Position numbers and translations under genes: made by a program. This document shows positions 1 to 64,000 of a stretch of DNA of 64,000 nucleotides, one piece after another. Every line of letters starts with the position of its first letter. Positions within the stretch are counted from its first letter, which is position 1. The stretch is from positions 229,093-293,092 of the forward strand of contig DYEA01000008.1 in assembly GCA_020725885.1 (NCBI GenBank). Reading direction: 5' to 3'. The DNA comes from Slackia sp. Its GTDB lineage: Bacteria; Actinomycetota; Coriobacteriia; Anaerosomatales; Anaerosomataceae. The notes beneath the pieces were generated by a model, which saw only the letters and a program-made list of their open reading frames with translations, did not search any database and was not told the origin of the DNA.

Positions 1-1323
1 GCGCCGGCTCTGTTCGAAGCGATGTACGAGGGCGTTTCACGCATCGTGGACCCGGCCGCGTGCGCTCCTGCGGCTCCCGAGGCCGCCGGCGCCGTCGCCT
101 GCGCCGCCGTGCCGCTGACAGGCGCGAACGGCCCCGTAGGGATCGCCGTCGCTGCGGCGGACGCCGCGATCGACGAGCGGGGCCTGGCGTGCCTGACCGC
201 CCTCGGAGAGGCGACGGCTGCGTGTGTGGAGGCCGCCCGCGCTACGGAGGCGCTCGCGCGTCGCGCGCACGCGAGCGAGCGCACCGTGCAACGGCTCGTC
301 TCCGGGGTGCTCGAAGGCGGAGCGGTCAGCTTCGTCGTCGACCTAGACGGCCGGGTGCTCAGGTGGAGCAGAGGGGCTGCCGAGCGGTTCGGGTGGAGCG
401 AGCGCGACGTGCGAGGCGCACGGCTGCCGGTCTCGGACGAGTCCAGCGTCCGTTATGTCGCGGAGCTGCGGACCAAGGCAGCGTCGGGCGCACCGTTCTC
501 CGTCACCTTCGATCTCGAGCGCCGCGACGGCGTCGTCGAGCGGGTCGAGGGGGCCGGGGTCGCCGTGGCGGGCGAAGACGAGGATGCCTGCGCTGTGCTG
601 TTCGTGTGCCGGGAGCCGGATCCCCTGCTCGCGCGCATCGGCTCGTTGCGGCAGGCGTATCTGGCGGCGCTGGTCGAGCGGGAGCTGGCCAGCCCCTTGA
701 CCGCCATCAAGGGCTACGCCGAACTGCTGGCGCGCCCGTCGATCGCGGAAGACGCCCTCCAGCGGACGCGGGTGGCGCGCGCGTTGAGCGAGCGAGCGCG
801 CGAGGTGGAGCGCGTGCTGATGGACCTCGCTCTGCTGTCCGGCCTCGAGCGGAGCAGCGGGCTGATCGCTGAGTCCATCGAGCTCGGCGGTTTGGTCGCC
901 GAGGTCGCCCGGAGGCTCAACGCCAACCACGGACGTGAGGTGTTCTCGGTCGATGCGCGCGCAGAGGCGCGCGTGCTGATGGACCGCACGTGCGCCGAGC
1001 GGTCCTTGGAAGGGCTGATGCGGTGCGTGGCGATGTCGTGCTCCGCTGCCGAGGGCGTCAGGGTGAGCGTGCGCCGTGAGCACGGATCGGTCGAGGTGCT
1101 CATAGACGCGGCGCAGGGCGTTTCCGAAGCGCTGACCAGCGAGCCGTCGCCGTATGCGGTCACGGAGGCAGGAATCGGATTCCACCTCGCCCGAATGACG
1201 GCCGAGGCGCATGGCGGCGACGTCTGGCTGGAGGCGGCGGAGGCGGGCCGGTCACGCATCGGGCTGCGGCTGCCTGCCCACGACGGGAGCGAGGAGAGCG
1301 TATGGCTCGCGCCGATGGTGTGA
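1..1323 (+). CDS. Sensor histidine kinase-like protein with degenerate kinase core (5' end outside window)
   Basis: The frame is open to the left edge, so the start is probably upstream; the first visible ATG is at 22. Residues below are counted from that ATG. The N-terminal ~70 residues look like the end of a GAF-type sensor, followed by a PAS-like domain (about 95-195; VVDLDGRVLRWS, then WSERDVRG) and a HisKA/HATPase-like region. The H-box reads ERELASPLTAIKGY, so the phospho-accepting histidine is Arg220. The ATPase N-box asparagine and the DxGxG motif are not recognisable, while the last glycine motif (GIGFHLARM) is kept. It looks like a kinase fold that cannot autophosphorylate, perhaps an allosteric sensor. 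It overlaps the next gene by 22 bp, which suggests joint translation. Confidence 0.75.
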   Translation, partial: APALFEAMYEGVSRIVDPAACAPAAPEAAGAVACAAVPLTGANGPVGIAVAAADAAIDERGLACLTALGEATAACVEAARATEALARRAHASERTVQRLVSGVLEGGAVSFVVDLDGRVLRWSRGAAERFGWSERDVRGARLPVSDESSVRYVAELRTKAASGAPFSVTFDLERRDGVVERVEGAGVAVAGEDEDACAVLFVCREPDPLLARIGSLRQAYLAALVERELASPLTAIKGYAELLARPSIAEDALQRTRVARALSERAREVERVLMDLALLSGLERSSGLIAESIELGGLVAEVARRLNANHGREVFSVDARAEARVLMDRTCAERSLEGLMRCVAMSCSAAEGVRVSVRREHGSVEVLIDAAQGVSEALTSEPSPYAVTEAGIGFHLARMTAEAHGGDVWLEAAEAGRSRIGLRLPAHDGSEESVWLAPMV

Positions 1324-2222
1324 GGCCGAGGGGGCGGCGAACGCTCTTGCTCGCTCTGGCAGTCGTGGCCCTGGGCGCCGGAGCGCTGTTCGTCGCGCGC
1401 GTGCTCTCGCAGGCGACGGGCGCTCGCGGCATGCTGGCGGACGCCTCGGGGCTGTTGTCGCAGGCGGAGCCGACGGTGCTCGCCGTCGACCAGGCCGTGC
1501 GCAGCGAGGTCACGACGGCTGCCGCGGACGCAGCGCTGGCTGCTCTCGAGAAGCTGGAGCCGTCCATCGAAACGCTGAACGAAGCGAAGTCCGTGGTGGC
1601 ACGTGCGAGGCAGCGGCTGGCGGAGCGCGACCGTCCGCTCGCCGACGCGCTCGACGAGGCGATCGCCGCTCGGCTTGAGATGCTAGAACGCGCGCGGCCG
1701 GTGCTGGAGGCCGACGTCGCCGTAGCGCAGGCGCTCGTGCCGGCGGTCGAGGCCTGGACGCTCGTCGGGCAGGCCGAGAAGATGGCCGACGAGGCGGTCG
1801 CGTCGTTCAACAAGCACACGAAAGACGGCGTGCAGCGATCGACGAAGCTGACCACAGACGCCGATGCGCTGCTCGCGAGGGCTCGGTCGAACCTCGAGAC
1901 CGTCACGGCGGGCTTCCCGGAGGCGGACATGGGCCCGTTCATCTCGTACATCGACGCGAAGCGAGCGCTTTTGGCCGAGTCGAGGAAGATCGACGCCACG
2001 TGGCTGTCGGGCAAGGTCGCAGACGCCAACGCGATGCTGGGCGCCTACAACGCCAGGGAGAAGCAAGTCGCCGAGCAGGCGAAGCGGCTGCCCGGCACGC
2101 CGGCGTCGGTGCTCGCCGAGGCGTACAAGCGTGCTGTCGAAGCGGACGTCACCGCGTACTTCGAGGCGCGCGAGCGGGCGCGCTCCGCGGATGCGAAGAT
2201 CCGCTCGCTGCAAGGCGGGTGA
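1302..2222 (+). CDS. Membrane-anchored coiled-coil protein, unknown function
   Basis: 306 residues. A basic start (RPRGRRT) is followed by one membrane helix (about residues 12-32, LLLALAVVALGAGALFVARV). The rest is a long alanine-, glutamate- and arginine-rich helical region, probably coiled coil outside the membrane. No enzyme motif is visible. The start lies inside the end of the upstream kinase-like gene, so the two are probably co-translated and may work together as a sensor and its partner. I do not recognise a family. High alanine content makes remote similarity to methyl-accepting or stator-type helices uninformative. Confidence 0.7.
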   Translation: MARADGVRPRGRRTLLLALAVVALGAGALFVARVLSQATGARGMLADASGLLSQAEPTVLAVDQAVRSEVTTAAADAALAALEKLEPSIETLNEAKSVVARARQRLAERDRPLADALDEAIAARLEMLERARPVLEADVAVAQALVPAVEAWTLVGQAEKMADEAVASFNKHTKDGVQRSTKLTTDADALLARARSNLETVTAGFPEADMGPFISYIDAKRALLAESRKIDATWLSGKVADANAMLGAYNAREKQVAEQAKRLPGTPASVLAEAYKRAVEADVTAYFEARERARSADAKIRSLQGG

Positions 2223-2251
2223 AGCGCTAGGCCCACGAGAAGGAGGCCGCG

Positions 2252-2998
2252 ATGACTGATGCGTTCTGGTCGGGTTGGGGCTGGCCGGCGGCGACCGGAG
2301 CCATCGGCTTCGTCTACGTCGCGCTGCTCGTGCGGCAGTGGCTGGAGCGTCGCAAGCCGCACCAGCTGGCGTGGGCGGTCGGGTTCCTGTTCTATGCGGT
2401 CGCTGCGCTCATGGAAGCGTGGTCGGAGCGCACGGGCGCATGGGATCCGACCGTGTACCGCATCTACATCGTGCTCGCGGCCTCGCTCGTCGGCTTTCTT
2501 GGGCTCGGCACGCTGTACCTCATCACGCGGCGGCGCATCTGGGGGCACGCGTACCTGGCGTTCCTCCTCGTGTGCCTCGCGGTGTTCTTCTACGGGACCT
2601 TCACGACGGAGCTGCTCGCGGACAAGCTGGTGCCCGGCATCACCGTCGGCGGCACCGCGCTCGGGCCCGGCGGGTCGTTCCCGCGCGTGATGTCGCTGCC
2701 GTTCAACATCACCGGCACGCTGCTCCTGCTGGGCGGGTCGACCCTGTCGATCGTGCGATTCCTCCCGAAGCGCGAGTACCGCTACCGCGTCTGGGCGAAC
2801 GTGCTCATCATCATCGGAACGCTGGTGATCGCCGGCGCCGGCTCGATGGCGCGCGCGGGGCGCACCATGGGGCTGTATCCAGCCGAGATGGTCGCGAGCG
2901 CGATCCTGCTGGCGGGCTTCCTCATGGCCGGGACGCTCGAGAAGGGCGCGCGGGCAGTCCGCGAGCGGCTCGCTCAAGAGCCGACGGCGGAGGCGTAG
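2252..2998 (+). CDS. Seven-helix membrane protein, unknown function
   Basis: 248 residues with about seven hydrophobic segments: near residues 10-28, 40-57, 68-90, 98-117, 140-163, 177-197 and 207-227. A good ribosome site (AAGGAGG) precedes ATG 2252. Short charged loops (LERRKPHQ, RFLPKREYRYRVW) follow the positive-inside pattern. There is no catalytic or transport motif I can name. It follows the two preceding genes by 29 bp and converges on the Crp/Fnr gene with a 7-bp gap. Possibly a sensory or signalling membrane domain; the function is not assigned. Confidence 0.65.
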   Translation: MTDAFWSGWGWPAATGAIGFVYVALLVRQWLERRKPHQLAWAVGFLFYAVAALMEAWSERTGAWDPTVYRIYIVLAASLVGFLGLGTLYLITRRRIWGHAYLAFLLVCLAVFFYGTFTTELLADKLVPGITVGGTALGPGGSFPRVMSLPFNITGTLLLLGGSTLSIVRFLPKREYRYRVWANVLIIIGTLVIAGAGSMARAGRTMGLYPAEMVASAILLAGFLMAGTLEKGARAVRERLAQEPTAEA

Positions 2999-3005
2999 CA
3001 GGCCG

Positions 3006-3710
3006 TCACTCGTCGTAGCTCGAGCCGAGGCGCGCCAGCGCGCCCACGTCGTGCACGACGACCTCGTTGCCGCGTACCGTGAGCACGCCGTCGTCGCGCA
3101 GCCGCGCGAACGCGCGCGAGAGCGTCTCGGGCACCGTGCCGAGCGAGGCTGCGAGCTCGGTCTTGCTCATGCCGAGCGGCACGCGGAGTCCTTCGGGCAC
3201 GGCCTCGCCGGCAGCGAGCGATCGCTGGAACAGGTAGCGCGCGAGCCGCTGCGGGACATCCAGCGCCAGCGTCTGCACCACCGCGGTGAGGTCCATGACC
3301 CGCGTCGCAAGGTCGGCGACGAGCGCGCGCAGCACCTGCGGCTCCGCCTCCAGCACCTCGAAGACCCGCTCGGGCTCCACCCACGCGACCGTGACGGGCG
3401 TCGCCGCCTCTACGGTGGCAGGATAGCGGCCTCCGGCGAGCGCGGCGACGGCCGCGAAGGCGCCTCCCGAGCCCACCGACTCCAGCACGATCACGCGCCC
3501 GTCCGCTTGAACGTGGCAGACGCGTGCCTTGCCCGCGACGACCACTCCGAAACGCGTGGCGGGGTCGCCCTCGGTGGCGAGCATGGCGCCGCGGGGCGCG
3601 TCGAGGACGCGGGCGGCCGCGGTCAGACGCCCCACGGCCTCGTCCGAGGCAGTGCGCCATAGGCGGCACGCTCGCATCGCGGCGAGCACGTCTCGACGGA
3701 TTTCGGGCAC
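3006..3710 (-). CDS. Crp/Fnr-family transcription regulator (HcpR/DNR-like by context)
   Basis: 234 residues. The N-terminal cyclic-nucleotide-binding-like beta-roll (about 15-130) is followed by the long dimer helix and a C-terminal helix-turn-helix (about 170-205; KTELAASLGTVPETLSRAF). The recognition helix carries the E-x-x-S-R signature of Fnr proteins, which reads TTGA half-sites. The Fnr iron-sulfur cysteine set is absent; only two cysteines are present, so the signal is probably not a Fnr-type [4Fe-4S] cluster. The gene diverges from the ygbA-ferredoxin-hcp operon, and a TTGAC-N4-GTCAA palindrome lies between them. This suggests a regulator responding to NO or nitrosative stress. The exact subfamily is inference. 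Confidence 0.85.
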   Translation of the reverse strand: MPEIRRDVLAAMRACRLWRTASDEAVGRLTAAARVLDAPRGAMLATEGDPATRFGVVVAGKARVCHVQADGRVIVLESVGSGGAFAAVAALAGGRYPATVEAATPVTVAWVEPERVFEVLEAEPQVLRALVADLATRVMDLTAVVQTLALDVPQRLARYLFQRSLAAGEAVPEGLRVPLGMSKTELAASLGTVPETLSRAFARLRDDGVLTVRGNEVVVHDVGALARLGSSYDE

Positions 3711-3743
3711 GGCGCTCCTTCGTTTCGGAAGACCTGGCCGATT

Positions 3744-3757
3744 TTGACATGAGTCAA
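3744..3757. promoter_or_regulatory. Crp/Fnr operator TTGAC-ATGA-GTCAA
   Basis: A perfect 14-bp palindrome, TTGAC ATGA GTCAA, lies in the 105-bp gap between the divergent Crp/Fnr gene and the hcp operon. The arm and spacer lengths match the Crp/Fnr class of operators, and the adjacent regulator has the E-x-x-S-R recognition residues expected to contact TTGA. It is the probable site for autoregulation and for control of the hcp operon. Confidence 0.75.
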
Positions 3758-3815
3758 GGAACGGCGCGAGCGCGCTGGATAGCGTTCAGGTGGCTTCAGC
3801 GCGAAGGAGGCGGCT

Positions 3816-4271
3816 ATGACGGACGCAGTGCAGGCAAGCGACAAGGTGACGGCGCGGCTTCAGGACCCGGCGGTCGCGCGCGACGTCAAGACGCTCGGGG
3901 ACTTCGTGCACATCTACTGCGCGGGGCATCACCGCGACAGGGCGCGCCATGCCGTGCAGACGCCGGCCGCGGCGCTCGGCGTGTACGGGAGACGGGTGCC
4001 GGTGGCGTGCGAGGAGTGCGAGGCGCACCTCGCGTACGGCGAGAAACGGCGCGCGCTGTGCCCCAAGGCCCCGAAGCCGTTCTGCGCGCACTGCGACACG
4101 CACTGCTACAAGCCGGACGAGCGCGAGTGGCAGCGGCAGATGATGCGGTACAGCGGGCCGCGCTCCGTGCTGCGCGGCCACGCGCTCGACGCGATCCGGC
4201 ACGCGCTGGAGGCGCGCAAGCACCGTGCGGCGCAGCGCCGCGCGGCGGACGAGAGGAAGGACGCGAGATGA
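3816..4271 (+). CDS. ygbA: YgbA-type nitrosative-stress protein (nitrous oxide-stimulated promoter family)
   Basis: 151 residues, ATG preceded by GAAGGAGG. It carries the family cysteine pattern: CEECEAHLAYGEKR, then CPKAPKPFCAHCDTHCYKP, then the conserved MRYSGPRSVLRGH segment. Family members are induced by nitric oxide in enterobacteria and are thought to help recovery from nitrosative stress; the biochemical role is not settled. The cysteine groups suggest metal binding. It is the first gene of an operon with a ferredoxin and hcp, overlapping the ferredoxin start by 4 bp (ATGA), which fits NO-responsive regulation from the palindrome upstream. Confidence 0.88.
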   Translation: MTDAVQASDKVTARLQDPAVARDVKTLGDFVHIYCAGHHRDRARHAVQTPAAALGVYGRRVPVACEECEAHLAYGEKRRALCPKAPKPFCAHCDTHCYKPDEREWQRQMMRYSGPRSVLRGHALDAIRHALEARKHRAAQRRAADERKDAR

Positions 4272-4651
4272 ACACCGTCAGACGGCAGATCGTGCGGATC
4301 GACGAGGAGCGCTGCACCGGCTGCGGGCTGTGCGTGAGCCCGTGCGCCGAAGGCGCCATCGAGATCGTGGACGGCAAGGCGCGCGTCGTGCGCGAAGAGC
4401 TCTGCGACGGCGCGGGGTTCTGTCTGGGCGTGTGCCCCACCGGGGCGCTCTCGATCGAGGTGCGCGAGACGGTCCCGTTCGACCACGAGGCGGCCGAACC
4501 GATCGTGGCGGCCAAGCAGGCCGAGTACATCCCGCAGACCTGCTTCCGCTGCGGCAGGGACGAAGACGCCGCCCCGCTTCTGCCGGTGCGGCAGCAAGGA
4601 CGCAGCGAGTGGGTATGCACGAGGTGCTTGCCCGCGTTGATCCACGGCTAG
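4268..4651 (+). CDS. Ferredoxin with two 4Fe-4S motifs and a C-terminal zinc-finger-like tail
   Basis: 127 residues starting at ATG 4268, overlapping the ygbA stop by 4 bp. Two cluster motifs are visible: CTGCGLCVSPCAEG near residue 17, and a second set (CDGAGFCLGVCPTG) near residue 53. The C-terminal 40 residues hold two more CxxC pairs (CFRCG and CTRC), probably a small zinc site. It sits directly before hcp and is the likely electron donor to hydroxylamine/NO reductase, as in clostridial-type hcp operons. The fused zinc tail is less usual. Confidence 0.88.
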   Translation: MNTVRRQIVRIDEERCTGCGLCVSPCAEGAIEIVDGKARVVREELCDGAGFCLGVCPTGALSIEVRETVPFDHEAAEPIVAAKQAEYIPQTCFRCGRDEDAAPLLPVRQQGRSEWVCTRCLPALIHG

Positions 4652-4662
4652 AGGAAGGGGCG

Positions 4663-6306
4663 ATGGCCATGTTCTGCAACCAGTGCGAGCAGACGGCGGG
4701 CGGGACGGGGTGCACGCGCGTCGGCGTGTGCGGCAAGTCGCCGGAGGCGGCAGCGCTCCAGGACCTGCTGATCTTCCAGCTCAAAGGGATCTCGTCGATC
4801 GCGATGGCCGGGTACGAGGCGGGCGTCTCAGACCACGACGCGCAGGTCTTCACGACAGAAGCGCTCTTCACGACCGTCACCAACGTCGACTTCGACCCCG
4901 AGCACCTCGCCGCGGTGATCCGCGAGGGGGACGAGGTGAAGCGCGCGCTGCGCGCGAAGGTCGAGGCCGCAGGCGGCACGGTGGACGAGACGAAGCCCGG
5001 CGTGGTTTTCACCCCCGCCGAGACGCTCGACGCGCTCGTCGCGCAGGGCGAGGAAGCCGGGCACTTCCCGGACGCGGAGCGCGACGAGGACGTGCGCGCG
5101 CTCCAACAGACCGCCGTCTACGGCCTGAAGGGCATCGCGGCCTACGCGGACCACGCGCGGATCCTCGGGCAGGAAGACGAGGCCGTCTACCGCTTCATGC
5201 ACCGGCTGCTCGACGCGATCTCCGACCGCTCGCTTTCGCGTGACGACTGGGTGGCGCTCGCGCTCGAGACCGGCGCGGTGAACCTCCGGACGATGGAGCT
5301 CTTGGACGCGGCGAACACCGGGGCGTACGGCGACCCCGTGCCGACGCGCGTGCCGCTCGGACACCGGCCCGGCAAGGCGATCCTCATCTCCGGTCACGAC
5401 CTCAAGGACCTCAAGGACCTCCTCGAGCAGACCGAAGGGCTCGGCATCGACGTCTACACCCACGGCGAGATGCTGCCAGCGCACGGCTATCCCGAGCTCA
5501 AGCGCCACCCGCACTTCTACGGCCACTACGGCACGGCGTGGCAGAACCAGCGCAAGGAGTTCGACGAGTTCCCCGGCGCGATCCTGATGACCACGAACTG
5601 CATCCAGGCGCCGCGGCCGACCTACGCGGCGAACATCTTCACCACCGGGCGCGTGGCCTACCCCGGCACCGTCCACGTCGCAAACGGCGACTTCGGGCCC
5701 GTGATCGAGCGGGCGCTCGCGCTTCCCGGCTTCACCGACGAGGTCGACGCCGGAAGCGTGATGGTCGGGTTCGCGCACGAGGCGGTGCTCTCGGTAGCGC
5801 CGCAGGTCGTGGAGGCCGTGAGAAGCGGCGCCATCCGGCACTTCTTCCTGGTCGGCGGCTGCGACGGCGCGAAGCCCGGTCGGAGCTACTACACCGAGTT
5901 CGTCGAGCGAGCGCCGCGCGACACGGTCATCCTCACGCTCGCGTGCGGCAAGTTCCGTTTCTTCGACCGCGACCTGGGCGAGATCGGCGGCATCCCGCGG
6001 CTGCTCGACGTCGGCCAGTGCAACGACGCGTACTCGGCCATACGCATCGCGCTCGCGCTCGCGGACACGTTCGGGGTGGGCGTGAACGAGCTCCCGCTCT
6101 CGCTCGTGCTGTCGTGGTACGAGCAGAAGGCGGTGGCGATCCTGCTCACGCTCCTGCACCTCGGCATCAAGGACATCCGGCTCGGGCCGTCGCTTCCGGC
6201 GTTCATCACGCCCGGCGTGCTGCAGACCCTCGTCGACGCGTTCGGCATCCGGCCGATCGGCGAGAGCGCCGAGGCCGACCTGCGCGAGATCCTGGGGGCG
6301 GCGTGA
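4663..6306 (+). CDS. hcp: Hydroxylamine reductase / hybrid-cluster protein, class I
   Basis: 547 residues from ATG 4663 (AGGAAG ribosome site). The N-terminal motif CNQCEQTAGG...CTRVGVC spaces its cysteines as C-x2-C-x8-C-x5-C, the class I pattern. The conserved late motifs of hybrid-cluster ligands are present, including GHDLKDL, the TTNCIQ segment, LVGGCDGAKPGRSYYTEF and VGQCNDAYSA. Hcp proteins reduce NO and hydroxylamine and protect anaerobes from nitrosative stress; S-nitrosylase activity has also been shown in E. coli. It follows the ferredoxin by 11 bp, and its stop overlaps the start of the next gene, so the four genes form one operon. Confidence 0.95.
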   Translation: MAMFCNQCEQTAGGTGCTRVGVCGKSPEAAALQDLLIFQLKGISSIAMAGYEAGVSDHDAQVFTTEALFTTVTNVDFDPEHLAAVIREGDEVKRALRAKVEAAGGTVDETKPGVVFTPAETLDALVAQGEEAGHFPDAERDEDVRALQQTAVYGLKGIAAYADHARILGQEDEAVYRFMHRLLDAISDRSLSRDDWVALALETGAVNLRTMELLDAANTGAYGDPVPTRVPLGHRPGKAILISGHDLKDLKDLLEQTEGLGIDVYTHGEMLPAHGYPELKRHPHFYGHYGTAWQNQRKEFDEFPGAILMTTNCIQAPRPTYAANIFTTGRVAYPGTVHVANGDFGPVIERALALPGFTDEVDAGSVMVGFAHEAVLSVAPQVVEAVRSGAIRHFFLVGGCDGAKPGRSYYTEFVERAPRDTVILTLACGKFRFFDRDLGEIGGIPRLLDVGQCNDAYSAIRIALALADTFGVGVNELPLSLVLSWYEQKAVAILLTLLHLGIKDIRLGPSLPAFITPGVLQTLVDAFGIRPIGESAEADLREILGAA

Positions 6307-6650
6307 GCGGGCGCGACGACGTCTCGACCGAGGGCGTTCCGGCAGGGGACCTCTCGGCCGACGTCAGGCCGGCCCCGGAACGCCGTCGCCGGCGCTGGCC
6401 TCGCGTGCTGGGCGGCGTCGTGCTCGCACTGGTCGCCCTCGGCGTCGTCCTGTACGCCTTCGGGGGCATGTGGCTGCGGACGCCTGAGATGCGCGCAGCG
6501 TACGACGCCATGGTGGAGCGCGGCGAGCAGCCGCCGCTGCCGGCGCGGCTGGTGGTGCCCGTCCCGGGATGCGTCTGCCACAGCGACGACCCGGTAACAC
6601 AGGCGCAGCACTCGCGGAGGCGGTTGCGCGAGTGCTCGGTCTGCCACTGA
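6303..6650 (+). CDS. Small membrane-anchored protein with a terminal CXXCH haem motif
   Basis: 115 residues from GTG 6303, overlapping the hcp stop (GTGA). A disordered basic N-terminus precedes one membrane helix (about residues 35-55, VLGGVVLALVALGVVLYAF). The outer part has PGCVCH and ends in CSVCH, the last histidine being the final residue. CSVCH matches a c-type haem site and PGCVCH is a CxCH near-match, so the protein may carry one haem or a paired metal site. Position at the end of the hcp operon suggests an electron-transfer or NO-sensing role at the membrane. I do not recognise a named family. Confidence 0.75.
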   Translation: MSGRDDVSTEGVPAGDLSADVRPAPERRRRRWPRVLGGVVLALVALGVVLYAFGGMWLRTPEMRAAYDAMVERGEQPPLPARLVVPVPGCVCHSDDPVTQAQHSRRRLRECSVCH

Positions 6651-6711
6651 CGCACCGAACCGCGCTTCGAGCACGCGGTATACTGGCAGGCGACCGCCAG
6701 GCAGGGCGGCT

Positions 6712-6732
6712 GCGCCGGCCGTCGGCCGGCGC
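6712..6732 (+). promoter_or_regulatory. Leader hairpin before the M28-like gene
   Basis: A perfect 9-bp inverted repeat, GCGCCGGCC-gtc-GGCCGGCGC, lies between a possible -10 box (TATACT, 6679-6684) and the ribosome site of the gene at 6759. No T-tract follows. It may be a 5' leader structure or a transcription pause; no -35 box is clear. Confidence 0.4.
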
Positions 6733-6758
6733 GGGTGAGGCGGCGTCAGGGAGGCCCG

Positions 6759-8450
6759 ATGTCGCAGCTTGCTGAGCACGTGCGGGAGTTGGCGGAGGTC
6801 ATCGGTCCGCGTCCCGCGACGACGGACGCCGAGGCGCGAGCGGCAGACTACATCGAGCGCGTGATGCGTGAGCGGGGGCTCGAGGTCGAGCGGCAGGAGT
6901 TCGACGCTCCGCGCTCAGACACCCTCGCGTTCGCGGTAGAGCACGCGCTCGCCATCGCTGCGGCCGTGCTGGCTCGTTGGGTGCCTTGGGTGTCTGTCGT
7001 CCTGGGCGTGGCCGTCGCCATCGCCGTGTGGCTCGACTTCGACCTGCGGAGAGGGCTGGTCCGCTTTTTGCCGAAAGGGCCGAGCCAGAACGTGATCGCG
7101 CGTCACGTCCCGAAGGCGCGGCGTGGCGAGCGTCTGCGGAAGGTCGTGCTCGTCGCGCACTACGACAGCGGCTTTGCGACGCTGGACGCGACTCCTGGCC
7201 TCGTGCGTCGTGCCGGGCTGCTCCGGGCCGCCACGCTGTCGGCCACCGCGCTCGTCCCGGTGTTCGCGCTGCTGGGCGCCCTGCGGGTCGGCGCTGGCAC
7301 GCCCGTGCCCTGGTACGCCGCGCTTGCGGCGGCAGCGGTCCTGCTCGTGCCGCTCGCGATACGGCTCCACGCGCTCGTCGCGGCTCCTGTGGACGGCGCG
7401 AACGACAACGCCTCCGGCGTCGCCGCGCTCATCGGCGTCATGGACCGGATCGTGCCTGAGCCCGAGACGAGCACGATGTCTGTGGATACGGCGCCGATGC
7501 GACGGACGCCCGAAGCGGCGGAAGAAGCCGGCGTCGTGATCGACGATGCGCTCCTCGAGTACACGCCCGTCGCGCCCGAGCCCGAGCGTTTCGGCGGATT
7601 CGGGGACGTGGAGTGGGACGAGGGCAGGGCCTTCGTGGAGCCGACGACCGGTCAGGCGATGCTCGACCTCGGGGATGCGTGGGAGGAGCCGGAGAGCGGG
7701 GCAGAGGACGCGGCTCACGACGCTGGGGCCGGTCCGGCGGAGGCAGGACGCCGCCGCGGCCTGTTCGGCCGCAAGCGCGAGGAGGGCGGCCGGGCGCACC
7801 GCGTCACGGACTGGCTTGGGCTCTCCGGCGAGTTCGACCCCCGCAAGGAGGGCAGGAGGATCAAGAGCTGGGACCGGCTCGACCTCGAGGACGAGTACGA
7901 GGACGATGGTCTCGGCTTCCGCGGCGGCACCGCGGGAGGCGACCCGTTCGCCGCGGAGGAGGCCGCGCGCATCCGGCGCAAGGTCACCAGCGGCGTCGAT
8001 CGCGCGCTCGCAGAGAAGGAGGTCTGGTTCGTGGCGACCGGCGCGAAGGAGCCGGGGGGCTGGGGGATGCGCGCGCTGCTCGACGCCTACGGACCTGAGT
8101 TGCGAGACGCCTTGTTCATCAACGTCGACAGCGTCGGGGCCGGCTCGCTCGCGTGGCTCGAGCACGAGGGAGACGGACGCGCGTATCGTGGGGACCGCCG
8201 TCTCGCGGCGATCTTCAAGCGCGTGGTCCGCGACCGGGGGCTCGCCGTACGCGCGCGCAGCGAGCGCGCCGGGCTGACCGACGCCACGGTCGCGCTGGCC
8301 CGACGCTTCCGGGCGCTCACGGTGATGTCGTTCGACATCAACGGGCGCGTCGCCAAACGGCACACGAGGGAGGACACAGCCGACATCGTGAGCGAGGACG
8401 CCGTCGCTGCGGCCGTCGACCTCGTCACCGAAGTGGTCCGTGAGCTGTAG
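6759..8450 (+). CDS. M28-family peptidase-like membrane protein with altered catalytic base
   Basis: 563 residues from ATG 6759 (GGAGG 5 bases upstream). Residues about 50-90 and 150-205 contain membrane helices. Zinc-ligand motifs of M28 are visible: VLVAHYDSG (His, Asp), GANDNASG (Asp), FINVDSVG (Asp) and KRHTREDT (His). The usual Glu-Glu pair reads GAKEPGG, so the general-base glutamate is Lys430 while the zinc-ligand glutamate next to it is kept. An acidic, disordered insert of about 170 residues (roughly 245-415) splits the domain. Metal binding is likely; peptidase activity is doubtful. It could be a pseudo-enzyme or use another base. Confidence 0.72.
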   Translation: MSQLAEHVRELAEVIGPRPATTDAEARAADYIERVMRERGLEVERQEFDAPRSDTLAFAVEHALAIAAAVLARWVPWVSVVLGVAVAIAVWLDFDLRRGLVRFLPKGPSQNVIARHVPKARRGERLRKVVLVAHYDSGFATLDATPGLVRRAGLLRAATLSATALVPVFALLGALRVGAGTPVPWYAALAAAAVLLVPLAIRLHALVAAPVDGANDNASGVAALIGVMDRIVPEPETSTMSVDTAPMRRTPEAAEEAGVVIDDALLEYTPVAPEPERFGGFGDVEWDEGRAFVEPTTGQAMLDLGDAWEEPESGAEDAAHDAGAGPAEAGRRRGLFGRKREEGGRAHRVTDWLGLSGEFDPRKEGRRIKSWDRLDLEDEYEDDGLGFRGGTAGGDPFAAEEAARIRRKVTSGVDRALAEKEVWFVATGAKEPGGWGMRALLDAYGPELRDALFINVDSVGAGSLAWLEHEGDGRAYRGDRRLAAIFKRVVRDRGLAVRARSERAGLTDATVALARRFRALTVMSFDINGRVAKRHTREDTADIVSEDAVAAAVDLVTEVVREL

Positions 8451-8491
8451 GGCGAGCGGGCGCGAGGATCGATGCTGATCGGAGGACACGG

Positions 8492-9736
8492 GTGGGCGTC
8501 AGCCGGACGATGAAGCACCTGGCTCGTGCGACGATGGTCTCGTGGCGCGAGCAGCCCACCCAGTACGACATCGAAGCGATCCGTGCGAACACGGAACGGG
8601 TGGGGACGGTCATTCGCGTCCGGTGGGCGATCGTGGCGGCGCTCTCGATCTTCTCCGTGGTCGCGGCATTCGTGTACGCGCAGGCGGTGGAAGCGGGCCA
8701 GTTCCTGCAGAACATGGCGGTGCCCGCGGTCGCCCTGATGTTCGTGCTTGCGTACAACGCGTTCTATCAAGCCACGTACCGCAGGCTCGGCAACATCGCG
8801 TTCCTGAACCACGCGCAGCTCGCGTTCGACGCGATCGTGGTGACGGTCCTCGTGTACTACAGCGGCGGGGTGTACTCGTGGTTCACGACGATGTACCTGC
8901 TGTTCGTCCTCGAGGCGGCGTTCATCTTGCCGCGGCGCGGCGACGTGTGGTTCGTCGTCGCGGTCGCCGCGACGCTCTACGGCGGCGTGCTGCTCGCGGA
9001 ATGGGCGGGCTGGCTGCCGCACGTGGACATGCCGTTCGTCGAGAACCAGCTGTGGCGGCACGGCACGTACGTGCTCGTGCGCTACCTGTGGGAGATAACG
9101 ATGCTGTGCGGGGCCGCGACCGTCGGGATGCTGATGATGCAGCGGATCCGCGAGCGCGAGCAGGAGCTCCGTGAGTGCTCCTTCACGGACGAGCTCACGG
9201 GGCTGTACAACCGCCAGTACTTCCACCGCGTCCTCGACGCGGAAGTCGAGCGCGCCCGGCGCGGCTCCCGCGAGCTCGCCCTCATCGTCGCGGACGTGGA
9301 CGGCCTCGCTGGACTGAACGAGCGTTTCGGCATCGACATCGGCGACGAGGTCCTTGCCCGGGCGGGCGCGGTGTTGCGGGATGCGATCGAACAGACGCGC
9401 ACGGGCGCTCCGCTCGCGGCGGAGACGGCCTGCCGCATCGGCGGCGAGGAGTTCGCGGTGGTGGTGCCGTCGGTCACGGCCGACGATGGCGGGGAGCGGA
9501 CGCGCGTGGAAGCGCGCGCGATCGCGATCGCGGAGGCGTTCCGGGCGCAGATGGAGCGCAGCGTGACCCACGGCGTCACGGCGACGGTGTCGGTCGCCGT
9601 GGTCGTGCTCCCTCGCGACGGTTCCACGGCACAGGCGCTCATCGACGCAGCAGACGAGCGGCTCGCGGTCGCGCTCAGCCGAGGCGGCAACGCGGTCGTA
9701 GCGCCCGGCGACGTGCACGATCGGGGCGGGGCGTGA
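8492..9736 (+). CDS. Membrane diguanylate cyclase (GGDEF)
   Basis: 414 residues from GTG 8492, with GGAGG upstream. The N-terminal half has about six membrane helices (residues 45-215). A linker helix leads into a GGDEF domain (about 230-400) starting FTDELTGLYNRQYF. The metal-binding aspartate is in VADVDGLAGLN, and the active-site motif is intact as RIGGEEF. It should make cyclic di-GMP from two GTP. No RxxD inhibitory site is evident before the GGEEF motif. Its stop overlaps the next start by 4 bp. The pilus locus elsewhere in the window is a possible output of cyclic di-GMP; that link is inference. Confidence 0.88.
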   Translation: MGVSRTMKHLARATMVSWREQPTQYDIEAIRANTERVGTVIRVRWAIVAALSIFSVVAAFVYAQAVEAGQFLQNMAVPAVALMFVLAYNAFYQATYRRLGNIAFLNHAQLAFDAIVVTVLVYYSGGVYSWFTTMYLLFVLEAAFILPRRGDVWFVVAVAATLYGGVLLAEWAGWLPHVDMPFVENQLWRHGTYVLVRYLWEITMLCGAATVGMLMMQRIREREQELRECSFTDELTGLYNRQYFHRVLDAEVERARRGSRELALIVADVDGLAGLNERFGIDIGDEVLARAGAVLRDAIEQTRTGAPLAAETACRIGGEEFAVVVPSVTADDGGERTRVEARAIAIAEAFRAQMERSVTHGVTATVSVAVVVLPRDGSTAQALIDAADERLAVALSRGGNAVVAPGDVHDRGGA

Positions 9737-10419
9737 GCGGCGCGCTGCGGTCGCTTCTCGTGTGCGTCGCCGCGGCTGCGGCGGCGGCTGGCATCGCGCT
9801 CGCGATCCTGTTGATGCCGTGGTTCACGCGGGCCGGTATCGAGATCGCCGGAGCGCCGGCGCTCTCCGACCTCGGCCGGCGTTCTGCGTACGAAGCGGCG
9901 GAGGCCGCGCGGCGGTTCGTCGCCGGCCGCACGGACGTCTTGCCTGCGACCGTCGCCGGGAGACCAGGCTTCGACGAGGCGGCTGCCTCGCACCTGGCCG
10001 ACGTGCGGGGCGTGGTCACGGTGGCCCGGTGGGTCGGCGTCGCCGCCCTGGTAGGGCTCTGGAGCCTGGCGGCCCACGCGGTGGCGCACGGGACGCAGCT
10101 GGAGCTCGCGCGCGGGTTGAGATGGGCCGGCAGGACGCTCTTGGCGACCGCAGCCGCAGCCGCGCTCGCCGGGGCGGCCGACTTCGGGGCAGCGTTCGTC
10201 GCGTTCCACGAGCTGCTGTTCCCGAAAGGGGGTTGGCTCTTCCCTGCTGACGCGCTCTTGATACGGCTGTTCCCGGAGCGGTTCTGGATCCTCGCAGGCG
10301 CCTGTTTCGTGGCGCTGCTGGCGGCGGGCGGCGCGGTCGTGCTGTGGGCAGCCAGGTTCGTGAGGACCCTCTTCGACGACCGCCTGCCGGACGCAGCGCA
10401 GCGGCCGGTCGGCGATTGA
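9733..10419 (+). CDS. DUF1461 (TIGR01906-type) integral membrane protein
   Basis: 228 residues from GTG 9733, overlapping the upstream stop. Four or five membrane helices are visible: one at the N-terminus (about 8-30), one near 95-115, one near 130-152 and one near 188-212. The family signature AFHELLFPKGGWLFPADALLIRLF (two halves, about 155-178) and PERFW are present. The role of this family is unknown; it is common in Gram-positive bacteria. Co-translation with the diguanylate cyclase may be functional or only positional. Confidence 0.82.
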   Translation: MSGALRSLLVCVAAAAAAAGIALAILLMPWFTRAGIEIAGAPALSDLGRRSAYEAAEAARRFVAGRTDVLPATVAGRPGFDEAAASHLADVRGVVTVARWVGVAALVGLWSLAAHAVAHGTQLELARGLRWAGRTLLATAAAAALAGAADFGAAFVAFHELLFPKGGWLFPADALLIRLFPERFWILAGACFVALLAAGGAVVLWAARFVRTLFDDRLPDAAQRPVGD

Positions 10420-10421
10420 TG

Positions 10422-10449
10422 TTCACAAAGCGCAAAGAACATGTACACT
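10422..10449 (+). promoter_or_regulatory. Promoter for the DUF5679 gene
   Basis: A -35 box TTCACA (10422-10427) and a -10 box TACACT (10444-10449) are 16 bp apart, ending 85 bp before the start of the small zinc-ribbon gene. The spacing suits the housekeeping sigma factor. Confidence 0.55.
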
Positions 10450-10534
10450 TGGGCTGGGATGTCCGTTCGAGGAGGTCCCGAGCGGCGTGGGGGATCGCAT
10501 CGGGTGTCTATGGGACGAGGAGGTGAGCGGTCGA

Positions 10535-10681
10535 GTGGCTGCGAAGGAAGGGTACTGCGTCAAGTGCAAGTCCAAGCGTGAGATCAAGGACGCGCAGGAG
10601 ATCATCATGAAGAACGGCCGTCCGGCGACGCAGGGCGTGTGCCCGGTGTGCGGGACGAAGATCTTCAAGATCGGCAAGTAG
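10535..10681 (+). CDS. DUF5679 zinc-ribbon protein
   Basis: 48 residues from GTG 10535 (AGGAGGT 11 bases upstream); an in-frame GTG at 10523 is possible but lies on the ribosome site. Two cysteine pairs (YCVKCKSK and CPVCGTK) frame a short basic middle (ATQGV). This is the whole of the DUF5679 family domain, which resembles a topoisomerase-type zinc ribbon and probably binds nucleic acid. It stands alone, with its own promoter and a hairpin terminator. Confidence 0.85.
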   Translation: MAAKEGYCVKCKSKREIKDAQEIIMKNGRPATQGVCPVCGTKIFKIGK

Positions 10682-10702
10682 CGCGAACGCTCGCTGAAGG
10701 CT

Positions 10703-10733
10703 GGCGCCGACCGGAAGGTCGCGCCCGCCTTTG
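10703..10733 (+). terminator. Hairpin terminator after DUF5679 gene
   Basis: GGCGCCGACC-ggaa-GGTCGCGCC forms a 9-bp stem with one bulged base and a GGAA tetraloop, followed by a short T run (CCTTTG). Confidence 0.6.
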
Positions 10734-10752
10734 CATTCCGGCCCGAGGGCTA

Positions 10753-10781
10753 TTGACGCGCTGTGTGCACGGGTCTAGTCT
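10753..10781 (+). promoter_or_regulatory. Promoter of the Trk potassium uptake operon
   Basis: TTGACG (10753-10758) and TAGTCT (10776-10781) are separated by exactly 17 bp, and lie 42 bp before the first trkA start. Confidence 0.7.
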
Positions 10782-10823
10782 GCGGGAATGTTCGAGGCGG
10801 GCGCGGCCAGGAGGTAGCGCGAG

Positions 10824-11465
10824 GTGAACATCATCGTCGTGGGGTGCGGGCGCGTGGGCTCGCAGCTGGCCACGATGCTGTCCGTGGAGGGCCACAACGT
10901 CACGGTCATAGACCGGGACGAGACCGCGTTCAAGCGGCTCGGCACCACGTTCAACGGCATCACCCTCAAAGGCCTCGGCTTCGACGAAGAGGTGCTCGAG
11001 GAGGCCGGCATACGCGAGGCTGACGTCTTCGCCGCAGTGACCAACCTCGACAACACCAACCTCATGGCGGCCGAAGTGGCGCGCAAGCTCTTCGGCGTCC
11101 GCCACGTGGTCGCCCGCCTGTACAACCCCGTCCGTGAACGCACCTATCAGCAGCTCGGGCTGGACTACGTGTGCGGGACCACGCTCGTCGCCGAGTCGCT
11201 CGTCGAGAAGATCAAGGCCGGGCACGGGCATCACCTTAACGCCGTCGGCGACATCGAGCTGGTGGAGTTCAAGGCGAGCGGCAAGATGGACGGCAAGCGT
11301 GTCCGCGACGTCGAGATCGACCGCGGCTTCCGGATCGCGGCGCTCTTGCGCGGCGCTGACAGCATCGTGCCCAACGGAGACACCGTCCTGAAAGCCGGAG
11401 ACGTCGTGGTCGGCGCGGTCCGCGCAGACCAGTTCCAGCGCGTCGAGCCGTACATGGAGGACTGA
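10824..11465 (+). CDS. trkA: Trk potassium uptake regulatory subunit TrkA (first copy)
   Basis: 213 residues from GTG 10824 with AGGAGG upstream. An RCK N-terminal Rossmann domain starts with VVGCGRVGSQLA (GxGxxG) and has an acidic residue after strand 2 (VIDRDE), so it should bind NAD(H) or another nucleotide. The RCK C-terminal ligand domain covers about residues 130-213. It forms the gating ring of a TrkH channel. Two base pairs separate it from a second TrkA of similar size, the CeoB/CeoC arrangement of actinobacteria and clostridia, and trkH follows. Confidence 0.93.
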   Translation: MNIIVVGCGRVGSQLATMLSVEGHNVTVIDRDETAFKRLGTTFNGITLKGLGFDEEVLEEAGIREADVFAAVTNLDNTNLMAAEVARKLFGVRHVVARLYNPVRERTYQQLGLDYVCGTTLVAESLVEKIKAGHGHHLNAVGDIELVEFKASGKMDGKRVRDVEIDRGFRIAALLRGADSIVPNGDTVLKAGDVVVGAVRADQFQRVEPYMED

Positions 11466-11466
11466 C

Positions 11467-12132
11467 GTGTACGTGGTGATCAACGGCGGCGGCAAGGTCG
11501 CGTCGTACCTCGCGCGGACGCTGCTCGAGCGCGGGCACGCGGTCGCGTTGATCGAGAAGCGGCGGGAGATCGCCGAGAAGCTCGCCAGCGAGCTGCCGGG
11601 CGACCCGCTGATCATCCTCGGCGACGGCTGCGACTCGGTCTACCAGGAGGACGCCGGGGTCGGGCGCGCCGACGTGTTCGTCGCGGCGACGGGCGACGAC
11701 GACGACAACCTGGTGTCGTGCCAGCTCGCCAAGACCGCTTTCGGCGTGCCGCGGACGGTCTCGCGAGTCAACAACCCGAAGAACGAGCGGATCTTCAACG
11801 CGCTCGGCATCGAAGGCATCTCGTCGACCACGATCATCTCGCGGATGATCGAGGAAGAGGCCACGATCGGCGACATCCGCACCCTCGCCGCGCTGCGCAA
11901 GGGCAACATGGCGGTCGTCGAGATCGAGCTGCCGACCGACCGCTGCGTGGTGTGCGACAAGGCGGTGGCCGAGCTCAAGCTTCCCGTGGACTGCATCCTC
12001 GTCGCGCTCATCCGCGGCGAGGAGGTCATCACGGTCCACGGCGACACCACGCTCCAGCCTGGCGACGTCGTCATCGCGTTCACGCGCGTCGAGCACGAGG
12101 CCATCCTCAAGAAGGCGCTGACGGGAGCGTAA
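11467..12132 (+). CDS. trkA: Trk potassium uptake regulatory subunit TrkA (second copy)
   Basis: 221 residues from GTG 11467, just after the first TrkA stop. The nucleotide-binding loop is INGGGKVASYLA, with GGGxxA in place of GxGxxG, and the acidic strand-2 residue is kept (LIEKRRE). The C-terminal RCK_C domain ends in ITVHGDTTLQPGDVVIAF. Paired RCK subunits probably form a mixed octameric ring under TrkH. The altered glycine loop suggests the two subunits bind nucleotide differently. Confidence 0.92.
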   Translation: MYVVINGGGKVASYLARTLLERGHAVALIEKRREIAEKLASELPGDPLIILGDGCDSVYQEDAGVGRADVFVAATGDDDDNLVSCQLAKTAFGVPRTVSRVNNPKNERIFNALGIEGISSTTIISRMIEEEATIGDIRTLAALRKGNMAVVEIELPTDRCVVCDKAVAELKLPVDCILVALIRGEEVITVHGDTTLQPGDVVIAFTRVEHEAILKKALTGA

Positions 12133-12136
12133 GGAC

Positions 12137-12295
12137 GTGGCTGCGAAGCGCAGCGTCGAGATCCCGCGTGGCCTGACGGACCCGAAGCGATGGCCAGGCT
12201 ACCTGGCTGGGATGGCGACGGAGACGGCGTACGTGGCCGCGCTCATCGCCGTCGCGTTCGCGATCGCGCTCGTCGCGCGGGTGATCTGGCCGTGA
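12137..12295 (+). CDS. Tiny membrane protein between trkA and trkH
   Basis: 52 residues from GTG 12137, with AAGGA four bases upstream. It has a charged N-terminus (KRSVEIPRGLTDPKRWPGY), then one membrane helix (about residues 30-50, TAYVAALIAVAFAIALVARV) and ends VIWP. It starts 4 bp after trkA, and its TGA overlaps the trkH ATG (TGATG), so it is tightly coupled in the operon. GC at third positions is high, as in its neighbours. By position it may be a small accessory subunit of the Trk channel, comparable in idea to KdpF. No family is recognised. Confidence 0.7.
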   Translation: MAAKRSVEIPRGLTDPKRWPGYLAGMATETAYVAALIAVAFAIALVARVIWP

Positions 12296-13794
12296 TGCTC
12301 AGACCCCGCTTCGAGGATCACCTGGTCATCGGCAAGTACACCGGCAAGGTCATCATCGGTGTGGGCTTGCTGATGGCGATCCCGCTCGTCACGTCGCTCG
12401 TGTTCGCCGAGTGGGACACCGCCATCGACTTCGTCATCGGGATGGCCGCGTGCTTCGTGTTCGGCCTGGCCACCCAGATCGCGTGCCGGACGGACAAGGA
12501 CCTGGAGTGGAGCCACGGGCTCGTCGTCGCGTCCGGCTCGTGGCTGGTCGCGACCGCGCTCGGGGCGCTGCCGCACTACCTGTCGGGGCACGAAGGCTCG
12601 TATCTCGACGCGATGTTCGACGTGATGAGCGGGTACACGACGACCGGGTTGTACCTGCTGCAAGACCTCGACCACGTGAGCCACGGGCTGAACATGTGGC
12701 GCCACGTGCTCACCTATGCGGGCGGGCAGGGCATCGTGGTCATCGCGCTCGCGTTCCTGTTCCGCGGGACTGCCGGCGCGTACAAGGTCTACGTCGGCGA
12801 GGGCAAAGACGAGCGGCTGCTGCCGAACGTGATCAACACGGCGCGGGCGATCTGGCTGGTCTCGCTGGCGTGGCTGGCGGTCGGATGGGTGGCGCTGAGC
12901 ATCGCAGGCCTGGCGCTCGGACAGGAGCCGGTGCGGGCCGTGCTGCACGGGCTGTGGGTGTACATGGGAGCGTGGTCCACGGGCGGCTTCGCTCCGCAGT
13001 CGTACAACACCATGTACTACCATTCGATCGTCTATGAGGTGCTGTGCGCCATCGTGATGGTGGCTGGCTCGTTCAACTTCGCGCTGCACTGGGCCGTGTG
13101 GACGGGCAAGCGCTCCGAGATCCGCAAGAACATCGAGACCGTCTCGTTCGCGATCACCCTGACGGCGCTCGTGCTGCTCGCGACATTCGTCTTGGCCCGC
13201 GAGGGTGTGTACTCGGATGCTGTGATCCTCACGCGCAAGGTCTTCTACCAATTGGCGTCAGGACACACGACGACCGGCTTCGCGACGATCTTCTCGCGCG
13301 CGTTCGTGACGCAATGGGGACCTGTGGGGATGCTGGCGACCACCATCGCTATGGCGATCGGCGCCTCCGCATGCTCGACTGCGGGCGGCATCAAGGGCAT
13401 CCGCGTCGGCGTCATCGCGCGCGCCTTCTTCCACGACGTCCGCAAGATGCTCGCGCCCGAGTCGGCGCTCGTGCGGACCACCTATCACCACATCCGCGAC
13501 GTGGCGCTCGAAGACCCGATCGTCCGCAGCGCCATGACCATCACTCTGGCGTACGTCGTGATGTACTTGGTGGTCACCGTGGCTGGGGTGGTGAGCGGCT
13601 ACCCGGTGGTGGAAGCGGCGTTCGAGGGCGTGTCGGCGGCGTCGAACACCGGGCTCTCGTGCGGCATCTCGGTGCCGAGCATGCCGGCGGCCCTGAAGGT
13701 CGTCTACATCCTCGCGATGTGGCTCGGGCGTCTCGAGTTCATGTCCGTGTTCGCGCTCGTCGGCTACGGCGTTTCGATCGTGAGGGGGCGGTAA
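12295..13794 (+). CDS. trkH: Trk-type potassium channel subunit TrkH
   Basis: 499 residues from ATG 12295, translationally coupled to the small gene before it. It has about ten membrane helices and the four pore loops of the Trk/Ktr family: SGYTTTGLY, WSTGGFAP, SGHTTTGFAT and SAASNTGLSCG, each with a central glycine for the potassium filter. GGQG and STAGGIKG follow the expected loops. It makes the potassium-selective pore gated by the TrkA ring. The length is normal for TrkH (480-500). Confidence 0.93.
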   Translation: MLRPRFEDHLVIGKYTGKVIIGVGLLMAIPLVTSLVFAEWDTAIDFVIGMAACFVFGLATQIACRTDKDLEWSHGLVVASGSWLVATALGALPHYLSGHEGSYLDAMFDVMSGYTTTGLYLLQDLDHVSHGLNMWRHVLTYAGGQGIVVIALAFLFRGTAGAYKVYVGEGKDERLLPNVINTARAIWLVSLAWLAVGWVALSIAGLALGQEPVRAVLHGLWVYMGAWSTGGFAPQSYNTMYYHSIVYEVLCAIVMVAGSFNFALHWAVWTGKRSEIRKNIETVSFAITLTALVLLATFVLAREGVYSDAVILTRKVFYQLASGHTTTGFATIFSRAFVTQWGPVGMLATTIAMAIGASACSTAGGIKGIRVGVIARAFFHDVRKMLAPESALVRTTYHHIRDVALEDPIVRSAMTITLAYVVMYLVVTVAGVVSGYPVVEAAFEGVSAASNTGLSCGISVPSMPAALKVVYILAMWLGRLEFMSVFALVGYGVSIVRGR

Positions 13795-13796
13795 GC

Positions 13797-14372
13797 GTGG
13801 CGCACAGAAAGCTGCTCGCAGCTCTCGCTACGCTCGTCGTGGCGGCAGCGCTGGCCGGGTGCGCCGAGACCGGCACGGGCAGCGCCGTCCCCAACCCGAA
13901 CGAGATCGGCAGCGGCGTCCTCGTCGAGCACATGAAGGAGTACGACGGCATGACTGTGACCTTCACGGGCGAGGCGATCGGCGAGGCCATGGTGCGCGGC
14001 GACCACGCGTGGATCCACCTCAACGACGACGCGTACTACGAGAAGAACATCGAAGAGGGCGCCTCGCTCGGCGGGCAGAACAGCGGCATGCCGGTGTGGG
14101 TGAGCGCGGACCTCGCGGCCAAGATACAGGTGTTCGGCGACTACAAGCACGGGGGCGACGTCGTCCGCGTCACTGGCGTGTTCCATGATGCGTGCGCTGA
14201 GCACGGCGGAGATACCGACATCCACGCGGAGTCGCTGGATGTCGTGCGTCCTGGCCGCCGGGTGGTGGACGAGCCGAAGCCGGCGAAGCTCGCGTGGGCG
14301 GTCGGCCTGTCGGTCCTTGCGGGCGCGCTGTTCGTCGCCGAGCGGAAGAGCGCGGGCGCGCTCCGGTCGTGA
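13797..14372 (+). CDS. Lipoprotein with OB-fold-like domain and C-terminal membrane helix
   Basis: 191 residues from GTG 13797. The N-terminus is a lipoprotein signal (LLAALATLVVAAALAGC, lipobox LAGC). The middle (about 40-150) looks like an OB fold (YDGMTVTFTGEAIGEAMVRG, then AWIHLNDD and VVRVTGVFH). A second membrane helix lies near 168-185. Similar small lipoproteins often sit beside transport genes, but no function is known. It is 2 bp after trkH and overlaps the YhhN gene by 4 bp. Confidence 0.7.
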   Translation: MAHRKLLAALATLVVAAALAGCAETGTGSAVPNPNEIGSGVLVEHMKEYDGMTVTFTGEAIGEAMVRGDHAWIHLNDDAYYEKNIEEGASLGGQNSGMPVWVSADLAAKIQVFGDYKHGGDVVRVTGVFHDACAEHGGDTDIHAESLDVVRPGRRVVDEPKPAKLAWAVGLSVLAGALFVAERKSAGALRS

Positions 14373-15010
14373 CGGGGGTGGAAGCGCCTGTCATCGCGGT
14401 CGCCGCCGGGACGGCAGGCGCGCTGGCCGCTGCCGCCGCGGATCGCCGTGCCGCGTACGGCGTCGCGAAGGCGGTCGCAAGCGGCGGGTTCGTCTGGCTG
14501 GCGGCCTGGTCGGCTCTCGCGTCGCGCGCCGTCCCCGCTGCTCTCGTGCTCGCCGGGCTCGCGGTGGCGGCGCTGTCGGACGTGGTGCTTGCGGCCCCAG
14601 GACGCGGTGCGCTGCTCGCTGGGTTTGGGGGCTTCGCGCTCGCGCACCTCCTATCGACGGCGGGCTTCTTGCTCCGCGCTGGGGGGCCGTGGGCGCTAGG
14701 AGCGGCGTTGGCGGGAGCGGTCGCAGCCTGGGCCGTGCGGCGCTGGCTGGCTGCTCGCCTCGGCGGCCGGGTCCTCGATGCGGTGACCGCGTATGCCGCG
14801 GTCGCGGGAGCGCTCGCCGCCGCAGGCGTCGGTGCTGCGTGGGCGACCGGGGCATGGCAGCTGGGTCTCGGCGCGATCCTCGTCGTGGCATCCGATCTCG
14901 CTGTCGCGGCCGAGCGATTCTTCGGCCGCGGGTGGGCGGCGAAAGCCGTGGGGCTGCCCGTCTACTACGCCGGGCAGGTGCTCGTCGCGCTCGGGATCGC
15001 CATGCTGTGA
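14369..15010 (+). CDS. YhhN-family membrane protein (lysoplasmalogenase-like)
   Basis: 213 residues from GTG 14369 (overlaps the previous stop). It is almost entirely hydrophobic, with seven or eight short helices. Family-like positions are the aspartate in LSDVVLAAPG, the histidine in FALAHLLSTAGF, the aspartate in VVASDLAVA and the VYYAGQVLVALG end. YhhN proteins include the mammalian lysoplasmalogenase TMEM86B, which splits vinyl-ether lysolipids. Plasmalogens occur in many anaerobes, so this activity is possible; it is family inference. Confidence 0.72.
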   Translation: MTGVEAPVIAVAAGTAGALAAAAADRRAAYGVAKAVASGGFVWLAAWSALASRAVPAALVLAGLAVAALSDVVLAAPGRGALLAGFGGFALAHLLSTAGFLLRAGGPWALGAALAGAVAAWAVRRWLAARLGGRVLDAVTAYAAVAGALAAAGVGAAWATGAWQLGLGAILVVASDLAVAAERFFGRGWAAKAVGLPVYYAGQVLVALGIAML

Positions 15011-15103
15011 GCGCCGTTTCCGTTCCGTGACCGCCCCGTCGCTTGCGCGTCGCCGCTGCCGGCTATCCTGGCCTCACCGACGGTTGCGGGGAGAGGGGGA
15101 GCG

Positions 15104-15973
15104 ATGCGGCAACCGAAGCCGGGAGGGGTCGCGGCGATCTCGCGGAGCGTGCTGAGCGCGACGGCAGGAGCCGCCGTGAGGCGCGTGCGCCGCGAGCTGC
15201 AGTGGCGGGACCGGCGCTACGACTTCGAGGTGGCTCACGGGGCGGCTCCGTTCGAGCACGTGATCGCGGAGCACGCGACGCCGCTGATCCGCCGGCTGGC
15301 AGGCGTGGACGAGCGCTTGCAGCGCAACAAGGCGGTCAACCTGCGGCTGGCCGTTGCGCGACTGGACGGCGTGGTCGTGGCGCCCGGCCAGCGGCTCTCG
15401 TTCTGGCGCGAGGTCGGCAAGCCGACGCACCGTCGCGGGTTCGTCGAAGGGCTCGTGCTCAAGCAAGGTCGGCTCTCATCGGGTGTCGGCGGCGGGCTTT
15501 GCCAACTCTCGAATCTGCTGTACTGGATGACGCTGCACACACCACTCACGGTGGTCGAACGCTGGCGACACAGCTACGACGTGTTCCCAGATGCCGGTCG
15601 CACACAGCCGTTCGGCAGCGGCGCGACCGTCGCGTGGCCGCTGCTCGACCTGCAGATCGAGAACCGCACGGCGGCTCCGTATCAGCTCACGCTCGCGGTG
15701 ACCGGCACGCACCTCGTGGGCGTGTGGACGTCGCCGGAGCCCGTGCTCCAGCGCTACCGCATCGAGGAGCGGAACCACCGCATCACGCACGAGGGGCCCG
15801 GCGTGTACGTGCGGCGCAACGAACTCTGGCGCGAGACCGTGCACCCCGACGGCCGCGTCGAGGCCGAGCTCGTGGCGGTCAACGACGCGCGCATGATGTA
15901 CGCGCCGTTCCTGCCGGAGGCGTCTCAGGGTTCGGTGGCCTCGCCTTCGTCGGCCCCGTCGTCCGCGGCCTGA
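15104..15973 (+). CDS. VanW-family protein
   Basis: 289 residues with a GAGAGGGGGAG ribosome site before ATG 15104. The VanW domain (about 60-260) has the signature SFWREVGKPTHRRGFVEG and GVGGGLCQLSNLLYWM. There is no signal peptide, so it is probably cytoplasmic or loosely membrane bound. VanW occurs in glycopeptide resistance clusters and in many bacteria without them; its reaction is unknown. The last 49 bp overlap the 3' end of the convergent sdpI gene, so the two messages are antisense there. Confidence 0.88.
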   Translation: MRQPKPGGVAAISRSVLSATAGAAVRRVRRELQWRDRRYDFEVAHGAAPFEHVIAEHATPLIRRLAGVDERLQRNKAVNLRLAVARLDGVVVAPGQRLSFWREVGKPTHRRGFVEGLVLKQGRLSSGVGGGLCQLSNLLYWMTLHTPLTVVERWRHSYDVFPDAGRTQPFGSGATVAWPLLDLQIENRTAAPYQLTLAVTGTHLVGVWTSPEPVLQRYRIEERNHRITHEGPGVYVRRNELWRETVHPDGRVEAELVAVNDARMMYAPFLPEASQGSVASPSSAPSSAA

Positions 15974-16650
15974 CCGTTGCCTGCCTCAGGCGGGCCCATC
16001 TCCTCGGGGTGGCGCCGCTTGTACAGCAGCATCGAGTAGACGTACGTGACGGGCAGGATCGCGAGCGTCCAGCCGAGCATGACGATGACGTTTGCGGGCG
16101 CCGGCAGGAACGCTGCGGCGATGGTGAGCGCGCCGCCTGCGGCGAACAGCCTGCCGCCCAGGCGGTTGGTCTTCACCCACACGACTTCGTCGGAAAGCGT
16201 CCACGAGTAGCGGACGCCCATCGTCCAGTTCGGTTTCACGCGACCGAGGTGGTTGCCGAGCACTACGAACATCAGGCCGGTGCCGACGAGAAGCAAGCGA
16301 TCCATCGGGAACGACGGCTCGAACGCCGCGACGAGCGTCCCGACGAAGACTGCGGCCATCAGCCCCGTCACCAGCTCGAGCACAAGGAAGTAGACCTGCT
16401 TCGAACGCAGGATGTTGCGGCGGCGCGGGTCGAAGTACGGCATCACCATGAACAGCGCGTACAGGCCCAGCGCCATGAGCGGGGCGAAGAACACCGAGCC
16501 GAACGACTTGTCCGCCCAAGCGTCGATCTCACCGGCCGCGTTCCAATGCATCGGGATGCGCGCGGGCAGTCGCGGGTACGCGATTGCGCCGGCGACGAGC
16601 ATCGCTACGATCAGCAGGAGCGGCAGCTTGGGCATGTCCTTCGGGTTCAT
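15925..16650 (-). CDS. SdpI-family membrane protein (DUF1648)
   Basis: 241 residues. The DUF1648 motif near the start ([19 protein letters not shown], about 25-45) is followed by five more helices and the SdpI pair [18 protein letters not shown] and [14 protein letters not shown]. In Bacillus, SdpI gives immunity to the SdpC toxin and sequesters the repressor SdpR. No SdpC-like toxin is visible here, so it may be a self-protective or signalling version. The ATG overlaps the stop of the regulator gene by 4 bp. The C-terminal 20 residues are acidic and overlap vanW on the other strand. Confidence 0.88.
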
Positions 16651-16931
16651 CCAGCATCCTTTCGCGGCGTCCGGTCTCCGGCGATCTCAAGGGCGAACGC
16701 GATGAGCTCCTGGAACAGGGTCGCGTCCAGCGAGTAGACGATCTCTTGCCCGCGGCGCTCGGCCGTGACGAGGCCAGCGCTCTTGAGCGTCGCGAGGTGG
16801 TGCGAGATCGAGGGCTTCGAGATGCTGAAACGCTCCGCGATGGCGCCTGCCGTGAGATCGCCGTCGCGCAATAGCCGCAGGATCTCGCGCCGCGTCGGGT
16901 CCGAGAGCGCTTTGAAGACGTCGCCAGCCAT
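16647..16931 (-). CDS. ArsR/SdpR-family repressor
   Basis: 94 residues: a compact winged helix ([20 protein letters not shown], then [38 protein letters not shown]). No metal-binding cysteines are present, which fits SdpR rather than a metal sensor. It is followed by sdpI with an ATGA overlap. A near-perfect inverted repeat (16947-16970) lies 16 bp upstream of its start and is the likely autoregulatory operator. SdpI-bound SdpR is released from DNA in the Bacillus model. Confidence 0.9.
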
Positions 16932-16946
16932 CGCCGCCTGACCGGA

Positions 16947-16970
16947 TTAGATATTTAGCCAAACATCTAA
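16947..16970. promoter_or_regulatory. Probable SdpR-type operator
   Basis: TTAGATATTT-agcc-AAACATCTAA: 10-bp arms with a single mismatch around a 4-bp centre, AT-rich inside GC-rich DNA, directly upstream of the ArsR/SdpR-family gene. It fits an ArsR-family operator. Confidence 0.75.
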
Positions 16971-17041
16971 ATACCACGCTTGCACGGTCTTGTACAGTGG
17001 TGCGTGAAGGTTCGAGCACCTTAGCCGGCTGGAGGCGCCCC

Positions 17042-17533
17042 GTGAGGATCCGCGAAGCGACGCTCGACGACGTGCCGAGGCTCGCCGAGTACGCGGCCGA
17101 GCTGTTCTCGGAAGGCCTGCCGGGCATCTTCGCGCGGCCCGCTCCGACGCTCGAGGAAGAAGAGGCGTTCGTGCGCACCAGGCTCGAGCCGGACAACGCG
17201 GTCCTGCTCGTGGCCGAGGAGGGCGGTTCGATCGTCGGGCTGCTGGACTTCGTCGGGGGCCGGTTGCCCGAAGACCGGCACGCGGGCGTCTTCGGCGTGA
17301 GCGTGCGGCGCGGATGGCGGGGCCGCGGAGTCGGAACGGCGCTCATCCGCGCGCTCGAGGCGTGGGCCCGCGAGCACGGCGTCGCACGCATCGAGGCCCG
17401 GGCGTGGGCGAGCAACCCCCGCGCGATCGCGCTGTACGAACGGCTCGGGTACGAGCGCGAGGGCGTGTGCCGGGCGGCGGTCGTGCGGGACGGCGAGCCG
17501 GTCGACGTGGTGATCCTGGCTCGGCTGCTCTGA
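17042..17533 (+). CDS. GNAT-family N-acetyltransferase
   Basis: 163 residues from GTG 17042 (GGAGG nine bases upstream). The acetyl-CoA binding motif is VRRGWRGRGVGTALIRAL (about residues 83-100, RxxGxG), and the final motif is ASNPRAIALYERLGYEREG (about 122-140). It transfers an acetyl group to an amine; the substrate is not predictable. It is closest in style to RimI/phosphinothricin-type acetyltransferases. The gene stands alone. Confidence 0.9.
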   Translation: MRIREATLDDVPRLAEYAAELFSEGLPGIFARPAPTLEEEEAFVRTRLEPDNAVLLVAEEGGSIVGLLDFVGGRLPEDRHAGVFGVSVRRGWRGRGVGTALIRALEAWAREHGVARIEARAWASNPRAIALYERLGYEREGVCRAAVVRDGEPVDVVILARLL

Positions 17534-17574
17534 TGGCGGGTGCGAGGAGCTGACCCGCAGCGTGCGTCGTTCCG

Positions 17575-17603
17575 TTGCGGGTCGCGCTGGGGTGCCGTAC
17601 AAT
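17575..17603 (+). promoter_or_regulatory. Promoter for tRNA-Gly
   Basis: TTGCGG (17575-17580) and TACAAT (17598-17603) are 17 bp apart; the tRNA begins 15 bp after the -10 box. Confidence 0.75.
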
Positions 17604-17618
17604 ACGCGGATGCCAGAC

Positions 17619-17694
17619 GCGGGCGTAGCTCAGTTGGTAGAGCGAGAGCTTCCCAAGCTCTAGGCCGCGGGTTCGAGACCCGTCGCCCGCTCCA
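17619..17694 (+). tRNA. tRNA-Gly (anticodon CCC)
   Basis: 76 nt including an encoded CCA. The acceptor stem is GCGGGCG/CGCCCGC, the D arm has AGTTGGTAGA, the anticodon stem AGAGC/GCTCT holds the loop TTCCCAA (anticodon CCC), and the T arm is GCGGGTTCGAGACCCGT. It reads the GGG codon. Confidence 0.96.
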
Positions 17695-17704
17695 GCGCAT
17701 CAGC

Positions 17705-17724
17705 CGGCCGCCTTCGGGCGGCCG
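17705..17724 (+). terminator. Hairpin terminator after tRNA-Gly
   Basis: CGGCCGCC-ttcg-GGCGGCCG: perfect 8-bp stem with a UUCG tetraloop, 10 bp after the tRNA. The following TTCTCGTT is only weakly T-rich. Confidence 0.7.
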
Positions 17725-17772
17725 TTCTCGTTCGCCGCTCGTCGCCCAGAGCAGCCGCCCGTCGCGTCCGCC

Positions 17773-17801
17773 TTGCCGAGTGCCGTGCGCGCCGCTATCA
17801 T
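17773..17801 (+). promoter_or_regulatory. Promoter for the M23 peptidase gene
   Basis: TTGCCG (17773-17778) and TATCAT (17796-17801) with a 17-bp spacer, 63 bp before the start codon. Confidence 0.6.
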
Positions 17802-17864
17802 GCGAACAGGTGTTCGCAACGCCGCCTCCCCGTCTCCGCGGCGACCGGCTGACGGAGGCATGAG

Positions 17865-18788
17865 ATGAGAAGGGCGGCTTTCTTCATCGCAGCGACGCTG
17901 GTCGCGTGGTCGACCGCGGGATTCACTCAAGCGCTCGATTCGCTGGCGCGGCCCGTTTCTGGCATCGCGCTCGTGCGATTCGGGGAGCGCTATGGGTCCG
18001 AGCATCAGTGCACGCACTGGGGGCTTGACTTGGCGGGGACACCGGGAGAGCCAGTCCGGGCGCCGTGCGGAGGCACCGTCGTGTTCGCCGGGCTGATACC
18101 GGCGGACGGCGGGGGCAGGACGGGCGCAGTGACCATCCAGCCCGAGGACGGACTGGCCGTGACGGTCTCGCCGCTGGCCGCGGTCGCGGTGACGCGCGGG
18201 GATGTTGTGGACCGAGGGGCGACCGTCGGGGTGCTGGCGGCCGCCGGGGACGGCTCTTCGAACGAGCCGCACCTGCACTTGAGCGTGCGGCGCGAGGGGC
18301 GGTACGTCGACCCAGAACAGTTGTTGGAGCCCAACGGGCCTGTCCACGGCGGCGAGCCCGAGCAGGCCAGTGTGGGGCTCGAGCCAGAGCCGCCGGCTTC
18401 CCTCGGGCAGCATCCGGAGACGGTGCACGGCTCGAGCACTCCCGCCGCGAGCGCCGGTCCGTGCGCGCAGGCCGCTGGAGGGATTGCAGATCGACAGGCC
18501 GCTCCAAGCGCGCACGGTGCGAGAGAGCTTTGCACAGGTTCCTGCTCGTCGCCGGGCGCGGACGCCTACGGGGTCCGCGCGGCGTATTGGCGTGCGACGG
18601 CTGCCCGAAGGTCGATCCGCGCAGCGTCGGGAGGCTCGCCCGCGGTCGATCAGCGAGCGCCGAGGGTCGCCCTCTGTGCGCCGCGGGTCGGGGATCTGCC
18701 GGTTTCAGGAGCGGCTGGCATGGCGGGCGTGGCGGCGGCCTGCGGTGCGGTCTTCGCGTGGCGGAGGACTGCACCCGCGCGCGCATGA
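17865..18788 (+). CDS. Secreted M23-family (LytM-like) peptidase, membrane anchored
   Basis: 307 residues. A signal peptide or anchor (about 1-24) is followed by an M23 domain (about 30-150). Zinc-site motifs are THWGLDLAG (H-x3-D) and HLHLSVRREG (HxH). These enzymes cut peptidoglycan cross-bridges outside the cell. Residues 160-275 are low-complexity and rich in Pro, Ala and Arg, and the C-terminus ends in a hydrophobic helix (MAGVAAACGAVFAW) with an arginine tail, which suggests a second anchor. The low-complexity half has weaker codon bias, so its exact end is less certain than the peptidase domain. Confidence 0.85.
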   Translation: MRRAAFFIAATLVAWSTAGFTQALDSLARPVSGIALVRFGERYGSEHQCTHWGLDLAGTPGEPVRAPCGGTVVFAGLIPADGGGRTGAVTIQPEDGLAVTVSPLAAVAVTRGDVVDRGATVGVLAAAGDGSSNEPHLHLSVRREGRYVDPEQLLEPNGPVHGGEPEQASVGLEPEPPASLGQHPETVHGSSTPAASAGPCAQAAGGIADRQAAPSAHGARELCTGSCSSPGADAYGVRAAYWRATAARRSIRAASGGSPAVDQRAPRVALCAPRVGDLPVSGAAGMAGVAAACGAVFAWRRTAPARA

Positions 18789-18834
18789 GGGGACGGAGGA
18801 GATGCGCAGCGTGTCAGACCCCGGGGGTACATGT

Positions 18835-18863
18835 TTGAGGACGCGGCGGGACTCTGATACACT
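18835..18863 (+). promoter_or_regulatory. Promoter of the rpsF operon
   Basis: TTGAGG (18835-18840) and TACACT (18858-18863) are 17 bp apart, followed by a 70-bp leader that contains a hairpin. Confidence 0.7.
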
Positions 18864-18881
18864 GCGAGGGCTTCATTTCCT

Positions 18882-18912
18882 GCCCCGGGCTGACGCCTTC
18901 GAGTCCCGGGGC
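18882..18912 (+). promoter_or_regulatory. rpsF leader hairpin (possible S6:S18 autoregulatory RNA)
   Basis: GCCCCGGG and CCCGGGGC form a perfect 8-bp stem around a 15-nt loop, between the rpsF promoter and the rpsF ribosome site. A leader bound by the S6:S18 protein pair is known upstream of rpsF in many bacteria. The position fits, but I have not matched the full consensus. Confidence 0.45.
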
Positions 18913-18937
18913 CGTCTAGCCCAGAGGAGGTGAACGA

Positions 18938-19231
18938 ATGAAGGCGTACGAAGTCATGCTCATCATCAACCCCTCGCTCGACGAGGACGGTCGCGAGGCG
19001 CTCCTGAGCAAGGTCCGGGGAGTCATCACCGCATCTGGCGGCGTCGTCGATTCCGAAGACGCATGGGGCAAGCGGAAGCTGGCCTACGAGATCGCCGGGC
19101 TCGCGGAAGCTGACTACCACGTGCTCATGTTCCACGCCGACGCAGCTGCCGTCGCCGAGCTCGACCGCGTCCTGAAGATCACGGATCCGGTCGTCCGCTT
19201 CAAGATCATCCGTCGCGACGACCTCGACTGA
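18938..19231 (+). CDS. rpsF: Small-subunit ribosomal protein S6
   Basis: 97 residues with AGGAGG seven bases before ATG. It has the family start KAYEVMLIINPSLDE and the middle WGKRKLAYEIAGLAEADYHV. It binds 16S rRNA with S18 in the platform of the small subunit. It is the first gene of the rpsF-ssb-rpsR-DUF2232-rplI-dnaB string, a conserved order in Gram-positive bacteria. Confidence 0.97.
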   Translation: MKAYEVMLIINPSLDEDGREALLSKVRGVITASGGVVDSEDAWGKRKLAYEIAGLAEADYHVLMFHADAAAVAELDRVLKITDPVVRFKIIRRDDLD

Positions 19232-19283
19232 CGGGGCGAAGCGGGCCAGAGGCGGCCGATGGCCGCACGAACGAGGTGGAACC

Positions 19284-19694
19284 ATGAGCATCAACAAAGT
19301 CGTCATCACAGGCAATCTCACGCGGGACCCGGAGTCGCGCGCCACAGCCAACGGCATGAGCGTGCTGAAGCTCGGTGTGGCCGTGAACGACCGCCGGAAG
19401 AACCCAAGCACCGGCGAATGGGAAGACGTGCCGAACTTCATCGACGTCACGGTCTTCGGGGCCCGGGCCGATGCGCTTGCGCGGCTTCTCAAGAAGGGCA
19501 TGAAGGTCGCCATCGAGGGTCGTCTGCGCTGGAGCCAGTGGGAGACGCCTGAAGGCGAGAAGCGAAGCAGGCTTGAGGTCGTCGCCGACGAGATCGAGTT
19601 CTTCTCCGCACGAGGCGAGGACGTCCCGGCAGTCTCGGCGCGGCCTCCCGTGCCGGTCGATGAAATCAACGACGGCGACGAGATCCCCTTCTAG
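19284..19694 (+). CDS. ssb: Single-stranded DNA-binding protein
   Basis: 136 residues. The OB fold (about 1-105) begins INKVVITGNLTRDPESR and has FIDVTVFGARADALARLLKKG. The C-terminus ends DGDEIPF, the acidic tip that docks repair and replication partners. The linker between is short (about 25 residues). It coats single-stranded DNA as a tetramer. Standard ribosomal-operon position between rpsF and rpsR. Confidence 0.96.
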   Translation: MSINKVVITGNLTRDPESRATANGMSVLKLGVAVNDRRKNPSTGEWEDVPNFIDVTVFGARADALARLLKKGMKVAIEGRLRWSQWETPEGEKRSRLEVVADEIEFFSARGEDVPAVSARPPVPVDEINDGDEIPF

Positions 19695-19784
19695 GCGATA
19701 CGAAACCGGCCGAGGCGCGGACCCCTCCCGCCCCGGCGTGGCACAGCAGCAGCCGCTCGCGGCTGTTCGAAAGGAGGCTGCACA

Positions 19785-20045
19785 GTGAGCGATTACGCTC
19801 GGAAACCGAAGCGCAAGTACTGCCAGTTCTGCAAGGACAAGGTCGAGTACATCGACTACAAGGACGTCAACACCCTGCGCAAGTTCATGACCGACCGCGG
19901 GAAGATCAAGCCGCGGCGCGTGTCCGGGAACTGCGCGCAGCACCAGCACCAGCTCTCGACGGCGATCAAGCGTGCCCGCGAGATGGCGCTCGTGCCGTAC
20001 ACGATCCCGGTCGTGAGCGGAAGGGTCGATGGCAAGCGTCGCTGA
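19785..20045 (+). CDS. rpsR: Small-subunit ribosomal protein S18 (zinc-type)
   Basis: 86 residues from GTG 19785 with AAAGGAGG upstream. YCQFCKDK and the later NCAQHQHQL give a zinc-binding, cysteine-containing S18, and [19 protein letters not shown] is the family core. It partners with S6. Its last 17 bp overlap the next gene. Confidence 0.97.
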
Positions 20046-20994
20046 CAGCGGCGACGGCCACGCCGGCCGGGTCATCGCTGCAGCGCTGGCGGCTATCGCG
20101 GGGGCGTGCGTCACTTTGGCCTTCCCGCCAGCGGGGCTGCCGCTGGCTGCCGCAGCGCTCGCGTGGATATACGTTCGGCGCGGACCCATCGCGGCGATCG
20201 CCCTCGCCGTGCTCGCGGGCGGCTCGACGGTCGCGGCCGACCGGGTCGGCCCGCTGTACGTGACGCCGTGGCTGCTCTTGGCCGGCCCTGCCGCAGCGGC
20301 GATGCTCAAGCGGGTACGGTTCGAGACGGTCGTGCTCGTCTTGACGGTGGCGGTGGCCGCCGTATGGGCAGGCGCGGTGGCGGGCGCGGCCGCTGCGCAG
20401 GGCACCGACGTGGCATCGATGTTCCGCGAGAGCGTGCTGCAGGCCGCGAACCAGGGCATCGCCGGCGCGGAAGCCGGCGACGCGGAGGCGCGCAAGCAGC
20501 TGCAGGAGCTGGCCACGAGCGTGGTGCGCGTCCTTCCGTCGGTGCTCGCGTTCTTGGCCGGCGTCACGGCGGTGGCGTCAGTCGGCGCGGTCGTGGCGAC
20601 GCTCCGGCGCAGCGGCGCGGAAGTGCGGACGGTGCCGCCGCTCGCGGAGTTCGACCTGGACCCGCGCGTCGTGTGGGCCCTCATCGGAGCGCTCGTCCTG
20701 CTTGCCGCGGACAAGTTCTCGGGTGGCTGGCGCGGCGGCATGCTGGGCGTGGTCGGCGAGAACGTGCTGCTCACGATGCGATGGGTGCTCTTCGCGCAAG
20801 GCATCGCGGTGTTCGCGGGCCTGTACGAGCGGTCGAAGATGTCGAGAGCCGGCAGGGCCTTCGGGTACGCCGCGCTTGCGATCACCGAGGCGGTCTTGCC
20901 GCTGGTGAGCCTCACGGGGCTCGTCGACATCTGGCTCAACCTGCGGAAGCTGCCGCGCGATGGACGAACCGAGGCGCCAGTGCCGCCGGAATGA
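20029..20994 (+). CDS. DUF2232 (YybS-like) membrane protein
   Basis: 321 residues from ATG 20029, inside the end of rpsR. About eight membrane helices are arranged as in YybS: two or three at the N-terminus, then a cytoplasmic-side helical loop (residues 125-165) and a C-terminal bundle. Conserved-looking features are [18 protein letters not shown] near the start and [21 protein letters not shown] in the middle. The function is unknown. The place between rpsR and rplI is the usual one for this family in Firmicutes and Coriobacteriia. Confidence 0.83.
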
Positions 20995-21100
20995 CAGCGC
21001 AGTGCGGCCGCGAGGCGCATGTGGCGTTCGCGGCCGGGCCGCACTACAGTGGAAGTACCGCACGGCCCGGATGGGCCTTGGGGACGGAGTAGGAGTCGAT

Positions 21101-21661
21101 ATGAAGGTCATACTGCTGACTGACGTCAAGGGGCGGGGCTCCGAGGGCGATGTCATCGAGGTCGCTCGCGGGTTCGCCGTGAACTACCTGCTGCCGCGCA
21201 AGATGGCGGTGGAAGCGACGCCGGGCAACCTCAAGCAGCTCGAGGCCCGCAAGCACAACATCGCGAAGCGCGAGGCGGAGCGTCGCGCCGAGGCCGAGCG
21301 CGCCGCCGCCGCGATCGCCGGCAAGACCGTCGTCGTGGAGGCCAAGGCCGGCGATGAGGGCAAGCTGTTCGGCTCGGTCACGGCCGGCATGGTCGCCGAA
21401 GCGATGAACGCGCAGCTTGGCGTCGACCTGGACCGCCGCAAGCTTGACATCCACACGCACATCAAGACGCTCGGCGACTATCCCGTGACGGCGCACCTGT
21501 ACGCCGACGTCGTCGCAGACATCACCGTCCGCGTGGTGCGTGCGGGCGAGGGTGCCGCGGCGTTGGCCGAGGCCGCCGCTTCGGTGGAGGAGCCGGAGGA
21601 CGCGGGCGAGGAGGCCGTCGCAGAGGCCGAGGCGGCGCAGGAGGAGCCGGCTGCCGAGTAG
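21101..21661 (+). CDS. rplI: Large-subunit ribosomal protein L9
   Basis: 186 residues from ATG 21101 with AGGAG upstream. The N-domain MKVILLTDVKGRGSEGDVIE and VARGFAVNYLLPRKMAV is followed by the long connecting helix and the C-domain (KLFGSVTAGMVAEAM). The last ~38 residues form an acidic Ala/Glu tail beyond the usual ~150-residue length. It binds 23S rRNA at the base of the L1 stalk. Confidence 0.97.
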   Translation: MKVILLTDVKGRGSEGDVIEVARGFAVNYLLPRKMAVEATPGNLKQLEARKHNIAKREAERRAEAERAAAAIAGKTVVVEAKAGDEGKLFGSVTAGMVAEAMNAQLGVDLDRRKLDIHTHIKTLGDYPVTAHLYADVVADITVRVVRAGEGAAALAEAAASVEEPEDAGEEAVAEAEAAQEEPAAE

Positions 21662-21680
21662 ACGACCGGAGCGTGGTCGG

Positions 21681-23078
21681 ATGGCGCGAGACCCCGAGGG
21701 TTCGCAGAAGAAGCGTGCCGGTGCGGCCGCAGACCGTGTGCTCCCGCACAACGAGGAGGCCGAGCGGTCGCTGCTCGGCGCCATGCTCCTGTCTGCTGAG
21801 GCGGTCGAGATCGGCCTGAGCGTCGTGACGGCCTCGGACTTCGCGCTGCCGAGGCACGGCACGATATTCACCGCGATACAGGAGCTGTACAACCGCAACG
21901 AGGCGGTCGACCAGGTGACGGTCGCGGACCGGCTTGCTGCGACCGGCAAGCTCGACGAGGTCGGCGGCAAGCCGTACTTGGCCGAGCTCGGCAGCAGCCC
22001 AGGCCGGCCCTCGAGCGCGCCCGACTACGCGGAGATCGTGAAGCGCACTTCGATCCTGCGCGAGCTCATCCGTGCCGGGACCGACATCACCACGCTCGGG
22101 TACGAGCACGTCGACGACGTCGACGAGGCCATCGAAGCGGCCGAGAAGCGCTTGTTCGACGTGACGAAGAAGCGCGTCTCGAGCAACTTCCGCCCGCTGC
22201 GTGACCTGCTCAAGGCCGGATTCGAGCAGATCGAGGTCTTAGCCGAGCGCAAGGAGCACGTGACCGGGGTGCCGACCGGCTTCCCCGAGCTCGACAAGAT
22301 ACTGGCTGGGCTGCACAAGGGCGACCTGATCATCCTGGCGGCGAGGCCATCGGTCGGCAAGACGGCGCTCGCGCTCAACATGGCAGTGGAAGCGGCGCGC
22401 AAGGGCCACCCCGTGGCCATCTTCAGCCTCGAGATGTCGTCGGAGCAGCTGGTGCAGCGACTGCTGTGCGCAGAAGCGCGCGTGGACTCGCACCGGCTGC
22501 GCACCGGCTACCTCAACGATTCGGACTGGCCTGCGCTCGTCGACGCCGCAGGGCGGCTCGGCGAGATGCAGCTGTGGGTCGACGACACGCCCGCGGCTTC
22601 GATCGTGGAGATCCGCGCGAAGGCGCGCCGCCTGTTCCGCAACAAGGAAGACGGGCTGATCGTCGTGGACTACCTGCAGCTGATGCAGCCCCAGAACCGC
22701 CGCTCTGAGAACCGCCAGCAAGACGTGGCTGACATCTCCCGAGGACTGAAGATCCTCGCCAAGGAGCTGAACGTGCCGGTGATCGCGCTCTCGCAGCTCT
22801 CCCGCGCGGTCGAGCAGCGGAGAGGGCGGCCCGTGCTTTCGGACCTGCGCGAGTCGGGCGCCATCGAGCAGGACGCCGACGTCGTGATGTTCATCCACCG
22901 CGACACCTACGCGCGCGGCTCCGACGAGTCAGACGAGTTCGCTCGCGACGACATGCCACCGAAAGGCGAAGCGGAGATCATCGTCGCGAAGCATCGCAAC
23001 GGGCCTACGGGCATCTGCAGGGTGACCTACCTCGATCGCTACACGAAGTTCGTGCCGCTTGCCCGAGAGCAAGGGTAG
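21681..23078 (+). CDS. dnaB: Replicative DNA helicase DnaB
   Basis: 465 residues from ATG 21681. The N-terminal domain begins LPHNEEAERSLLGAMLL. The RecA-like motor domain (about 185-455) has Walker A ARPSVGKTALALN, Walker B LIVVDYLQLM and the SDLRESGAIEQDADVVMF motif near the end. It is a hexameric 5'-3' helicase that loads at the origin and drives the fork. No intein or insertion is seen. It follows rplI by 19 bp. Confidence 0.97.
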   Translation: MARDPEGSQKKRAGAAADRVLPHNEEAERSLLGAMLLSAEAVEIGLSVVTASDFALPRHGTIFTAIQELYNRNEAVDQVTVADRLAATGKLDEVGGKPYLAELGSSPGRPSSAPDYAEIVKRTSILRELIRAGTDITTLGYEHVDDVDEAIEAAEKRLFDVTKKRVSSNFRPLRDLLKAGFEQIEVLAERKEHVTGVPTGFPELDKILAGLHKGDLIILAARPSVGKTALALNMAVEAARKGHPVAIFSLEMSSEQLVQRLLCAEARVDSHRLRTGYLNDSDWPALVDAAGRLGEMQLWVDDTPAASIVEIRAKARRLFRNKEDGLIVVDYLQLMQPQNRRSENRQQDVADISRGLKILAKELNVPVIALSQLSRAVEQRRGRPVLSDLRESGAIEQDADVVMFIHRDTYARGSDESDEFARDDMPPKGEAEIIVAKHRNGPTGICRVTYLDRYTKFVPLAREQG

Positions 23079-23106
23079 GCCGATCGGATCCAGCGGAGGC
23101 GGCCGC

Positions 23107-24495
23107 ATGGGAGCGAACGAACGGTACGACGTCGTCATCGTCGGCGCAGGACCGGCCGGCATCTTCGCCGCGCTCGAGCTCGCGCGGTCCGGCCGCGCGG
23201 GACGGATCACGGTCGTCGAGCGGGGCAAGCCGATCGAGAAGCGCCAGTGCCCTGCGCGCGAGACGCACTGCGTGGGGTGCGAGACCTGCTCGATCATGAC
23301 CGGCTGGGGCGGCGCCGGGGCATTCTCCGACGGGAAGCTCACGCTATCGTCCGAAGTCGGTGGCTGGCTTGGCGACTACGTCGGACGGGAGACCCTGCAG
23401 CGGCTGCTCGAGGATGCCGACCGCACGTGGGTCGAGTTCGGCGCGACGACCGAAGTGCACGGTCCGGACGACGCGACGGCCGAGCGCCTCGTGCGGGCCG
23501 CCACGCTTGCCGAGATGCGGCTCGTGCCCATGCGCGTCCGCCACATCGGCACGGACCGCTCGCCGGCCGTCCTGCAGGCGATGCACGACCGGCTCGTCGA
23601 GCTCGGCGTCGAGGTGCGGCTCGGAACAGAAGCGGCGCGCGTGCTGGTGGACGCCGGCCACGTCACCGGAGTCGAGCTCGCCGACGGGAGCGTGCTCCGC
23701 GCCGACGCCGTGATCCTCGCTCCGGGGCGCGACGGCGCGGACTGGCTGGCGGAGCAAGCAAAGTCGCTCGGCCTCGGGCTTGCGAGCAACGCCGTCGACA
23801 TCGGCGTGCGCGTCGAAGTCCCGGCGCCGGTGCTCGAGCCGCTCACGGAGCCGCTCTATGAGGCGAAGCTCATCTACTATTCGAAGCGGTTCGGCGACCA
23901 GGTGCGCACCTTCTGCATGAACCCCTACGGCGAAGTGACGACCGAGTCGTACGGCGACATCGTCACCGTCAACGGCCACTCGTACGCCGAGGAGCGCACC
24001 GCGTACACGAACTTCGCGGTGCTGGTGAGCCAGACGTTCACCCACCCGTTCCACGACCCCATCGCGTACGGCCAGTCGATCGCGCGGCTCGCGAACCTGC
24101 TCGGCGGGGGCATCCTCGTCCAGCGCCTCGGCGATCTGCGCGCCGGCCGCCGCTCGACGGCCAAGCGCATCGCGCAGTCGGTCGTCGAGCCGACGATGCC
24201 CTCGGCGACGCCGGGCGACCTGTCGTTCGTGCTGCCCTACCGCCACCTCGCCGACATCCTCGAGTTCCTGGATGCGATGGACAGGCTCGCTCCGGGCGTG
24301 GCCGGCGACGGGACGCTGTTGTACGGCGTCGAGGTGAAGTTCTACTCGTCGCGCCTCGAGCTCGGCCCCGACCTCCAGACCCAGGTCGCCGGCCTGTACG
24401 CGATCGGCGACGGGGCGGGCGTCACCCGCGGCTTGCTGCAGTCGAGCGCGAGCGGCATCCACGCTGCGCGCGCCGTGCTGCGTGTGATAGCATAG
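23107..24495 (+). CDS. COG2509-type FAD-dependent dehydrogenase
   Basis: 462 residues from ATG 23107 with GGAGG upstream. The FAD-binding fold starts YDVVIVGAGPAGIFAALELA, with VVERGKPI after strand 2. A cysteine-rich region near 45-65 (RQCPARETHCVGCETCSIM) precedes GWGGAGAFSDGKLTL, the family hallmark. The C-terminal FAD motif is GLYAIGDGAGVTRGLLQSSASG. Substrate and partner are unknown. The cysteines could hold a metal or disulfide. It follows dnaB by 28 bp. Confidence 0.88.
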   Translation: MGANERYDVVIVGAGPAGIFAALELARSGRAGRITVVERGKPIEKRQCPARETHCVGCETCSIMTGWGGAGAFSDGKLTLSSEVGGWLGDYVGRETLQRLLEDADRTWVEFGATTEVHGPDDATAERLVRAATLAEMRLVPMRVRHIGTDRSPAVLQAMHDRLVELGVEVRLGTEAARVLVDAGHVTGVELADGSVLRADAVILAPGRDGADWLAEQAKSLGLGLASNAVDIGVRVEVPAPVLEPLTEPLYEAKLIYYSKRFGDQVRTFCMNPYGEVTTESYGDIVTVNGHSYAEERTAYTNFAVLVSQTFTHPFHDPIAYGQSIARLANLLGGGILVQRLGDLRAGRRSTAKRIAQSVVEPTMPSATPGDLSFVLPYRHLADILEFLDAMDRLAPGVAGDGTLLYGVEVKFYSSRLELGPDLQTQVAGLYAIGDGAGVTRGLLQSSASGIHAARAVLRVIA

Positions 24496-24551
24496 CAGCA
24501 TACGGGTACTGCATACGCGAGGACGGCGCCGGTACGCGGAGAGGGGTCGGC

Positions 24552-25562
24552 ATGATCAGAGTCGCCGTGTGGGGCACCGGCATGATGGGGCAGGGTCTGC
24601 TCGGCTACCTGCTCGACCGCCCGAAGGACGTCGAGCTCGTCGGGGCGATCGTCACAAACCCGGCGAAAGACGGCAAGACCGTCGGGGAGCTCATCGGGCG
24701 CGAGTGCGACGTCCGCATGACGACGGACGCGAGCGCCGTGCTCGCCCAGCGGCCCGACGTCGTGTGTGTGTGCACGCAGAGCAACCTCGCCGAGATCGAA
24801 GGGCAAGTCGTGCCGGCCATCGAGGCCGGCTGCAACGTGCTCTGCATCGCCGAGAAGCTTGCATACCCGTGGGCGAGCGACGCGGACTGGGCGCAGCGCA
24901 TCGACGAACTCGCCGAAGCGCACGGCGTCTCGGTGCTCGGGTGCGGCATCAACCCCGGCTTCGTGCTCGACGCGCTCATCGTCACGCTCACCTCGGTGTG
25001 CCTGCGCGTGGATCGGATCGTCGCCGAGCGCGTGAACGACCTCTCGCCGTTCGGGCCGACGGTGATGGCGAGCCAGGGCGTCGGCACCACCGTCGAGGAG
25101 TTCGAGCGCGGGGTTGCCGAGGGCCGCATCGTCGGGCACATCGGCTTCCCGGAGTCCATCGGGATGATCGCCGACGCGCTGGGCTGGCGCATCGACCGCG
25201 TCGAGGAGACGCGCGAGCCGATCGTCTCGTCCGTCGAGCGTGCGACGCCGCACGTGCGCGTGGCGCCGGGCGAAGTGGCGGGATGCCGGCACGTCGGGCG
25301 CGGATACGAAGGCGACGTGCTGCGCATCGAGCTCGTCCACCCGCAGCAGATCCGTCCGGAGGCGGAGGGCGTGAGCACCGGCGACTACATCCACGTCTAC
25401 GGCGACCCCGAGCTGCACGTGCGCAACGAGCCCGAGGTGCCAGGCGGCAAGGGCACCTACGCGAGCACGGGCAACTACATCCCGCTCATCGTCGACGCGC
25501 CGCCGGGGCTGCTCACGGTGACCGACATGCCGGTGCCGCGGTTCTGGGCGCCGTCGGCGTAG
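24552..25562 (+). CDS. ord: 2,4-diaminopentanoate dehydrogenase (ornithine fermentation)
   Basis: 336 residues, ATG preceded by GAGAGGGG. The N-terminal Rossmann fold reads RVAVWGTGMMGQGLLGYL. The rest resembles dihydrodipicolinate-reductase-like dehydrogenases, with GCGINPGFVLDALIVTLT and the end YGDPELHVRNEP. It deaminates 2,4-diaminopentanoate oxidatively to 2-amino-4-oxopentanoate with NAD(P)+, feeding the thiolase encoded next. ord, ortA and ortB lie in pathway order with gaps of 13 bp or less. Confidence 0.9.
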   Translation: MIRVAVWGTGMMGQGLLGYLLDRPKDVELVGAIVTNPAKDGKTVGELIGRECDVRMTTDASAVLAQRPDVVCVCTQSNLAEIEGQVVPAIEAGCNVLCIAEKLAYPWASDADWAQRIDELAEAHGVSVLGCGINPGFVLDALIVTLTSVCLRVDRIVAERVNDLSPFGPTVMASQGVGTTVEEFERGVAEGRIVGHIGFPESIGMIADALGWRIDRVEETREPIVSSVERATPHVRVAPGEVAGCRHVGRGYEGDVLRIELVHPQQIRPEAEGVSTGDYIHVYGDPELHVRNEPEVPGGKGTYASTGNYIPLIVDAPPGLLTVTDMPVPRFWAPSA

Positions 25563-25575
25563 CGAGGTGGACGCG

Positions 25576-25902
25576 ATGGCCGAGCGAGATGGGTGCGTGC
25601 CGGGCGATTGGGTCGAGGCCGAGCGGGTCGTGCTCGAGCCCGCCGACCGCGCCGCCGGGCTTCCCGAGGACACGGCGCGGCAGCCGCTGAAGATGTGGGT
25701 GAAAGGGTTCGCCTGCCAGTCGGCGCGCATCGGCGAGGAGGTCGAGGTCGAGACGATGACCGGCCGGCTCGTGCGCGGCACGCTCACCGACGTGCTGCCA
25801 GGCTACACCCACACCTTCGGGCGTCCGCCCGCCGAGCTCGCGTCGGTCGGCCGCAACCTTCGCGTGCGCGTCGCGGCGTACCGCGAGCGGGAGGGCCGCT
25901 GA
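25576..25902 (+). CDS. ortA: 2-amino-4-oxopentanoate thiolase, alpha subunit
   Basis: 108 residues from ATG 25576 (GAGG nine bases upstream); an in-frame GTG at 25567 would add three residues. The family pattern is clear: GDWVEAERVVLEPADRAAGLP, TARQPLKMWVKGFACQSARIG and TLTDVLPGYTHTFGRP. With OrtB it splits 2-amino-4-oxopentanoate with CoA into D-alanine and acetyl-CoA. It is 1 bp before ortB. Confidence 0.9.
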   Translation: MAERDGCVPGDWVEAERVVLEPADRAAGLPEDTARQPLKMWVKGFACQSARIGEEVEVETMTGRLVRGTLTDVLPGYTHTFGRPPAELASVGRNLRVRVAAYREREGR

Positions 25903-25903
25903 G

Positions 25904-27313
25904 GTGGGCGGCCGCTCGCAGGAGGTGCTGGCGCGCCGCGGTGAGATCATGCGGCGCGCGCTCGGCTTCGACTACGCGGCCTTCGAGCGCACACCGATCG
26001 CGTTCGACTACGAGGGACTGATGGCCTCGCACGGGCTTTCGCTCGACGACGTGCGCGCCATCCAACGCGCGGCGGGCGTCGGCGGCACGCCGCTCATCGA
26101 GCTTCGCAACCTCACCGACCTCGTGCGCTCGTACGCCGAGCCGGGTTACGGCGCGCGCATCTTCGTGAAAGACGAGGCCGCGAACCTGGCCGGCTCGTTC
26201 AAAGACCGGCGCGCGAGCGTGAGCATCCACGTCGCGCGCGAGCGCGGCTACGAGGGCGTGATCGCCGCCACCTCCGGCAACTACGGGGCCGCGGTGGCAA
26301 GCCAGGCCGCGCGGGCCGGGTTGAAGTGCATCATCGTGCAAGAGGCGTTCGACTCCCGGCACGTCGGCCAGCCCGAGATCATCGAGAAGTCGCGGCTGTG
26401 CGAGGCGTTCGGCGCGGAGGTCGTGCAGCTGACTGTGGGGCCGGAGCTCTTCGTGGTGATGCTCGAGCTGCTGGAAGAGACAGGGTACTTCGCCGCCTCG
26501 CTGTACTCGCCGTTCGGCGTGGCGGGCATCGAGACGCTCGGGTACGAGATCGCCGAGCAGATGCGCGGACTGACGGGCGCGCCGCCGACGCACGTGGTCG
26601 TCACGCACGCGGGCGGCGGCAACACCACCGGCACGGCGCGCGGGCTGCGGAAGGCCGGTGCGCACGAGACGCAGGTCATCAGCGCGTCGGTCGACCTCAC
26701 GGGACTGCACATGGCGAGCGACACCGACTTCAACCGCAAGAGCTTCACCACCGGCCACACCGGCTTCGGCGTCCCGTTCGCGACCTGGCCGGACCGCGCC
26801 GACGTCCCGCGCAACGCGGCTCGCGCGCTCAGGTACATGGACCGCTACGTGACGGTGAGCCAAGGCGAGGTCTTCTACGCGACCGAGGCGCTTGCGAAGC
26901 TCGAAGGGCTGGAACGCGGCCCGAGCGGCAACACCGCGCTCGCGGCGGCGCTTGCGATCGCGCGCGACCTGCCGCGCGACGCGACGGTGGTGGTGCAGGA
27001 GACCGAGTACACCGGCGCCGGCAAGCACCACTGGTCGCAGCTTGCGTTCGCGCGGGAGAACGGCATCGAGGTGCGCGCGGGCGACCCTGCCGACAATGTG
27101 CCGGGCAAGAGCATCGTCATCCCCGAGCGGCCCGAGCAGATCCGCGCGCGCGACGTCGACCTCGACCGGCTCCGGCGCTCCTACGTCCGCAACGCGCTCG
27201 AGCACGCGCCTGCGGGCTACGAGCCGACGGCGGAAGACGTCGCGTTCCTGGCGGAGGACGCGCACACGACGCCGGAAGCGGTCGAGCGGATCGTCGCGGA
27301 GCTGCGGGGATAG
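25904..27313 (+). CDS. ortB: 2-amino-4-oxopentanoate thiolase, beta subunit (PLP enzyme)
   Basis: 469 residues. It is a fold-type II PLP enzyme related to threonine synthase: the PLP lysine is in NLAGSFKDRRASV, AATSGNYGAAVASQAARAG follows, and the phosphate loop is HAGGGNTTGTARG. An N-terminal extension of about 60 residues and the later YTGAGKHHWSQLAF segment match OrtB. It is the catalytic subunit of the ornithine-pathway thiolase and acts with OrtA. The neighbouring ord and ortA genes make the assignment firm. Confidence 0.92.
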   Translation: MGGRSQEVLARRGEIMRRALGFDYAAFERTPIAFDYEGLMASHGLSLDDVRAIQRAAGVGGTPLIELRNLTDLVRSYAEPGYGARIFVKDEAANLAGSFKDRRASVSIHVARERGYEGVIAATSGNYGAAVASQAARAGLKCIIVQEAFDSRHVGQPEIIEKSRLCEAFGAEVVQLTVGPELFVVMLELLEETGYFAASLYSPFGVAGIETLGYEIAEQMRGLTGAPPTHVVVTHAGGGNTTGTARGLRKAGAHETQVISASVDLTGLHMASDTDFNRKSFTTGHTGFGVPFATWPDRADVPRNAARALRYMDRYVTVSQGEVFYATEALAKLEGLERGPSGNTALAAALAIARDLPRDATVVVQETEYTGAGKHHWSQLAFARENGIEVRAGDPADNVPGKSIVIPERPEQIRARDVDLDRLRRSYVRNALEHAPAGYEPTAEDVAFLAEDAHTTPEAVERIVAELRG

Positions 27314-27321
27314 GGCGCGCG

Positions 27322-28338
27322 ATGGCACGCGGCACGGATCGGGTGCATGCGCACGTGCACGATGGCGGCCACGCGCACGAGGCGCACGGCCACGGGCGCG
27401 GTCACGCGCACGGAAGCCACGGACACACCCATGCCCACCCGGCGCCCGAGAGCCTGAGCGCGCGGCTGCTCGCGAGCGTCGTCGTCAACGTCGCGATCAC
27501 CGCCGCGCAGGCCGTCGGCGGGATCCTTGCCGGCAGCCTGTCCTTGCTGTCGGACGCGGCCCACAACGCGAGCGACGTGCTCGGGCTGGTGCTCGCGTAC
27601 GTCGCGAACCGCGCCGGGCGGCTTCCGGCTTCAGAGAGGCGCACCTACGCGTTCAAGCGCGCCGAGGTGCTCGCCGCCTTCGTGAACGCCGCCGGGCTGC
27701 TGGCTGTGTCGGTCTGGGTGCTCTTCGAGGCCGCGGGACGGCTGCTCAGGCCTGCGCCCGTCGAAGGCGGCATCGTGGCCGTGCTCGCCGGCGTCGGGCT
27801 GGTCGCGAACACGGCCGCAGCGGTGCTGCTGCGCGGCGGCCGCGACCTGAACGTCCGCAGCGCGTTCCTGCACCTGGTCGCTGACGCCGTGACCTCGTTC
27901 GGCGTGCTCGTAGGCGGCGTCGTCATGCTGCTCACGGGCTGGGCCGCCGTCGACGCGCTCGTTTCGATCGCGCTCGCGCTGTGGATGATCCGCGAATCGT
28001 TCGCCATCGTCAGGGCGTCCACGGACGTGCTGCTCGACGCGGTCCCCACAGGTGTGGTGCTCGGCGAGGTGCAGCGGACGCTGCTTTCTGGCGAGCACGT
28101 GGTCGAGGTGCACGACCTGCACGTCTGGTCGCTGTCCTCCACGGAGCGCGCGCTGTCTGCCCACCTCGTCACGGACTGCACCGACCTCGAAGCACTCTCC
28201 GCCTCGCTCGCTCGCATCAAGGCGGAGCTCCGCGATCGGCACGGCATCGAGCACAGCACGCTCGAGCTGGAGTGCGCCGGCGGTGAATGTGCGGGAGCGC
28301 AGTGCGTGCTGCCGCACGAGGACGTCTGGCGCGTATAG
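27322..28338 (+). CDS. Cation diffusion facilitator (CzcD/ZitB-like)
   Basis: 338 residues from ATG 27322. The N-terminus is a histidine-rich metal-binding tail (residues 9-42, about 13 His). Six membrane helices follow, with metal-site motifs SLLSDAAHNASDVLGL (helix 2) and HLVADAVTSFGVL (helix 5). The C-terminal cytoplasmic domain ends with two cysteine pairs (ECAGGECAGAQC). It exports zinc or a related divalent metal in exchange for protons. It lies 8 bp after ortB, so it may be read through with that operon, although its role fits the metal/arsenic genes that follow. Confidence 0.93.
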   Translation: MARGTDRVHAHVHDGGHAHEAHGHGRGHAHGSHGHTHAHPAPESLSARLLASVVVNVAITAAQAVGGILAGSLSLLSDAAHNASDVLGLVLAYVANRAGRLPASERRTYAFKRAEVLAAFVNAAGLLAVSVWVLFEAAGRLLRPAPVEGGIVAVLAGVGLVANTAAAVLLRGGRDLNVRSAFLHLVADAVTSFGVLVGGVVMLLTGWAAVDALVSIALALWMIRESFAIVRASTDVLLDAVPTGVVLGEVQRTLLSGEHVVEVHDLHVWSLSSTERALSAHLVTDCTDLEALSASLARIKAELRDRHGIEHSTLELECAGGECAGAQCVLPHEDVWRV

Positions 28339-28443
28339 CGGCGGCCTGGTCTTGCGGCGAACGCTCGGTGGACGATCAGGCTCCCCTCTCGACGGACGCG
28401 AGGCTGCCTGCTATCGTCTGCGCGGCCTAGAAAGGGATGTGCC

Positions 28444-29337
28444 GTGACGGCTCCGCTCATCACGTTCTTGTCGAATGAGACCCGCTGCCATTCCCGGGGG
28501 CGGTTCGAGGAAGAGGCGCGCGGTCTCGGCCTCGCCACGAAGTGGCTGAGCCCGGAGGGGTTCGACCTGCTCGTCGACGCGGAGAAGCCGCGCGTTTACT
28601 ACCGGTCGAGGCCCTTCGCCGCGCCTGCCGCGTTCGTGCCGCGGACCGGCAGCGACACCACGCTGTTCGCGCGGGCGGTGATGCGGCAGATCGAGTCGAT
28701 GCCCGGCGTCGTCGCCATCAACACGTCGGACGCCGTGATGGCCGCGCGCGACAAGCTGCTCGCGCACCAGATCCTCGCTGCGGCGGGCGTGCCGTTCCCG
28801 AAGACGGTGCTCGCGCGCCAGCCCTCAGACGTCGCCAAGATGGTGCGCCTGGTCGGCGGGCCGCCCGTGGTGCTCAAGCTCATGTCCGGCACGCACGGCA
28901 AAGGCGTCATGCTGGGCAAGGACCTCGACGAGATACAGGCGACGCTCGAGACGGTGTGGGCCCTGAACGAGACGCTTCTGATCCAGGAGTACGTCGGCAG
29001 GCAGCAGCCCGGCGCTGACATCCGGGTCATCGTGGTGGGCGGCCGCGTGCTCGGTGCCATGAAGCGCGTCGCGAAGCTGGGACGGTTCAGGGCGAACGTG
29101 CACCAAGGGGCGAGCGTGGAGGAGCATCCGCTCACCGAGGAGCTGGAGTGGCTCGCGCTGCAGGCGGCCGAGGCGATGCGGCTCGACGTCGCCGGGGTGG
29201 ACATCGTGGAGGACGCAACCGGCTTCAAGGTGATAGAGGTCAACTCCGCGCCTGGTTTCGAGGGCTTCGAGCGAGCCACCGGCGTGAACGTCGCCGGCGC
29301 CATACTGCGCTACGCGAAGTTCCGGCTGTCGGAGTGA
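28444..29337 (+). CDS. RimK-type ATP-grasp ligase
   Basis: 297 residues with GGGATGT at the ribosome site. An N-terminal preATP-grasp domain (about 1-95) is followed by the ATP-grasp: KMVRLVGGPPVVLKLMSG, HGKGVML, LIQEYVG, DIRVIVVGGRVLGAMKR, then the metal-binding end GVDIVEDATGFKVIEVNSAPG. RimK-like enzymes add glutamate or similar amino acids to a protein or small molecule through an acyl phosphate. The substrate is not clear. The gene stands alone with a possible weak promoter (TCGACG-17 bp-TATCGT, 28389-28417). Confidence 0.88.
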   Translation: MTAPLITFLSNETRCHSRGRFEEEARGLGLATKWLSPEGFDLLVDAEKPRVYYRSRPFAAPAAFVPRTGSDTTLFARAVMRQIESMPGVVAINTSDAVMAARDKLLAHQILAAAGVPFPKTVLARQPSDVAKMVRLVGGPPVVLKLMSGTHGKGVMLGKDLDEIQATLETVWALNETLLIQEYVGRQQPGADIRVIVVGGRVLGAMKRVAKLGRFRANVHQGASVEEHPLTEELEWLALQAAEAMRLDVAGVDIVEDATGFKVIEVNSAPGFEGFERATGVNVAGAILRYAKFRLSE

Positions 29338-29400
29338 AAGCAGCGCGCCGCGTGCGGAAGCCGGTCTGGGCCGGCCCCGGCGGACGGTTTCACATCCGTG

Positions 29401-29442
29401 CAACACCCGCGTGTTGTGCCGCGTGACCTGCGCTGGGACAAT
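29401..29442 (+). promoter_or_regulatory. Promoter with overlapping inverted repeat before the phosphoesterase gene
   Basis: The inverted repeat CAACAC-ccgc-GTGTTG (29401-29416) overlaps a -35 box TTGTGC (29414-29419), which is 17 bp from GACAAT (29437-29442). A repressor bound to the repeat would block the -35 element. The ATG follows 6 bp after the -10 box, so a leaderless or very short-leader transcript is likely. Confidence 0.45.
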
Positions 29443-29448
29443 CGGCGC

Positions 29449-30297
29449 ATGCGACGGATCGCGCTTTTCTCGGACATCCACGGCAACCCGCCGGCGCTTG
29501 ACGCTGTGCTCGACGACATGGCGGCGGCGGGTTTCGGCGAGGGTTCCGAGCGGTACTGCCTGGGCGACCTGGTCGGCTACGGGCCCGACCCGGGCGGCGT
29601 CGTGGCTCGCGTGCGCGGGCTCGGCGTGCCGGCGGTCGTCGGCAACTACGACGACGGCGTCGCGGCGCGCCGCGGCCAGTGCGGCTGCTACTACGCCACC
29701 GAGCAGGCCAAGCGCGATGGAGAGGCGTCGTACGAGTTCACCGAGCGGGCGCTGGGGGAGGAAGACGCGGCTTGGCTGCTCGCGCTCCCGCAACACCTGT
29801 GGCTCGAGCACGAGGGCGCGGCCCTGCTCCTCACCCACGGAAGCCCGCGCCGCATCAACGAGTACCTGCTCCTCGACCGCACCGACGCGCAGCTCGCCCG
29901 GCTGGCGGTCGAGGCGGGCGCGCAGGCCGTGGCGCACGGGCACATCCACATCCCGTACCACCGCTCGTTCGACGCGAGCGTCGCGGAGCGGGCGCGCTTG
30001 CGCGGGGCGAGCACGGTCTCTGCGGTCGAAGGCCGCATCCACTACGTCTCGTCCGGCTCGGTGGGCAAGCCGAAGGACGGCGACCCGCGTGCGTGCTGGG
30101 TCGAGGTCGTGCTTGGGAGCGAGGACGAGGTGCGGGACGCCGCTCCGGACGACCCGGCGGCCGGGCCGCTCGGCTCCACGCAGGCATGGCTCGGCGTCGT
30201 CGTGCACCGGGTCGCCTACGACGTCGAGGCCGTCGCCCGCGCGATGGCCGAAGCGGGGCTGCCCGAGACGCTCGCCGACGCGCTGCGCCGCGCCTAG
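29449..30297 (+). CDS. Metallophosphoesterase (YfcE/MJ0936-like)
   Basis: 282 residues from ATG 29449. The metal-site motifs in order are LFSDIHGNPPAL (DxH), CLGDLVGYGPDP (GD), VVGNYDD (GNxD in place of GNHD), LLLTHGSP (H) and AHGHIHIP (GHxH). The change from GNHD to GNYD puts tyrosine at the catalytic histidine position, which occurs in part of this family. A C-terminal extension of about 70 residues is of unknown role. It probably cleaves a phosphodiester or phosphomonoester; the substrate is unknown. It converges on acr3 with a 7-bp gap. Confidence 0.85.
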   Translation: MRRIALFSDIHGNPPALDAVLDDMAAAGFGEGSERYCLGDLVGYGPDPGGVVARVRGLGVPAVVGNYDDGVAARRGQCGCYYATEQAKRDGEASYEFTERALGEEDAAWLLALPQHLWLEHEGAALLLTHGSPRRINEYLLLDRTDAQLARLAVEAGAQAVAHGHIHIPYHRSFDASVAERARLRGASTVSAVEGRIHYVSSGSVGKPKDGDPRACWVEVVLGSEDEVRDAAPDDPAAGPLGSTQAWLGVVVHRVAYDVEAVARAMAEAGLPETLADALRRA

Positions 30298-30304
30298 CCC
30301 GCCA

Positions 30305-31405
30305 TCACTCCTGCACGGCGCACGCTGCCTCCGCCTCGCCGAGCAGCTCGGCTTCTGCGGGGTTGGCGCCCGGCCACCAGCGCTTGCCGAGCGCGAGCGC
30401 CGCGTTCACGAGCAGGATGAGCACGGGAACCTCGACGAGCGGCCCGACGACGGCCGCGAACGCCTGCCCCGAATCCAGCCCGAACGTGGCCACCGCCACC
30501 GCGATCGCGAGCTCGAAGTTGTTCCCGGCGGCGGTGAAGGACACCGAGGTCGCCTTCGGGTAGTCAGCGCCGAGCCGGTGGCTCGCCCAGAACGCCGAGA
30601 AGAACATGAGGACGAAGTAGGCCACGAGCGGCACCGCGATGCGCACGACGTCGAACGGGATCTCGACGATAAGGTCGCCTTTGAGCGAGAACATCATCAC
30701 GATCGTGAACAGCAGCGCCACGAGCGTGATGGGCGAGATGCGGGGGACGAAGCGCGTCTCGTACCAGTGCTCGCCTTTGGCGCGGACGAGGAAGAAGCGC
30801 GTCGCCGCGCCCGCCGCGAACGGGATGCCGAGGTAGACGAGCACGCTTTGTGCGATCTCCCACGGCGAGATGTGCACCGCCATGCCCGACAGTCCGACGA
30901 GCGGCGGCAGCACCGTGATGAACAGCCAGGCCATCGGCGCGTAGAAGACCACTTGGAATATCGCGTTCAGCGCGACGAGACCGGCGCCGTACTCGCAGTC
31001 GCCGCGCGCAAGGTCGTTCCAGACGAGCACCATCGCGATGCAGCGAGCCAGCCCGATGAGGATGAGCCCCACCATGTACTCGGGCTTGTCGCGCAGGAGC
31101 GTCGCCGCGAGCACGAACATGATGAGTGGCCCGACAATCCAGTTCAGCGTGAGCGAGAGCGCCATGACCCTGCGGTTGCGGAACACGTCGGGCAGCTCCT
31201 CGTACCGCACCTTCGCGAGCGGCGGATACATCATGAGGATGAGGCCGATGGCGATCGGCACGTTGGTCGTGCCGATCGAGAGGCGGTCGATCAGGTCCGG
31301 CATGGCGGGGACGAGCGCGCCGAGCGCGACGCCGGCCGCCATGGCCAGGAAGATCCACAGCGTGAGATAGCGGTCGAGGAACGAGAGCCGTTTCGAGACG
31401 CCCAT
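30305..31405 (-). CDS. acr3: Arsenite efflux carrier Acr3
   Basis: 366 residues from ATG 31405 with GGGAGGG upstream. It has ten membrane helices in the bile-acid/arsenite transporter fold. The key cysteine is in the family motif [16 protein letters not shown], and [14 protein letters not shown] is the second conserved segment. It exports arsenite using the proton gradient. It diverges from arsR, with a palindromic ArsR-type operator in between. Confidence 0.95.
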
Positions 31406-31415
31406 GCGCCCTCCC

Positions 31416-31462
31416 TTGCGAGACGTGTTGCGGCCAGCATATACTTCGATGGTCATCGAAGT
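31416..31462. promoter_or_regulatory. arsR promoter with overlapping palindromic operator
   Basis: TTGCGA (31416-31421) and TATACT (31440-31445) form a promoter with 18-bp spacing. A perfect palindrome with 9-bp arms, ACTTCGATG-gt-CATCGAAGT (31443-31462), overlaps the -10 box. This layout is typical of an ArsR repressor site that controls both arsR and the divergent acr3. Confidence 0.85.
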
Positions 31463-31475
31463 AAAGGGGTATGGC

Positions 31476-31805
31476 ATGGCTGTGGCGGAGCGGCTCACCG
31501 ATGCCGAGTTGGACGCCGCGCTCAAGGCGCTGGCCTCTGCGCAGCGCCGCGAGATCGTGCGGCTGCTCGCTTCCGCCGACGCCGAGGCCGACGAGACGTG
31601 CTGCGCAGCAGGCGAGGTGTGCGCGTGCAGGCTGTCTGAGCGGCTCGGCCTGGCGGCCTCGACGATCTCGCACCACATGGCGGTGCTCCGCGACGCGGGT
31701 CTCGTGCACGCGCGCAAAGACGGAACCTGGGTGTACTACACGCTGGACAGGCGGCGGCTCCGGGAAGTCGCAGACGCCATCGCCGACCCCTGCGGCCAGC
31801 TCTGA
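31476..31805 (+). CDS. arsR: ArsR-family arsenite-responsive repressor
   Basis: 109 residues from ATG 31476. An in-frame ATG at 31449 lies inside the operator, so the later start is preferred. The winged helix has [21 protein letters not shown]. Cysteines [13 protein letters not shown] sit before the recognition helix and offer an arsenite-sensing thiol set. It should leave DNA on binding As(III). It heads an operon with a permease, a thioredoxin-like protein and a DUF2703 protein. Confidence 0.92.
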
Positions 31806-31816
31806 AAGGACCTCGC

Positions 31817-32794
31817 GTGGACGTGTTTGCGCCGCTTGAGCGGCTCGCTGAGTGGATGACGTACGACGTGATCGGCCTGGCTCGAGGCAGCAAGCTCGGG
31901 TCGGCGCTCGCGTTCTTCCTCTACGACGTCCCGAAGATCTTGATCCTGCTCGCGGTCGTGGTCTTCGCCGTGGCGATCGTACGCTCGTTCTTCCCGCCGG
32001 AGCGCACGCGGAAGTACCTCTCGCACTCGAAGGAGTACGTCGGGAACGTGCTCGCGGCGCTGCTCGGCGTCGTCACGCCGTTCTGCTCGTGCTCGGCGGT
32101 GCCGCTGTTCATCGGGTTCGTCGAGTCCGGCGTGCCGCTCGGCGTGACGTTCTCGTTCCTGATCTCAAGCCCGATGGTGAACGAGGTCGCGCTCGTGCTG
32201 CTGCTCGGGATGTTCGGCTGGAAGATCGCGGGGCTGTACATGGCCTCCGGGCTTGCCGTGGCGATCGTCGGCGGCATCGTCATGGGGCGGCTCGGGCTCG
32301 AGGACGAGATCGAAGAGTACGTGCGGTCCATCCGCATGGGAGAGGCCGAGGTGCCGACGATGACGTGGTCCGAGCGGACCGCGTACGCGCGCGCCTCCGT
32401 CCGCGACATCGTCGGGAAGGTGTGGCCGTACGTCGTGGGCGGCATCGCGGTCGGGGCCTTCATGCACGGGTACGTGCCGGCCGACGCGCTCGCCGGCGTC
32501 GCCGGCCCGCGCAACCCGTTCGCCGTGCCGGCGGCCGTGCTCGTCGGCATCCCGCTGTACAGCAGCGCCGCCGGCATCGTGCCGCTGGTGAGCGTGCTTA
32601 CCGACAAGGGCATGGCGATGGGGACCGTGCTCGCGTTCATGATGGCGGTCACGGCGCTGTCGTTGCCCGAGTTCGTGATCCTGCGCAAGGTGATGAAGCC
32701 GAAGCTGCTCGCGGTCTACGCGGCCGTCGGGTTCGTCACGATCACCGTGACCGGCTACCTGTTCAACTGGGCGATACCGGCGCTTGGCCGGTGA
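31817..32794 (+). CDS. ArsP/DUF318-type permease
   Basis: 325 residues from GTG 31817 (AAAGGA upstream). About eight membrane helices. The family motif TPFCSCSAVPLFIGF (helix 2-3) carries the cysteine pair used by ArsP, and SSPMVNEVALVLLLGMFGWK follows. The repeated half has GIPLYSSAAGIVPLV. Members export trivalent organoarsenicals, or are of unknown substrate near thioredoxin-like proteins, as here. Context favours arsenic. Confidence 0.88.
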   Translation: MDVFAPLERLAEWMTYDVIGLARGSKLGSALAFFLYDVPKILILLAVVVFAVAIVRSFFPPERTRKYLSHSKEYVGNVLAALLGVVTPFCSCSAVPLFIGFVESGVPLGVTFSFLISSPMVNEVALVLLLGMFGWKIAGLYMASGLAVAIVGGIVMGRLGLEDEIEEYVRSIRMGEAEVPTMTWSERTAYARASVRDIVGKVWPYVVGGIAVGAFMHGYVPADALAGVAGPRNPFAVPAAVLVGIPLYSSAAGIVPLVSVLTDKGMAMGTVLAFMMAVTALSLPEFVILRKVMKPKLLAVYAAVGFVTITVTGYLFNWAIPALGR

Positions 32795-32807
32795 GGAAGG
32801 AGGCGGC

Positions 32808-33050
32808 GTGGTCATCAAGGTCCTGGGTTCGGGGTGCAAGAACTGCGACCGGCTGGAGGCAGTCGCGCGGGAGGCGGTCGAGCGTCTCGGGTTCGACGCG
32901 ACGATCGAGCACGTGCGCGACTTCGCGGACATCATGTCGTACGGCGTGATGACGACGCCGGCGCTCGTGGTCGACGAGCAGGTGAAGCTCGCCGGCCGCG
33001 TGCCGAGCGTGGACGACGTCGTCAAGATCCTGTCTGCGTCGGTCGGGTAG
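32808..33050 (+). CDS. Small thioredoxin-like protein (TM0996/MTH895 type)
   Basis: 80 residues from GTG 32808 with GAAGGAGG upstream. It starts IKVLGSGCKNCDRLEAVARE (CxxC) and has the cis-proline MTTPALVVDEQVK. This family commonly follows DUF318 permeases and arsenic genes and probably acts as a thiol reductant or metallochaperone. It lies 13 bp after the permease. Confidence 0.92.
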   Translation: MVIKVLGSGCKNCDRLEAVAREAVERLGFDATIEHVRDFADIMSYGVMTTPALVVDEQVKLAGRVPSVDDVVKILSASVG

Positions 33051-33058
33051 GAAGAGCG

Positions 33059-33520
33059 ATGGGCTGCTGTTCGCCAGAGCGCGAAGTCGCGGTCGAGGTC
33101 AAGCGGCTGGTCATGGGCGGCCAGACCTGCGAGCGGTGTGGGGACGCGTGGGACGCGGCGCTTGCTGCGGTGCGGGCGGTCGAAGGCGAGCTCGCTGGGT
33201 ACGGCGTGCGGGTGCGCTTGATCGAGACGCAGCTGCCGCCGGAACGCATCACGGAGTCGAACACGGTGCTCGTGGCGGGACGCCCGGCAGAGGAGTGGCT
33301 CGACGGCGCAGTCCTGCCGTCGGACAGCGACTGCCCGTCGTGCGGCGAGCTCGTGGGCGAACCTGTGTGCTGCCGCTCGTACGAAGTGGCTGGCGAGGAG
33401 GTCGAGGCGCTCACGCCTGAGGTCATCGCGACGGCGATCCGGCGCGCGGCGGGGATCCCCGAGCCCAGGCCGATCGGCGCGCTGCGCGTGACGATCGTGA
33501 CGACGCCAGAGTGCGGTTGA
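33059..33520 (+). CDS. DUF2703 cysteine-rich protein; frame continues past its UGA
   Basis: 153 residues from ATG 33059. It starts GCCSPE, has the family motif GGQTCERC near residue 22, and CPSCGELVGEPVCC near 95-108. DUF2703 proteins are common in arsenic gene clusters; the role is unknown, but the cysteines suggest metalloid binding. The last residues before UGA are VTIVTTPECG, which look like a beta strand followed by a redox motif. The same reading frame stays coding-like after this UGA (33518-33520) and continues to the next entry, so the UGA may be a selenocysteine codon (CGU motif) and not a stop. Confidence 0.75.
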   Translation: MGCCSPEREVAVEVKRLVMGGQTCERCGDAWDAALAAVRAVEGELAGYGVRVRLIETQLPPERITESNTVLVAGRPAEEWLDGAVLPSDSDCPSCGELVGEPVCCRSYEVAGEEVEALTPEVIATAIRRAAGIPEPRPIGALRVTIVTTPECG

Positions 33521-33532
33521 GGCGGCGCGCTT

Positions 33533-33826
33533 GTGTGCGACCCCGGTCCGGCGGTCATCCCGGAGGTGCCGGAAGGCTCGACATGAGACATGCCTGGGGC
33601 GTGGCGTGCCCGCGTCGTGCAGGCGAAGTTGGAGTCGAGCGGCATATCGGCCCAGGCGGCGGAGTGCTCGCTCTTCGAGCTCGAAGGCGAGGAGCGGCAC
33701 GCGGCGCTCGACGCGATGGTGCGGGGAGCCGAGCCGCCGTTCGTGCTGGTGGACGGCGCGCTCGCGTGCTCGGGCGGCATCGACCTCGACGCGGTGGTGG
33801 AAGCGGCGAAGCGCGAGCGGCGCTGA
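33533..33826 (+). CDS. Candidate thioredoxin-like selenoprotein with in-frame UGA
   Basis: Same frame as the DUF2703 gene. From GTG 33533 the frame reads 17 residues ending EVPEGST, then UGA (33584-33586), then DMPGAWRARVVQAKLESSGI and a compact alpha/beta domain ending PPFVLVDGALACSGGIDLDAVVEAA. It could be a thioredoxin-like fold with U where a redox cysteine would be. Third-position GC on both sides of the UGA is high in this frame and lower in the other two. No strong ribosome site precedes GTG 33533 or ATG 33590. A hairpin 5-38 nt after the UGA fits a bacterial SECIS. Otherwise it is a gene broken by a nonsense mutation, starting at ATG 33590. Confidence 0.5.
33592..33624 (+). promoter_or_regulatory. 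Candidate bacterial SECIS hairpin
   Basis: GCCTG (33592-33596) pairs with CAGGC (33620-33624). Inside it GGGC (33597-33600) and GCCC (33608-33611) enclose the loop GTGGCGT. The loop begins 15 nt after UGA 33584-33586 and starts with G, as expected for a SelB-binding stem-loop. The 8-nt bulge on the 3' side is larger than usual. Confidence 0.4.
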
Positions 33827-33971
33827 GCTCGCCGACCGCTCCGCCCGAGCCGCCGCGCATGCGCGCCAGCGACTGGCGACCGCCCTCCTGCGGTATGATT
33901 GCATCAGGGGAAGCGGCAAGTGCATAGCGCACGAAGCCGCAACCGGCCTGGCTGCATGGAGGGAGGCCTGG

Positions 33972-34334
33972 ATGGTCCGTCCCGACACCTACCGCGAGGT
34001 GCGCGCCCACCTCGCCGGGCTCTCTGACGAGGAGCTCGAAGCGCGGTTCTGGGATCTCGCTCGCGAAGCCGTCGCGCCGCTCGTCGAGCTGGCTCGCACG
34101 CACACCTCTCCTTCCATCGAGCGCAGCGTGCTCATGCGCATGGGCGTCGACTCGATCACCGCGAAGGGGGTCGTGGCGGAGTGCGAGGCGCGCGGGCTGC
34201 TCGCGCACGGCGCGGGGCACGTGCTGCTGGTGTGCATGCAGGCGTGGGGGGTCGAGGCGCCCAAGGCCGCGGCCCGCCTCGCCCGCGGCGAGGGCTGGGA
34301 GGTCGCCGAGGCGAAGTGGGGCGGTGCGCGATGA
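33972..34334 (+). CDS. oraS: D-ornithine 4,5-aminomutase small subunit
   Basis: 120 residues with GGGAGG upstream of ATG; OraS of clostridia is about the same length. It is helical, with the family-like ERSVLMRMGVDSITAKGVVAE and VLLVCMQAWGVEAPKAAARLA. It binds OraE to form the active B12/PLP enzyme that turns D-ornithine into 2,4-diaminopentanoate. The ATGA overlap with oraE shows coupled translation. A possible -10 box (TATGAT, 33894-33899) lies upstream with no clear -35. Confidence 0.9.
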   Translation: MVRPDTYREVRAHLAGLSDEELEARFWDLAREAVAPLVELARTHTSPSIERSVLMRMGVDSITAKGVVAECEARGLLAHGAGHVLLVCMQAWGVEAPKAAARLARGEGWEVAEAKWGGAR

Positions 34335-36616
34335 GCGCCTCGCGCGATGACGAGCGCTTCGGCCGCCCGCTTGCCGACCCGCCGCTTCGCCCGGACGAGA
34401 AGCTCGACGTCGAGGCGCTGCTCGACGGGCTCGAGCGCTACCGGCCGCGTCGCCGCGGCTGGACGTGGCGCCGCCGAGCGCCGCGCCAGCGCCTCTTCGA
34501 GTTCGAGTATCACGAGACGTCCGAGCCGCTCGAGCGCTCCGTGCCGCTGCCTGCGGCGCGGCACTTCGAAGGCATCGACCCGCAGCCCGACTGCGTGATC
34601 ACCACCGAGATCGCCTCAGGCCGCCCCGAGGACGACGTGCGCCGGATGCGCATGGCGGCGTGGCACGGCGCCAACCACATCATGGTCATCCGCACGGCCG
34701 GCCAGTCCCACATGGACGGCCTCATCGAAGGCACGCCGGAAGGCGTCGGCGGCACCGCCGTCACCCGCAAGCAGGTGCGCTTCACGCGCCGCGCGCTCGA
34801 CTTGATCGAGGACGAAGTCGGCCGGCCGATCGATTTCCACTCGTACGTGAGCGGTGTCGCGGGGCCTGAGATCGCCGTCATGTTCGCCGAGGAGGGCGTC
34901 AACGGCGCGCACCAGGACCCGCAGTACAACGTGCTCTACCGCAACATCAACATGCACCGGTCCTTCGTCGACGCCGCCGAGGCCAAGCGGGTGATGGCGC
35001 ACGCGGGCATGCTCCAGATCGACGGCGCCCACAACGCGAACGCCACGGCGGTGCGCGCGTGGAAGGTCATGCCGGAGCTGCTCGTGCAGCACGCCATCAA
35101 CTGCGCGTACTCAGAGGCGGTCGGGATGCCGCGCGATCTCATCGCGCTGTCGACCGTGCCGCCGGACGCGCCGCCCGCGCCGTGCGTCCGCATGGACCTG
35201 CCGTACGCGATCGCGCTGCGCGACCTGTTCTCCGGCTTCAAGATGCGCGCGCAGCAGAACACGCGCTACATGGAGTCCGACGCGCGCGAGGCCACGGTCT
35301 CGCACGTGCTGAACATGGTGATCTCGCGGCTGACCTCGGCCGACGTCCAGTCGACCATCACGCCGGACGAAGGCCGCAACGTGCCGTGGCACTACAACAA
35401 CGTCGCCGCCGTCGACACCGCGAAGCAGGCGCTCGTCGGCATGGACGGGCTCCGCGAGATGGTGCGCGTCGACCGCGAGGCGCCCGAGCTCGCGGCGCGC
35501 GTGCGCGAGCTCAAGGAGCGCGCGGTGCTGTTCCTGGAGGCGATGCTGCGCGACGGCGGGTACTTCGCGGCGGTCGAACAGGCGTACTTCGTGGACTCGG
35601 GCGAGTATCCGGAGACCAACGACGACGGCATCGCGCGCAGAAGCGACGGCGGGGTGGCGGCGGGCAGCATCGTGAAGCGCGCCGACGACTACCTCGCGCC
35701 GGTGTGCGCGCACTTCGGCGAGAACCACCTTGAGCTGCTCGCTGGGTTCGCCGGAGGCGAGGCGGCGGTGCGCGGCGAGGCGGCGCCGTGCGCCGTCATC
35801 GGCGGCTGCACGCTGTGCGACGACACCAAGGTGCCGTACGCCGACGAGCTCGACCCCGAGGACAACGCCGAGAGGCGCTTGGCCGCGACGCGCGAGCTGC
35901 GCGAGCGCGGCCTCATCAAGCCCGAGGTGGAGTGGACGGGCGACGGCATCGTCGTCGTCACGATGTTCCTGCCGGCGGCCGAGCCGGTCGCGAAGGCCGC
36001 GGCGCTCGAGATCGGGCGTGCGATGAACCTCGACGACTGCGAGGTCGTGCACAGCAGGGTGATGCACCCGGCGGAAGGCACGCTCATCGAGCTCAAAGGG
36101 CGGCTGGACGTCGCCGTGGACCCCGCGACGCTCGTCGTCCCGGAGCCGCCGGAGGTCCTCTCGGACGAGGAGATCCGGGCGTTCGTGCGCGAGCGCGGCG
36201 TGCGCGCGGTCGCCGCGACCGTCGGCGAGGACGAGCACTCCGTGGGGATGCGCGAGATCATCGACATCAAGCACGGCGGGCTCGAGAAGTGGGGCTTCGC
36301 GGTGACCTACCTCGGCACGAGCGTGCCGGTCGACAAGGTGCTCGACGCGGCGATCGAGCACGCGGCGCAGGCCGTGCTCATCTCGACGATCATCACGCAC
36401 GCGGACGTCCACCGCGAGAACATGCGCAAGTTGGCCGACCTGGCGGTCGAGAAAGGCGTGCGCGACCGGCTGCTGCTCATCGCGGGCGGCACGCAGGTCA
36501 CCGATGCCATGGCGCGCGAGTGCGGGCTGGACGCCGGGTTCGGCCGCGGCACGCACGGGCACGAGGTCGCGAGCTTCATCGTCCGCGCGCTTGAGAAGCG
36601 CGAGCAGGCGGGCTAG
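34331..36616 (+). CDS. oraE: D-ornithine 4,5-aminomutase large subunit (B12- and PLP-dependent)
   Basis: 761 residues from ATG 34331. The TIM-barrel part (about 90-480) has [20 protein letters not shown] and [20 protein letters not shown]. The C-terminal Rossmann domain carries the cobalamin motif [18 protein letters not shown] (DxHxxG) and the [10 protein letters not shown] end. The reaction moves the terminal amino group of D-ornithine by one carbon through an adenosyl radical. The N-terminal ~60 residues (basic, [12 protein letters not shown]) are an extension of unknown use. The partner reactivase gene lies 1.8 kb downstream. Confidence 0.94.
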
Positions 36617-37122
36617 CGGCTCCCGCGGAGCGCCGCTGCGACCTCCCGCAGCCTCCGCTCGAGCAAGCCGCGCACGAAGCCGACCGCCTCCTCGCGCTCG
36701 CGTTCGTCGAGGCAGTCGACCTTGTTCAACACGAAGAACAGGCGCGGCATGCGATCGACGACCTGGCGGAGGAACTCGACCTCGGCTTCGGTGATCGGCG
36801 GGTCGGCCGAGACCACGAAGATCGCGGCGTCGCAGTGCGGCAGGAAGTTCAGCGTGGCCTCGGTGTTGTGCTTGTACGTCGAGCCGATGCCAGGCGTGTC
36901 GATCAGCACGGCGCCGGAGGCGAGCACCGGCGCAGGGTGGTGCACCGTGACGTGCTCGACGTCGAGCACGTTGTGCGGGTTGCGCTCCTCGGTGACGAAC
37001 TCCGCGAGGCGGGACCGCAGCTCCTCAGCGCGAGCGGCGAGCGCGTCGAGCGCAGCGTCAAGGACGCTCGCTTGAGCGCCGCGCGGGCGCCGCGCGGGTG
37101 CGGTATCATGCGGGCGCCGCAT
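36613..37122 (-). pseudogene. Remnant of a dynamin-like GTPase
   Basis: About 169 residues can be read. [38 protein letters not shown] (G3, DTPG), [22 protein letters not shown] and [18 protein letters not shown] (G4, NKxD) are typical of bacterial dynamin-like GTPases. The G1 P-loop and switch I, which should come before, are missing, and the protein stops soon after G4, so the whole C-terminal helical stalk is also gone. Both ends appear to have been lost next to pabB and oraE. It cannot bind GTP in the usual way and is most likely a decaying gene. It overlaps the oraE stop by 4 bp. Confidence 0.75.
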
Positions 37123-37171
37123 GTCAGCCGGCAGGCACCCAGCGGCTCGACCCTGACGGGAGGGCTTGCTG

Positions 37172-38326
37172 GTGCTGCGCGATCTTCTTGCCGACGGCGG
37201 CGTCCTGCTGGCGCCGTCGTGCGAGGACGGCTGGTTCGGCGGGACGTGGCTGCTCGGCTTGCGCGCACGCGCAGTCGAGGGCGCGTCGACGTTTGCGAGC
37301 GTGGCGCGCGTGCTCGAGGCGGTCTTCTGGGGAGGCGGCGACGAGGCCACGGTCGCCGTGCTGCCGTACGACGGAGCACCGAGCGCGTTCGTCGTCGAGC
37401 GGCTGGAGCCGGTGACGCCCGACGTGCTGGGGCCCGCGCTTTCCGGCGGCGACCCGCTTCTGGACGAAGCGGCGTTCGACCTCGACGGTGCCGCGTTCCG
37501 CGCGGCGGTCGAGCGGCTGCAAGAGCGCATCCGGGCAGGCGACGTGTACGTCGCGAACCTCACGGCGCGGCTCACGGGCCGGCTCGCCTGCGACGTGCCC
37601 GCCGGGTTCTCGACGCTTCACGCGCGCGGGGCGGGCGCGATGTCGGCCCTCGTGGCGACGCCGGGGGGACTCGTGCTCGCCTCGGTCTCGCCCGAGCGGT
37701 TCGTGCGCCTGCGCGACGTCGGAGACGCGCTCGCCCTCGAGGTCTGGCCGATCAAGGGCACGCGGCCCCGGGGGCGGACGCGAGCGCAGGACGCGGCGCT
37801 CGCGCGCGCTCTCTCGCGGGACACGAAGGAACGCGCCGAGCATGCGATGATCGTCGACCTGGAGCGCAACGACGTCGGCCGGGTCGCGGTGCCTGGCTCG
37901 GTGGCGGTTCGGCCGAGCACGTCGGTCGTTCCGACGCCATACTGCTGGCAGATGGTGTCTGCGGTGCGCGGGCTCGTCGCGCACCGCACACCGCTCGCGT
38001 CCGTCCTGGAGTCGCTCTTCCCGTGCGGCTCGGTGACAGGCGCCCCTAAGCGGGCCGCGATGCGGATCATCGCCGGCCTCGAGGCGACGCCGCGCGGCGC
38101 GTACTGCGGGTCGCTCGTCGTGGCGCGCCGCGGCGAGATCGACTCGTCGGTGCTCATCCGGACGCTGGAGGTCCGCCCGGACGGCTCCGCGGCGTGGGGC
38201 GCCGGGTGCGGCGTCACCATCGAAAGCGACCCAGCCGGCGAGTGGCGGGAGACGGTCTTGAAGGCCGCGCCGGTGCTCGGCTCGGCCGCGGCCGTGCTTG
38301 GCGGGGAAGCTGTGCGCTCAGCGTGA
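37172..38326 (+). CDS. pabB: Aminodeoxychorismate synthase component I
   Basis: 384 residues from GTG 37172 (GGGAGGG seven bases before; a TTG at 37166 is too close). The chorismate-binding domain (about 110-370) has [47 protein letters not shown] and [13 protein letters not shown]. The lysine of PIKGT is the PabB catalytic residue, as against PIAGT in anthranilate synthase. It makes aminodeoxychorismate for folate. No pabA or pabC partner is in the window. The N-terminal domain is shorter than in E. coli. Confidence 0.9.
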
Positions 38327-38368
38327 TACGCTGCCACAAGCAGGCTTCGTCCGGAGGGAGCGGATGCC

Positions 38369-39715
38369 GTGGGAGCGCGCCAGGTAGACGCCCTCGTCGC
38401 TGAGATCGGCTCGACCACCACCGTGGTCTCGGCTTTCGACGGTCTGTCAGGCTGGCCGGCCACGCGTCCGCGGCTCGTAGGGCAGGGCGTCGCCGCTACG
38501 ACCGTCGAGGCCGGCGACGTCGGCGTCGGGCTTGCCGCGGCGCGCGCGGCGCTCGAGGAGCAGACCGGCCCGCTCGACCCGCGGATCACGCTCGCCACCT
38601 CTTCGGCCGCCGGCGGCCTGCGGATGACCGTGCACGGGCTGACGGAGCGGATGACCGCGCGGGCGGCGCACGAGGCCGCGCTCGGCGCAGGGGCGGTGGT
38701 CAAGCTCGTGACGGCCGGCCTGCTCACGGAGCGCGACCTGGAGCGCATCGAGGCCGCACGGCCCGCCATCGTGTTCCTCGCAGGCGGCGTCGAGGGGGGA
38801 GACACCGAGACCGTGCTCGCGAACGCGCGCGCCCTCACGGGGCTCTCGCAGCGCCCCGCGGTGATCTATGGCGGCAACTCCGCGGTCGCGGACGAGGCAC
38901 GCGCCGTCCTTCAGGCCGCCGGCTTCCGCGTCTACGTCACCCCCAACGTCTACCCGGCCGTCGACGAGCTCGCGGTAGAGCCCGCGCGGCGCATCATCCA
39001 CGACGCCTTCGAAGCGCACATCACGCATGCGCCAGGCATGGAGCGCATCGCGGAGTTCGTGCAGGGGAGGATACTCCCGACGCCAGGCGCCGTGCTGCTG
39101 GCCGCCGAGGCGCTCGCAGAGCGGGCCGGCGACCTCGTCGTCGTCGACGTGGGCGGCGCCACGACCGACGTGCACTCCGTCACGGGCGGGAGCCCCGAGC
39201 TGGCAAGCCTTTCGACCGAGCCTGAGCCGCGCGCGAAGCGCACGGTCGAGGGCGACCTCGGCACCTTCCGGAGCGCTGAGACCACCGCGATGCTGCTGCC
39301 CAAGGCCGAGCGCCCCGATCCGCTGCCTCCCGCGCTGCCAAAGACGCCGTCGCAGGTCGCGGCAGCAGCGGTGCTCGCGCGAGTCGCGACGGCGACCGCT
39401 TTGGCGCGCCACGCCGGGCGCTTCGCGCACCTGTACACGCCGCGCGGCCGGCAGACCGTCGTGCGCGGCCGGGACCTCACGGCGTGCCGCCTGGTCATCG
39501 GCACCGGCGGCGGCCTGGTGCGGTTGCCGGGCGGCGAAGAGGCGCTGCGCGCAGCGCTCGCGCGGCCGAACGACGAGCGGCTGCTGCCTCCTGCGGACGC
39601 GGAGGTCGCGCTCGACCGCAGCTACCTGCTCGCGTGCAGCGGCGCGCTGCTCGCGGCGTTCGAGTCCGGTGCGGTCGTGGAGCTCATGTTGGCGAGCACG
39701 GGACTGCGGCTGTAG
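38369..39715 (+). CDS. GlmL/MutL-type reactivating ATPase for a B12 mutase
   Basis: 448 residues from GTG 38369 with CCGGAGGGAG upstream. It belongs to the sugar-kinase/Hsp70-like ATPases: VAEIGSTTTVVSAF (phosphate 1), VVVDVGGATTDVHSVT (phosphate 2) and RLVIGTGGGLVRLPGG (adenosine). GlmL-like genes accompany glutamate mutase and ornithine aminomutase, where they are thought to remove damaged cobalamin. With oraS and oraE nearby, OraSE is the likely client. Confidence 0.9.
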   Translation: MGARQVDALVAEIGSTTTVVSAFDGLSGWPATRPRLVGQGVAATTVEAGDVGVGLAAARAALEEQTGPLDPRITLATSSAAGGLRMTVHGLTERMTARAAHEAALGAGAVVKLVTAGLLTERDLERIEAARPAIVFLAGGVEGGDTETVLANARALTGLSQRPAVIYGGNSAVADEARAVLQAAGFRVYVTPNVYPAVDELAVEPARRIIHDAFEAHITHAPGMERIAEFVQGRILPTPGAVLLAAEALAERAGDLVVVDVGGATTDVHSVTGGSPELASLSTEPEPRAKRTVEGDLGTFRSAETTAMLLPKAERPDPLPPALPKTPSQVAAAAVLARVATATALARHAGRFAHLYTPRGRQTVVRGRDLTACRLVIGTGGGLVRLPGGEEALRAALARPNDERLLPPADAEVALDRSYLLACSGALLAAFESGAVVELMLASTGLRL

Positions 39716-39733
39716 CCGCCTAGCGGGAGTCTT

Positions 39734-39761
39734 CCGGCCCGCAGGCGTCGCCGCGGGCCGG
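39734..39761. terminator. Bidirectional hairpin between glmL-like gene and tadC
   Basis: CCGGCCCGC and GCGGGCCGG form a perfect 9-bp stem with a 10-nt loop in the 51-bp gap between two convergent genes. No T-tract on either side. Confidence 0.55.
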
Positions 39762-39766
39762 GACCC

Positions 39767-40696
39767 CTACCCCCCGATGCCGAATGCCCGCGCGATGGAG
39801 ATGATCGCCGGCCCGAGGATGATGATCATCGTGACCGGCAGGATGCAGAGCACCAGCGGGAACACCATCTTCACCGGCGCCTTCTGCGCCTGCTCTTCGG
39901 CGCGCTGACGCCGTTTCGTGCGAAGCTCGGTGGCCTGCGTGCGCAGCACGCCGGCGATGCTCACGCCGAACACGTCGGCCTGCACGATCGAGCTCGCGAA
40001 GGTGGCGACCTCGGGCACCGAACAGCGCTCGCTCAAGCGCTTGAACGCGTCCGCCCGCGGCAGCCCCGCTTGGATCTCCCCGAGCATGCGGGCGAACTCC
40101 TCGGCCAGCGGCCCAGACGAGTTCTGCACCAGCTTCGCGAGCGCCGCGTCGAAGCCCAGTCCCGCTTCGACGCTGATCGTGAGCATGTCGAGCAGGTCGG
40201 GCAGCGCGAGCTGGATCGCCTTCTGCCGCGCTGCTTGGCGCTGGCGTATCACGAGGTCGGGTGCGAGGAATCCGAGCGCGGCCGCGGCTGCGGCGGCGAG
40301 CAGCGCGCCCCGCGACGGCGTGCTGCCGAGAGCAGTCGCGATCAGCAGAAGGACGCAAATCGCGGCCGCGGGCAGCAGCTTGAGCCCCAGGACCGCCTCT
40401 GGCTCCACGCCGGGCATCCCCGCGGCGTCGAGCCGGGCGCGGAGCCGGCGGAAGTAGGGCGCCGGAGCGAGCGCTCCAACGCCATGCGCCAACGCGCGTC
40501 CGAGCGGCTTGACGACCCGCTCGGTGAACGGCAGCAGCTGCGGTTCGACCTCGGCCGCGGCGCGAGCCTCGTACTCGCCGAGCTGCTGGAGGCGACGGCG
40601 GATGCGGCGCTGCTCGCCGAAGAACACGTCCAGGAACGCATAGGCGGCCAGTGCCACGGCGCCGCCTGCCAAGGCCGGGGCGAGGATCTCTGACAC
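39767..40696 (-). CDS. tadC: Tad pilus inner-membrane platform protein TadC
   Basis: 309 residues, type II secretion F-domain (about 150-280) with LPDLLDMLTISVEAGLGFDAAL, EFARMLGEIQAGLPRADAF and QADVFGVSIAGVLRTQATE. Four hydrophobic segments: N-terminal, two near 100-145, and C-terminal. It pairs with TadB to form the membrane platform on which the CpaF ATPase acts. It is the last gene of the minus-strand Tad operon, 1 bp after the TadB fusion. Confidence 0.9.
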   Translation of the reverse strand: MSEILAPALAGGAVALAAYAFLDVFFGEQRRIRRRLQQLGEYEARAAAEVEPQLLPFTERVVKPLGRALAHGVGALAPAPYFRRLRARLDAAGMPGVEPEAVLGLKLLPAAAICVLLLIATALGSTPSRGALLAAAAAAALGFLAPDLVIRQRQAARQKAIQLALPDLLDMLTISVEAGLGFDAALAKLVQNSSGPLAEEFARMLGEIQAGLPRADAFKRLSERCSVPEVATFASSIVQADVFGVSIAGVLRTQATELRTKRRQRAEEQAQKAPVKMVFPLVLCILPVTMIIILGPAIISIARAFGIGG

Positions 40697-40697
40697 C

Positions 40698-42614
40698 TCA
40701 CACCTCCACCGTCATGACGCGGTTCAGCCACACGATGCCGACGACCATGAGCACGACTGCGATCGCCGACATCGCCCACCCAGTCGGCGTCGTGAACAGA
40801 AGCGACATGTAGCCCGGGTTGATGACGAGGAGCGCGACGAGCTCCACGAACGGGAGCGCGATGAGCACGATCGCGGAAAGCCGCCCCTCTGCCGTGAGCG
40901 CCCGCACCTGGCGGCGGGTCTGTGCGCGCTCGCGCATCGTGCGAGCCACGATGTCGAGCACCTCGGCGAGGTTGCCGCCGACGTCGCGCTGGACTGCTAT
41001 GGCGGCCACCGTCCAGCGGAAGTCCTCGCTGCCGAGCCGCTCGGCCATCTTCTCGAGGGCCTGCTCGACGGGGATGCCGAGCCGGGCCTCCGCCTGGGCC
41101 CGTGCGAACTCCAGAGAGGCTGGAGGAGCGGACTGTTCCACCACGAGACCGATCGCCTGCTGCAGCCCCCATCCGGCTCTGAGCGAGCCCGCGATCAGGT
41201 CGAGCACGTCGGGCAGCTGCTCTTCGAACGCCTCACGCCGCTTGTGGATCGCGGAGTCCAGCCATGCGAGCGGCACGAACGCCGCCAGCACCGCCACGGC
41301 GACCCCGACGACCAGAGCGCCGGTCGCGAGCGCCGCCAGGGCGCCCGCCACGACGACGCCGAGCACGTGCAACGCGATGAACTCGGCCGGCCGGATGGCG
41401 AGGCCCGCTTGTTGCAGGCGCTCGGCGAACATGCGCGTGAAGCCGCGACGGCCGGCGACCTCTCCGATGGCGTCGACGAGACGTGACTGGAAGCCGGCGC
41501 TGTCAGGCGAGCTCCGCCGCACCTCTTCCGCCGCCTGGTCGTAGAACGCCAGGCGGTCGAGGCGGGTGCGTGACGGCGTGAGCAGGCTCGCCAGGGCGGT
41601 CGCACCGAACGCGACCGAGCCGAACACCGCGAGCGCCGCGGCCGCGAGGAGCAGCGGCGCCGGCTTGCCGGGGCGTATGCCAGGGTCGGCCGGGGGAGCG
41701 CCTGAGTACAGCGGGTTGGGCACCACGATCGAGCCGGCGGCTGTCCACGGCCCGGCCGAAGCCCGCACCTGCACGTCGAGGTCCTTCGTCCGCGGTTCGC
41801 GGCTCTGGAAGACGACCGTCCACACGTTCGCGATCTCGGTCGCGAGGCCCCGGTAGATCTCGAGCAGCTCCGCCGAGTCGTTCGTCTGAAGCAGCCGGCC
41901 GCTCGTCGCGCGAGTCACGGCCCGCAGCGCCTTCGGGTCCCATTCCTTGGTCTGAAGCACGACTGCGTACACGGGTGCTCCGGCGTTCGTGAGGGCGCGG
42001 ACCGCAGCGTCGAGGGAGCTCGCGCTCACGGTGTCCCCGCCGTCCGAGAGCAAGACGATCACGGGTCGGCCGCCGTCAGCGTCGCGCGCGAGCCGGGCCG
42101 CGTGCCCGAGCGCGTCGTAGAGCGCGGTCTCGCCGGCGGCGCGCAGGCCGTCGACGAGGGCGGCAAGCGCAGCCCGGTCCGTCGTGAACTCCGAGACCGT
42201 CCGGGCGGAGTCGGAGAACGTCACGAGCGCGACCGTGTCGTCAGGCCCCATCCCTTCGATGAACGCCCGGGCCGCGGCCTTGGCGTCTTGCAGCGCGCGC
42301 CCCGCCATGCTGCCGCTCGTGTCGAGCACCAAGACGGCGCGGACCGGTTGCTCCGATGCGGGCTCCGTGCCCGCGGACACGACGTCGACCGCCTCGCCGT
42401 TCTCGGTCACCGTGAAGCGGACGTCGTCGCGGCCTGCAGCTTCTGCGGGGAGGGCCACTTCGAGCGCGACGTCCGGGTAGGGGCCAGTGTCTGCGCCCGT
42501 GATGGCGAGCGCGCCTTCAGGGCCCGGCTGAGCCCCGGCTCCCGGAGCGGGAAGCACCAGGGCGACCGCCGCCAATGCCGCCGCCAGCCACCGAGCCGTC
42601 CGCCGTCCGGCCAC
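40698..42614 (-). CDS. tadB: VWA domain fused to Tad platform protein TadB
   Basis: 638 residues. A signal peptide (about 1-28) leads to an outside von Willebrand A domain (about 90-270) with an intact MIDAS motif LVLDTSGSMAG and a later DTVALVTFSD. A membrane helix near 325-345 is followed by a full TadB F-domain (about 400-620): LPDVLDLIAGSLRAGWGLQQA and AIAVQRDVGGNLAEVLDIV. TadB alone is about 300 residues, so this is a true fusion that puts an adhesive or metal-dependent binding domain outside the membrane on the pilus platform. It may sense or bind the growing pilus or a surface. Confidence 0.92.
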   Translation of the reverse strand: MAGRRTARWLAAALAAVALVLPAPGAGAQPGPEGALAITGADTGPYPDVALEVALPAEAAGRDDVRFTVTENGEAVDVVSAGTEPASEQPVRAVLVLDTSGSMAGRALQDAKAAARAFIEGMGPDDTVALVTFSDSARTVSEFTTDRAALAALVDGLRAAGETALYDALGHAARLARDADGGRPVIVLLSDGGDTVSASSLDAAVRALTNAGAPVYAVVLQTKEWDPKALRAVTRATSGRLLQTNDSAELLEIYRGLATEIANVWTVVFQSREPRTKDLDVQVRASAGPWTAAGSIVVPNPLYSGAPPADPGIRPGKPAPLLLAAAALAVFGSVAFGATALASLLTPSRTRLDRLAFYDQAAEEVRRSSPDSAGFQSRLVDAIGEVAGRRGFTRMFAERLQQAGLAIRPAEFIALHVLGVVVAGALAALATGALVVGVAVAVLAAFVPLAWLDSAIHKRREAFEEQLPDVLDLIAGSLRAGWGLQQAIGLVVEQSAPPASLEFARAQAEARLGIPVEQALEKMAERLGSEDFRWTVAAIAVQRDVGGNLAEVLDIVARTMRERAQTRRQVRALTAEGRLSAIVLIALPFVELVALLVINPGYMSLLFTTPTGWAMSAIAVVLMVVGIVWLNRVMTVEV

Positions 42615-42618
42615 GCCG

Positions 42619-43980
42619 TCACCTCCTCGCGGGGGGTTCGTACGCGAAGACCTCGGCGGGGACGTGGATGCCCAGGTCCTCGAGCTTCGTCATGAACTTC
42701 GGGCGAAGCCCGGTGCTCTTCAGCACGCCGAGGAACCGTCCGTTCTCGTCCACGCCCATCGAGAAGTCGTAGTAGAAGATGTCCTGGAGCACGATCGTGT
42801 CGCCCTCCATGCCCTCGACCTCGGTCACCTGCACCACGCGCCGCGAGCCGTCGCGCAGCCGCTGCAGATGGACGATGAGGTCGAGCGCGGAGGCCATCTG
42901 CTCGCGGATCGCGCGCACGGGGAGGTCGAAGCCGCTCATCAGCACCATCGTCTCGAGGCGGGCGAGCGAGTCGCGGGGGCTGTTGGCATGGATGGTCGAG
43001 AGCGAGCCCTCGTGGCCGGTGTTCATCGCCTGCAGCATGTCGAGCGCCTCGGCGCCGCGCACCTCGCCGACGATGATGCGGTCGGGGCGCATGCGCAGCG
43101 CGTTGCGCACCAAGTCGCGGATGGTGACCTCGCCTTTCCCCTCGATGTTCGGCGGCCGCGACTCGAGCCTAAGCACGTGCTCCTGCCGCAAGCGCAGCTC
43201 GGCTGCGTCCTCGATCGTGATGATCCGCTCGTCGCCAGGCACGTAGGCCGAGACCACGTTCAGCAGCGTCGTCTTGCCGGTGCCGGTGCCGCCGGAGATG
43301 AGCACGTTGAGCTTGCCGCGGACGCACGCCTGAAGGAACTGCGCCAGCCGCCGGTCGAGCGTGCCGAAACCGATGAGGTCCTCGACGGTGTACGGCTCTT
43401 TCGAGAACTTCCGGATCGTGAGCATCGGCCCGCCGATGGCGAGCGGATGGATGACCGCGTTGACGCGCGAGCCGTCCGGCAGGCGTGCGTCGACCATCGG
43501 CGAGGACTCGTCGATCCTGCGCCCCACGGCCGACACGATCTTGTCGATGACCTGCAGCAAGTGCTCCTCGCTCAAGAACCGGACGTCAGTGCGATAGAGC
43601 TTGCCGTAGCGCTCGACCCACACCGTGTTCGGGTCGTTCACCATGATCTCGGTGATCTCCGGGTCTTCGAGCAGCGGCTGCAGCGGCCCGTAGCCGAGCA
43701 CGTTGTGGACGACGTCGGCCATGACGGTGGCGCGCTCGGCGGCCGACAGCGGGACGTCTTGCTCCGCGAGAAGCTCGATGAGCTTGTGCTCGAGGGTGCG
43801 CCTAAGCGAGCTTTCGTCGGTCGTGCCGGCGACGATCTCCGGTCCGAGCTCCTCGACGAGCAAGAAGTGCAGGTCGCGGACGATCGCATCGCGGTCGGTC
43901 TGCTCGCTGCGGCGTGCAGGCTCCGGAGCGACCACGACTCGGCCGTTGGCAGCGTTCTCCAAGCGTTCTCTGAGCGACAT
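42619..43980 (-). CDS. cpaF: Tad pilus assembly ATPase CpaF/TadA
   Basis: 453 residues from ATG 43980. The N-terminal domain (about 40-180) precedes a type II/IV secretion ATPase core with Walker [18 protein letters not shown], the Asp box [12 protein letters not shown], Walker [22 protein letters not shown] and the His box [17 protein letters not shown]. It powers pilin extrusion as a hexamer. It starts 1 bp after cpaE. Confidence 0.95.
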
Positions 43981-43981
43981 C

Positions 43982-45118
43982 TCAGCTCCTCGTCCGTACG
44001 CGGTCTGCAACGTGCTTCGCCAGGTCGGTGAGCGCGCGAGCGACTGCGGAGCGCGGAGCGTCCAGCACGACAGGCGCTCCGCGGTTCACTGAGCGCGGCA
44101 CGAGCCGGTCGCTCGGGATGCGCGCGACGATCGGCGCCGGCAGGCTCTTCTCGACCTCGCCGACGTCCAGCCACACCTTGCTGTCGGCGCGGTTGAGCAC
44201 GAGCGAAGCCAGTCCGCCGCCATATCCCAGCTGGGCGAGCTTCTGCAGCGAGACGCGGGTGTTTTTGATGCTCGCGACGTCCAGCGTCGCGACGGCTAGC
44301 ACTTCGTCGCTCCGGTCGATCGCCGAAAGCACCACGTCGTCGAACGAAGCCGCGGTGTCGATCACGATGACCTCGCAGATGCGTGCCAGCATGTCGAGCA
44401 GCGTGCCGACGCGGCTCGCCGTGACGACCTCGGCGTCTTCCGGCCGCACGGGAGCGAGCAGCACCTCGAGTCCCGAAGAGTGCTTGGTCAGGTACGCGCG
44501 CAAGAGCTCGCCATCGAGCCGGTCGAAGCTCTGCACGGCGTCGTAGACCGTCCGCTCCGGCTTGAGGTCGAGCATGATGGCCGCGTCGCCGAACATGAGG
44601 TCCAGGTCGACGAGGATCGTCGACAGCCCTATCGACGCGAGCGAGACGCCGAGGTTGCACGCGATGACGGACTTGCCGACGCCGCCTTTCGTGCTGAAGA
44701 CGGTGAAGACCGCCGCTCGGGGCGGCACGGCTGCCGCCTGCTCCTCGGCGCGTCTGCCCGCGCTCGCCGCCTCGCGCACGGCTGCTGCGACTTCAGCCCA
44801 CGAGCCGTCGAGGGGAACCACGTCGTGGACGCCGCGTCGCATGGCTTCGCGGACGGCGTCCAGCGTCACCGCGTTTTGCACGACGACGACCCGCGCGAGA
44901 CAGCCGCGGCCCGGGATGCGCTCAGCGAATGCGAGGCATGAGCCGTAGTCGAGCGAAGGCCCGAGCACGACGACGTCGGGTGCCGCCGCCACGACGCTCG
45001 CGTCTGCGTCGTCGAGCGTCGCCGTCTCATCGACGTCGATGCCTTCGATCGAGCCGAGCGTGGCGCGGGCCTGCGACCGGAACCTCGCATCGCCGTCTAC
45101 CAAGAGCACGCGCGGCAT
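43982..45118 (-). CDS. cpaE: Tad pilus localisation protein CpaE (receiver-like plus MinD-like)
   Basis: 378 residues from ATG 45118. An N-terminal response-regulator-like domain (about 1-115; VLLVDGDARFRSQARATL) is joined to a MinD/ParA ATPase with the deviant Walker A FSTKGGVGKSVIACN and ILVDLDLMFGDAAIMLDL. In the receiver the usual phospho-aspartate strand reads VVVLGPSLDYG, so phosphorylation is unlikely. It positions the Tad machine in the cell. Confidence 0.92.
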   Translation of the reverse strand: MPRVLLVDGDARFRSQARATLGSIEGIDVDETATLDDADASVVAAAPDVVVLGPSLDYGSCLAFAERIPGRGCLARVVVVQNAVTLDAVREAMRRGVHDVVPLDGSWAEVAAAVREAASAGRRAEEQAAAVPPRAAVFTVFSTKGGVGKSVIACNLGVSLASIGLSTILVDLDLMFGDAAIMLDLKPERTVYDAVQSFDRLDGELLRAYLTKHSSGLEVLLAPVRPEDAEVVTASRVGTLLDMLARICEVIVIDTAASFDDVVLSAIDRSDEVLAVATLDVASIKNTRVSLQKLAQLGYGGGLASLVLNRADSKVWLDVGEVEKSLPAPIVARIPSDRLVPRSVNRGAPVVLDAPRSAVARALTDLAKHVADRVRTRS

Positions 45119-45126
45119 GGCGCCTC

Positions 45127-45885
45127 CTACTCGAAGATGCTCTTCAGCGTGCGGCCGCTGACAGCGGGGATGTCGGTCGTCGTTGGCGGCAGGAGCGACA
45201 ACCACACAGAGCCCTGCTCCTCGGCGAACACCAGCTTGACGACGTCTGCCGGCGCGAGCGCCAACGTGACCGTCGGCACGGTTCCGGAGCCGCTCCGCGA
45301 CGACGAACCCGCCAAGCCGCGGCCGGTCTGCTGCTCTTCGATCTGTTCCGGCACCAGACGGCCGTTCACCGCGAGCACCTTGGCCTTCGGGAGCAAGACC
45401 CGCGTCTCCGGCTGCTTGCCGTCCGGGCCAGGGTCGAACGTCGCCACCACCATCACCGTGTCGCCTGGCTTGAGCGAGCCGCTGACGCACGTCACGTCGT
45501 CGGCGGGGATGGAGACGGCGACGAGCCCCTCCGGGATGCTGTACGCGATGCCCGCTTGGGTGGCATATGCGAACTTCGAGCGGGTGATCTGCTCGCCGGC
45601 GCTGACGTCCACGGCGAGCACCTGTCCTTCGATGGCCGCGAGCGAGGAGACCGCGTCCTCGGCGACGTAACGTCTCGGAATGGCCCGCGTCTCCAGCACC
45701 TTCGAGCGCGCCAGCTCCTCGGCGGTCGCGCCGCGCGACGCGGCCTTCACGGCGACGAGCACCTCGACCGGCTCGGCTTCGCGTGCGAGCCGAGCGGACG
45801 CGGACTTGAGGTACTGCGCCGCGAGGACTGCGGCGATCACCCCCAGCACGACCGCCGCTCCTACGATCAGCCCCCGGTGCCTCAT
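45127..45885 (-). CDS. cpaB: Tad pilus protein CpaB/RcpC
   Basis: 252 residues. An N-terminal membrane helix (LIVGAAVVLGVIAAVLAAQY) is followed by a SAF/antifreeze-like domain (about 45-110; LARSKVLETRAIPRRYVAED and LAVDVSAGEQITRSKFA) and an RcpC/CpaB C-terminal region (ISIP-like VAVSIPADDVTCVSGSLKPG). In diderms CpaB works with the secretin; here no secretin gene is present, so it probably acts in the cell wall of a monoderm. Confidence 0.9.
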   Translation of the reverse strand: MRHRGLIVGAAVVLGVIAAVLAAQYLKSASARLAREAEPVEVLVAVKAASRGATAEELARSKVLETRAIPRRYVAEDAVSSLAAIEGQVLAVDVSAGEQITRSKFAYATQAGIAYSIPEGLVAVSIPADDVTCVSGSLKPGDTVMVVATFDPGPDGKQPETRVLLPKAKVLAVNGRLVPEQIEEQQTGRGLAGSSSRSGSGTVPTVTLALAPADVVKLVFAEEQGSVWLSLLPPTTTDIPAVSGRTLKSIFE

Positions 45886-45915
45886 CGGTCCCTCCCTCCA
45901 CCACGTGCGGGCATG

Positions 45916-47550
45916 CTACTGCGGCGTCACGAGCCGCACGGTCTCGATGTACAGTCCGTCTGGCGGCGTGTCCGAGATCGCGTCAGACGGCGACGCGTAC
46001 TCGATGAAGCGGCCGATGATCGCCTCTCCGCTCAAGTCCGAGCCGGGCTCGATGAAAAACGCGGCAAAGCTCACCACCCGAAGCGGCGTCTGACCTGTCA
46101 CGTACTGCATCTTCTCCATGACAGGCACGTAGACCACCCGCCGCGTCGGCGGACGCCCGAGCGCCTCCCACTGCGCGAAGGTGAGCGTGTCGCCTGCGAA
46201 GCGCGCTTTGAGCGCATCTTCGGTCTTCGGGCCGGACAGGTTGCCCGTCTCGGTCCAGATCGTGTCGCCGATGTGGATCACATACGGGAAAGGCTCAGCG
46301 AGATAAAGGTAGTAGTTCGTGGTGGAGGACTTGATGGGGTACTCGCTCGGGTCCTGCGGATTGCGCCAGTTCGGCGGGTGCTTGATGGTTGCGAGGTCGA
46401 TCGCGCAGAAGTTGCCGACCTCAGCTCCGCCTCCGACGACCTTGAGGGGGTACTGCACGCCGTACTGGTAGTCGTTGAGCCTAACGGTCACCTGCACGGC
46501 TGAGCCTGGGCTGATGTAGTCGTCGAGGATGACGTCCGCAATCGGGTAGGTGGGCCGACGTACGAGCAGCGCCGCGACACTGTTGAGCGTGGTCTTGTCG
46601 ACCTTGAGGTCATCGACGAGGAAGACCGTCTTGATCTTGTCGATGCTCGGGACGGTCAGGATAGTCTGCCAGACCCCTGGTGAGGTCTCTGTGAATTTCC
46701 AGTTGCTCTTACCGTCGAACCGCACGCTCGGCTCGTAACCTTTGCCGCTGCCCACCGTGCGCACCGTCAGTCTCACGCTGCCGCTGCCGGAAGTGGCGAC
46801 GTATCGGTCGAGCGAGACGTCGAGGATCGGCGAGTCTGCAGGCAGCACGAGCACGCGAGCCGCGCCCTCGACGGGCTCCGGCACCCCGTTGGGGTACTCG
46901 CTCGTGCCGTCCGGGTACGCGGTCTGGTCGTTGTACGCGATGACGTCGACTTGATAGCCGCTGGTCGAGGGCGTCGTGGGAACCGGGACGGCGCCCCGCC
47001 AAACGCCGCCGCCCATGTCGGTGAGCGCCACCTCGGGACCGCCTGCGACCCGCACCGCGATGCGGCTCGCGTGTATCACCGGCACCGACCACGGCACCAC
47101 GCCGCGCAGACCCGTCAGATACGCGACCTCAGCGCGCGCCGTGGCAGCGACCGGGATGTCCTCGCGTCCCATGATCCGCGAGAAGAATGCCGGCGCCTGC
47201 TTCTCGACCGTCACTTGCACGTAGTCGGCGCCGACCTCGGTGTCAGGCGGCTCCATGCGCATCGCCAGGCCGTCCGCCGGAGGCCTGGCGTTGCGCTGCG
47301 CATACTCTTCTGCCACCGAGAGCACGCGCGCGTCGCTCGCGCCCGCGATCAGCTCGCGGCATCCCGCGAGCGCGGCGGCGTCGGCGGCGCTCTGCAGCTG
47401 CCGCCGGACGGAATAGGCGTAGCCGATGTCCACCGCGAAGGCGGCCATGATCACGAGAAGGCTGAGCGTGATCGCAACGACGGTCGCTGAGACCCCGTCG
47501 TCGTCGTGCGCGAGCTTGCGGAGCCAGGGCACGGAAGACATCTCTATCAC
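45916..47550 (-). CDS. TadG-like pilus-associated protein
   Basis: 544 residues. The N-terminus is the Flp-pilus TadG-like domain: a hydrophobic helix AITLSLLVIMAAFAVDIGYAY, then RRQLQSAADAAALAGCREL. The large outer part (about 150-544) is beta-rich with repeated two-stranded sections (VSLDRY, VRLTVRTVG, VILDDYISPGSAVQVTVRL) resembling immunoglobulin-like folds. It may cap, anchor or present the pilus. Its ATG overlaps the tadE stop by 4 bp. Confidence 0.85.
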   Translation of the reverse strand: MIEMSSVPWLRKLAHDDDGVSATVVAITLSLLVIMAAFAVDIGYAYSVRRQLQSAADAAALAGCRELIAGASDARVLSVAEEYAQRNARPPADGLAMRMEPPDTEVGADYVQVTVEKQAPAFFSRIMGREDIPVAATARAEVAYLTGLRGVVPWSVPVIHASRIAVRVAGGPEVALTDMGGGVWRGAVPVPTTPSTSGYQVDVIAYNDQTAYPDGTSEYPNGVPEPVEGAARVLVLPADSPILDVSLDRYVATSGSGSVRLTVRTVGSGKGYEPSVRFDGKSNWKFTETSPGVWQTILTVPSIDKIKTVFLVDDLKVDKTTLNSVAALLVRRPTYPIADVILDDYISPGSAVQVTVRLNDYQYGVQYPLKVVGGGAEVGNFCAIDLATIKHPPNWRNPQDPSEYPIKSSTTNYYLYLAEPFPYVIHIGDTIWTETGNLSGPKTEDALKARFAGDTLTFAQWEALGRPPTRRVVYVPVMEKMQYVTGQTPLRVVSFAAFFIEPGSDLSGEAIIGRFIEYASPSDAISDTPPDGLYIETVRLVTPQ

Positions 47551-47972
47551 TCGATCCTCATCACTGCGGTGCTGCTGAGCGAGAACGTGCCGGTCGAGCC
47601 GAACAGCGTCTCCATGAGCGGAGCGAAGAGCGGGACTGCGTGCCGGACAGTCACGGTGGCCGGGTTGCCGACGTCGCCGATGCTGGGATTCGCGGGGCTC
47701 ACGTCGATGTCCGCGTCGGTGAGCTCCATGCCGGGCGCAGCGCGGGCGACGACGTACCGCACCGTCCCCGGGGCGCCCACCGATCCCGCCGGGTGCTCGA
47801 GCGCCGCCCAGCGCGCGCCTTCACGCGCTGCGTGCGTGAGCTCGACCCACTGGTAGAAGAGGTAGCCGAATTGGATCACACCCACCAGGAGCGTGACCAG
47901 CGCAACCGACACGAGCGCGAACTCCACCGCCGAGGCGCCCGTGTCGCGTCCGGGCATGAGGCCGAAGCGCAT
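47547..47972 (-). CDS. tadE: TadE-like pseudopilin
   Basis: 141 residues from ATG 47972, which has GGAGG eight bases upstream; an upstream GTG at 47981 overlaps that site. A short leader ends before GASAVEFALVSVALVTLLVG, the TadE motif with glutamate at +5 of the mature helix. The remainder is a small beta domain (REGARWAAL, then VTVRHAVPLF). It is a minor pilin processed by a TadV-type peptidase, which is not encoded in the window. Confidence 0.9.
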   Translation of the reverse strand: MRFGLMPGRDTGASAVEFALVSVALVTLLVGVIQFGYLFYQWVELTHAAREGARWAALEHPAGSVGAPGTVRYVVARAAPGMELTDADIDVSPANPSIGDVGNPATVTVRHAVPLFAPLMETLFGSTGTFSLSSTAVMRIE

Positions 47973-48067
47973 GGAAGGCACCTCCGGGACGTCGGGTCTT
48001 CAGGAGCGGGCCGGGATTGCGGCAGGCGGGGCGAGGCCTCGGCCAGGTCCCGCCTGCCGAATCGTCC

Positions 48068-48250
48068 CTACCTCCCCGGCAGCGCGTCGACGACCGTCTG
48101 GAAGAGTGCGTTGAGCTGGTCGCCGAGCGCGAACACCACAAGGATGATCGCCACGGCGATCCCTGCGACCATGATGCCGTACTCGACGGCGGTCGCGCCC
48201 TCCTCGCGCTTCAACGCAGCGAGGACCCGATAGTACAGTGCGTGCATCAT
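48068..48250 (-). CDS. flp: Flp major pilin
   Basis: 60 residues from ATG 48250 (a second ATG follows directly). The leader LKREEG is followed by ATAVEYGIMVAGIAVAIILV, the Flp motif with the Glu-Tyr pair after the cleavage glycine. The mature pilin of about 45 residues ends QTVVDALPGR. It is the main subunit of the Tad pilus. It lies first in the pilus operon, 87 bp before tadE. Confidence 0.93.
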   Translation of the reverse strand: MMHALYYRVLAALKREEGATAVEYGIMVAGIAVAIILVVFALGDQLNALFQTVVDALPGR

Positions 48251-48371
48251 CGTTCTGACACCCCCTGGTCCGACACCGCTCCGCACACGCACTGCTAGCA
48301 TTCCCGCGCCGGCGTGCGTGCGCTGTCCCCCGTCAGGGTGATGGCCGGATGATTCTCTCTCCGCCGAACGG

Positions 48372-49013
48372 CTATCCGTCGATGCTGACGAGCCCTCGCC
48401 GGACCGCCTCGAGCACCGCCTGCGCCCGGTCTGGCGCGCCGAGCTTGTGCAGGATGCGGCTGACGTGCGTCTTCACGGTCGCTTCGGACACCCACAGCGC
48501 GTGTGCGATCTGGTGGTTGGTCATCCCGCGCGCCATGAGGTCGAGCACCTCGTGCTCGCGGGCAGACAGCCCCGGGTCGTCCGGCTCCGTAGCGTGGGGC
48601 GCGGCGATCACCCGCTTGGCGATGGCGGAGTCCAGCACGGTCGCGCCCTGCACGGCGCTGCGGATGGCGTGGAGCACCGAGTCGGGGCTCGAGTCCTTCA
48701 TGAGGTAGCCGGCAGCGCCGGCGCTCAGCACGCCGAAGATCTCCTCGTCCTCGTCGTAGCTGGTGAGCACCACCACGCGGACGTCAGGCCAGCGCGCGCA
48801 TATCTCCTCGCACGCCTTGACGCCCGACATCCCCGGCATGTGGAGGTCCAGCAGGACGACGTCAGCACCGACGTTCTCGAGCGCGCGCAAAGCGTCTTCG
48901 CCTGTGCAGGCTTCTCCCACGACGCGCAAGTCCGGCTCTTCCTCGATGACCGTCTTGAGCGCGAGCCGGACGAGCTCGTGGTCGTCGACGATGAGCACGC
49001 GGACGCCCGTCAT
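48372..49013 (-). CDS. NarL/LuxR-type response regulator
   Basis: 213 residues from ATG 49013. The receiver domain has VLIVDDHELVRLAL, the phospho-site VVLLDLHMPG and YLMKDSS. The C-terminal LuxR helix-turn-helix is LSAREHEVLDLMARGMTNHQIA then LWVSEATVKTHVSRILHKL. It starts within the stop of the partner kinase (ATGA). It sits 121 bp upstream of flp on the same strand, so it probably controls pilus expression. Confidence 0.94.
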   Translation of the reverse strand: MTGVRVLIVDDHELVRLALKTVIEEEPDLRVVGEACTGEDALRALENVGADVVLLDLHMPGMSGVKACEEICARWPDVRVVVLTSYDEDEEIFGVLSAGAAGYLMKDSSPDSVLHAIRSAVQGATVLDSAIAKRVIAAPHATEPDDPGLSAREHEVLDLMARGMTNHQIAHALWVSEATVKTHVSRILHKLGAPDRAQAVLEAVRRGLVSIDG

Positions 49014-50218
49014 GCCTCGCTCCTCTTCGCCAGCGGGACGAACGCCCGCACCGTGCATCCGCCGTGCGGCGCAGCGTCGATCCGGACCGAGCCGCCGAGC
49101 GCTTCCGCGCGCTCGCGCATGGTCCGTAAGCCGTGTGTGGTGCCGGGCGCCTCACGGGTCTCCGCTTCTAGCGGCGAGAAGCCGTTGCCGTTGTCGGCCA
49201 CGGTCAGACACGCGGCGTCGTCCGAGCACTCTAGGACGACCGAGATGCGAGCGGCGTCGGCGTGGCGCAGCGCGTTGGACAGCGCCTCTCGCGCGATGTG
49301 GTAGAGGCATGCTTCGACGTCGCCGGGCAGGCGGGTCGCATCGCCCGATTCCCGTATGTCGATCTCCGGGCCGATGTCCCCGACCGTCTCGCGGACCCAG
49401 TAACGCAGGGCCTCGGTGAGGCCGAGGTCGCGCAAACGAGCGGGCCGGAGATCGTAGATGTAGCGTCGCACCTCCGCCATGCTCTCGTGCAGCTGTTCTT
49501 GGATCTCCTCGAGCCGGTGGGCCACCAGCTCGGGGTTTCGGGCGAGCGTGCGGCGACACAAGTCGATGCCGAGCGAGATCGAGAACAGCGACTGCGCGAT
49601 GCCGTCGTGCATCTCCCGGGCGATGCGCTCCCGCTCGGAGGCGAGCAGCGCGTACCGGCTCTGCTCGGCGAGCCTGGCGTTGGCGATCGAGGCCGCCGCG
49701 AACGTGGCGAGCACGCTCAAGAACGCGGTGTGCTCGCCGGTGAGCTGGTGTCCGAGGCTGTTGGTGGCCACGAGGACGCCGAGGGGCTCGTCGTGCGAAC
49801 GCACCGGGACGGCGAGCAGCCACGCGCGAGCACCGTCGAGCGTTCTTGCGATCGGGGCCTTGCGCTCGATCGTCTCGGCGGCGAGCGACGGCATCTCGTG
49901 GAGCCACCACTCTTCAGGGTGTTGGCTTCTGGACCCCCGGACCACCACGTCGCTCTCGCGGATGGGGTCGTCCGGATAATCTGCAGGGTGCAAGCACAAG
50001 ACGACCTTCTCGCTTCCGGTGAAGCGGCGCGCCTCTTCGGCGACGGCGGCAAGCGCGCTTCTGACGTCTGGGGCGGCCGATACCGATGCTGCTGCAGAGT
50101 CGAGGGCCTCGATGAGCGCCGCGAGGCGCGAGGATTGGCGCGGCAGCAACGCCGGAATCGCGACGTCGCGTTGCAGAAGGCGCCGCGCGGATGCGATGAA
50201 CGACCGAGCGCCCGCCAT
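49010..50218 (-). CDS. NarL-partner sensor histidine kinase with GAF domain
   Basis: 402 residues from ATG 50218; an in-frame GTG at 50227 is an alternative. There is no membrane helix. A GAF domain (about 40-180) is followed by HisKA_3 (SERERIAREMHDGIAQSLFS, phospho-His in EMHDG) and an HATPase with NALRHADA and VADNGNGFSP. It is a cytoplasmic sensor that phosphorylates the adjacent response regulator. It diverges from orr across a 159-bp gap. Confidence 0.93.
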   Translation of the reverse strand: MAGARSFIASARRLLQRDVAIPALLPRQSSRLAALIEALDSAAASVSAAPDVRSALAAVAEEARRFTGSEKVVLCLHPADYPDDPIRESDVVVRGSRSQHPEEWWLHEMPSLAAETIERKAPIARTLDGARAWLLAVPVRSHDEPLGVLVATNSLGHQLTGEHTAFLSVLATFAAASIANARLAEQSRYALLASERERIAREMHDGIAQSLFSISLGIDLCRRTLARNPELVAHRLEEIQEQLHESMAEVRRYIYDLRPARLRDLGLTEALRYWVRETVGDIGPEIDIRESGDATRLPGDVEACLYHIAREALSNALRHADAARISVVLECSDDAACLTVADNGNGFSPLEAETREAPGTTHGLRTMRERAEALGGSVRIDAAPHGGCTVRAFVPLAKRSEA

Positions 50219-50377
50219 CCAGTGCACCACCCCCCTTGTCGTGCACGAAGGCGCATACTGATTATGCGCCGAAAGGGCGGCTTCCGACGCGGAATATGCC
50301 ACCGAGGCGACGAACGGAGCGTAGCCAAGGGCGAGCGGCGTACACTGATTCCGAGTCCGGTGACGATGGGAGGCGCG

Positions 50378-51439
50378 ATGCGTGGCGATCCGAGGGCGAT
50401 AATCGACCTCGAGGCGATCGGGGGCAACGCACAGCGCGTGGTCGCTGCGCTTGGCGGGCGGGAGGTCGTCGGCGTCACGAAAGTCACCTGCGGCTCGCCC
50501 GAGGTCGCGCGCGCGATGCTTGCAGGGGGCTGCACCGCGATCGGCGACTCCCGGCTTGCGAACATCGCACGGATGCGCGAAGCCCGAATCGAGGCGCCGT
50601 TCTGGCTCCTGCGGCCGATGCCGCCCGAGGCTGCCGATGACGTCGTGCGCCTCGCTGAGGTCTCGCTGCAGTCGGAGGCCGCGACGCTGACCGCGTTGGA
50701 GGAGGCGGCCTGCCGCGCTGGCGTCCGCCACCGAGTCGTGGCGATGGTGGAGCTCGGAGACCTGCGAGAGGGGATGCCCGAAGAGCGGCTGCTCGATTTC
50801 GTTCGTCTCGCTGCGCGTTTGCGCAGCGTGGACCTCGTCGGCGTCGGAGCGAGCCTGACGTGCTTCGGCGGTGTCGTCCCGGACGCCGAGAACCTCGGGC
50901 GCCTCGTCCAGCTGACGGAGGCGGCGGAGGCGATCGTCGGCCGCAGGCTGCTCGTCAGCGGCGGCATGTCGTCGTCGCTCGATGCGCTCCTGTTGGGCGA
51001 GCTGCCTGACCGCGTCGACAACCTCCGCATCGGCGAGAGCATCATCCTCGGCGTGAGCACGGTGACGCGCACGCCGATCCTCGGCCTTCGGACGGACGCG
51101 GTCACATTGGAAGCGCCCGTCGTCGAGGTCGCCCGCAAGCCGAGCGTCCCTGTCGGGCGCGTCGCGCAAGACGCATTCGGACGGATTCCGTCGTTCGCGG
51201 ATCGCGGCGAGCGGCTGCGGGCCATCTGCGCGGTCGGCAGGCAAGACGTCGTGCCGGAAGGGCTTATGCCGCTCGACGAAGGCGTGGAGATCCTCGGCGC
51301 TTCGAGCGACCACCTCGTGCTCGACGTCGAAGCGATGCCCCAGCCGCCGGCGATCGGAGACCGCCTGCGGTTCCGCCCGACCTACGCCGCTACGCTCGCG
51401 CTGTTCACCTCGCCATACGTCGAGAAGCGCTTCGTGTGA
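50378..51439 (+). CDS. orr: Ornithine racemase (PLP-dependent)
   Basis: 353 residues from ATG 50378 with GGGAGG upstream (an ATG at 50366 lies before it). An alanine-racemase-type barrel carries the PLP lysine in VVGVTKVTCGSPEVARAML, followed by AIGDSRLANIARM, MVELGDLREGMPEERLLDF and LVGVGASLTCFGGVVPDAENL, all characteristic of Orr. It makes D-ornithine from L-ornithine for OraSE. It lies 10.7 kb downstream of the glmL-like gene, behind the Tad locus, so it is separated from the rest of the pathway. A -10-like TACACT (50341-50346) is visible. Confidence 0.9.
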   Translation: MRGDPRAIIDLEAIGGNAQRVVAALGGREVVGVTKVTCGSPEVARAMLAGGCTAIGDSRLANIARMREARIEAPFWLLRPMPPEAADDVVRLAEVSLQSEAATLTALEEAACRAGVRHRVVAMVELGDLREGMPEERLLDFVRLAARLRSVDLVGVGASLTCFGGVVPDAENLGRLVQLTEAAEAIVGRRLLVSGGMSSSLDALLLGELPDRVDNLRIGESIILGVSTVTRTPILGLRTDAVTLEAPVVEVARKPSVPVGRVAQDAFGRIPSFADRGERLRAICAVGRQDVVPEGLMPLDEGVEILGASSDHLVLDVEAMPQPPAIGDRLRFRPTYAATLALFTSPYVEKRFV

Positions 51440-51594
51440 CCGGCCGTGTCAAGAAAACCGGCCGCGGACGCTTGAAACGGCGCCAGCCCGGGCACATTCG
51501 CAGTATCTGCAGATCGCCAGGGTGGGAGCGCCTCTTCTCTAGCACGCCGAGAAGCGCCCTTTCGCCGTGGCATCAGGGTGGGAGGGTGATGCGT

Positions 51595-53155
51595 ATGGCA
51601 GGCTCATGGCGGAAACCGACTGCCGTCGTCGCGGCTCTGGTGCTGGTGCTGGCTCTCGCGGTGCCGAGCACCGGGCTCGCGGCGGCCAAGTCCAAGCACG
51701 CGCCGGCCACAGGGCTTCGGCCGGCGGTGGCGTCCTATTCCGAGGACGCGTTCGAGCCGGATGACACCACGGCTACGGCCAAGGTGTTCAATCCGGCCGT
51801 GTACGGCAACACGTGGACGTCGAACCGCACGATCCACGGGTACGGCGACGAGATCGAGGACGGCGGCGACTGGGTGGCTATCACGGTCGACACCACGGGC
51901 ACGCCGATCTGGGTCGAGACCGAGTACGTCAGCGGATACTACGACTCGTACTTGAGGCTGTATGACGCCAACGGCACTCAGGTAGACGCGAGCGATGACC
52001 ACGAGGTATGGTCGGACACGTACTCGTCGAACATCTACTACGAGTGCCCCGCTCCCGGCACGTACTACCTCGCCGCGGAGCCGTACGACTACGAGTACTA
52101 CCCATACGCCTACAAGCTCCACATCACAGTCGGCGACGCGCGCCGAGTGTGGGGCGCGAACCGCTACGCGACTGCGGCCAACCTCTCAAAGGTGATGTGG
52201 GACAACACCCAGAACCCGTGGTACGGAATCGGCTCTGGGCCTGGCTGCGTCGTGGTGGCAAGCGGCCTCAACCCGGCGGATGCGCTCGCCGGCGGATGCG
52301 CTCGCGGCCTCGATGGACGGCGTCTTGCTGCTCACGAATCCAGCGTCGCTCTCGCCTGAGACGAAGGCAGAGATCCTGCGCGTGACGGAGTCGCTGTTCT
52401 GGAACGAAGACCACGTCAAAGTCTACGTTCTCGGCGGGCCGGGCGCGGTGAGCGACGCCGTCGTGAAGCAGATCGAAGACCTCAGGACCGTCACGGAAGT
52501 CGAGCGGCTCGAAGGCGACGACCGGTTCGAGACGGCGGCAGCCATCGCGACCGAGATGGACGATGAGGTCGGCACGTCCGGCTACGTCTACCTGGTGAAC
52601 GGGTACGCCTGGGCGGACGCTCTGGCTGCATCGCCCGTCGCCGCGTGGGCGGGAGCGCCGGTGCTCATGACGAAGCCTGGCGAGGTGCCTGCAGCCACGC
52701 TCGACTGGATGGAGGACCACGGGGTCACCAACGTCTACATCGTCGGCGGCACGGGTGTCGTGGGCGAAGGCGTGAAGACGTACCTCTTGAACGAGGGCTA
52801 CATCGTCGAGCGTCTCGCTGGCGACAACCGCTACGAGACGGCTGCGGCCGTCGCGCAACACGGCGTGGACGAGTGGGGCATGGATCCGGCTCTCGTGAAC
52901 CTCGCGAGCGGCGAGAACTTCGCGGACGCGATGGTGGCGGCGCCTCTCTCCTGGTGGACTGGCGGCCCGCTGCTGCTCACGAAGAGCGCAGCGCTCAGCC
53001 AAGAGGTGTACACCTACTTCGCGAACGCCGGCTGGATCGGCGTGTCCGGCTGGAGCGGATGCTACGTCATCGGCGGGCCTGCGGCGGTCAGCCCCGCTGC
53101 GTACAATGAGTTCCGCGACCTGTGGAAGATCACGAACGACTGGAGCACCCTGTAA
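51595..53155 (+). pseudogene. CWB2 cell-wall-binding surface protein, frameshifted by a 16-bp duplication
   Basis: It starts at ATG 51595 (GGAGG nine bases before) with a signal peptide (VVAALVLVLALAVPSTGLAAA). A beta-sandwich domain with DAFEPDDTTATAK and YYDSYLRLYDANG (a pre-peptidase C-terminal-like fold, about residues 40-180) is followed by three CWB2 repeats (RVWGANRYATAANLS, RLEGDDRFETAAAIA, RLAGDNRYETAAAVA). The first frame ends at 52359; the second frame runs on from about 52290 to 53155. The switch coincides with a perfect 16-bp tandem repeat (52274-52305). Removing one copy restores NPADALAASMDGVLLL and a single protein of about 514 residues. Either recently broken, phase-variable, or an assembly error. 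Confidence 0.88.
52274..52305. repeat. Perfect 16-bp tandem duplication that shifts the frame
   Basis: Two identical units of CGGCGGATGCGCTCGC (52274-52289 and 52290-52305) stand head to tail. Because 16 is not a multiple of three, the second copy moves the reading frame of the surface protein gene. Confidence 0.95.
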
Positions 53156-53176
53156 GCGTTCGCTAGGTCGACGAAG

Positions 53177-53210
53177 CGCGGGGCCGGCATGTGCCGGCCC
53201 CGCGTGTTTC
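53177..53210 (+). terminator. Strong hairpin terminator after the surface protein gene
   Basis: GCGGGGCCGGCA and TGCCGGCCCCGC (53178-53203) make a perfect 12-bp stem, 13 with the flanking C-G pair, around a 2-4 nt loop, followed by GTGTTTCC. It lies between two convergent genes and could serve both. Confidence 0.85.
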
Positions 53211-53238
53211 CGCAGACGCTTGCCAGACTGCTATCCGC

Positions 53239-53958
53239 CTAGCGTTCGGCCTTCGACTTGCGCAGCACGACCTTCAGCGCGTACCCGTGGCGCGCGCACG
53301 CTTGCTCGATCAAGTCGCGTGTCTGGCCGTAGTCCCAGGCGTAGTCGAGCGCAACGCCGCCTGGGCCGGCCACTGTCTCGCTCTTCGTGCCGGAGCGTTT
53401 CCAGCCCGATATGGTGTACGACTCGGTCTCGACGGCGCCGAACGAAAGCCCGCTTCCGCGCTCTTTGAGGATCTCCCAGTAGTAGACGGTGCGGTCTGCG
53501 TCTGACACCGTGAGCACGGCCTCGAAGTCAACCTTCTTCTTGCCGGTGCCCCAGTTGGCGGCCGCTACCGCGCTGCGGATCTCCAGATCGGACTTCTGCC
53601 CAGAGAGGACCTCGTAACCGGTGCGTTCAGCGAGTGCGGCGCGGATGTCCGCGAGAAGCGCGTCGCGGCCGCTCGCAGACGGCGTGGCGGCTGGTTCAGC
53701 AGTGCCGGTCGGCGTGGGCTGCGCCGCTTCCGCCGCGGCTGCAGCGGCGGGGTCCCCGGTTGTGCCGGACTTCCACGACGCCAGCGACCGCGCCCACGCT
53801 TGCGTCTCGGGGCTCACCCACGCGAGCAGCCCCGCAGCGTCCCACGCGAGCACGTCAGCGAGCTGTACCTCGTACCCGTCGACCGTGAAACGGTCGGAGT
53901 CCCACATGATTTGCTTCGTCTGTCCGTCTGCCGTGGTGTAGGTCGCCACCGCCTGCAC
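53239..53958 (-). CDS. Hypothetical protein with Ala/Pro/Thr linker
   Basis: 239 residues from GTG 53958 with GAGGAG upstream. The N-terminal ~60 residues (TYTTADGQTKQIMWDSDRF, then YEVQLADVLAWDAAGLLAW) form a small domain. A linker of alanine, proline and threonine (about 80-115) leads to a second alpha/beta domain (about 120-239) with AANWGTGKKKVDFEAVLTV and YYWEILKERGSGLSFG. There is no signal peptide or membrane helix. No family recognised. It is 26 bp after the DUF2779 gene on the same strand. Confidence 0.7.
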   Translation of the reverse strand: MQAVATYTTADGQTKQIMWDSDRFTVDGYEVQLADVLAWDAAGLLAWVSPETQAWARSLASWKSGTTGDPAAAAAAEAAQPTPTGTAEPAATPSASGRDALLADIRAALAERTGYEVLSGQKSDLEIRSAVAAANWGTGKKKVDFEAVLTVSDADRTVYYWEILKERGSGLSFGAVETESYTISGWKRSGTKSETVAGPGGVALDYAWDYGQTRDLIEQACARHGYALKVVLRKSKAER

Positions 53959-53984
53959 GCGCGCTCCTCTCGCCGCCGTTTCGG

Positions 53985-55442
53985 TCAGTGTACCCCCGCT
54001 TGCCCGCCGGTGAGCGCGCGGTAGATCTCCACCATCGCGAGCGTGTCGTGCTCGCAGTAGCGCAGCAGCGCCTCGCGCAGCTCGGTCCGGCGGGCGTCCG
54101 TCGTGGCGGGGTCGAGCATCTCGAGCGTGGCCCACATGGCCGCTTCGCCGTCGGGGACTGCGAGCGAGGAGTACGGCGGCAGGTGCGGCGCCAGGACCGG
54201 CAGCGCCGCCTTGATGCTCCAGGTGCTGGCGAGCGCCGGGTGCGACACGCCGCTGGCGACGGCCTCACGGCCGAGGTCGAAGGTCGAAAGACCCTGGGAG
54301 CCCTTGGGTCGCGGCGGTGCCGCCTCGCCAGCATCCGCGAGCTTGCGCGCCACCCGGTCGTAGATGCCCGGGACGGTCTGGAGCAGGCGGGTGCGCATCT
54401 CGGGCAGCCGCACGGCCAGGTCTGCAAGATGCGTGAGCTCGTACGGGGAGTAGTGCACGAGCGTGCCTTCGGTGCCGAGCGCGTCGAGCAGCGTCGCGAG
54501 GAACTCGGGGTGCGGGTCGTGCTCGGCGGTGTCTGCCAGCCACTCGCGGTGCGTAAGCGTGCCGTCCGCGTCGAGGCGGTGGAGCGACCACTGAACCTTG
54601 ACGTTCTGGAACGGGCTGGTCCCCGGGAAGACCGGCAGCGCCGGGTTCACCGTCTCGAAGTCCACGAACAGGAGCGGGAAGGCGAGCTCTTCCAACCGGC
54701 GTTGCGCTCCCGGATCGACGACGGGCTCGGCGTCTGAGTAGTCCGGCGGCTCGATCCCGCGGGTGCAGTACGCATAGAACTCGCACTCGTACGGCTTCAG
54801 GCACAGCGCGTCGCTCGGCGTGACGGCGGGCGGCTCGGCCTGCTCGAGCACGGCGAGCATCTGCGCGACGTGCGGGCCGACGGTGCGCGCGTACTCGAGC
54901 GCCAGATCCGTGACGTCGGTCGTGGCGAGGATCCGGTGCGGGTCGTACGGACCGCCCGGCCACACGTAGGACCTGTCGAGGTGCATGAGCGTCACACGGC
55001 GAAGCGGCACGCCCGCGCCGAGCAGCACGTAGGTCTGGATCCCGACGTCAGGCAGGTGCTTCGCTTCGTCGAACCTGCCCGTGGACTTCACCTCGACGAG
55101 CTCGAAGCCGCCGTCGGGAAGCCGGTGCAGGACGTCCACGCGCACCTTGACGCGGTCGTGCGTGAACGCGGCCTCGAAGATGTCGCGCGTCCCGCTCTCC
55201 AGCAGCGCGCGGGTGCGCGCGACGGCCCCATCGTGCTCCTGCGGCCCCTCCTCGACGAGCACGCCGCCGGGGTACCGCGACCGTGCGAGCTCGCCGACCC
55301 GATGCCCCACGCCGAACCGCGCCTGCGCGCTTGCGGCAGGCGGCGTCGCGAGCTCCCGATGGTGCACGTCGAGGTACAGCCGCAGCGGGCACTGCAGCCA
55401 GCGCAGGTAACGGCTCTTCGACAGCGGCGCGTCGCTCAACAT
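53985..55442 (-). CDS. DUF2779 nuclease: Cas4-like PD-(D/E)XK plus DEDD exonuclease-like domain
   Basis: 485 residues from ATG 55442. The N-terminal half (about 1-240) is Cas4/RecB-like: an early cysteine in YLRWLQCPLRLYL, active-site residues VRVDVLHRLPDG and FELVEVKSTGR (D, ExK), and C-x5-C-x5-C in LCLKPYECEFYAYC, so four cysteines for an iron-sulfur cluster. The C-terminal half has RNase-H-like exonuclease motifs LLFVDFETVNP, VHYSPYELTHL and YCEHDTLAMVEIY. DUF2779 proteins are of unknown function; a DNA-processing role is likely. The CRISPR array is 8 kb away, so a direct link is not shown. Confidence 0.85.
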   Translation of the reverse strand: MLSDAPLSKSRYLRWLQCPLRLYLDVHHRELATPPAASAQARFGVGHRVGELARSRYPGGVLVEEGPQEHDGAVARTRALLESGTRDIFEAAFTHDRVKVRVDVLHRLPDGGFELVEVKSTGRFDEAKHLPDVGIQTYVLLGAGVPLRRVTLMHLDRSYVWPGGPYDPHRILATTDVTDLALEYARTVGPHVAQMLAVLEQAEPPAVTPSDALCLKPYECEFYAYCTRGIEPPDYSDAEPVVDPGAQRRLEELAFPLLFVDFETVNPALPVFPGTSPFQNVKVQWSLHRLDADGTLTHREWLADTAEHDPHPEFLATLLDALGTEGTLVHYSPYELTHLADLAVRLPEMRTRLLQTVPGIYDRVARKLADAGEAAPPRPKGSQGLSTFDLGREAVASGVSHPALASTWSIKAALPVLAPHLPPYSSLAVPDGEAAMWATLEMLDPATTDARRTELREALLRYCEHDTLAMVEIYRALTGGQAGVH

Positions 55443-55566
55443 CTCCGCTCGACCTCCGTTCGCCGCCACAAGTCTACCGGCAGGCGCCGACATCGCGCGC
55501 AGCGCGCGCCCGAGGGGTATCAACTTGGAAAAGCGTGGCACGTGCCGATGAGGAAGGGGGCTTTCG

Positions 55567-55965
55567 ATGGAACTCCTTGCCAAGGTGTGCAAGACCGAGG
55601 AGATGAACTTCGAGCGCTTGTTCGCGCGCTTGTTCGTGGCAGCGGGCGGCCTGTTCTGGGTGGCCGGAGTGCTCGGGATGGACCTCGGATACCGCGATAA
55701 GAACGTGTTCGAGGCCGCAGGGAACGCGGCGATCCCGCTCGTCATCACCGTGCTCGCGCTCGCCATCGGATGGTTCTACGAGAACCTCGCCGGCGTGCTG
55801 CTGCTCGCTGGCTCGGCCGGCGTCGTGGTGTGGGGCCTCGTCGCCGGCTGGGAGGCCGGCGTGTGGTTCATCATGATGGCCGTGTTGGCCGGTCCGATGC
55901 TCATCGCTGGCGTGCTGTTCTTGCTGGCCGCCCGGATGCAGCGCATCTGCGAGCTCAAGGAGTAG
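55567..55965 (+). CDS. Four-helix membrane protein, unknown (DUF7670-like)
   Basis: 132 residues with GAAGGGGG before ATG. A short cytoplasmic start with EEMNFERLFARLF is followed by four hydrophobic segments (about 22-41, 50-68, 72-92, 96-119). It ends MQRICELKE. It is 3 bp before another small membrane protein, and the two probably form a pair. No function known. Confidence 0.72.
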   Translation: MELLAKVCKTEEMNFERLFARLFVAAGGLFWVAGVLGMDLGYRDKNVFEAAGNAAIPLVITVLALAIGWFYENLAGVLLLAGSAGVVVWGLVAGWEAGVWFIMMAVLAGPMLIAGVLFLLAARMQRICELKE

Positions 55966-55968
55966 CGG

Positions 55969-56271
55969 ATGGCCTGGGTCTACGCGTTCTGGGCGGTCGC
56001 GCTGCTCGCGCTCGTCGGCGTCCTTGCTGACGCGGTTGCTTTGAAGCGCAAGCGGATGCGGGGAGCAGCGATCGCGTCGCTCGTATTGAAGGCGCTGGTG
56101 GTGCTTGCATACGTCGGCTGGGCCGTGTTCTTCGGGCTGATTCGCCAGGCGAGCGGATGGGAGGACCTGGCCGCCTTCGCTGGCGTCTTGGTGCTGTCGG
56201 TGCCGACGCTGCTCGTTGCGATCGTGCTGGATGCGGTGATCGCGGTGCGGCTGTCGAACCGGTCTGAGTGA
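55969..56271 (+). CDS. Three-helix membrane protein, unknown
   Basis: 100 residues with AAGGAG before ATG. Three membrane helices (about 3-25, 34-57, 68-92) are separated by basic loops (LKRKRMRG). It follows the previous gene directly and ends before a strong hairpin terminator, so the two form a short operon. No family recognised. Confidence 0.7.
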   Translation: MAWVYAFWAVALLALVGVLADAVALKRKRMRGAAIASLVLKALVVLAYVGWAVFFGLIRQASGWEDLAAFAGVLVLSVPTLLVAIVLDAVIAVRLSNRSE

Positions 56272-56297
56272 CGTGGTCTTGGATGTCTCTGGACGAG

Positions 56298-56333
56298 GAG
56301 CGGGCGCGGCGGCTGTCGCGCCCGCTCGCCTTG
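56298..56333 (+). terminator. Hairpin terminator after the small membrane protein pair
   Basis: GAGCGGGCGCG and CGCGCCCGCTC form a perfect 11-bp stem with an 8-nt loop (56298-56327), followed by GCCTTG. Confidence 0.7.
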
Positions 56334-56436
56334 CGCCGGACGGCCATATGGTGGGGGTGAGCATCCCCTGACAGGGATCCTCGCGGCTGCTGCGCTCGTC
56401 GCCGGCGCGTGCGCGTACCTCGTCGGGTACGCGTTC

Positions 56437-56940
56437 GTGGCGCCGCAGGAGTCGTTCCTGCGGTCGAGCACGGGCGGGCTTCTGCTGGGCGCGAGCGTGC
56501 TCGCGGCGCTCGCGATCCCTGCGTCCGCGCCGATGTTCGCGGTGGCCGTCGCCGTGGCGGGGGAGCCTGCGTGGTTCCGGCCGGCGTGGATCGCCGCGGA
56601 TGTCGCGGGACTGCTCGCGGGCATGCGCGTGTGGCGGCTGCGGCCGTCGGTGCACGGCGGCCGGCTGCTTGCCCTCGACGAGTCGCCCGCGGCGCGCGCT
56701 GCGGTGCGGCTGCAGCTCGCGGATTCGATCGATGCGGCGCTCGACGTGCTCGCTCAGGAGCGCGTGCAGGCGCGCGACCTCGAGCGGCTTGCCGCGGCGC
56801 TGCGCCATGCGGGAGCGCGGTTCTGGCACGAGCTCCCGGAGCGGCAAGGCGACGTGTACGCGCTCGTCGCCCGGCACGTGCCGCCCGAGGTGGCCTCGGT
56901 CGTCACCGGGCTGCTGCTCGAGGGCGCGGGGAGGCGCTAA
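56437..56940 (+). CDS. Hypothetical membrane-associated protein
   Basis: 167 residues from GTG 56437. The frame stays open upstream and could begin at CTG 56368 (GGGGGTG ten bases before), adding a membrane helix (ILAAAALVAGACAYLVGYAF), which I think is the real N-terminus. Two more hydrophobic segments (about 12-45, 52-65) precede a soluble helical tail (LQLADSIDAALDVLAQERVQ). The 3' end overlaps the convergent anti-sigma-like gene by 4 bp. Function unknown. Confidence 0.55.
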   Translation: MAPQESFLRSSTGGLLLGASVLAALAIPASAPMFAVAVAVAGEPAWFRPAWIAADVAGLLAGMRVWRLRPSVHGGRLLALDESPAARAAVRLQLADSIDAALDVLAQERVQARDLERLAAALRHAGARFWHELPERQGDVYALVARHVPPEVASVVTGLLLEGAGRR

Positions 56941-57695
56941 GGCGTCTCGGCCGCGGGCCTGCTCGCATCGGGCTCGTCGTGCGTGGCCTCGTCGCTCGCG
57001 GGCTTGCTGAACCACAGCTGCGCGCGCATCGGCGACACGAACACCTCGTCGCTGCGCTCGCCGGGCTCGGCTTCCCACACGACGAACACGTGCCACCCGC
57101 GCGGCGTCGCCCGGTCGGACTGCGTCACGTCGGGCACTGACGCGTACCCGTCCTGACGCTCGAGCGCGACGCGGGGCAGCAGGCGCTCGGAGTCCGGCAC
57201 GGCAGGGTCGGGCTTGAGGAGCAGCTCGATGCGCTCGGGGGCGATGCGGAGGACGGCCTCCGGCTCCCACCCGGTACTGCCGAACGGCGAGAGGTCGATC
57301 GTGTGCTCGAGCGGCCGCACCGCTTGGAGCGTGCCGTCGTCGCCCATGGCCACCGCGAAGCGCGGGCTGAACCCGAGGTCGAGCAAGCGGATCGCGGACG
57401 CGACGCGCTCGACGCCGGCCCGCCGCAACGACTCGGCCCAGTCGCGGACGGCGTCCGCGAGGACGGCGACCTGGTCGCGCGGGTCCCGGACGAACCGCTG
57501 GCGCGCACGCTCGACCGCGGCGGCGATGGCCGCGTCGAAGGCGGCATCCGCCTTGGCTTGCAGCCGACGCGCGGCCCCTTCGGCAAACTTGGCGCCGCAT
57601 CGCTTGCATTGGTTCGCGTGGGCCAGGAAGCCTTCAGGACGCTCGCCGGTCTTCACATATCGACCGAATGCCTTGTCGAATTGCGCGCAGTCCAT
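56937..57695 (-). CDS. Zinc-finger anti-sigma-like protein coupled to the sigma-like gene
   Basis: 252 residues from ATG 57695, whose A is the last base of the upstream stop (TGATG). Cys3 and the H-x3-C-x2-C motif HANQCKRC (about residues 26-33) match the anti-sigma zinc-binding (ZAS) layout. A helical section (about 40-95) is followed by a beta-rich domain (about 105-230; VAMGDDGTLQAVRPLEHTI, WEPEAVLRIAPERIELLL). There is no membrane helix, so it would be a soluble anti-sigma factor. Its gene is the last of the six-gene operon containing the TPR-CHAT protease, which makes it a candidate protease substrate. That role is inference. Confidence 0.65.
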   Translation of the reverse strand: MDCAQFDKAFGRYVKTGERPEGFLAHANQCKRCGAKFAEGAARRLQAKADAAFDAAIAAAVERARQRFVRDPRDQVAVLADAVRDWAESLRRAGVERVASAIRLLDLGFSPRFAVAMGDDGTLQAVRPLEHTIDLSPFGSTGWEPEAVLRIAPERIELLLKPDPAVPDSERLLPRVALERQDGYASVPDVTQSDRATPRGWHVFVVWEAEPGERSDEVFVSPMRAQLWFSKPASDEATHDEPDASRPAAETP

Positions 57696-59254
57696 CAGGA
57701 ACACCTTCTATCAGCGTCGCAAGCGGTCCGCGCGACCGCGTCCAGCAACACGTCGAGGTCCTCTTCGCCGAGCATCACGCGCTCACGAGCGATGGCGCGG
57801 GCGATGCGCTCAATGCCTGCGTCCTGAAGCCGACCGAGGGTGCCCAGCAGGCGCGAGATCGCGTGTCGCGCATCTTCCCTGGCGCCCGGCCGGCTCCACC
57901 TGCCCCAGAGCGGATGCTCGGGGCGGCCATCGCGCTCGCGCAATGCCATCTCTGCCAGGCACCACTCCCCTTCGTGGAGACGGCGTACGCTCTGCGCGCC
58001 GCACCGCGGGCACACGCCGTCTTGAGGAGCGCACGGATCTTTGAACGGCGCGAGGCAACCAGCGAGCGCGAGGTCGGTCTGCGACGGTTTGAAACGCATG
58101 AGCGTGCGCGCGGTCGCAGCCAGGTCGAGCAGCAGCATCCAGCTGCGGATGGCGGTCAGCACGCGATCGCCTTTGCGGCGGGTCCGGTCGACCCATTCCC
58201 GGAGCAGCTCGTCCGAGCCGCGGGGTTCGTCGAGCGTGGCGACGAGCTTTTTGGCCAGCTCGCCGCTGGGACGGACCATGCCGAGCCGGATCGCGTCGAG
58301 CGCAGCGACGCGGCCGGCGTGATCGGCAAGCGTCTCGACGCCCTCCCTGGTCTCGCCGGTGGCGAACCATATGACAGCCACGACGCGTTTCACCGGGTCG
58401 CTCCAGCGCTTGCTGACGCCGGAGGACTTGGAGGCGCCGAGCAGCGCGGCCCGCTCCTCAGGCGCAAGCGCGAGATATGCGCGGACCGCCTCAGCGTCCT
58501 CGTGGGATACGAGGTTTGCGCGCTCCGCTGCATCGACCAGACCAGCGAGCCTGTCAGGGCTCTTGCTTGCGAGCGAGCCGAGCAGGATGCGCGCACACAC
58601 GGCGTTCACGCGCTTCTCGGCGTCTGCGTCGCCCACAGGCTCTGCTTCGCGCAGGACGCCGAGGAACGTGGCGCTGTCGAGCTCCCATTCCGCGATGTCG
58701 AATGCCGCCTCGAATGCTCCGAACTCTGCCTCAGAAACGAACCCGCCAGGGAGGGCCGCCGAGAAGTCGAGCATGTCAGTGGCTCGAGGATCATCCATGC
58801 GCGAAGCGCCTCTGCGTGCGATGGGTCCGCCGCTTGAATCGCTTCTGCCCACGGTGCCGGCATGCTGTTCAGTGTGGAATTGCTGGAAGGCTCTCTCAGC
58901 TGCCGTATGCAGGTATCCGACGAGGTTGCCGCTCTTCCAGGTTCGCAGCGCCTCGAAGACGCGTACCAGAGCAGCGGCAACGAGTTCTTGGACCTGGTAT
59001 TCTCCATGCGGTCCCAGGACCCGCTTGGCGTACTTGCCTGCCGCCGGCTTGATGACCTTGTTCGTCAGCCAATCCCACGCGGCGGGCTCTCCCAGCAGCA
59101 GCTTCTGCTGCAGGCGTTCGGGGCGCATCGACTCGAAGCGTGGCGACACAGCGGCCCTTTCGTGTCGACGTCGCAGGACGGCCGGACGGCTCCAGGATTG
59201 AAGCCGCCAATAGGGTACGGGTTCCACTACGACGTTGACAACGGCGTGCGCCAC
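57695..59254 (-). CDS. Sigma-factor-region-2-like protein with zinc ribbon
   Basis: 519 residues from GTG 59254 (GGAGG six bases before). Residues about 45-125 resemble sigma-70 region 2: LLLGEPAAWDWLTNKVIKPA, then VQELVAAALVRVFEALRTW and GYLHTAAERAFQQF. I see no clear region 4 helix-turn-helix; instead there are some 390 further residues, mostly helical, with a cysteine group CLAPFKDPC...CPRCG (about 430-450). So it is not a standard ECF sigma factor. It may contact the -10 element or polymerase through region 2 only. It lies between the CHAT protease and the anti-sigma-like gene. Confidence 0.65.
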   Translation of the reverse strand: MAHAVVNVVVEPVPYWRLQSWSRPAVLRRRHERAAVSPRFESMRPERLQQKLLLGEPAAWDWLTNKVIKPAAGKYAKRVLGPHGEYQVQELVAAALVRVFEALRTWKSGNLVGYLHTAAERAFQQFHTEQHAGTVGRSDSSGGPIARRGASRMDDPRATDMLDFSAALPGGFVSEAEFGAFEAAFDIAEWELDSATFLGVLREAEPVGDADAEKRVNAVCARILLGSLASKSPDRLAGLVDAAERANLVSHEDAEAVRAYLALAPEERAALLGASKSSGVSKRWSDPVKRVVAVIWFATGETREGVETLADHAGRVAALDAIRLGMVRPSGELAKKLVATLDEPRGSDELLREWVDRTRRKGDRVLTAIRSWMLLLDLAATARTLMRFKPSQTDLALAGCLAPFKDPCAPQDGVCPRCGAQSVRRLHEGEWCLAEMALRERDGRPEHPLWGRWSRPGAREDARHAISRLLGTLGRLQDAGIERIARAIARERVMLGEEDLDVLLDAVARTACDADRRCS

Positions 59255-59305
59255 GGGGTGCCTCCATGAGCCTCCATCGTCCGGTTCTCACCTGCTCTTA
59301 GGCGC

Positions 59306-61612
59306 TCAGCCGCGCGTTTCCGGAACGAGCGCTATCGGCTCTCCGGCACAGACGAGCCCCGCCCAGTAGAACGGATGGGCGGGGTCGTACCCGATCGCTT
59401 CCAGCTGACCGCTCATCGCGGCGAGCTGCGCCGCTCGTAGAGCATCGGGCGCCGGTGAGCCCTCGGCCATACCGTTGAGCAGGGCGCGGACGATGCCCGC
59501 GGTCGCGGGCTCGTACACGCTCCACAGCGTGCTGACAGCGCAGCGCGACACGCCGAGCAAGGCGCGGCGGTAGCCGAACAGCGCGTCGCCGCGGCTCGCC
59601 CGGGCACGGCCGGACTCGCACGCCGCTGCGATCGCGACGTCTGCGCGCATGCCCGAGCGGGCGAGGTCCGCGGCGGCCAGCCGGCGCACTGCGCCGGAGC
59701 CGTCGGCGTACCGGATGCCGCTCGCGTGGGGGTCGCGATGGTCGAACGTGCCGTGGCCGTACAGCAGCAGGAGGGCGCACTCGAGCGAGGGCTGGGGCGC
59801 TCCGTCGAGCCGCCGCGTCTCGCCGCCGAGCCGGGCAGCGAGCGTCTGCGCGGCCTGGAGCACCGCGGGCGCATGGTCAAGCCCGCTCCTGTCGCCGTCG
59901 AGCAGCAGCAGCGCGTCGCGCGAGCCGCCGCGGAGCCGCTCCGCGATCCGTGCGCGCGCGGACACCTGCGGGTCGCACACCACCGCCACGCGCTCCACGA
60001 GCCGGCCGCCCCGCTCGTCCGGCACTGTCAGCGCTGCGAGCGGGAGCTCGTGCAGCGGGCCAGTCGGCACCAGCACGAGCCGGCGCTTCTCGCCGGCAAG
60101 CCAGCCGGGTTCCAGCGCGACGACATCGGCGAGGAGCAGCCTTCCGAGCTCGGCGAGCGGGACGTCCCAGGAAGCGTCGCGCGAGATCCACGGGGAGCCG
60201 TCGGGGTACTCGGCGCGCTCGGCTGCTTGTATCTCCGCCCGAAGGCCGGAAGCGAGCGAGAGCGCGGCCGTGCCGGCTCCGGGCCGGTACGTCGCCCACC
60301 TGACGCCTGATGCGTCCACGGCCAGAGCGATCAATCCCTGTGCGCGGTCGTCGTGGGTGAGCGCATAGGCGATGAGCGCTTCGTCTGGCCGAAGCGATGC
60401 CGCGATCGCGCCCGCGCTGGCAGGAGGCACGCTCCCGCCGCCGGACGGCGCCTCTCCGAGCTCAGCGCGCAGCAGCGCCGAGCGGCCGCGCTCCGCGACC
60501 TCCAGAACATCTTCGAGCACGGCGCGCTCCGTGAGCAGCCAGGCGCCGCCGACGCGGGCGTCGCGCCGCCCGCGCTGCTGGATCCAGAGGCGGCACAGTC
60601 CGGAGGCGGGGTCCGGCACACGCTCGCGCCTGGCCTCGATGCGGATCTCGTCGACGCCGCTGCCGTACAGCGCAGACTCCAGAGCGTCGAGCGCCGCGCG
60701 GTAGTGGCGTTCCGCCTGCCCTAGATCGCGTCGGTGAGCGAGCGCTGCGTGTTCGAGGACGGCGAGCTCGGTGTACGCTTTGGCCGCCCGCCACGCATCC
60801 CCGCGGCGTTCGAGCCGCGCCGCGACGTCAGCGAGCGCTTCGCGAGCGGCCCGCCCCTCGCCGCATTCGGCGAGCGCCCGGGCGTAGACGAGGTCGACGT
60901 CGAGCTCGAGCGCGGCAGGCACTCGCCGCACGGACCCCCGAAACTGTCTGCGCAACGAGTCAGCGGCCGCGACCACCTCGCGGCAGGCCTCGCGCCGCTC
61001 AGGCGCAGGCAGCCTGTCTGCCGCCGCCATGCGGAGAGACAGCTCGACCGCTCGCGCATGCGCTGCTCGGCCGTGCTCGCCGATGCGCTCGAGCTCATCA
61101 GCGAAAGACGCAGCCCGCCTCAGCGCCTCGTCGTCAGGGTCGGCCGTGCAGGCTGCGGCGTTCACGAGGCAGTCCAGGCGTGCAACGAGCCACGCGCTGC
61201 CCTCGACCGTCTTGTCCCGGAGCCGGTCGTACTCGGCGGCAGCCTGTTCGAACGCCGCCCGAGCCTCGTCGTCTTCCTCCAAGGTCGCGTAGATGCACCC
61301 GAGCGTGAACAGCCCCCGTGGCAGGCAAGCCGGGGGAAGGGGGGCAAGCCGCCGCAGCCGCTCCAGCGCCTCGGCGGGCTGTCCAGAGCGCGCGAGCAGG
61401 CCAGCTACGTCCACCAGCGCCACTGCGGCCGCCTCGTCGTCGTGCCCGGCGAGCGCAGCCGCGGCGAGCTCCAGCACCTCGGCCGCCTCAGCGTAGCGGT
61501 CTTCCGCCGCCAGCGACTCCCCGAGCCGAAGCAGCACCGGTCCGCGCAGCGAGGCGGGCAGCGCGTTCAGCTCGTGTTCGATGTCGCGGCAGATGTCGGG
61601 TTGGAGCGTCAC
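59306..61612 (-). CDS. TPR-CHAT caspase-like protease
   Basis: 768 residues from GTG 61612. Residues about 15-330 are helical pairs typical of tetratricopeptide repeats (YAEAAEVLELAAAALAG, DDEARAAFEQAAAEYDRL). The CHAT domain (about 440-768) has the catalytic histidine in LLLYGHGTFDH (His620) and cysteine in IAAACESGRA (Cys665), both intact. CHAT proteins are clan CD proteases related to caspases and separase; many act in bacterial immunity, including Csx29 of type III-E CRISPR. The TPRs probably sense a partner. Located 51 bp before the sigma-like gene on the same strand. Confidence 0.9.
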   Translation of the reverse strand: MTLQPDICRDIEHELNALPASLRGPVLLRLGESLAAEDRYAEAAEVLELAAAALAGHDDEAAAVALVDVAGLLARSGQPAEALERLRRLAPLPPACLPRGLFTLGCIYATLEEDDEARAAFEQAAAEYDRLRDKTVEGSAWLVARLDCLVNAAACTADPDDEALRRAASFADELERIGEHGRAAHARAVELSLRMAAADRLPAPERREACREVVAAADSLRRQFRGSVRRVPAALELDVDLVYARALAECGEGRAAREALADVAARLERRGDAWRAAKAYTELAVLEHAALAHRRDLGQAERHYRAALDALESALYGSGVDEIRIEARRERVPDPASGLCRLWIQQRGRRDARVGGAWLLTERAVLEDVLEVAERGRSALLRAELGEAPSGGGSVPPASAGAIAASLRPDEALIAYALTHDDRAQGLIALAVDASGVRWATYRPGAGTAALSLASGLRAEIQAAERAEYPDGSPWISRDASWDVPLAELGRLLLADVVALEPGWLAGEKRRLVLVPTGPLHELPLAALTVPDERGGRLVERVAVVCDPQVSARARIAERLRGGSRDALLLLDGDRSGLDHAPAVLQAAQTLAARLGGETRRLDGAPQPSLECALLLLYGHGTFDHRDPHASGIRYADGSGAVRRLAAADLARSGMRADVAIAAACESGRARASRGDALFGYRRALLGVSRCAVSTLWSVYEPATAGIVRALLNGMAEGSPAPDALRAAQLAAMSGQLEAIGYDPAHPFYWAGLVCAGEPIALVPETRG

Positions 61613-61684
61613 GGCCTCTCCGTCGGCGCAGCCGTCTTGCAGTCAGTGTATCGGCGCGAGCAGCGTATGCGGTAGCGGCGCGGT

Positions 61685-62638
61685 TCAGATGAGGTCTGCA
61701 ATCGAGACGCAGAAGGGTTCAGAGTCCGTCTCGAGCTCGGCGCGGCGCGCCTCGTCCAGCCGTGCCTCGTACTCCCAGCGCTCGACCATCGCCGCCCGGA
61801 GCTCCTCGCGGTTGCGCTCCAGCTCCTCCCGGTGGATCCGTTCTCGCCTCCGGCGATCTGCCTCCGACAGCACCTTCGGGCCGCTCGGCTGCTCCTGGCC
61901 GAACCGCAGGCGAAGGGGCCCGACGCGCACGGTGTGCAACCCCCCGGAATCATGCCGGCGCTTCCGCAGGCGCACCGGAGCTGCCTTCCTGGGCGCCAGC
62001 TCGGGCGCTTGGAAGCAGATCCGGCGGAGCAAGGACACGGGGACGTCTGGCGCGTACTCTGTGGCGTACGCGTAGAAACCGAGCTCGGATGCGTATCGGA
62101 TCAGTTCTGCGTAATCCTGCTCCCGGCGCTTCTCGGTGATGATGTCCATGCTGCAGAGACGGGCCGAGCGTCGCGTGACGTAGATGAAGAGCCAGATGCG
62201 GTCCTGCGGCTCAAGCAAGTCGCACTGGGTCATGCAGAAGAACCGCGCGTACGGCCCCGCAGGGCCTTCGAGGCGCATGACGTCCTGGAAGCACTCGTCG
62301 ATCTCGTCGTGTCCGTACACCGCCACGACGGCGTCCGGCTTCTCCAGCGCGCGGGCCTTCTCGCGGACGCGCGGGGGGAGGAGCCGGATGTGGTCGGCCG
62401 CGGAGAACGTCGGCCGGAGCGTGCCGAGCGCGCTGCAGGCGGCCCGGGCGGCTTCGAGCACGGCGTCCAGCGTGCGGTCGTCGATCGCGTCGAGGACGGC
62501 CATCGCCGCAGCGTTCCTGACCTCCGCGTCGTCGTGCGTCGCCCCGGACGCGACGACGAGCGCGTCGAGCAGCGAGGGCGGCACGCCCGCCGCCACGCCG
62601 ACCGCCCTCACCGCATCTTCGATCCCCGGCCTAGGCAC
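61685..62638 (-). CDS. Unknown protein with C-terminal charged coiled coil, TPR-CHAT operon
   Basis: 317 residues from GTG 62638, overlapping the upstream stop by 8 bp. The N-terminal ~70 residues are alanine-rich helices. The middle (about 85-210) is an alpha/beta domain with AVVAVYGHDEIDECFQDVMRL, FFCMTQCDLLEPQDRIWLF and DYAELIRYASELGFYAYA. The last 80 residues are a strongly charged helix (DRRRRERIHREELERNREEL). No family recognised. It could be the sensor or adaptor that the CHAT protease reads. It has seven cysteines but no ordered metal motif. Confidence 0.65.
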   Translation of the reverse strand: MPRPGIEDAVRAVGVAAGVPPSLLDALVVASGATHDDAEVRNAAAMAVLDAIDDRTLDAVLEAARAACSALGTLRPTFSAADHIRLLPPRVREKARALEKPDAVVAVYGHDEIDECFQDVMRLEGPAGPYARFFCMTQCDLLEPQDRIWLFIYVTRRSARLCSMDIITEKRREQDYAELIRYASELGFYAYATEYAPDVPVSLLRRICFQAPELAPRKAAPVRLRKRRHDSGGLHTVRVGPLRLRFGQEQPSGPKVLSEADRRRRERIHREELERNREELRAAMVERWEYEARLDEARRAELETDSEPFCVSIADLI

Positions 62639-63128
62639 CGCCCTCGCCCCCTTGAGCGGCCTCCACCAAGAACTCCTCGACGGCTTGCTGCTCCTCCGGC
62701 GTCAGGTCTTTCTCGTTAGGCAGGGTGATGACCGTGTCGTCGATGCCACCCCCGAGCCGTAAACCGGGCTTCACGAGGATCTTCTGGACCGACTGCGGTG
62801 CCGGCTCGAAGCGTGTCTTGGCGTACATGTAGTCCCTGAAGTCGAGCCGCGGGTCCTCGAACAGCGAGAACTGTATCCGTATCGCGATGGGGTCGCCTTG
62901 GATGACCAAGAACGCCCATCCGGGCTCGGTGGCGCGGACCTCGATCTGGAGGAGCTTCGCGATGCCCTCGTCGAAATCGAGCAGGACGCGCCTCATCAGC
63001 CACTCCGGGACTTCACGCGGCGCGAGCCCCAGCTCGGCCAGGAGCACGCGGATCGGCGTGTACACGACCGCGAGCGCGATGAACGTGAGAGTCTCGAACG
63101 GCGTCTGTGTGATGCGTACCGTGTCCAT
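62631..63128 (-). CDS. Unknown small protein B, paralogue of the gene upstream
   Basis: 165 residues from ATG 63128. A hydrophobic N-terminus (TLTFIALAVVYTPIRVLLAEL) leads to the motif LLAELGLAPREVPEWLMRRV followed by DFDEG, then a beta-rich domain with WAFLVIQGDPIAIRIQFSLF. The acidic C-terminus ends EEFLVEAAQGGEGGA. It shares the spacing P-I-R-x-LLAEL-x-LA-x-R-x-VP-x-W with the preceding gene, so the two arose by duplication. Function unknown; possibly a two-component toxin, sensor or membrane-lesion protein of the CHAT operon. Confidence 0.65.
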   Translation of the reverse strand: MDTVRITQTPFETLTFIALAVVYTPIRVLLAELGLAPREVPEWLMRRVLLDFDEGIAKLLQIEVRATEPGWAFLVIQGDPIAIRIQFSLFEDPRLDFRDYMYAKTRFEPAPQSVQKILVKPGLRLGGGIDDTVITLPNEKDLTPEEQQAVEEFLVEAAQGGEGGA

Positions 63129-63130
63129 CG

Positions 63131-63640
63131 TCACCACCGCCCCGCACGGACCAAGACGTACTCGACTTCGCGGGAGAGGGCGAATTCCATCTCTGGGTCC
63201 CGCAGCTCGGGGCGTCGCCTGACCATCTCCGCAAGTCCGTTCCTGCTGAACACCATGCCGGGCGTCATGCGAGCGGTCTTTCGCGGCGTGACCACGAATC
63301 TGCAGAAGAAGTCTGCGTCTCCGTATCGTTTGCTCGCTTCGGCTGCTTCTCGGGTTTGCACGATGTCCCTCGACGAGAGCGAGAACACCACGTGCAGCAG
63401 GGCCGGCAGGCCGCCCGCTTTGGCTCGCAACCATCCGTCGTCGATCACCTCGACCTGCTTGATGCGGCACTGTGGCTTGTCTTCGAAGTCCTGGGCTATG
63501 GTCTGGAGCATCCACTTGGGGACGTCTCGACTTGCCAGCCGGAGTTCTGCGAGCAGCGTCCGGATCGGCAGGTAGATGCGCCAGATGAGTGTCTGTTTGA
63601 CGGTCTGCAGGGCTTTGGTGATGGGGTTTTGGCTTTCCAT
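63131..63640 (-). CDS. Unknown small protein A, first gene of the TPR-CHAT operon
   Basis: 169 residues from ATG 63640 with GAGGAGGG upstream. It has the shared motif IYLPIRTLLAELRLASRDVP then KWMLQTIAQDFED, and a beta-rich middle (CRIKQVEVIDDGWLRAKAGG, LLHVVFSLSSRDIV). The C-terminus (ADFFCRFVVTPRKTARMTPG) differs from paralogue B. It ends 2 bp before B. No family recognised. It begins a co-directional run of six genes. Confidence 0.65.
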   Translation of the reverse strand: MESQNPITKALQTVKQTLIWRIYLPIRTLLAELRLASRDVPKWMLQTIAQDFEDKPQCRIKQVEVIDDGWLRAKAGGLPALLHVVFSLSSRDIVQTREAAEASKRYGDADFFCRFVVTPRKTARMTPGMVFSRNGLAEMVRRRPELRDPEMEFALSREVEYVLVRAGRW

Positions 63641-63710
63641 GGGCCCTCCTCTCCGCGCCAGCGGCGTCTCTGCGATGCGGTCGCGCGAGAGCCGGCAGCG
63701 CTGTCGCTGT

Positions 63711-63725
63711 CTTGGTTTCACCAAG
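63711..63725. promoter_or_regulatory. Perfect inverted repeat upstream of the TPR-CHAT operon
   Basis: CTTGGT-ttc-ACCAAG, 71-85 bp before the first start codon of the operon, between it and the CRISPR array. It could be an operator. The rest of the gap 63641-63809 holds no gene that I can see. Confidence 0.4.
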
Positions 63726-63809
63726 TGATAGGAGGGCGAGCGATTGCGACCGGAACGAAGGAGCTTGGGACGAGGAACCGGGGCAGCTCGAGTGTCATGT
63801 GGTGGCGGG

Positions 63810-64000
63810 AGCGCGACCGGCTGAGCAGTCGAAGCTCATCTGAGCCATGACAGAGAGCGCAGCCAGGTGAGAGCGCTGGGTTTCAATCGGCTGAGCCGTC
63901 GAAGCTCATCTGAGCCTCTCCAAGACATTGTTCGTGCTGAAAAGCAGATCAACGAGGTCGGTTTCAATCGGCTGAGCCGTCGAAGCTCATCTGAGCCCCG
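63810..64000 (-). CRISPR. Trailer end of a CRISPR array, running off the right edge
   Basis: Two identical 37-nt repeats (63880-63916 and 63961-63997) begin GTTTCAATCGGCTGAG and end CTCATCTGAGCC. A third, 63810-63846, keeps the last 29 positions with one change, but its first eight are different. Spacers are 63847-63879 (33 nt) and 63917-63960 (44 nt). Read on the minus strand the repeat ends ATTGAAAC, the usual 5' handle of crRNA, so transcription runs right to left and the damaged repeat is the leader-distal one. Each repeat contains the small palindrome GCTCAgatGAGC. Leader and cas genes would lie to the right. Confidence 0.93.

What the first reader, a model, noticed from the sequence alone, without database searches (positions are those of the whole stretch)
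56937..63640. Possible undescribed protease-controlled transcription system: TPR-CHAT, sigma-like and anti-sigma-like genes in one operon beside a CRISPR array
Seen: six tightly packed minus-strand genes, ending in a TPR-CHAT protease with intact His620/Cys665, a protein with sigma region 2, and a soluble ZAS-type protein joined to it by TGATG. Known: in type III-E CRISPR, the TPR-CHAT protease Csx29 cleaves Csx30, which releases a RpoE-type sigma factor. Inference: here the CHAT protease, once triggered by one of the three unknown proteins, may cut the anti-sigma-like protein and free the sigma-like protein to switch on a response. The sigma-like protein lacks a clear region 4, so it may be a new type of regulator. 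No gRAMP (Cas7-11) is in the window.
Basis: partly seen in the sequence, partly recalled or inferred. Interest (0 to 1): 0.92.

Follow-up and report, generated by a model that had tools for sequence, protein, structure and literature searches.

The report
CRISPR-linked protease–sigma switch with own promoter
Beside a bacterial CRISPR array sits a six-gene cluster encoding a caspase-like protease, a protein with a sigma-factor-like domain and a predicted sigma inhibitor, and one promoter-like DNA element recurs before genes of both this cluster and the genome's type III-D CRISPR locus, so the protease likely frees the sigma-like protein to switch on the immune genes.

Summary
The six packed genes are real and sit in what is most likely one type III-D CRISPR island. 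In two sister genomes the genes that flank it here are direct neighbours (empty site). The cas genes are on a separate contig ending in the same repeats, so their place inside the island is inferred. RAMP genes were found only there; no Cas7-11. The fifth protein has a sigma region 2 fold (50 of 50 listed structural matches are sigma factors or sigma-position chains), the sixth a ZAS-type Hx3Cx2C motif. TPR-CHAT/large protein/ZAS-like trios occur in two other genomes of the order, one directly after cas1-cas2. New: an element CGTTCCGGTC-N16-CTA stands before the six-gene operon, the cas1-containing gene run (twice), a small membrane-protein gene and a NERD-type nuclease gene, and weakly before the sigma-like gene; none at ≤1 mismatch in 733 kb of the same genome. 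I read this as a protease-released sigma regulon, working like type III-E CASP but built on III-D. Cleavage, trigger and what reads the element are inferred. Ordinary sigma–CHAT operons also exist elsewhere, so this is a new variant, not a new kind.

The parts
63131..63640 (-). gene 1, 169 aa, no known family; paralogue of gene 2
   Evidence: ORF; no family hit of weight; 36% identity to gene 2 over 87 aa; homologues P0009, P0010
62631..63128 (-). gene 2, 165 aa (167 with the GTG start at 63134), hydrophobic N-terminal stretch
   Evidence: homologues P0011-P0014
61685..62638 (-). gene 3, 317 aa, no known family
   Evidence: homologues P0004-P0006 at 77-92%
59306..61612 (-). gene 4, 768-aa TPR-CHAT protease; His620 codon 59753-59755, Cys665 codon 59618-59620
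   Evidence: Pfam CHAT E 9.2e-28; dyad invariant in three; codons checked
57695..59254 (-). gene 5, 519-aa sigma-like protein
   Evidence: Pfam region 2 weak; model and structure comparison
58865..59134 (-). sigma region 2-like domain, residues 41-130 of gene 5
   Evidence: ten-residue pLDDT means 60-84; matched by sigma factors
56937..57695 (-). gene 6, 252-aa ZAS-like protein, predicted sigma inhibitor; Hx3Cx2C at 57597-57620
   Evidence: motif shared with two relatives of 25-29% identity; no strong hydrophobic stretch
63729..63757 (-). promoter-like element CGTTCCGGTC-N16-CTA, exact, 89 nt before gene 1
59299..59327 (-). weak copy of the element (2 mismatches), 45 nt before gene 5
   Evidence: not significant on its own
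63810..63997 (-). end of a CRISPR array: degenerate terminal repeat and two full repeats, read towards the operon

Best explanation
This is most likely the regulatory arm of a type III-D CRISPR-Cas island: a TPR-CHAT protease would cut the ZAS-like inhibitor and so release a sigma-like protein that is predicted to read a dedicated promoter in front of the cas1-containing gene run and of its own operon. Shown: the six genes, the protease dyad, the sigma-2 fold in the model, the zinc-type motif, III-D cas genes elsewhere in the genome with the same CRISPR repeat, the empty site in two sister genomes, the trio in two other genomes, and the repeated promoter-like element. Inferred: that the cas contig lies between the two flanks, that the ZAS-like protein holds the sigma-like protein, the cleavage, that the sigma-like protein is what recognises the element, and the trigger, which I think most likely is target RNA sensed by the III-D effector, by direct contact or through genes 1-3.
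Confidence: 0.55

Rival explanations
1. The protease acts on the sigma-like protein itself: its large helical C-terminal part is an autoinhibitor that is cut off, as in pro-sigma factors, and the ZAS-like protein is a partner or second brake.
For: About 390 residues follow the sigma-2 part, and no region 4 was found in them.
Against: A ZAS-like gene stands next to the large-protein gene in all 3 genomes of the order that have this TPR-CHAT, which points to a separate inhibitor.
Confidence: 0.17
2. The element is the site of another regulator (for example gene 3, or a protein outside the island), and the sigma-like protein controls something else.
For: The best-conserved part is a 10-bp box where a region 4 would be expected to bind, and no region 4 was found in gene 5 protein.
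Against: The fixed 16-nt spacing to CTA and the 38-46 nt to the start codon in 4 of 6 sites look like a promoter, not only an operator.
Confidence: 0.16
3. The module is a separate stress or defence module that merely sits in the same island as the CRISPR locus.
For: G062 has the trio without RAMP genes; sigma–CHAT operons exist in other genomes; G222 has III-D genes and no CHAT on that contig.
Against: The element is shared between the six-gene operon and the cas contig; both Csx19-positive genomes of the order have the TPR-CHAT, P about 0.0013 if independent; cas1-cas2 stand beside the trio in G013.
Confidence: 0.12

Closest known systems
Type III-E CASP / Craspase (Cas7-11, Csx29, Csx30, Csx31, CASP-sigma)
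   Same: TPR-CHAT protease, sigma-type protein and a candidate inhibitor in a CRISPR locus; the only PDB sequences hit by the TPR-CHAT profile at E<=0.01 are five CHAT-domain chains, which I take from their entry codes (recalled) to be the Craspase protein, with His and Cys aligned; sigma-type sites before cas1 (PMC10028731, passages)
   Different: No Cas7-11; a Cas10-bearing III-D system instead; weak similarity to those chains (about 22 bits, CHAT part only); CASP-sigma is an ECF-type factor, here only region 2 was found; genes 1-3 match no known family
CalpL/CalpT/CalpS (type III CRISPR Lon protease, anti-sigma, ECF sigma)
   Same: Protease, anti-sigma and sigma as output of type III CRISPR (PMC11417357, passages)
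   Different: CHAT instead of SAVED-Lon; no SAVED domain found in the six proteins
SAVED-CHAT effector of type III-B CRISPR
   Same: CHAT-type protease as a type III effector (PMC11229360, passages)
   Different: TPR instead of SAVED sensor; neighbouring system is III-D
Non-CRISPR operons of an ordinary sigma factor, a 210-250 aa protein and a TPR-CHAT of about 965 aa (unnamed family f33)
   Same: Sigma gene beside or one gene away from a TPR-CHAT gene in 6 of 12 loci fetched, Sigma70_r2 over the cut-off; CHAT domains closer by score than Csx29
   Different: Ordinary sigma factors of about 190 aa; no Hx3Cx2C in the 5 intermediate proteins tested; a subtilase gene in place of genes 1-3; no cas gene noticed nearby

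Membership tests
Type III-D CRISPR-Cas (contig C9) | Cas10, Csx10/Cas5-type and Cas7-type RAMPs, Csx19 | tested here: met
   Csx19 99.5 bits (cut-off 35), TIGR03986 RAMP 301.9 bits (cut-off 161), Cas10 PADLOC E 4e-89, Cas7_IIId PADLOC E 8e-122; the Csx10 model scores 47.1, below its cut-off of 177
Type III-D CRISPR-Cas (contig C9) | physical place inside the same island as the six genes | tested here: inconclusive
   same repeats, strand-consistent ends, empty site, but no contig joins them
Type III-E CASP / Craspase | single-protein gRAMP effector Cas7-11 | tested here: not met
   4 RAMP matches in G000, all on C9 in separate genes; gRAMP model 111.9 bits against a cut-off of 700
Type III-E CASP / Craspase | TPR-CHAT protease with His/Cys dyad | tested here: met
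   that it is a Csx29 orthologue is not supported (22 bits)
Type III-E CASP / Craspase | Csx30 and Csx31 | tested here: inconclusive
   no Pfam, NCBIfam or PADLOC hit of weight for genes 1-3 and 6; I did not check whether those libraries hold Csx30/Csx31 models
CalpL / SAVED-CHAT | SAVED sensor domain on the protease | tested here: not met
   the TPR-CHAT matches CHAT and TPR families only in Pfam; no SAVED hit in PADLOC
Sigma-70 family (ECF-like) | region 2 | tested here: met
   structure comparison with weak sequence support
Sigma-70 family (ECF-like) | region 4 | tested here: inconclusive
   no Pfam hit, but the C-terminal part of the model has low confidence
ZAS anti-sigma factors | Hx3Cx2C zinc motif | tested here: met
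   residues 29-36, also in both relatives
ZAS anti-sigma factors | match to a curated anti-sigma family | tested here: not met
   no Pfam family at E<=1; NCBIfam gives only unrelated weak hits
ZAS anti-sigma factors | binds and inhibits its sigma factor | not testable with these tools
   no complex prediction or bench work available

The most novel reading that the evidence does not exclude
A Cas10-bearing type III-D CRISPR system runs an RNA-triggered protease cascade that frees a new kind of sigma factor, with region 2 only and a large helical C-terminal domain in place of region 4 that reads the 10-bp CGTTCCGGTC box, and so switches on its own cas1-cas2 and defence genes: the III-D counterpart of type III-E CASP, reached by recruiting a different sigma–inhibitor–CHAT module.
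Probability: 0.33. Interest if true: 0.9.

Novelty: new variant of a known kind. Interest (0 to 1): 0.76.

Why it matters
It would show that protease-released sigma factors are a recurring output of type III CRISPR, beyond III-E and CalpL, and that a III-D system controls its own spacer-acquisition genes this way. The promoter-like element makes this directly testable with a simple reporter. A sigma factor without region 4 that still goes with a -35-like box would surprise transcription specialists. A CHAT protease answering an ordinary multi-subunit crRNA complex would also be of use as an RNA sensor.

Tried and rejected
Led nowhere: the structure of the gene 1/gene 2 family (mean pLDDT 40.5, not used). 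PDB sequence searches with the profiles of gene 3, gene 6 and genes 1/2 gave only matches at E 0.03 or worse. TAL-effector hits of the sigma-like profile, E down to 1.3e-5, had no stretch passing on its own and were taken as repeat artefacts. hhalign of the sigma-like proteins against seven ordinary sigma factors was not significant (best E 0.035, G062 protein, in the expected region). The gene 6 profile in 396 phylum genomes gave 6 other genomes at E<=0.01, best 7.4e-4, all partial. A scan of genome contigs for gene 5 found no relative. A tblastx comparison was too noisy and was replaced by tblastn. No analogue of the element was seen in G013. The general sigma-70 promoter scan gave 0 sites.

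Considered and rejected: a type III-E locus (no gRAMP); an orphan array (same repeat at the cas contig). Not excluded: C9 closed on itself as a circle.

Literature: searches are the searches behind the statement that I found no print account of a III-D locus with a TPR-CHAT/sigma/inhibitor module, or of sigma–CHAT operons outside CRISPR. Only open-licence papers are held, and the ECF re-classification paper was not. I saw passages of PMC10028731, PMC11229360, PMC10910872, PMC12669027 and PMC11417357, and of all other papers only listings. A figure legend of PMC10910872 names CHAT and ThiF among domains linked to CRISPR adaptation modules, so a CHAT–cas1 link as such is in print. 'Rubrobacter' was my guess at family f33; no call names that family.
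Full report
1. The observation. Six minus-strand ORFs fill 56937-63640, with spacing from a 9-nt overlap to a 69-nt gap. In order they encode 169 aa, 165 aa (167 with the GTG start), 317 aa, a 768-aa TPR-CHAT protease (PF12770 E 9.2e-28), a 519-aa sigma-like protein and a 252-aa ZAS-like protein whose ATG overlaps the sigma-like stop as TGATG. Genes 1 and 2 are paralogues (36% over 87 aa). Genes 1-3 match nothing of weight in Pfam, NCBIfam, PADLOC or PHROGs.

3. The island. The contig ends at the window's right edge inside a CRISPR array. The same repeat core has 15 matches in the genome, on C7, on both ends of the 15.2-kb C9, and at the right end of C13. C13 has a cas6-like gene there (E 7e-4, below cut-off). 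C9 holds cas1, cas2, cas10, two fused RAMPs, Csx19, a TIGR03986 RAMP, a CARF-RelE effector and a NERD-type gene just below its cut-off: type III-D. Two near-identical leaders (C13, C9) and two degenerate end repeats (C9, C7) show two arrays read in one direction. In G002 (one contig) and G001, both of the same genus, the gene before cas6 on C13 and the gene after the ZAS-like gene in the window lie about 100 bp apart, followed by the window's next genes in order. So the two contig ends face each other, and what lies between is an insertion. That C9 lies between is inferred. G003, same genus, keeps a gene 6 fragment (65% over 104 aa) at the same place, cut by its contig end.

4. Who else has it. 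Gene 5 has 3 hits in 5.8 billion proteins, one of them essentially its own, and among 99 relatives only itself. Gene 3 has 3 hits at 77-92%. Genes 1/2 have 8, two of them own. P0002, P0010 and P0012 (genes 5, 1, 2) share the contig length 31,599, and P0006, P0009 and P0013 (genes 3, 1, 2) share 3,973, which is strong but indirect evidence that they travel together. The TPR-CHAT profile finds 3 of 69 genomes of the order. In the other two, G013 and G062, it stands next to a large protein and a ZAS-like protein with Hx3Cx2C. Those large proteins show no significant sigma match, so 'sigma-like' is positional for them. In G013 the trio follows cas1-cas2 at a contig end, and a III-D locus 30-45% identical to C9's lies at the end of another contig beside a 15-copy array. 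Csx19 is in exactly 2 of 69 genomes of the order, G000 and G013; RAMPs are in 3 of 69, the third being G025. That both Csx19 genomes fall among the three CHAT genomes has P about 0.0013 if independent, a test chosen after seeing the data. Outside the order, Csx19 is in 2 of 396 sampled phylum genomes besides G000; one of these, G355, is below the cut-off. No CHAT relative was found on G222's 26.7-kb or G355's 7.5-kb contig. G062 has a ThiF-like gene near its trio and no RAMPs.

5. The promoter-like element. Comparing upstream regions showed a shared CGTTCCGGTC. It occurs 4 times in window + C9 + the C13 end (97.8 kb), each time upstream of an island gene on the coding strand and each followed after 16 nt by CTA. 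Scanning with the whole element finds one more site at 1 mismatch, before a 62-aa membrane-protein ORF at C9:514-702, and a 2-mismatch site before gene 5. The CTA lies 38-46 nt before the start codon in 4 of 6 sites, 89 and 118 nt in the others. In 732,856 bp of the same genome there are 0 sites at <=1 mismatch, 22 with 2 mismatches, and 8 exact 10-mers of which 0 have CTA at 14-19 nt. The definition came from four of the sites, so the fair tests are 4 of 4 against 0 of 8 and the later 1-mismatch site. The gene 5 site alone is not significant (the window has two other 2-mismatch sites). The element precedes the six-gene operon, the gene run that leads to cas1-cas2 (twice), the small ORF and the NERD-type gene; the C13 end with cas6 has none at <=2 mismatches. 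In the III-E system of D. ishimotonii, CASP-sigma sites lie before cas1 and two other locus genes (PMC10028731, passages).

6. How it most likely works. At rest gene 6 protein holds gene 5 protein. When the III-D complex meets target RNA, the TPR-CHAT is switched on, by contact with Cas7-type subunits (III-E is thought to descend from III-D2; PMC12669027, passages) or through genes 1-3, and cuts gene 6 protein. Gene 5 protein then brings polymerase to CGTTCCGGTC-N16-CTA and raises cas and module expression, a positive loop. Every step in this paragraph is inference.

7. Known and new. It works like type III-E CASP and CalpL/T/S. It is not III-E (no gRAMP) and has no SAVED domain on its protease. 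Its CHAT profile scores 76-121 bits in 19 other genomes of 396 at E<=1e-20 and about 22 bits against the CHAT-domain chains in the PDB. I fetched 12 of those 22 places; in 6 of the 12 a sigma factor over the Pfam cut-off stands beside the CHAT gene or one gene away; two others are cut by contig ends, and one more sigma-like ORF was not scanned. So a general sigma–CHAT pairing seems to have been recruited by a CRISPR system here.

Noticed in passing
L072, L074, L076, L078, L082, L083: Ordinary sigma factor, (in five of six) a 210-250 aa protein, a TPR-CHAT of about 945-985 aa and, in most, a secreted subtilase-like gene form a recurring operon in unnamed family f33 (subtilase confirmed by Pfam in L083 only).
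   Followed up: partly
L019:520-8054: In G062 the TPR-CHAT/large protein/ZAS-like trio stands near a ThiF-like (E1-type) gene and small membrane proteins, without RAMPs: perhaps the same output with another sensor.
   Followed up: partly
L013:1173-3117: Three genes of unknown family stand between the doubled promoter-like element and cas1 on the cas contig; no Pfam or NCBIfam hit at E<=0.01.
   Followed up: partly
L013:514-702 and 824-997: Two small hydrophobic ORFs (62 and 57 aa) between the array end and the cas operon; the first has its own promoter-like element.
   Followed up: partly
L013:4524-6197 and L045:10365-12005: The Cas10 cyclase motif reads AGDD here and GGDD in G013.
   Followed up: no
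L014:17703-17960 and L013:14700-15147: Two near-identical CRISPR leaders with repeated AGATGCACGC stretches.
   Followed up: no
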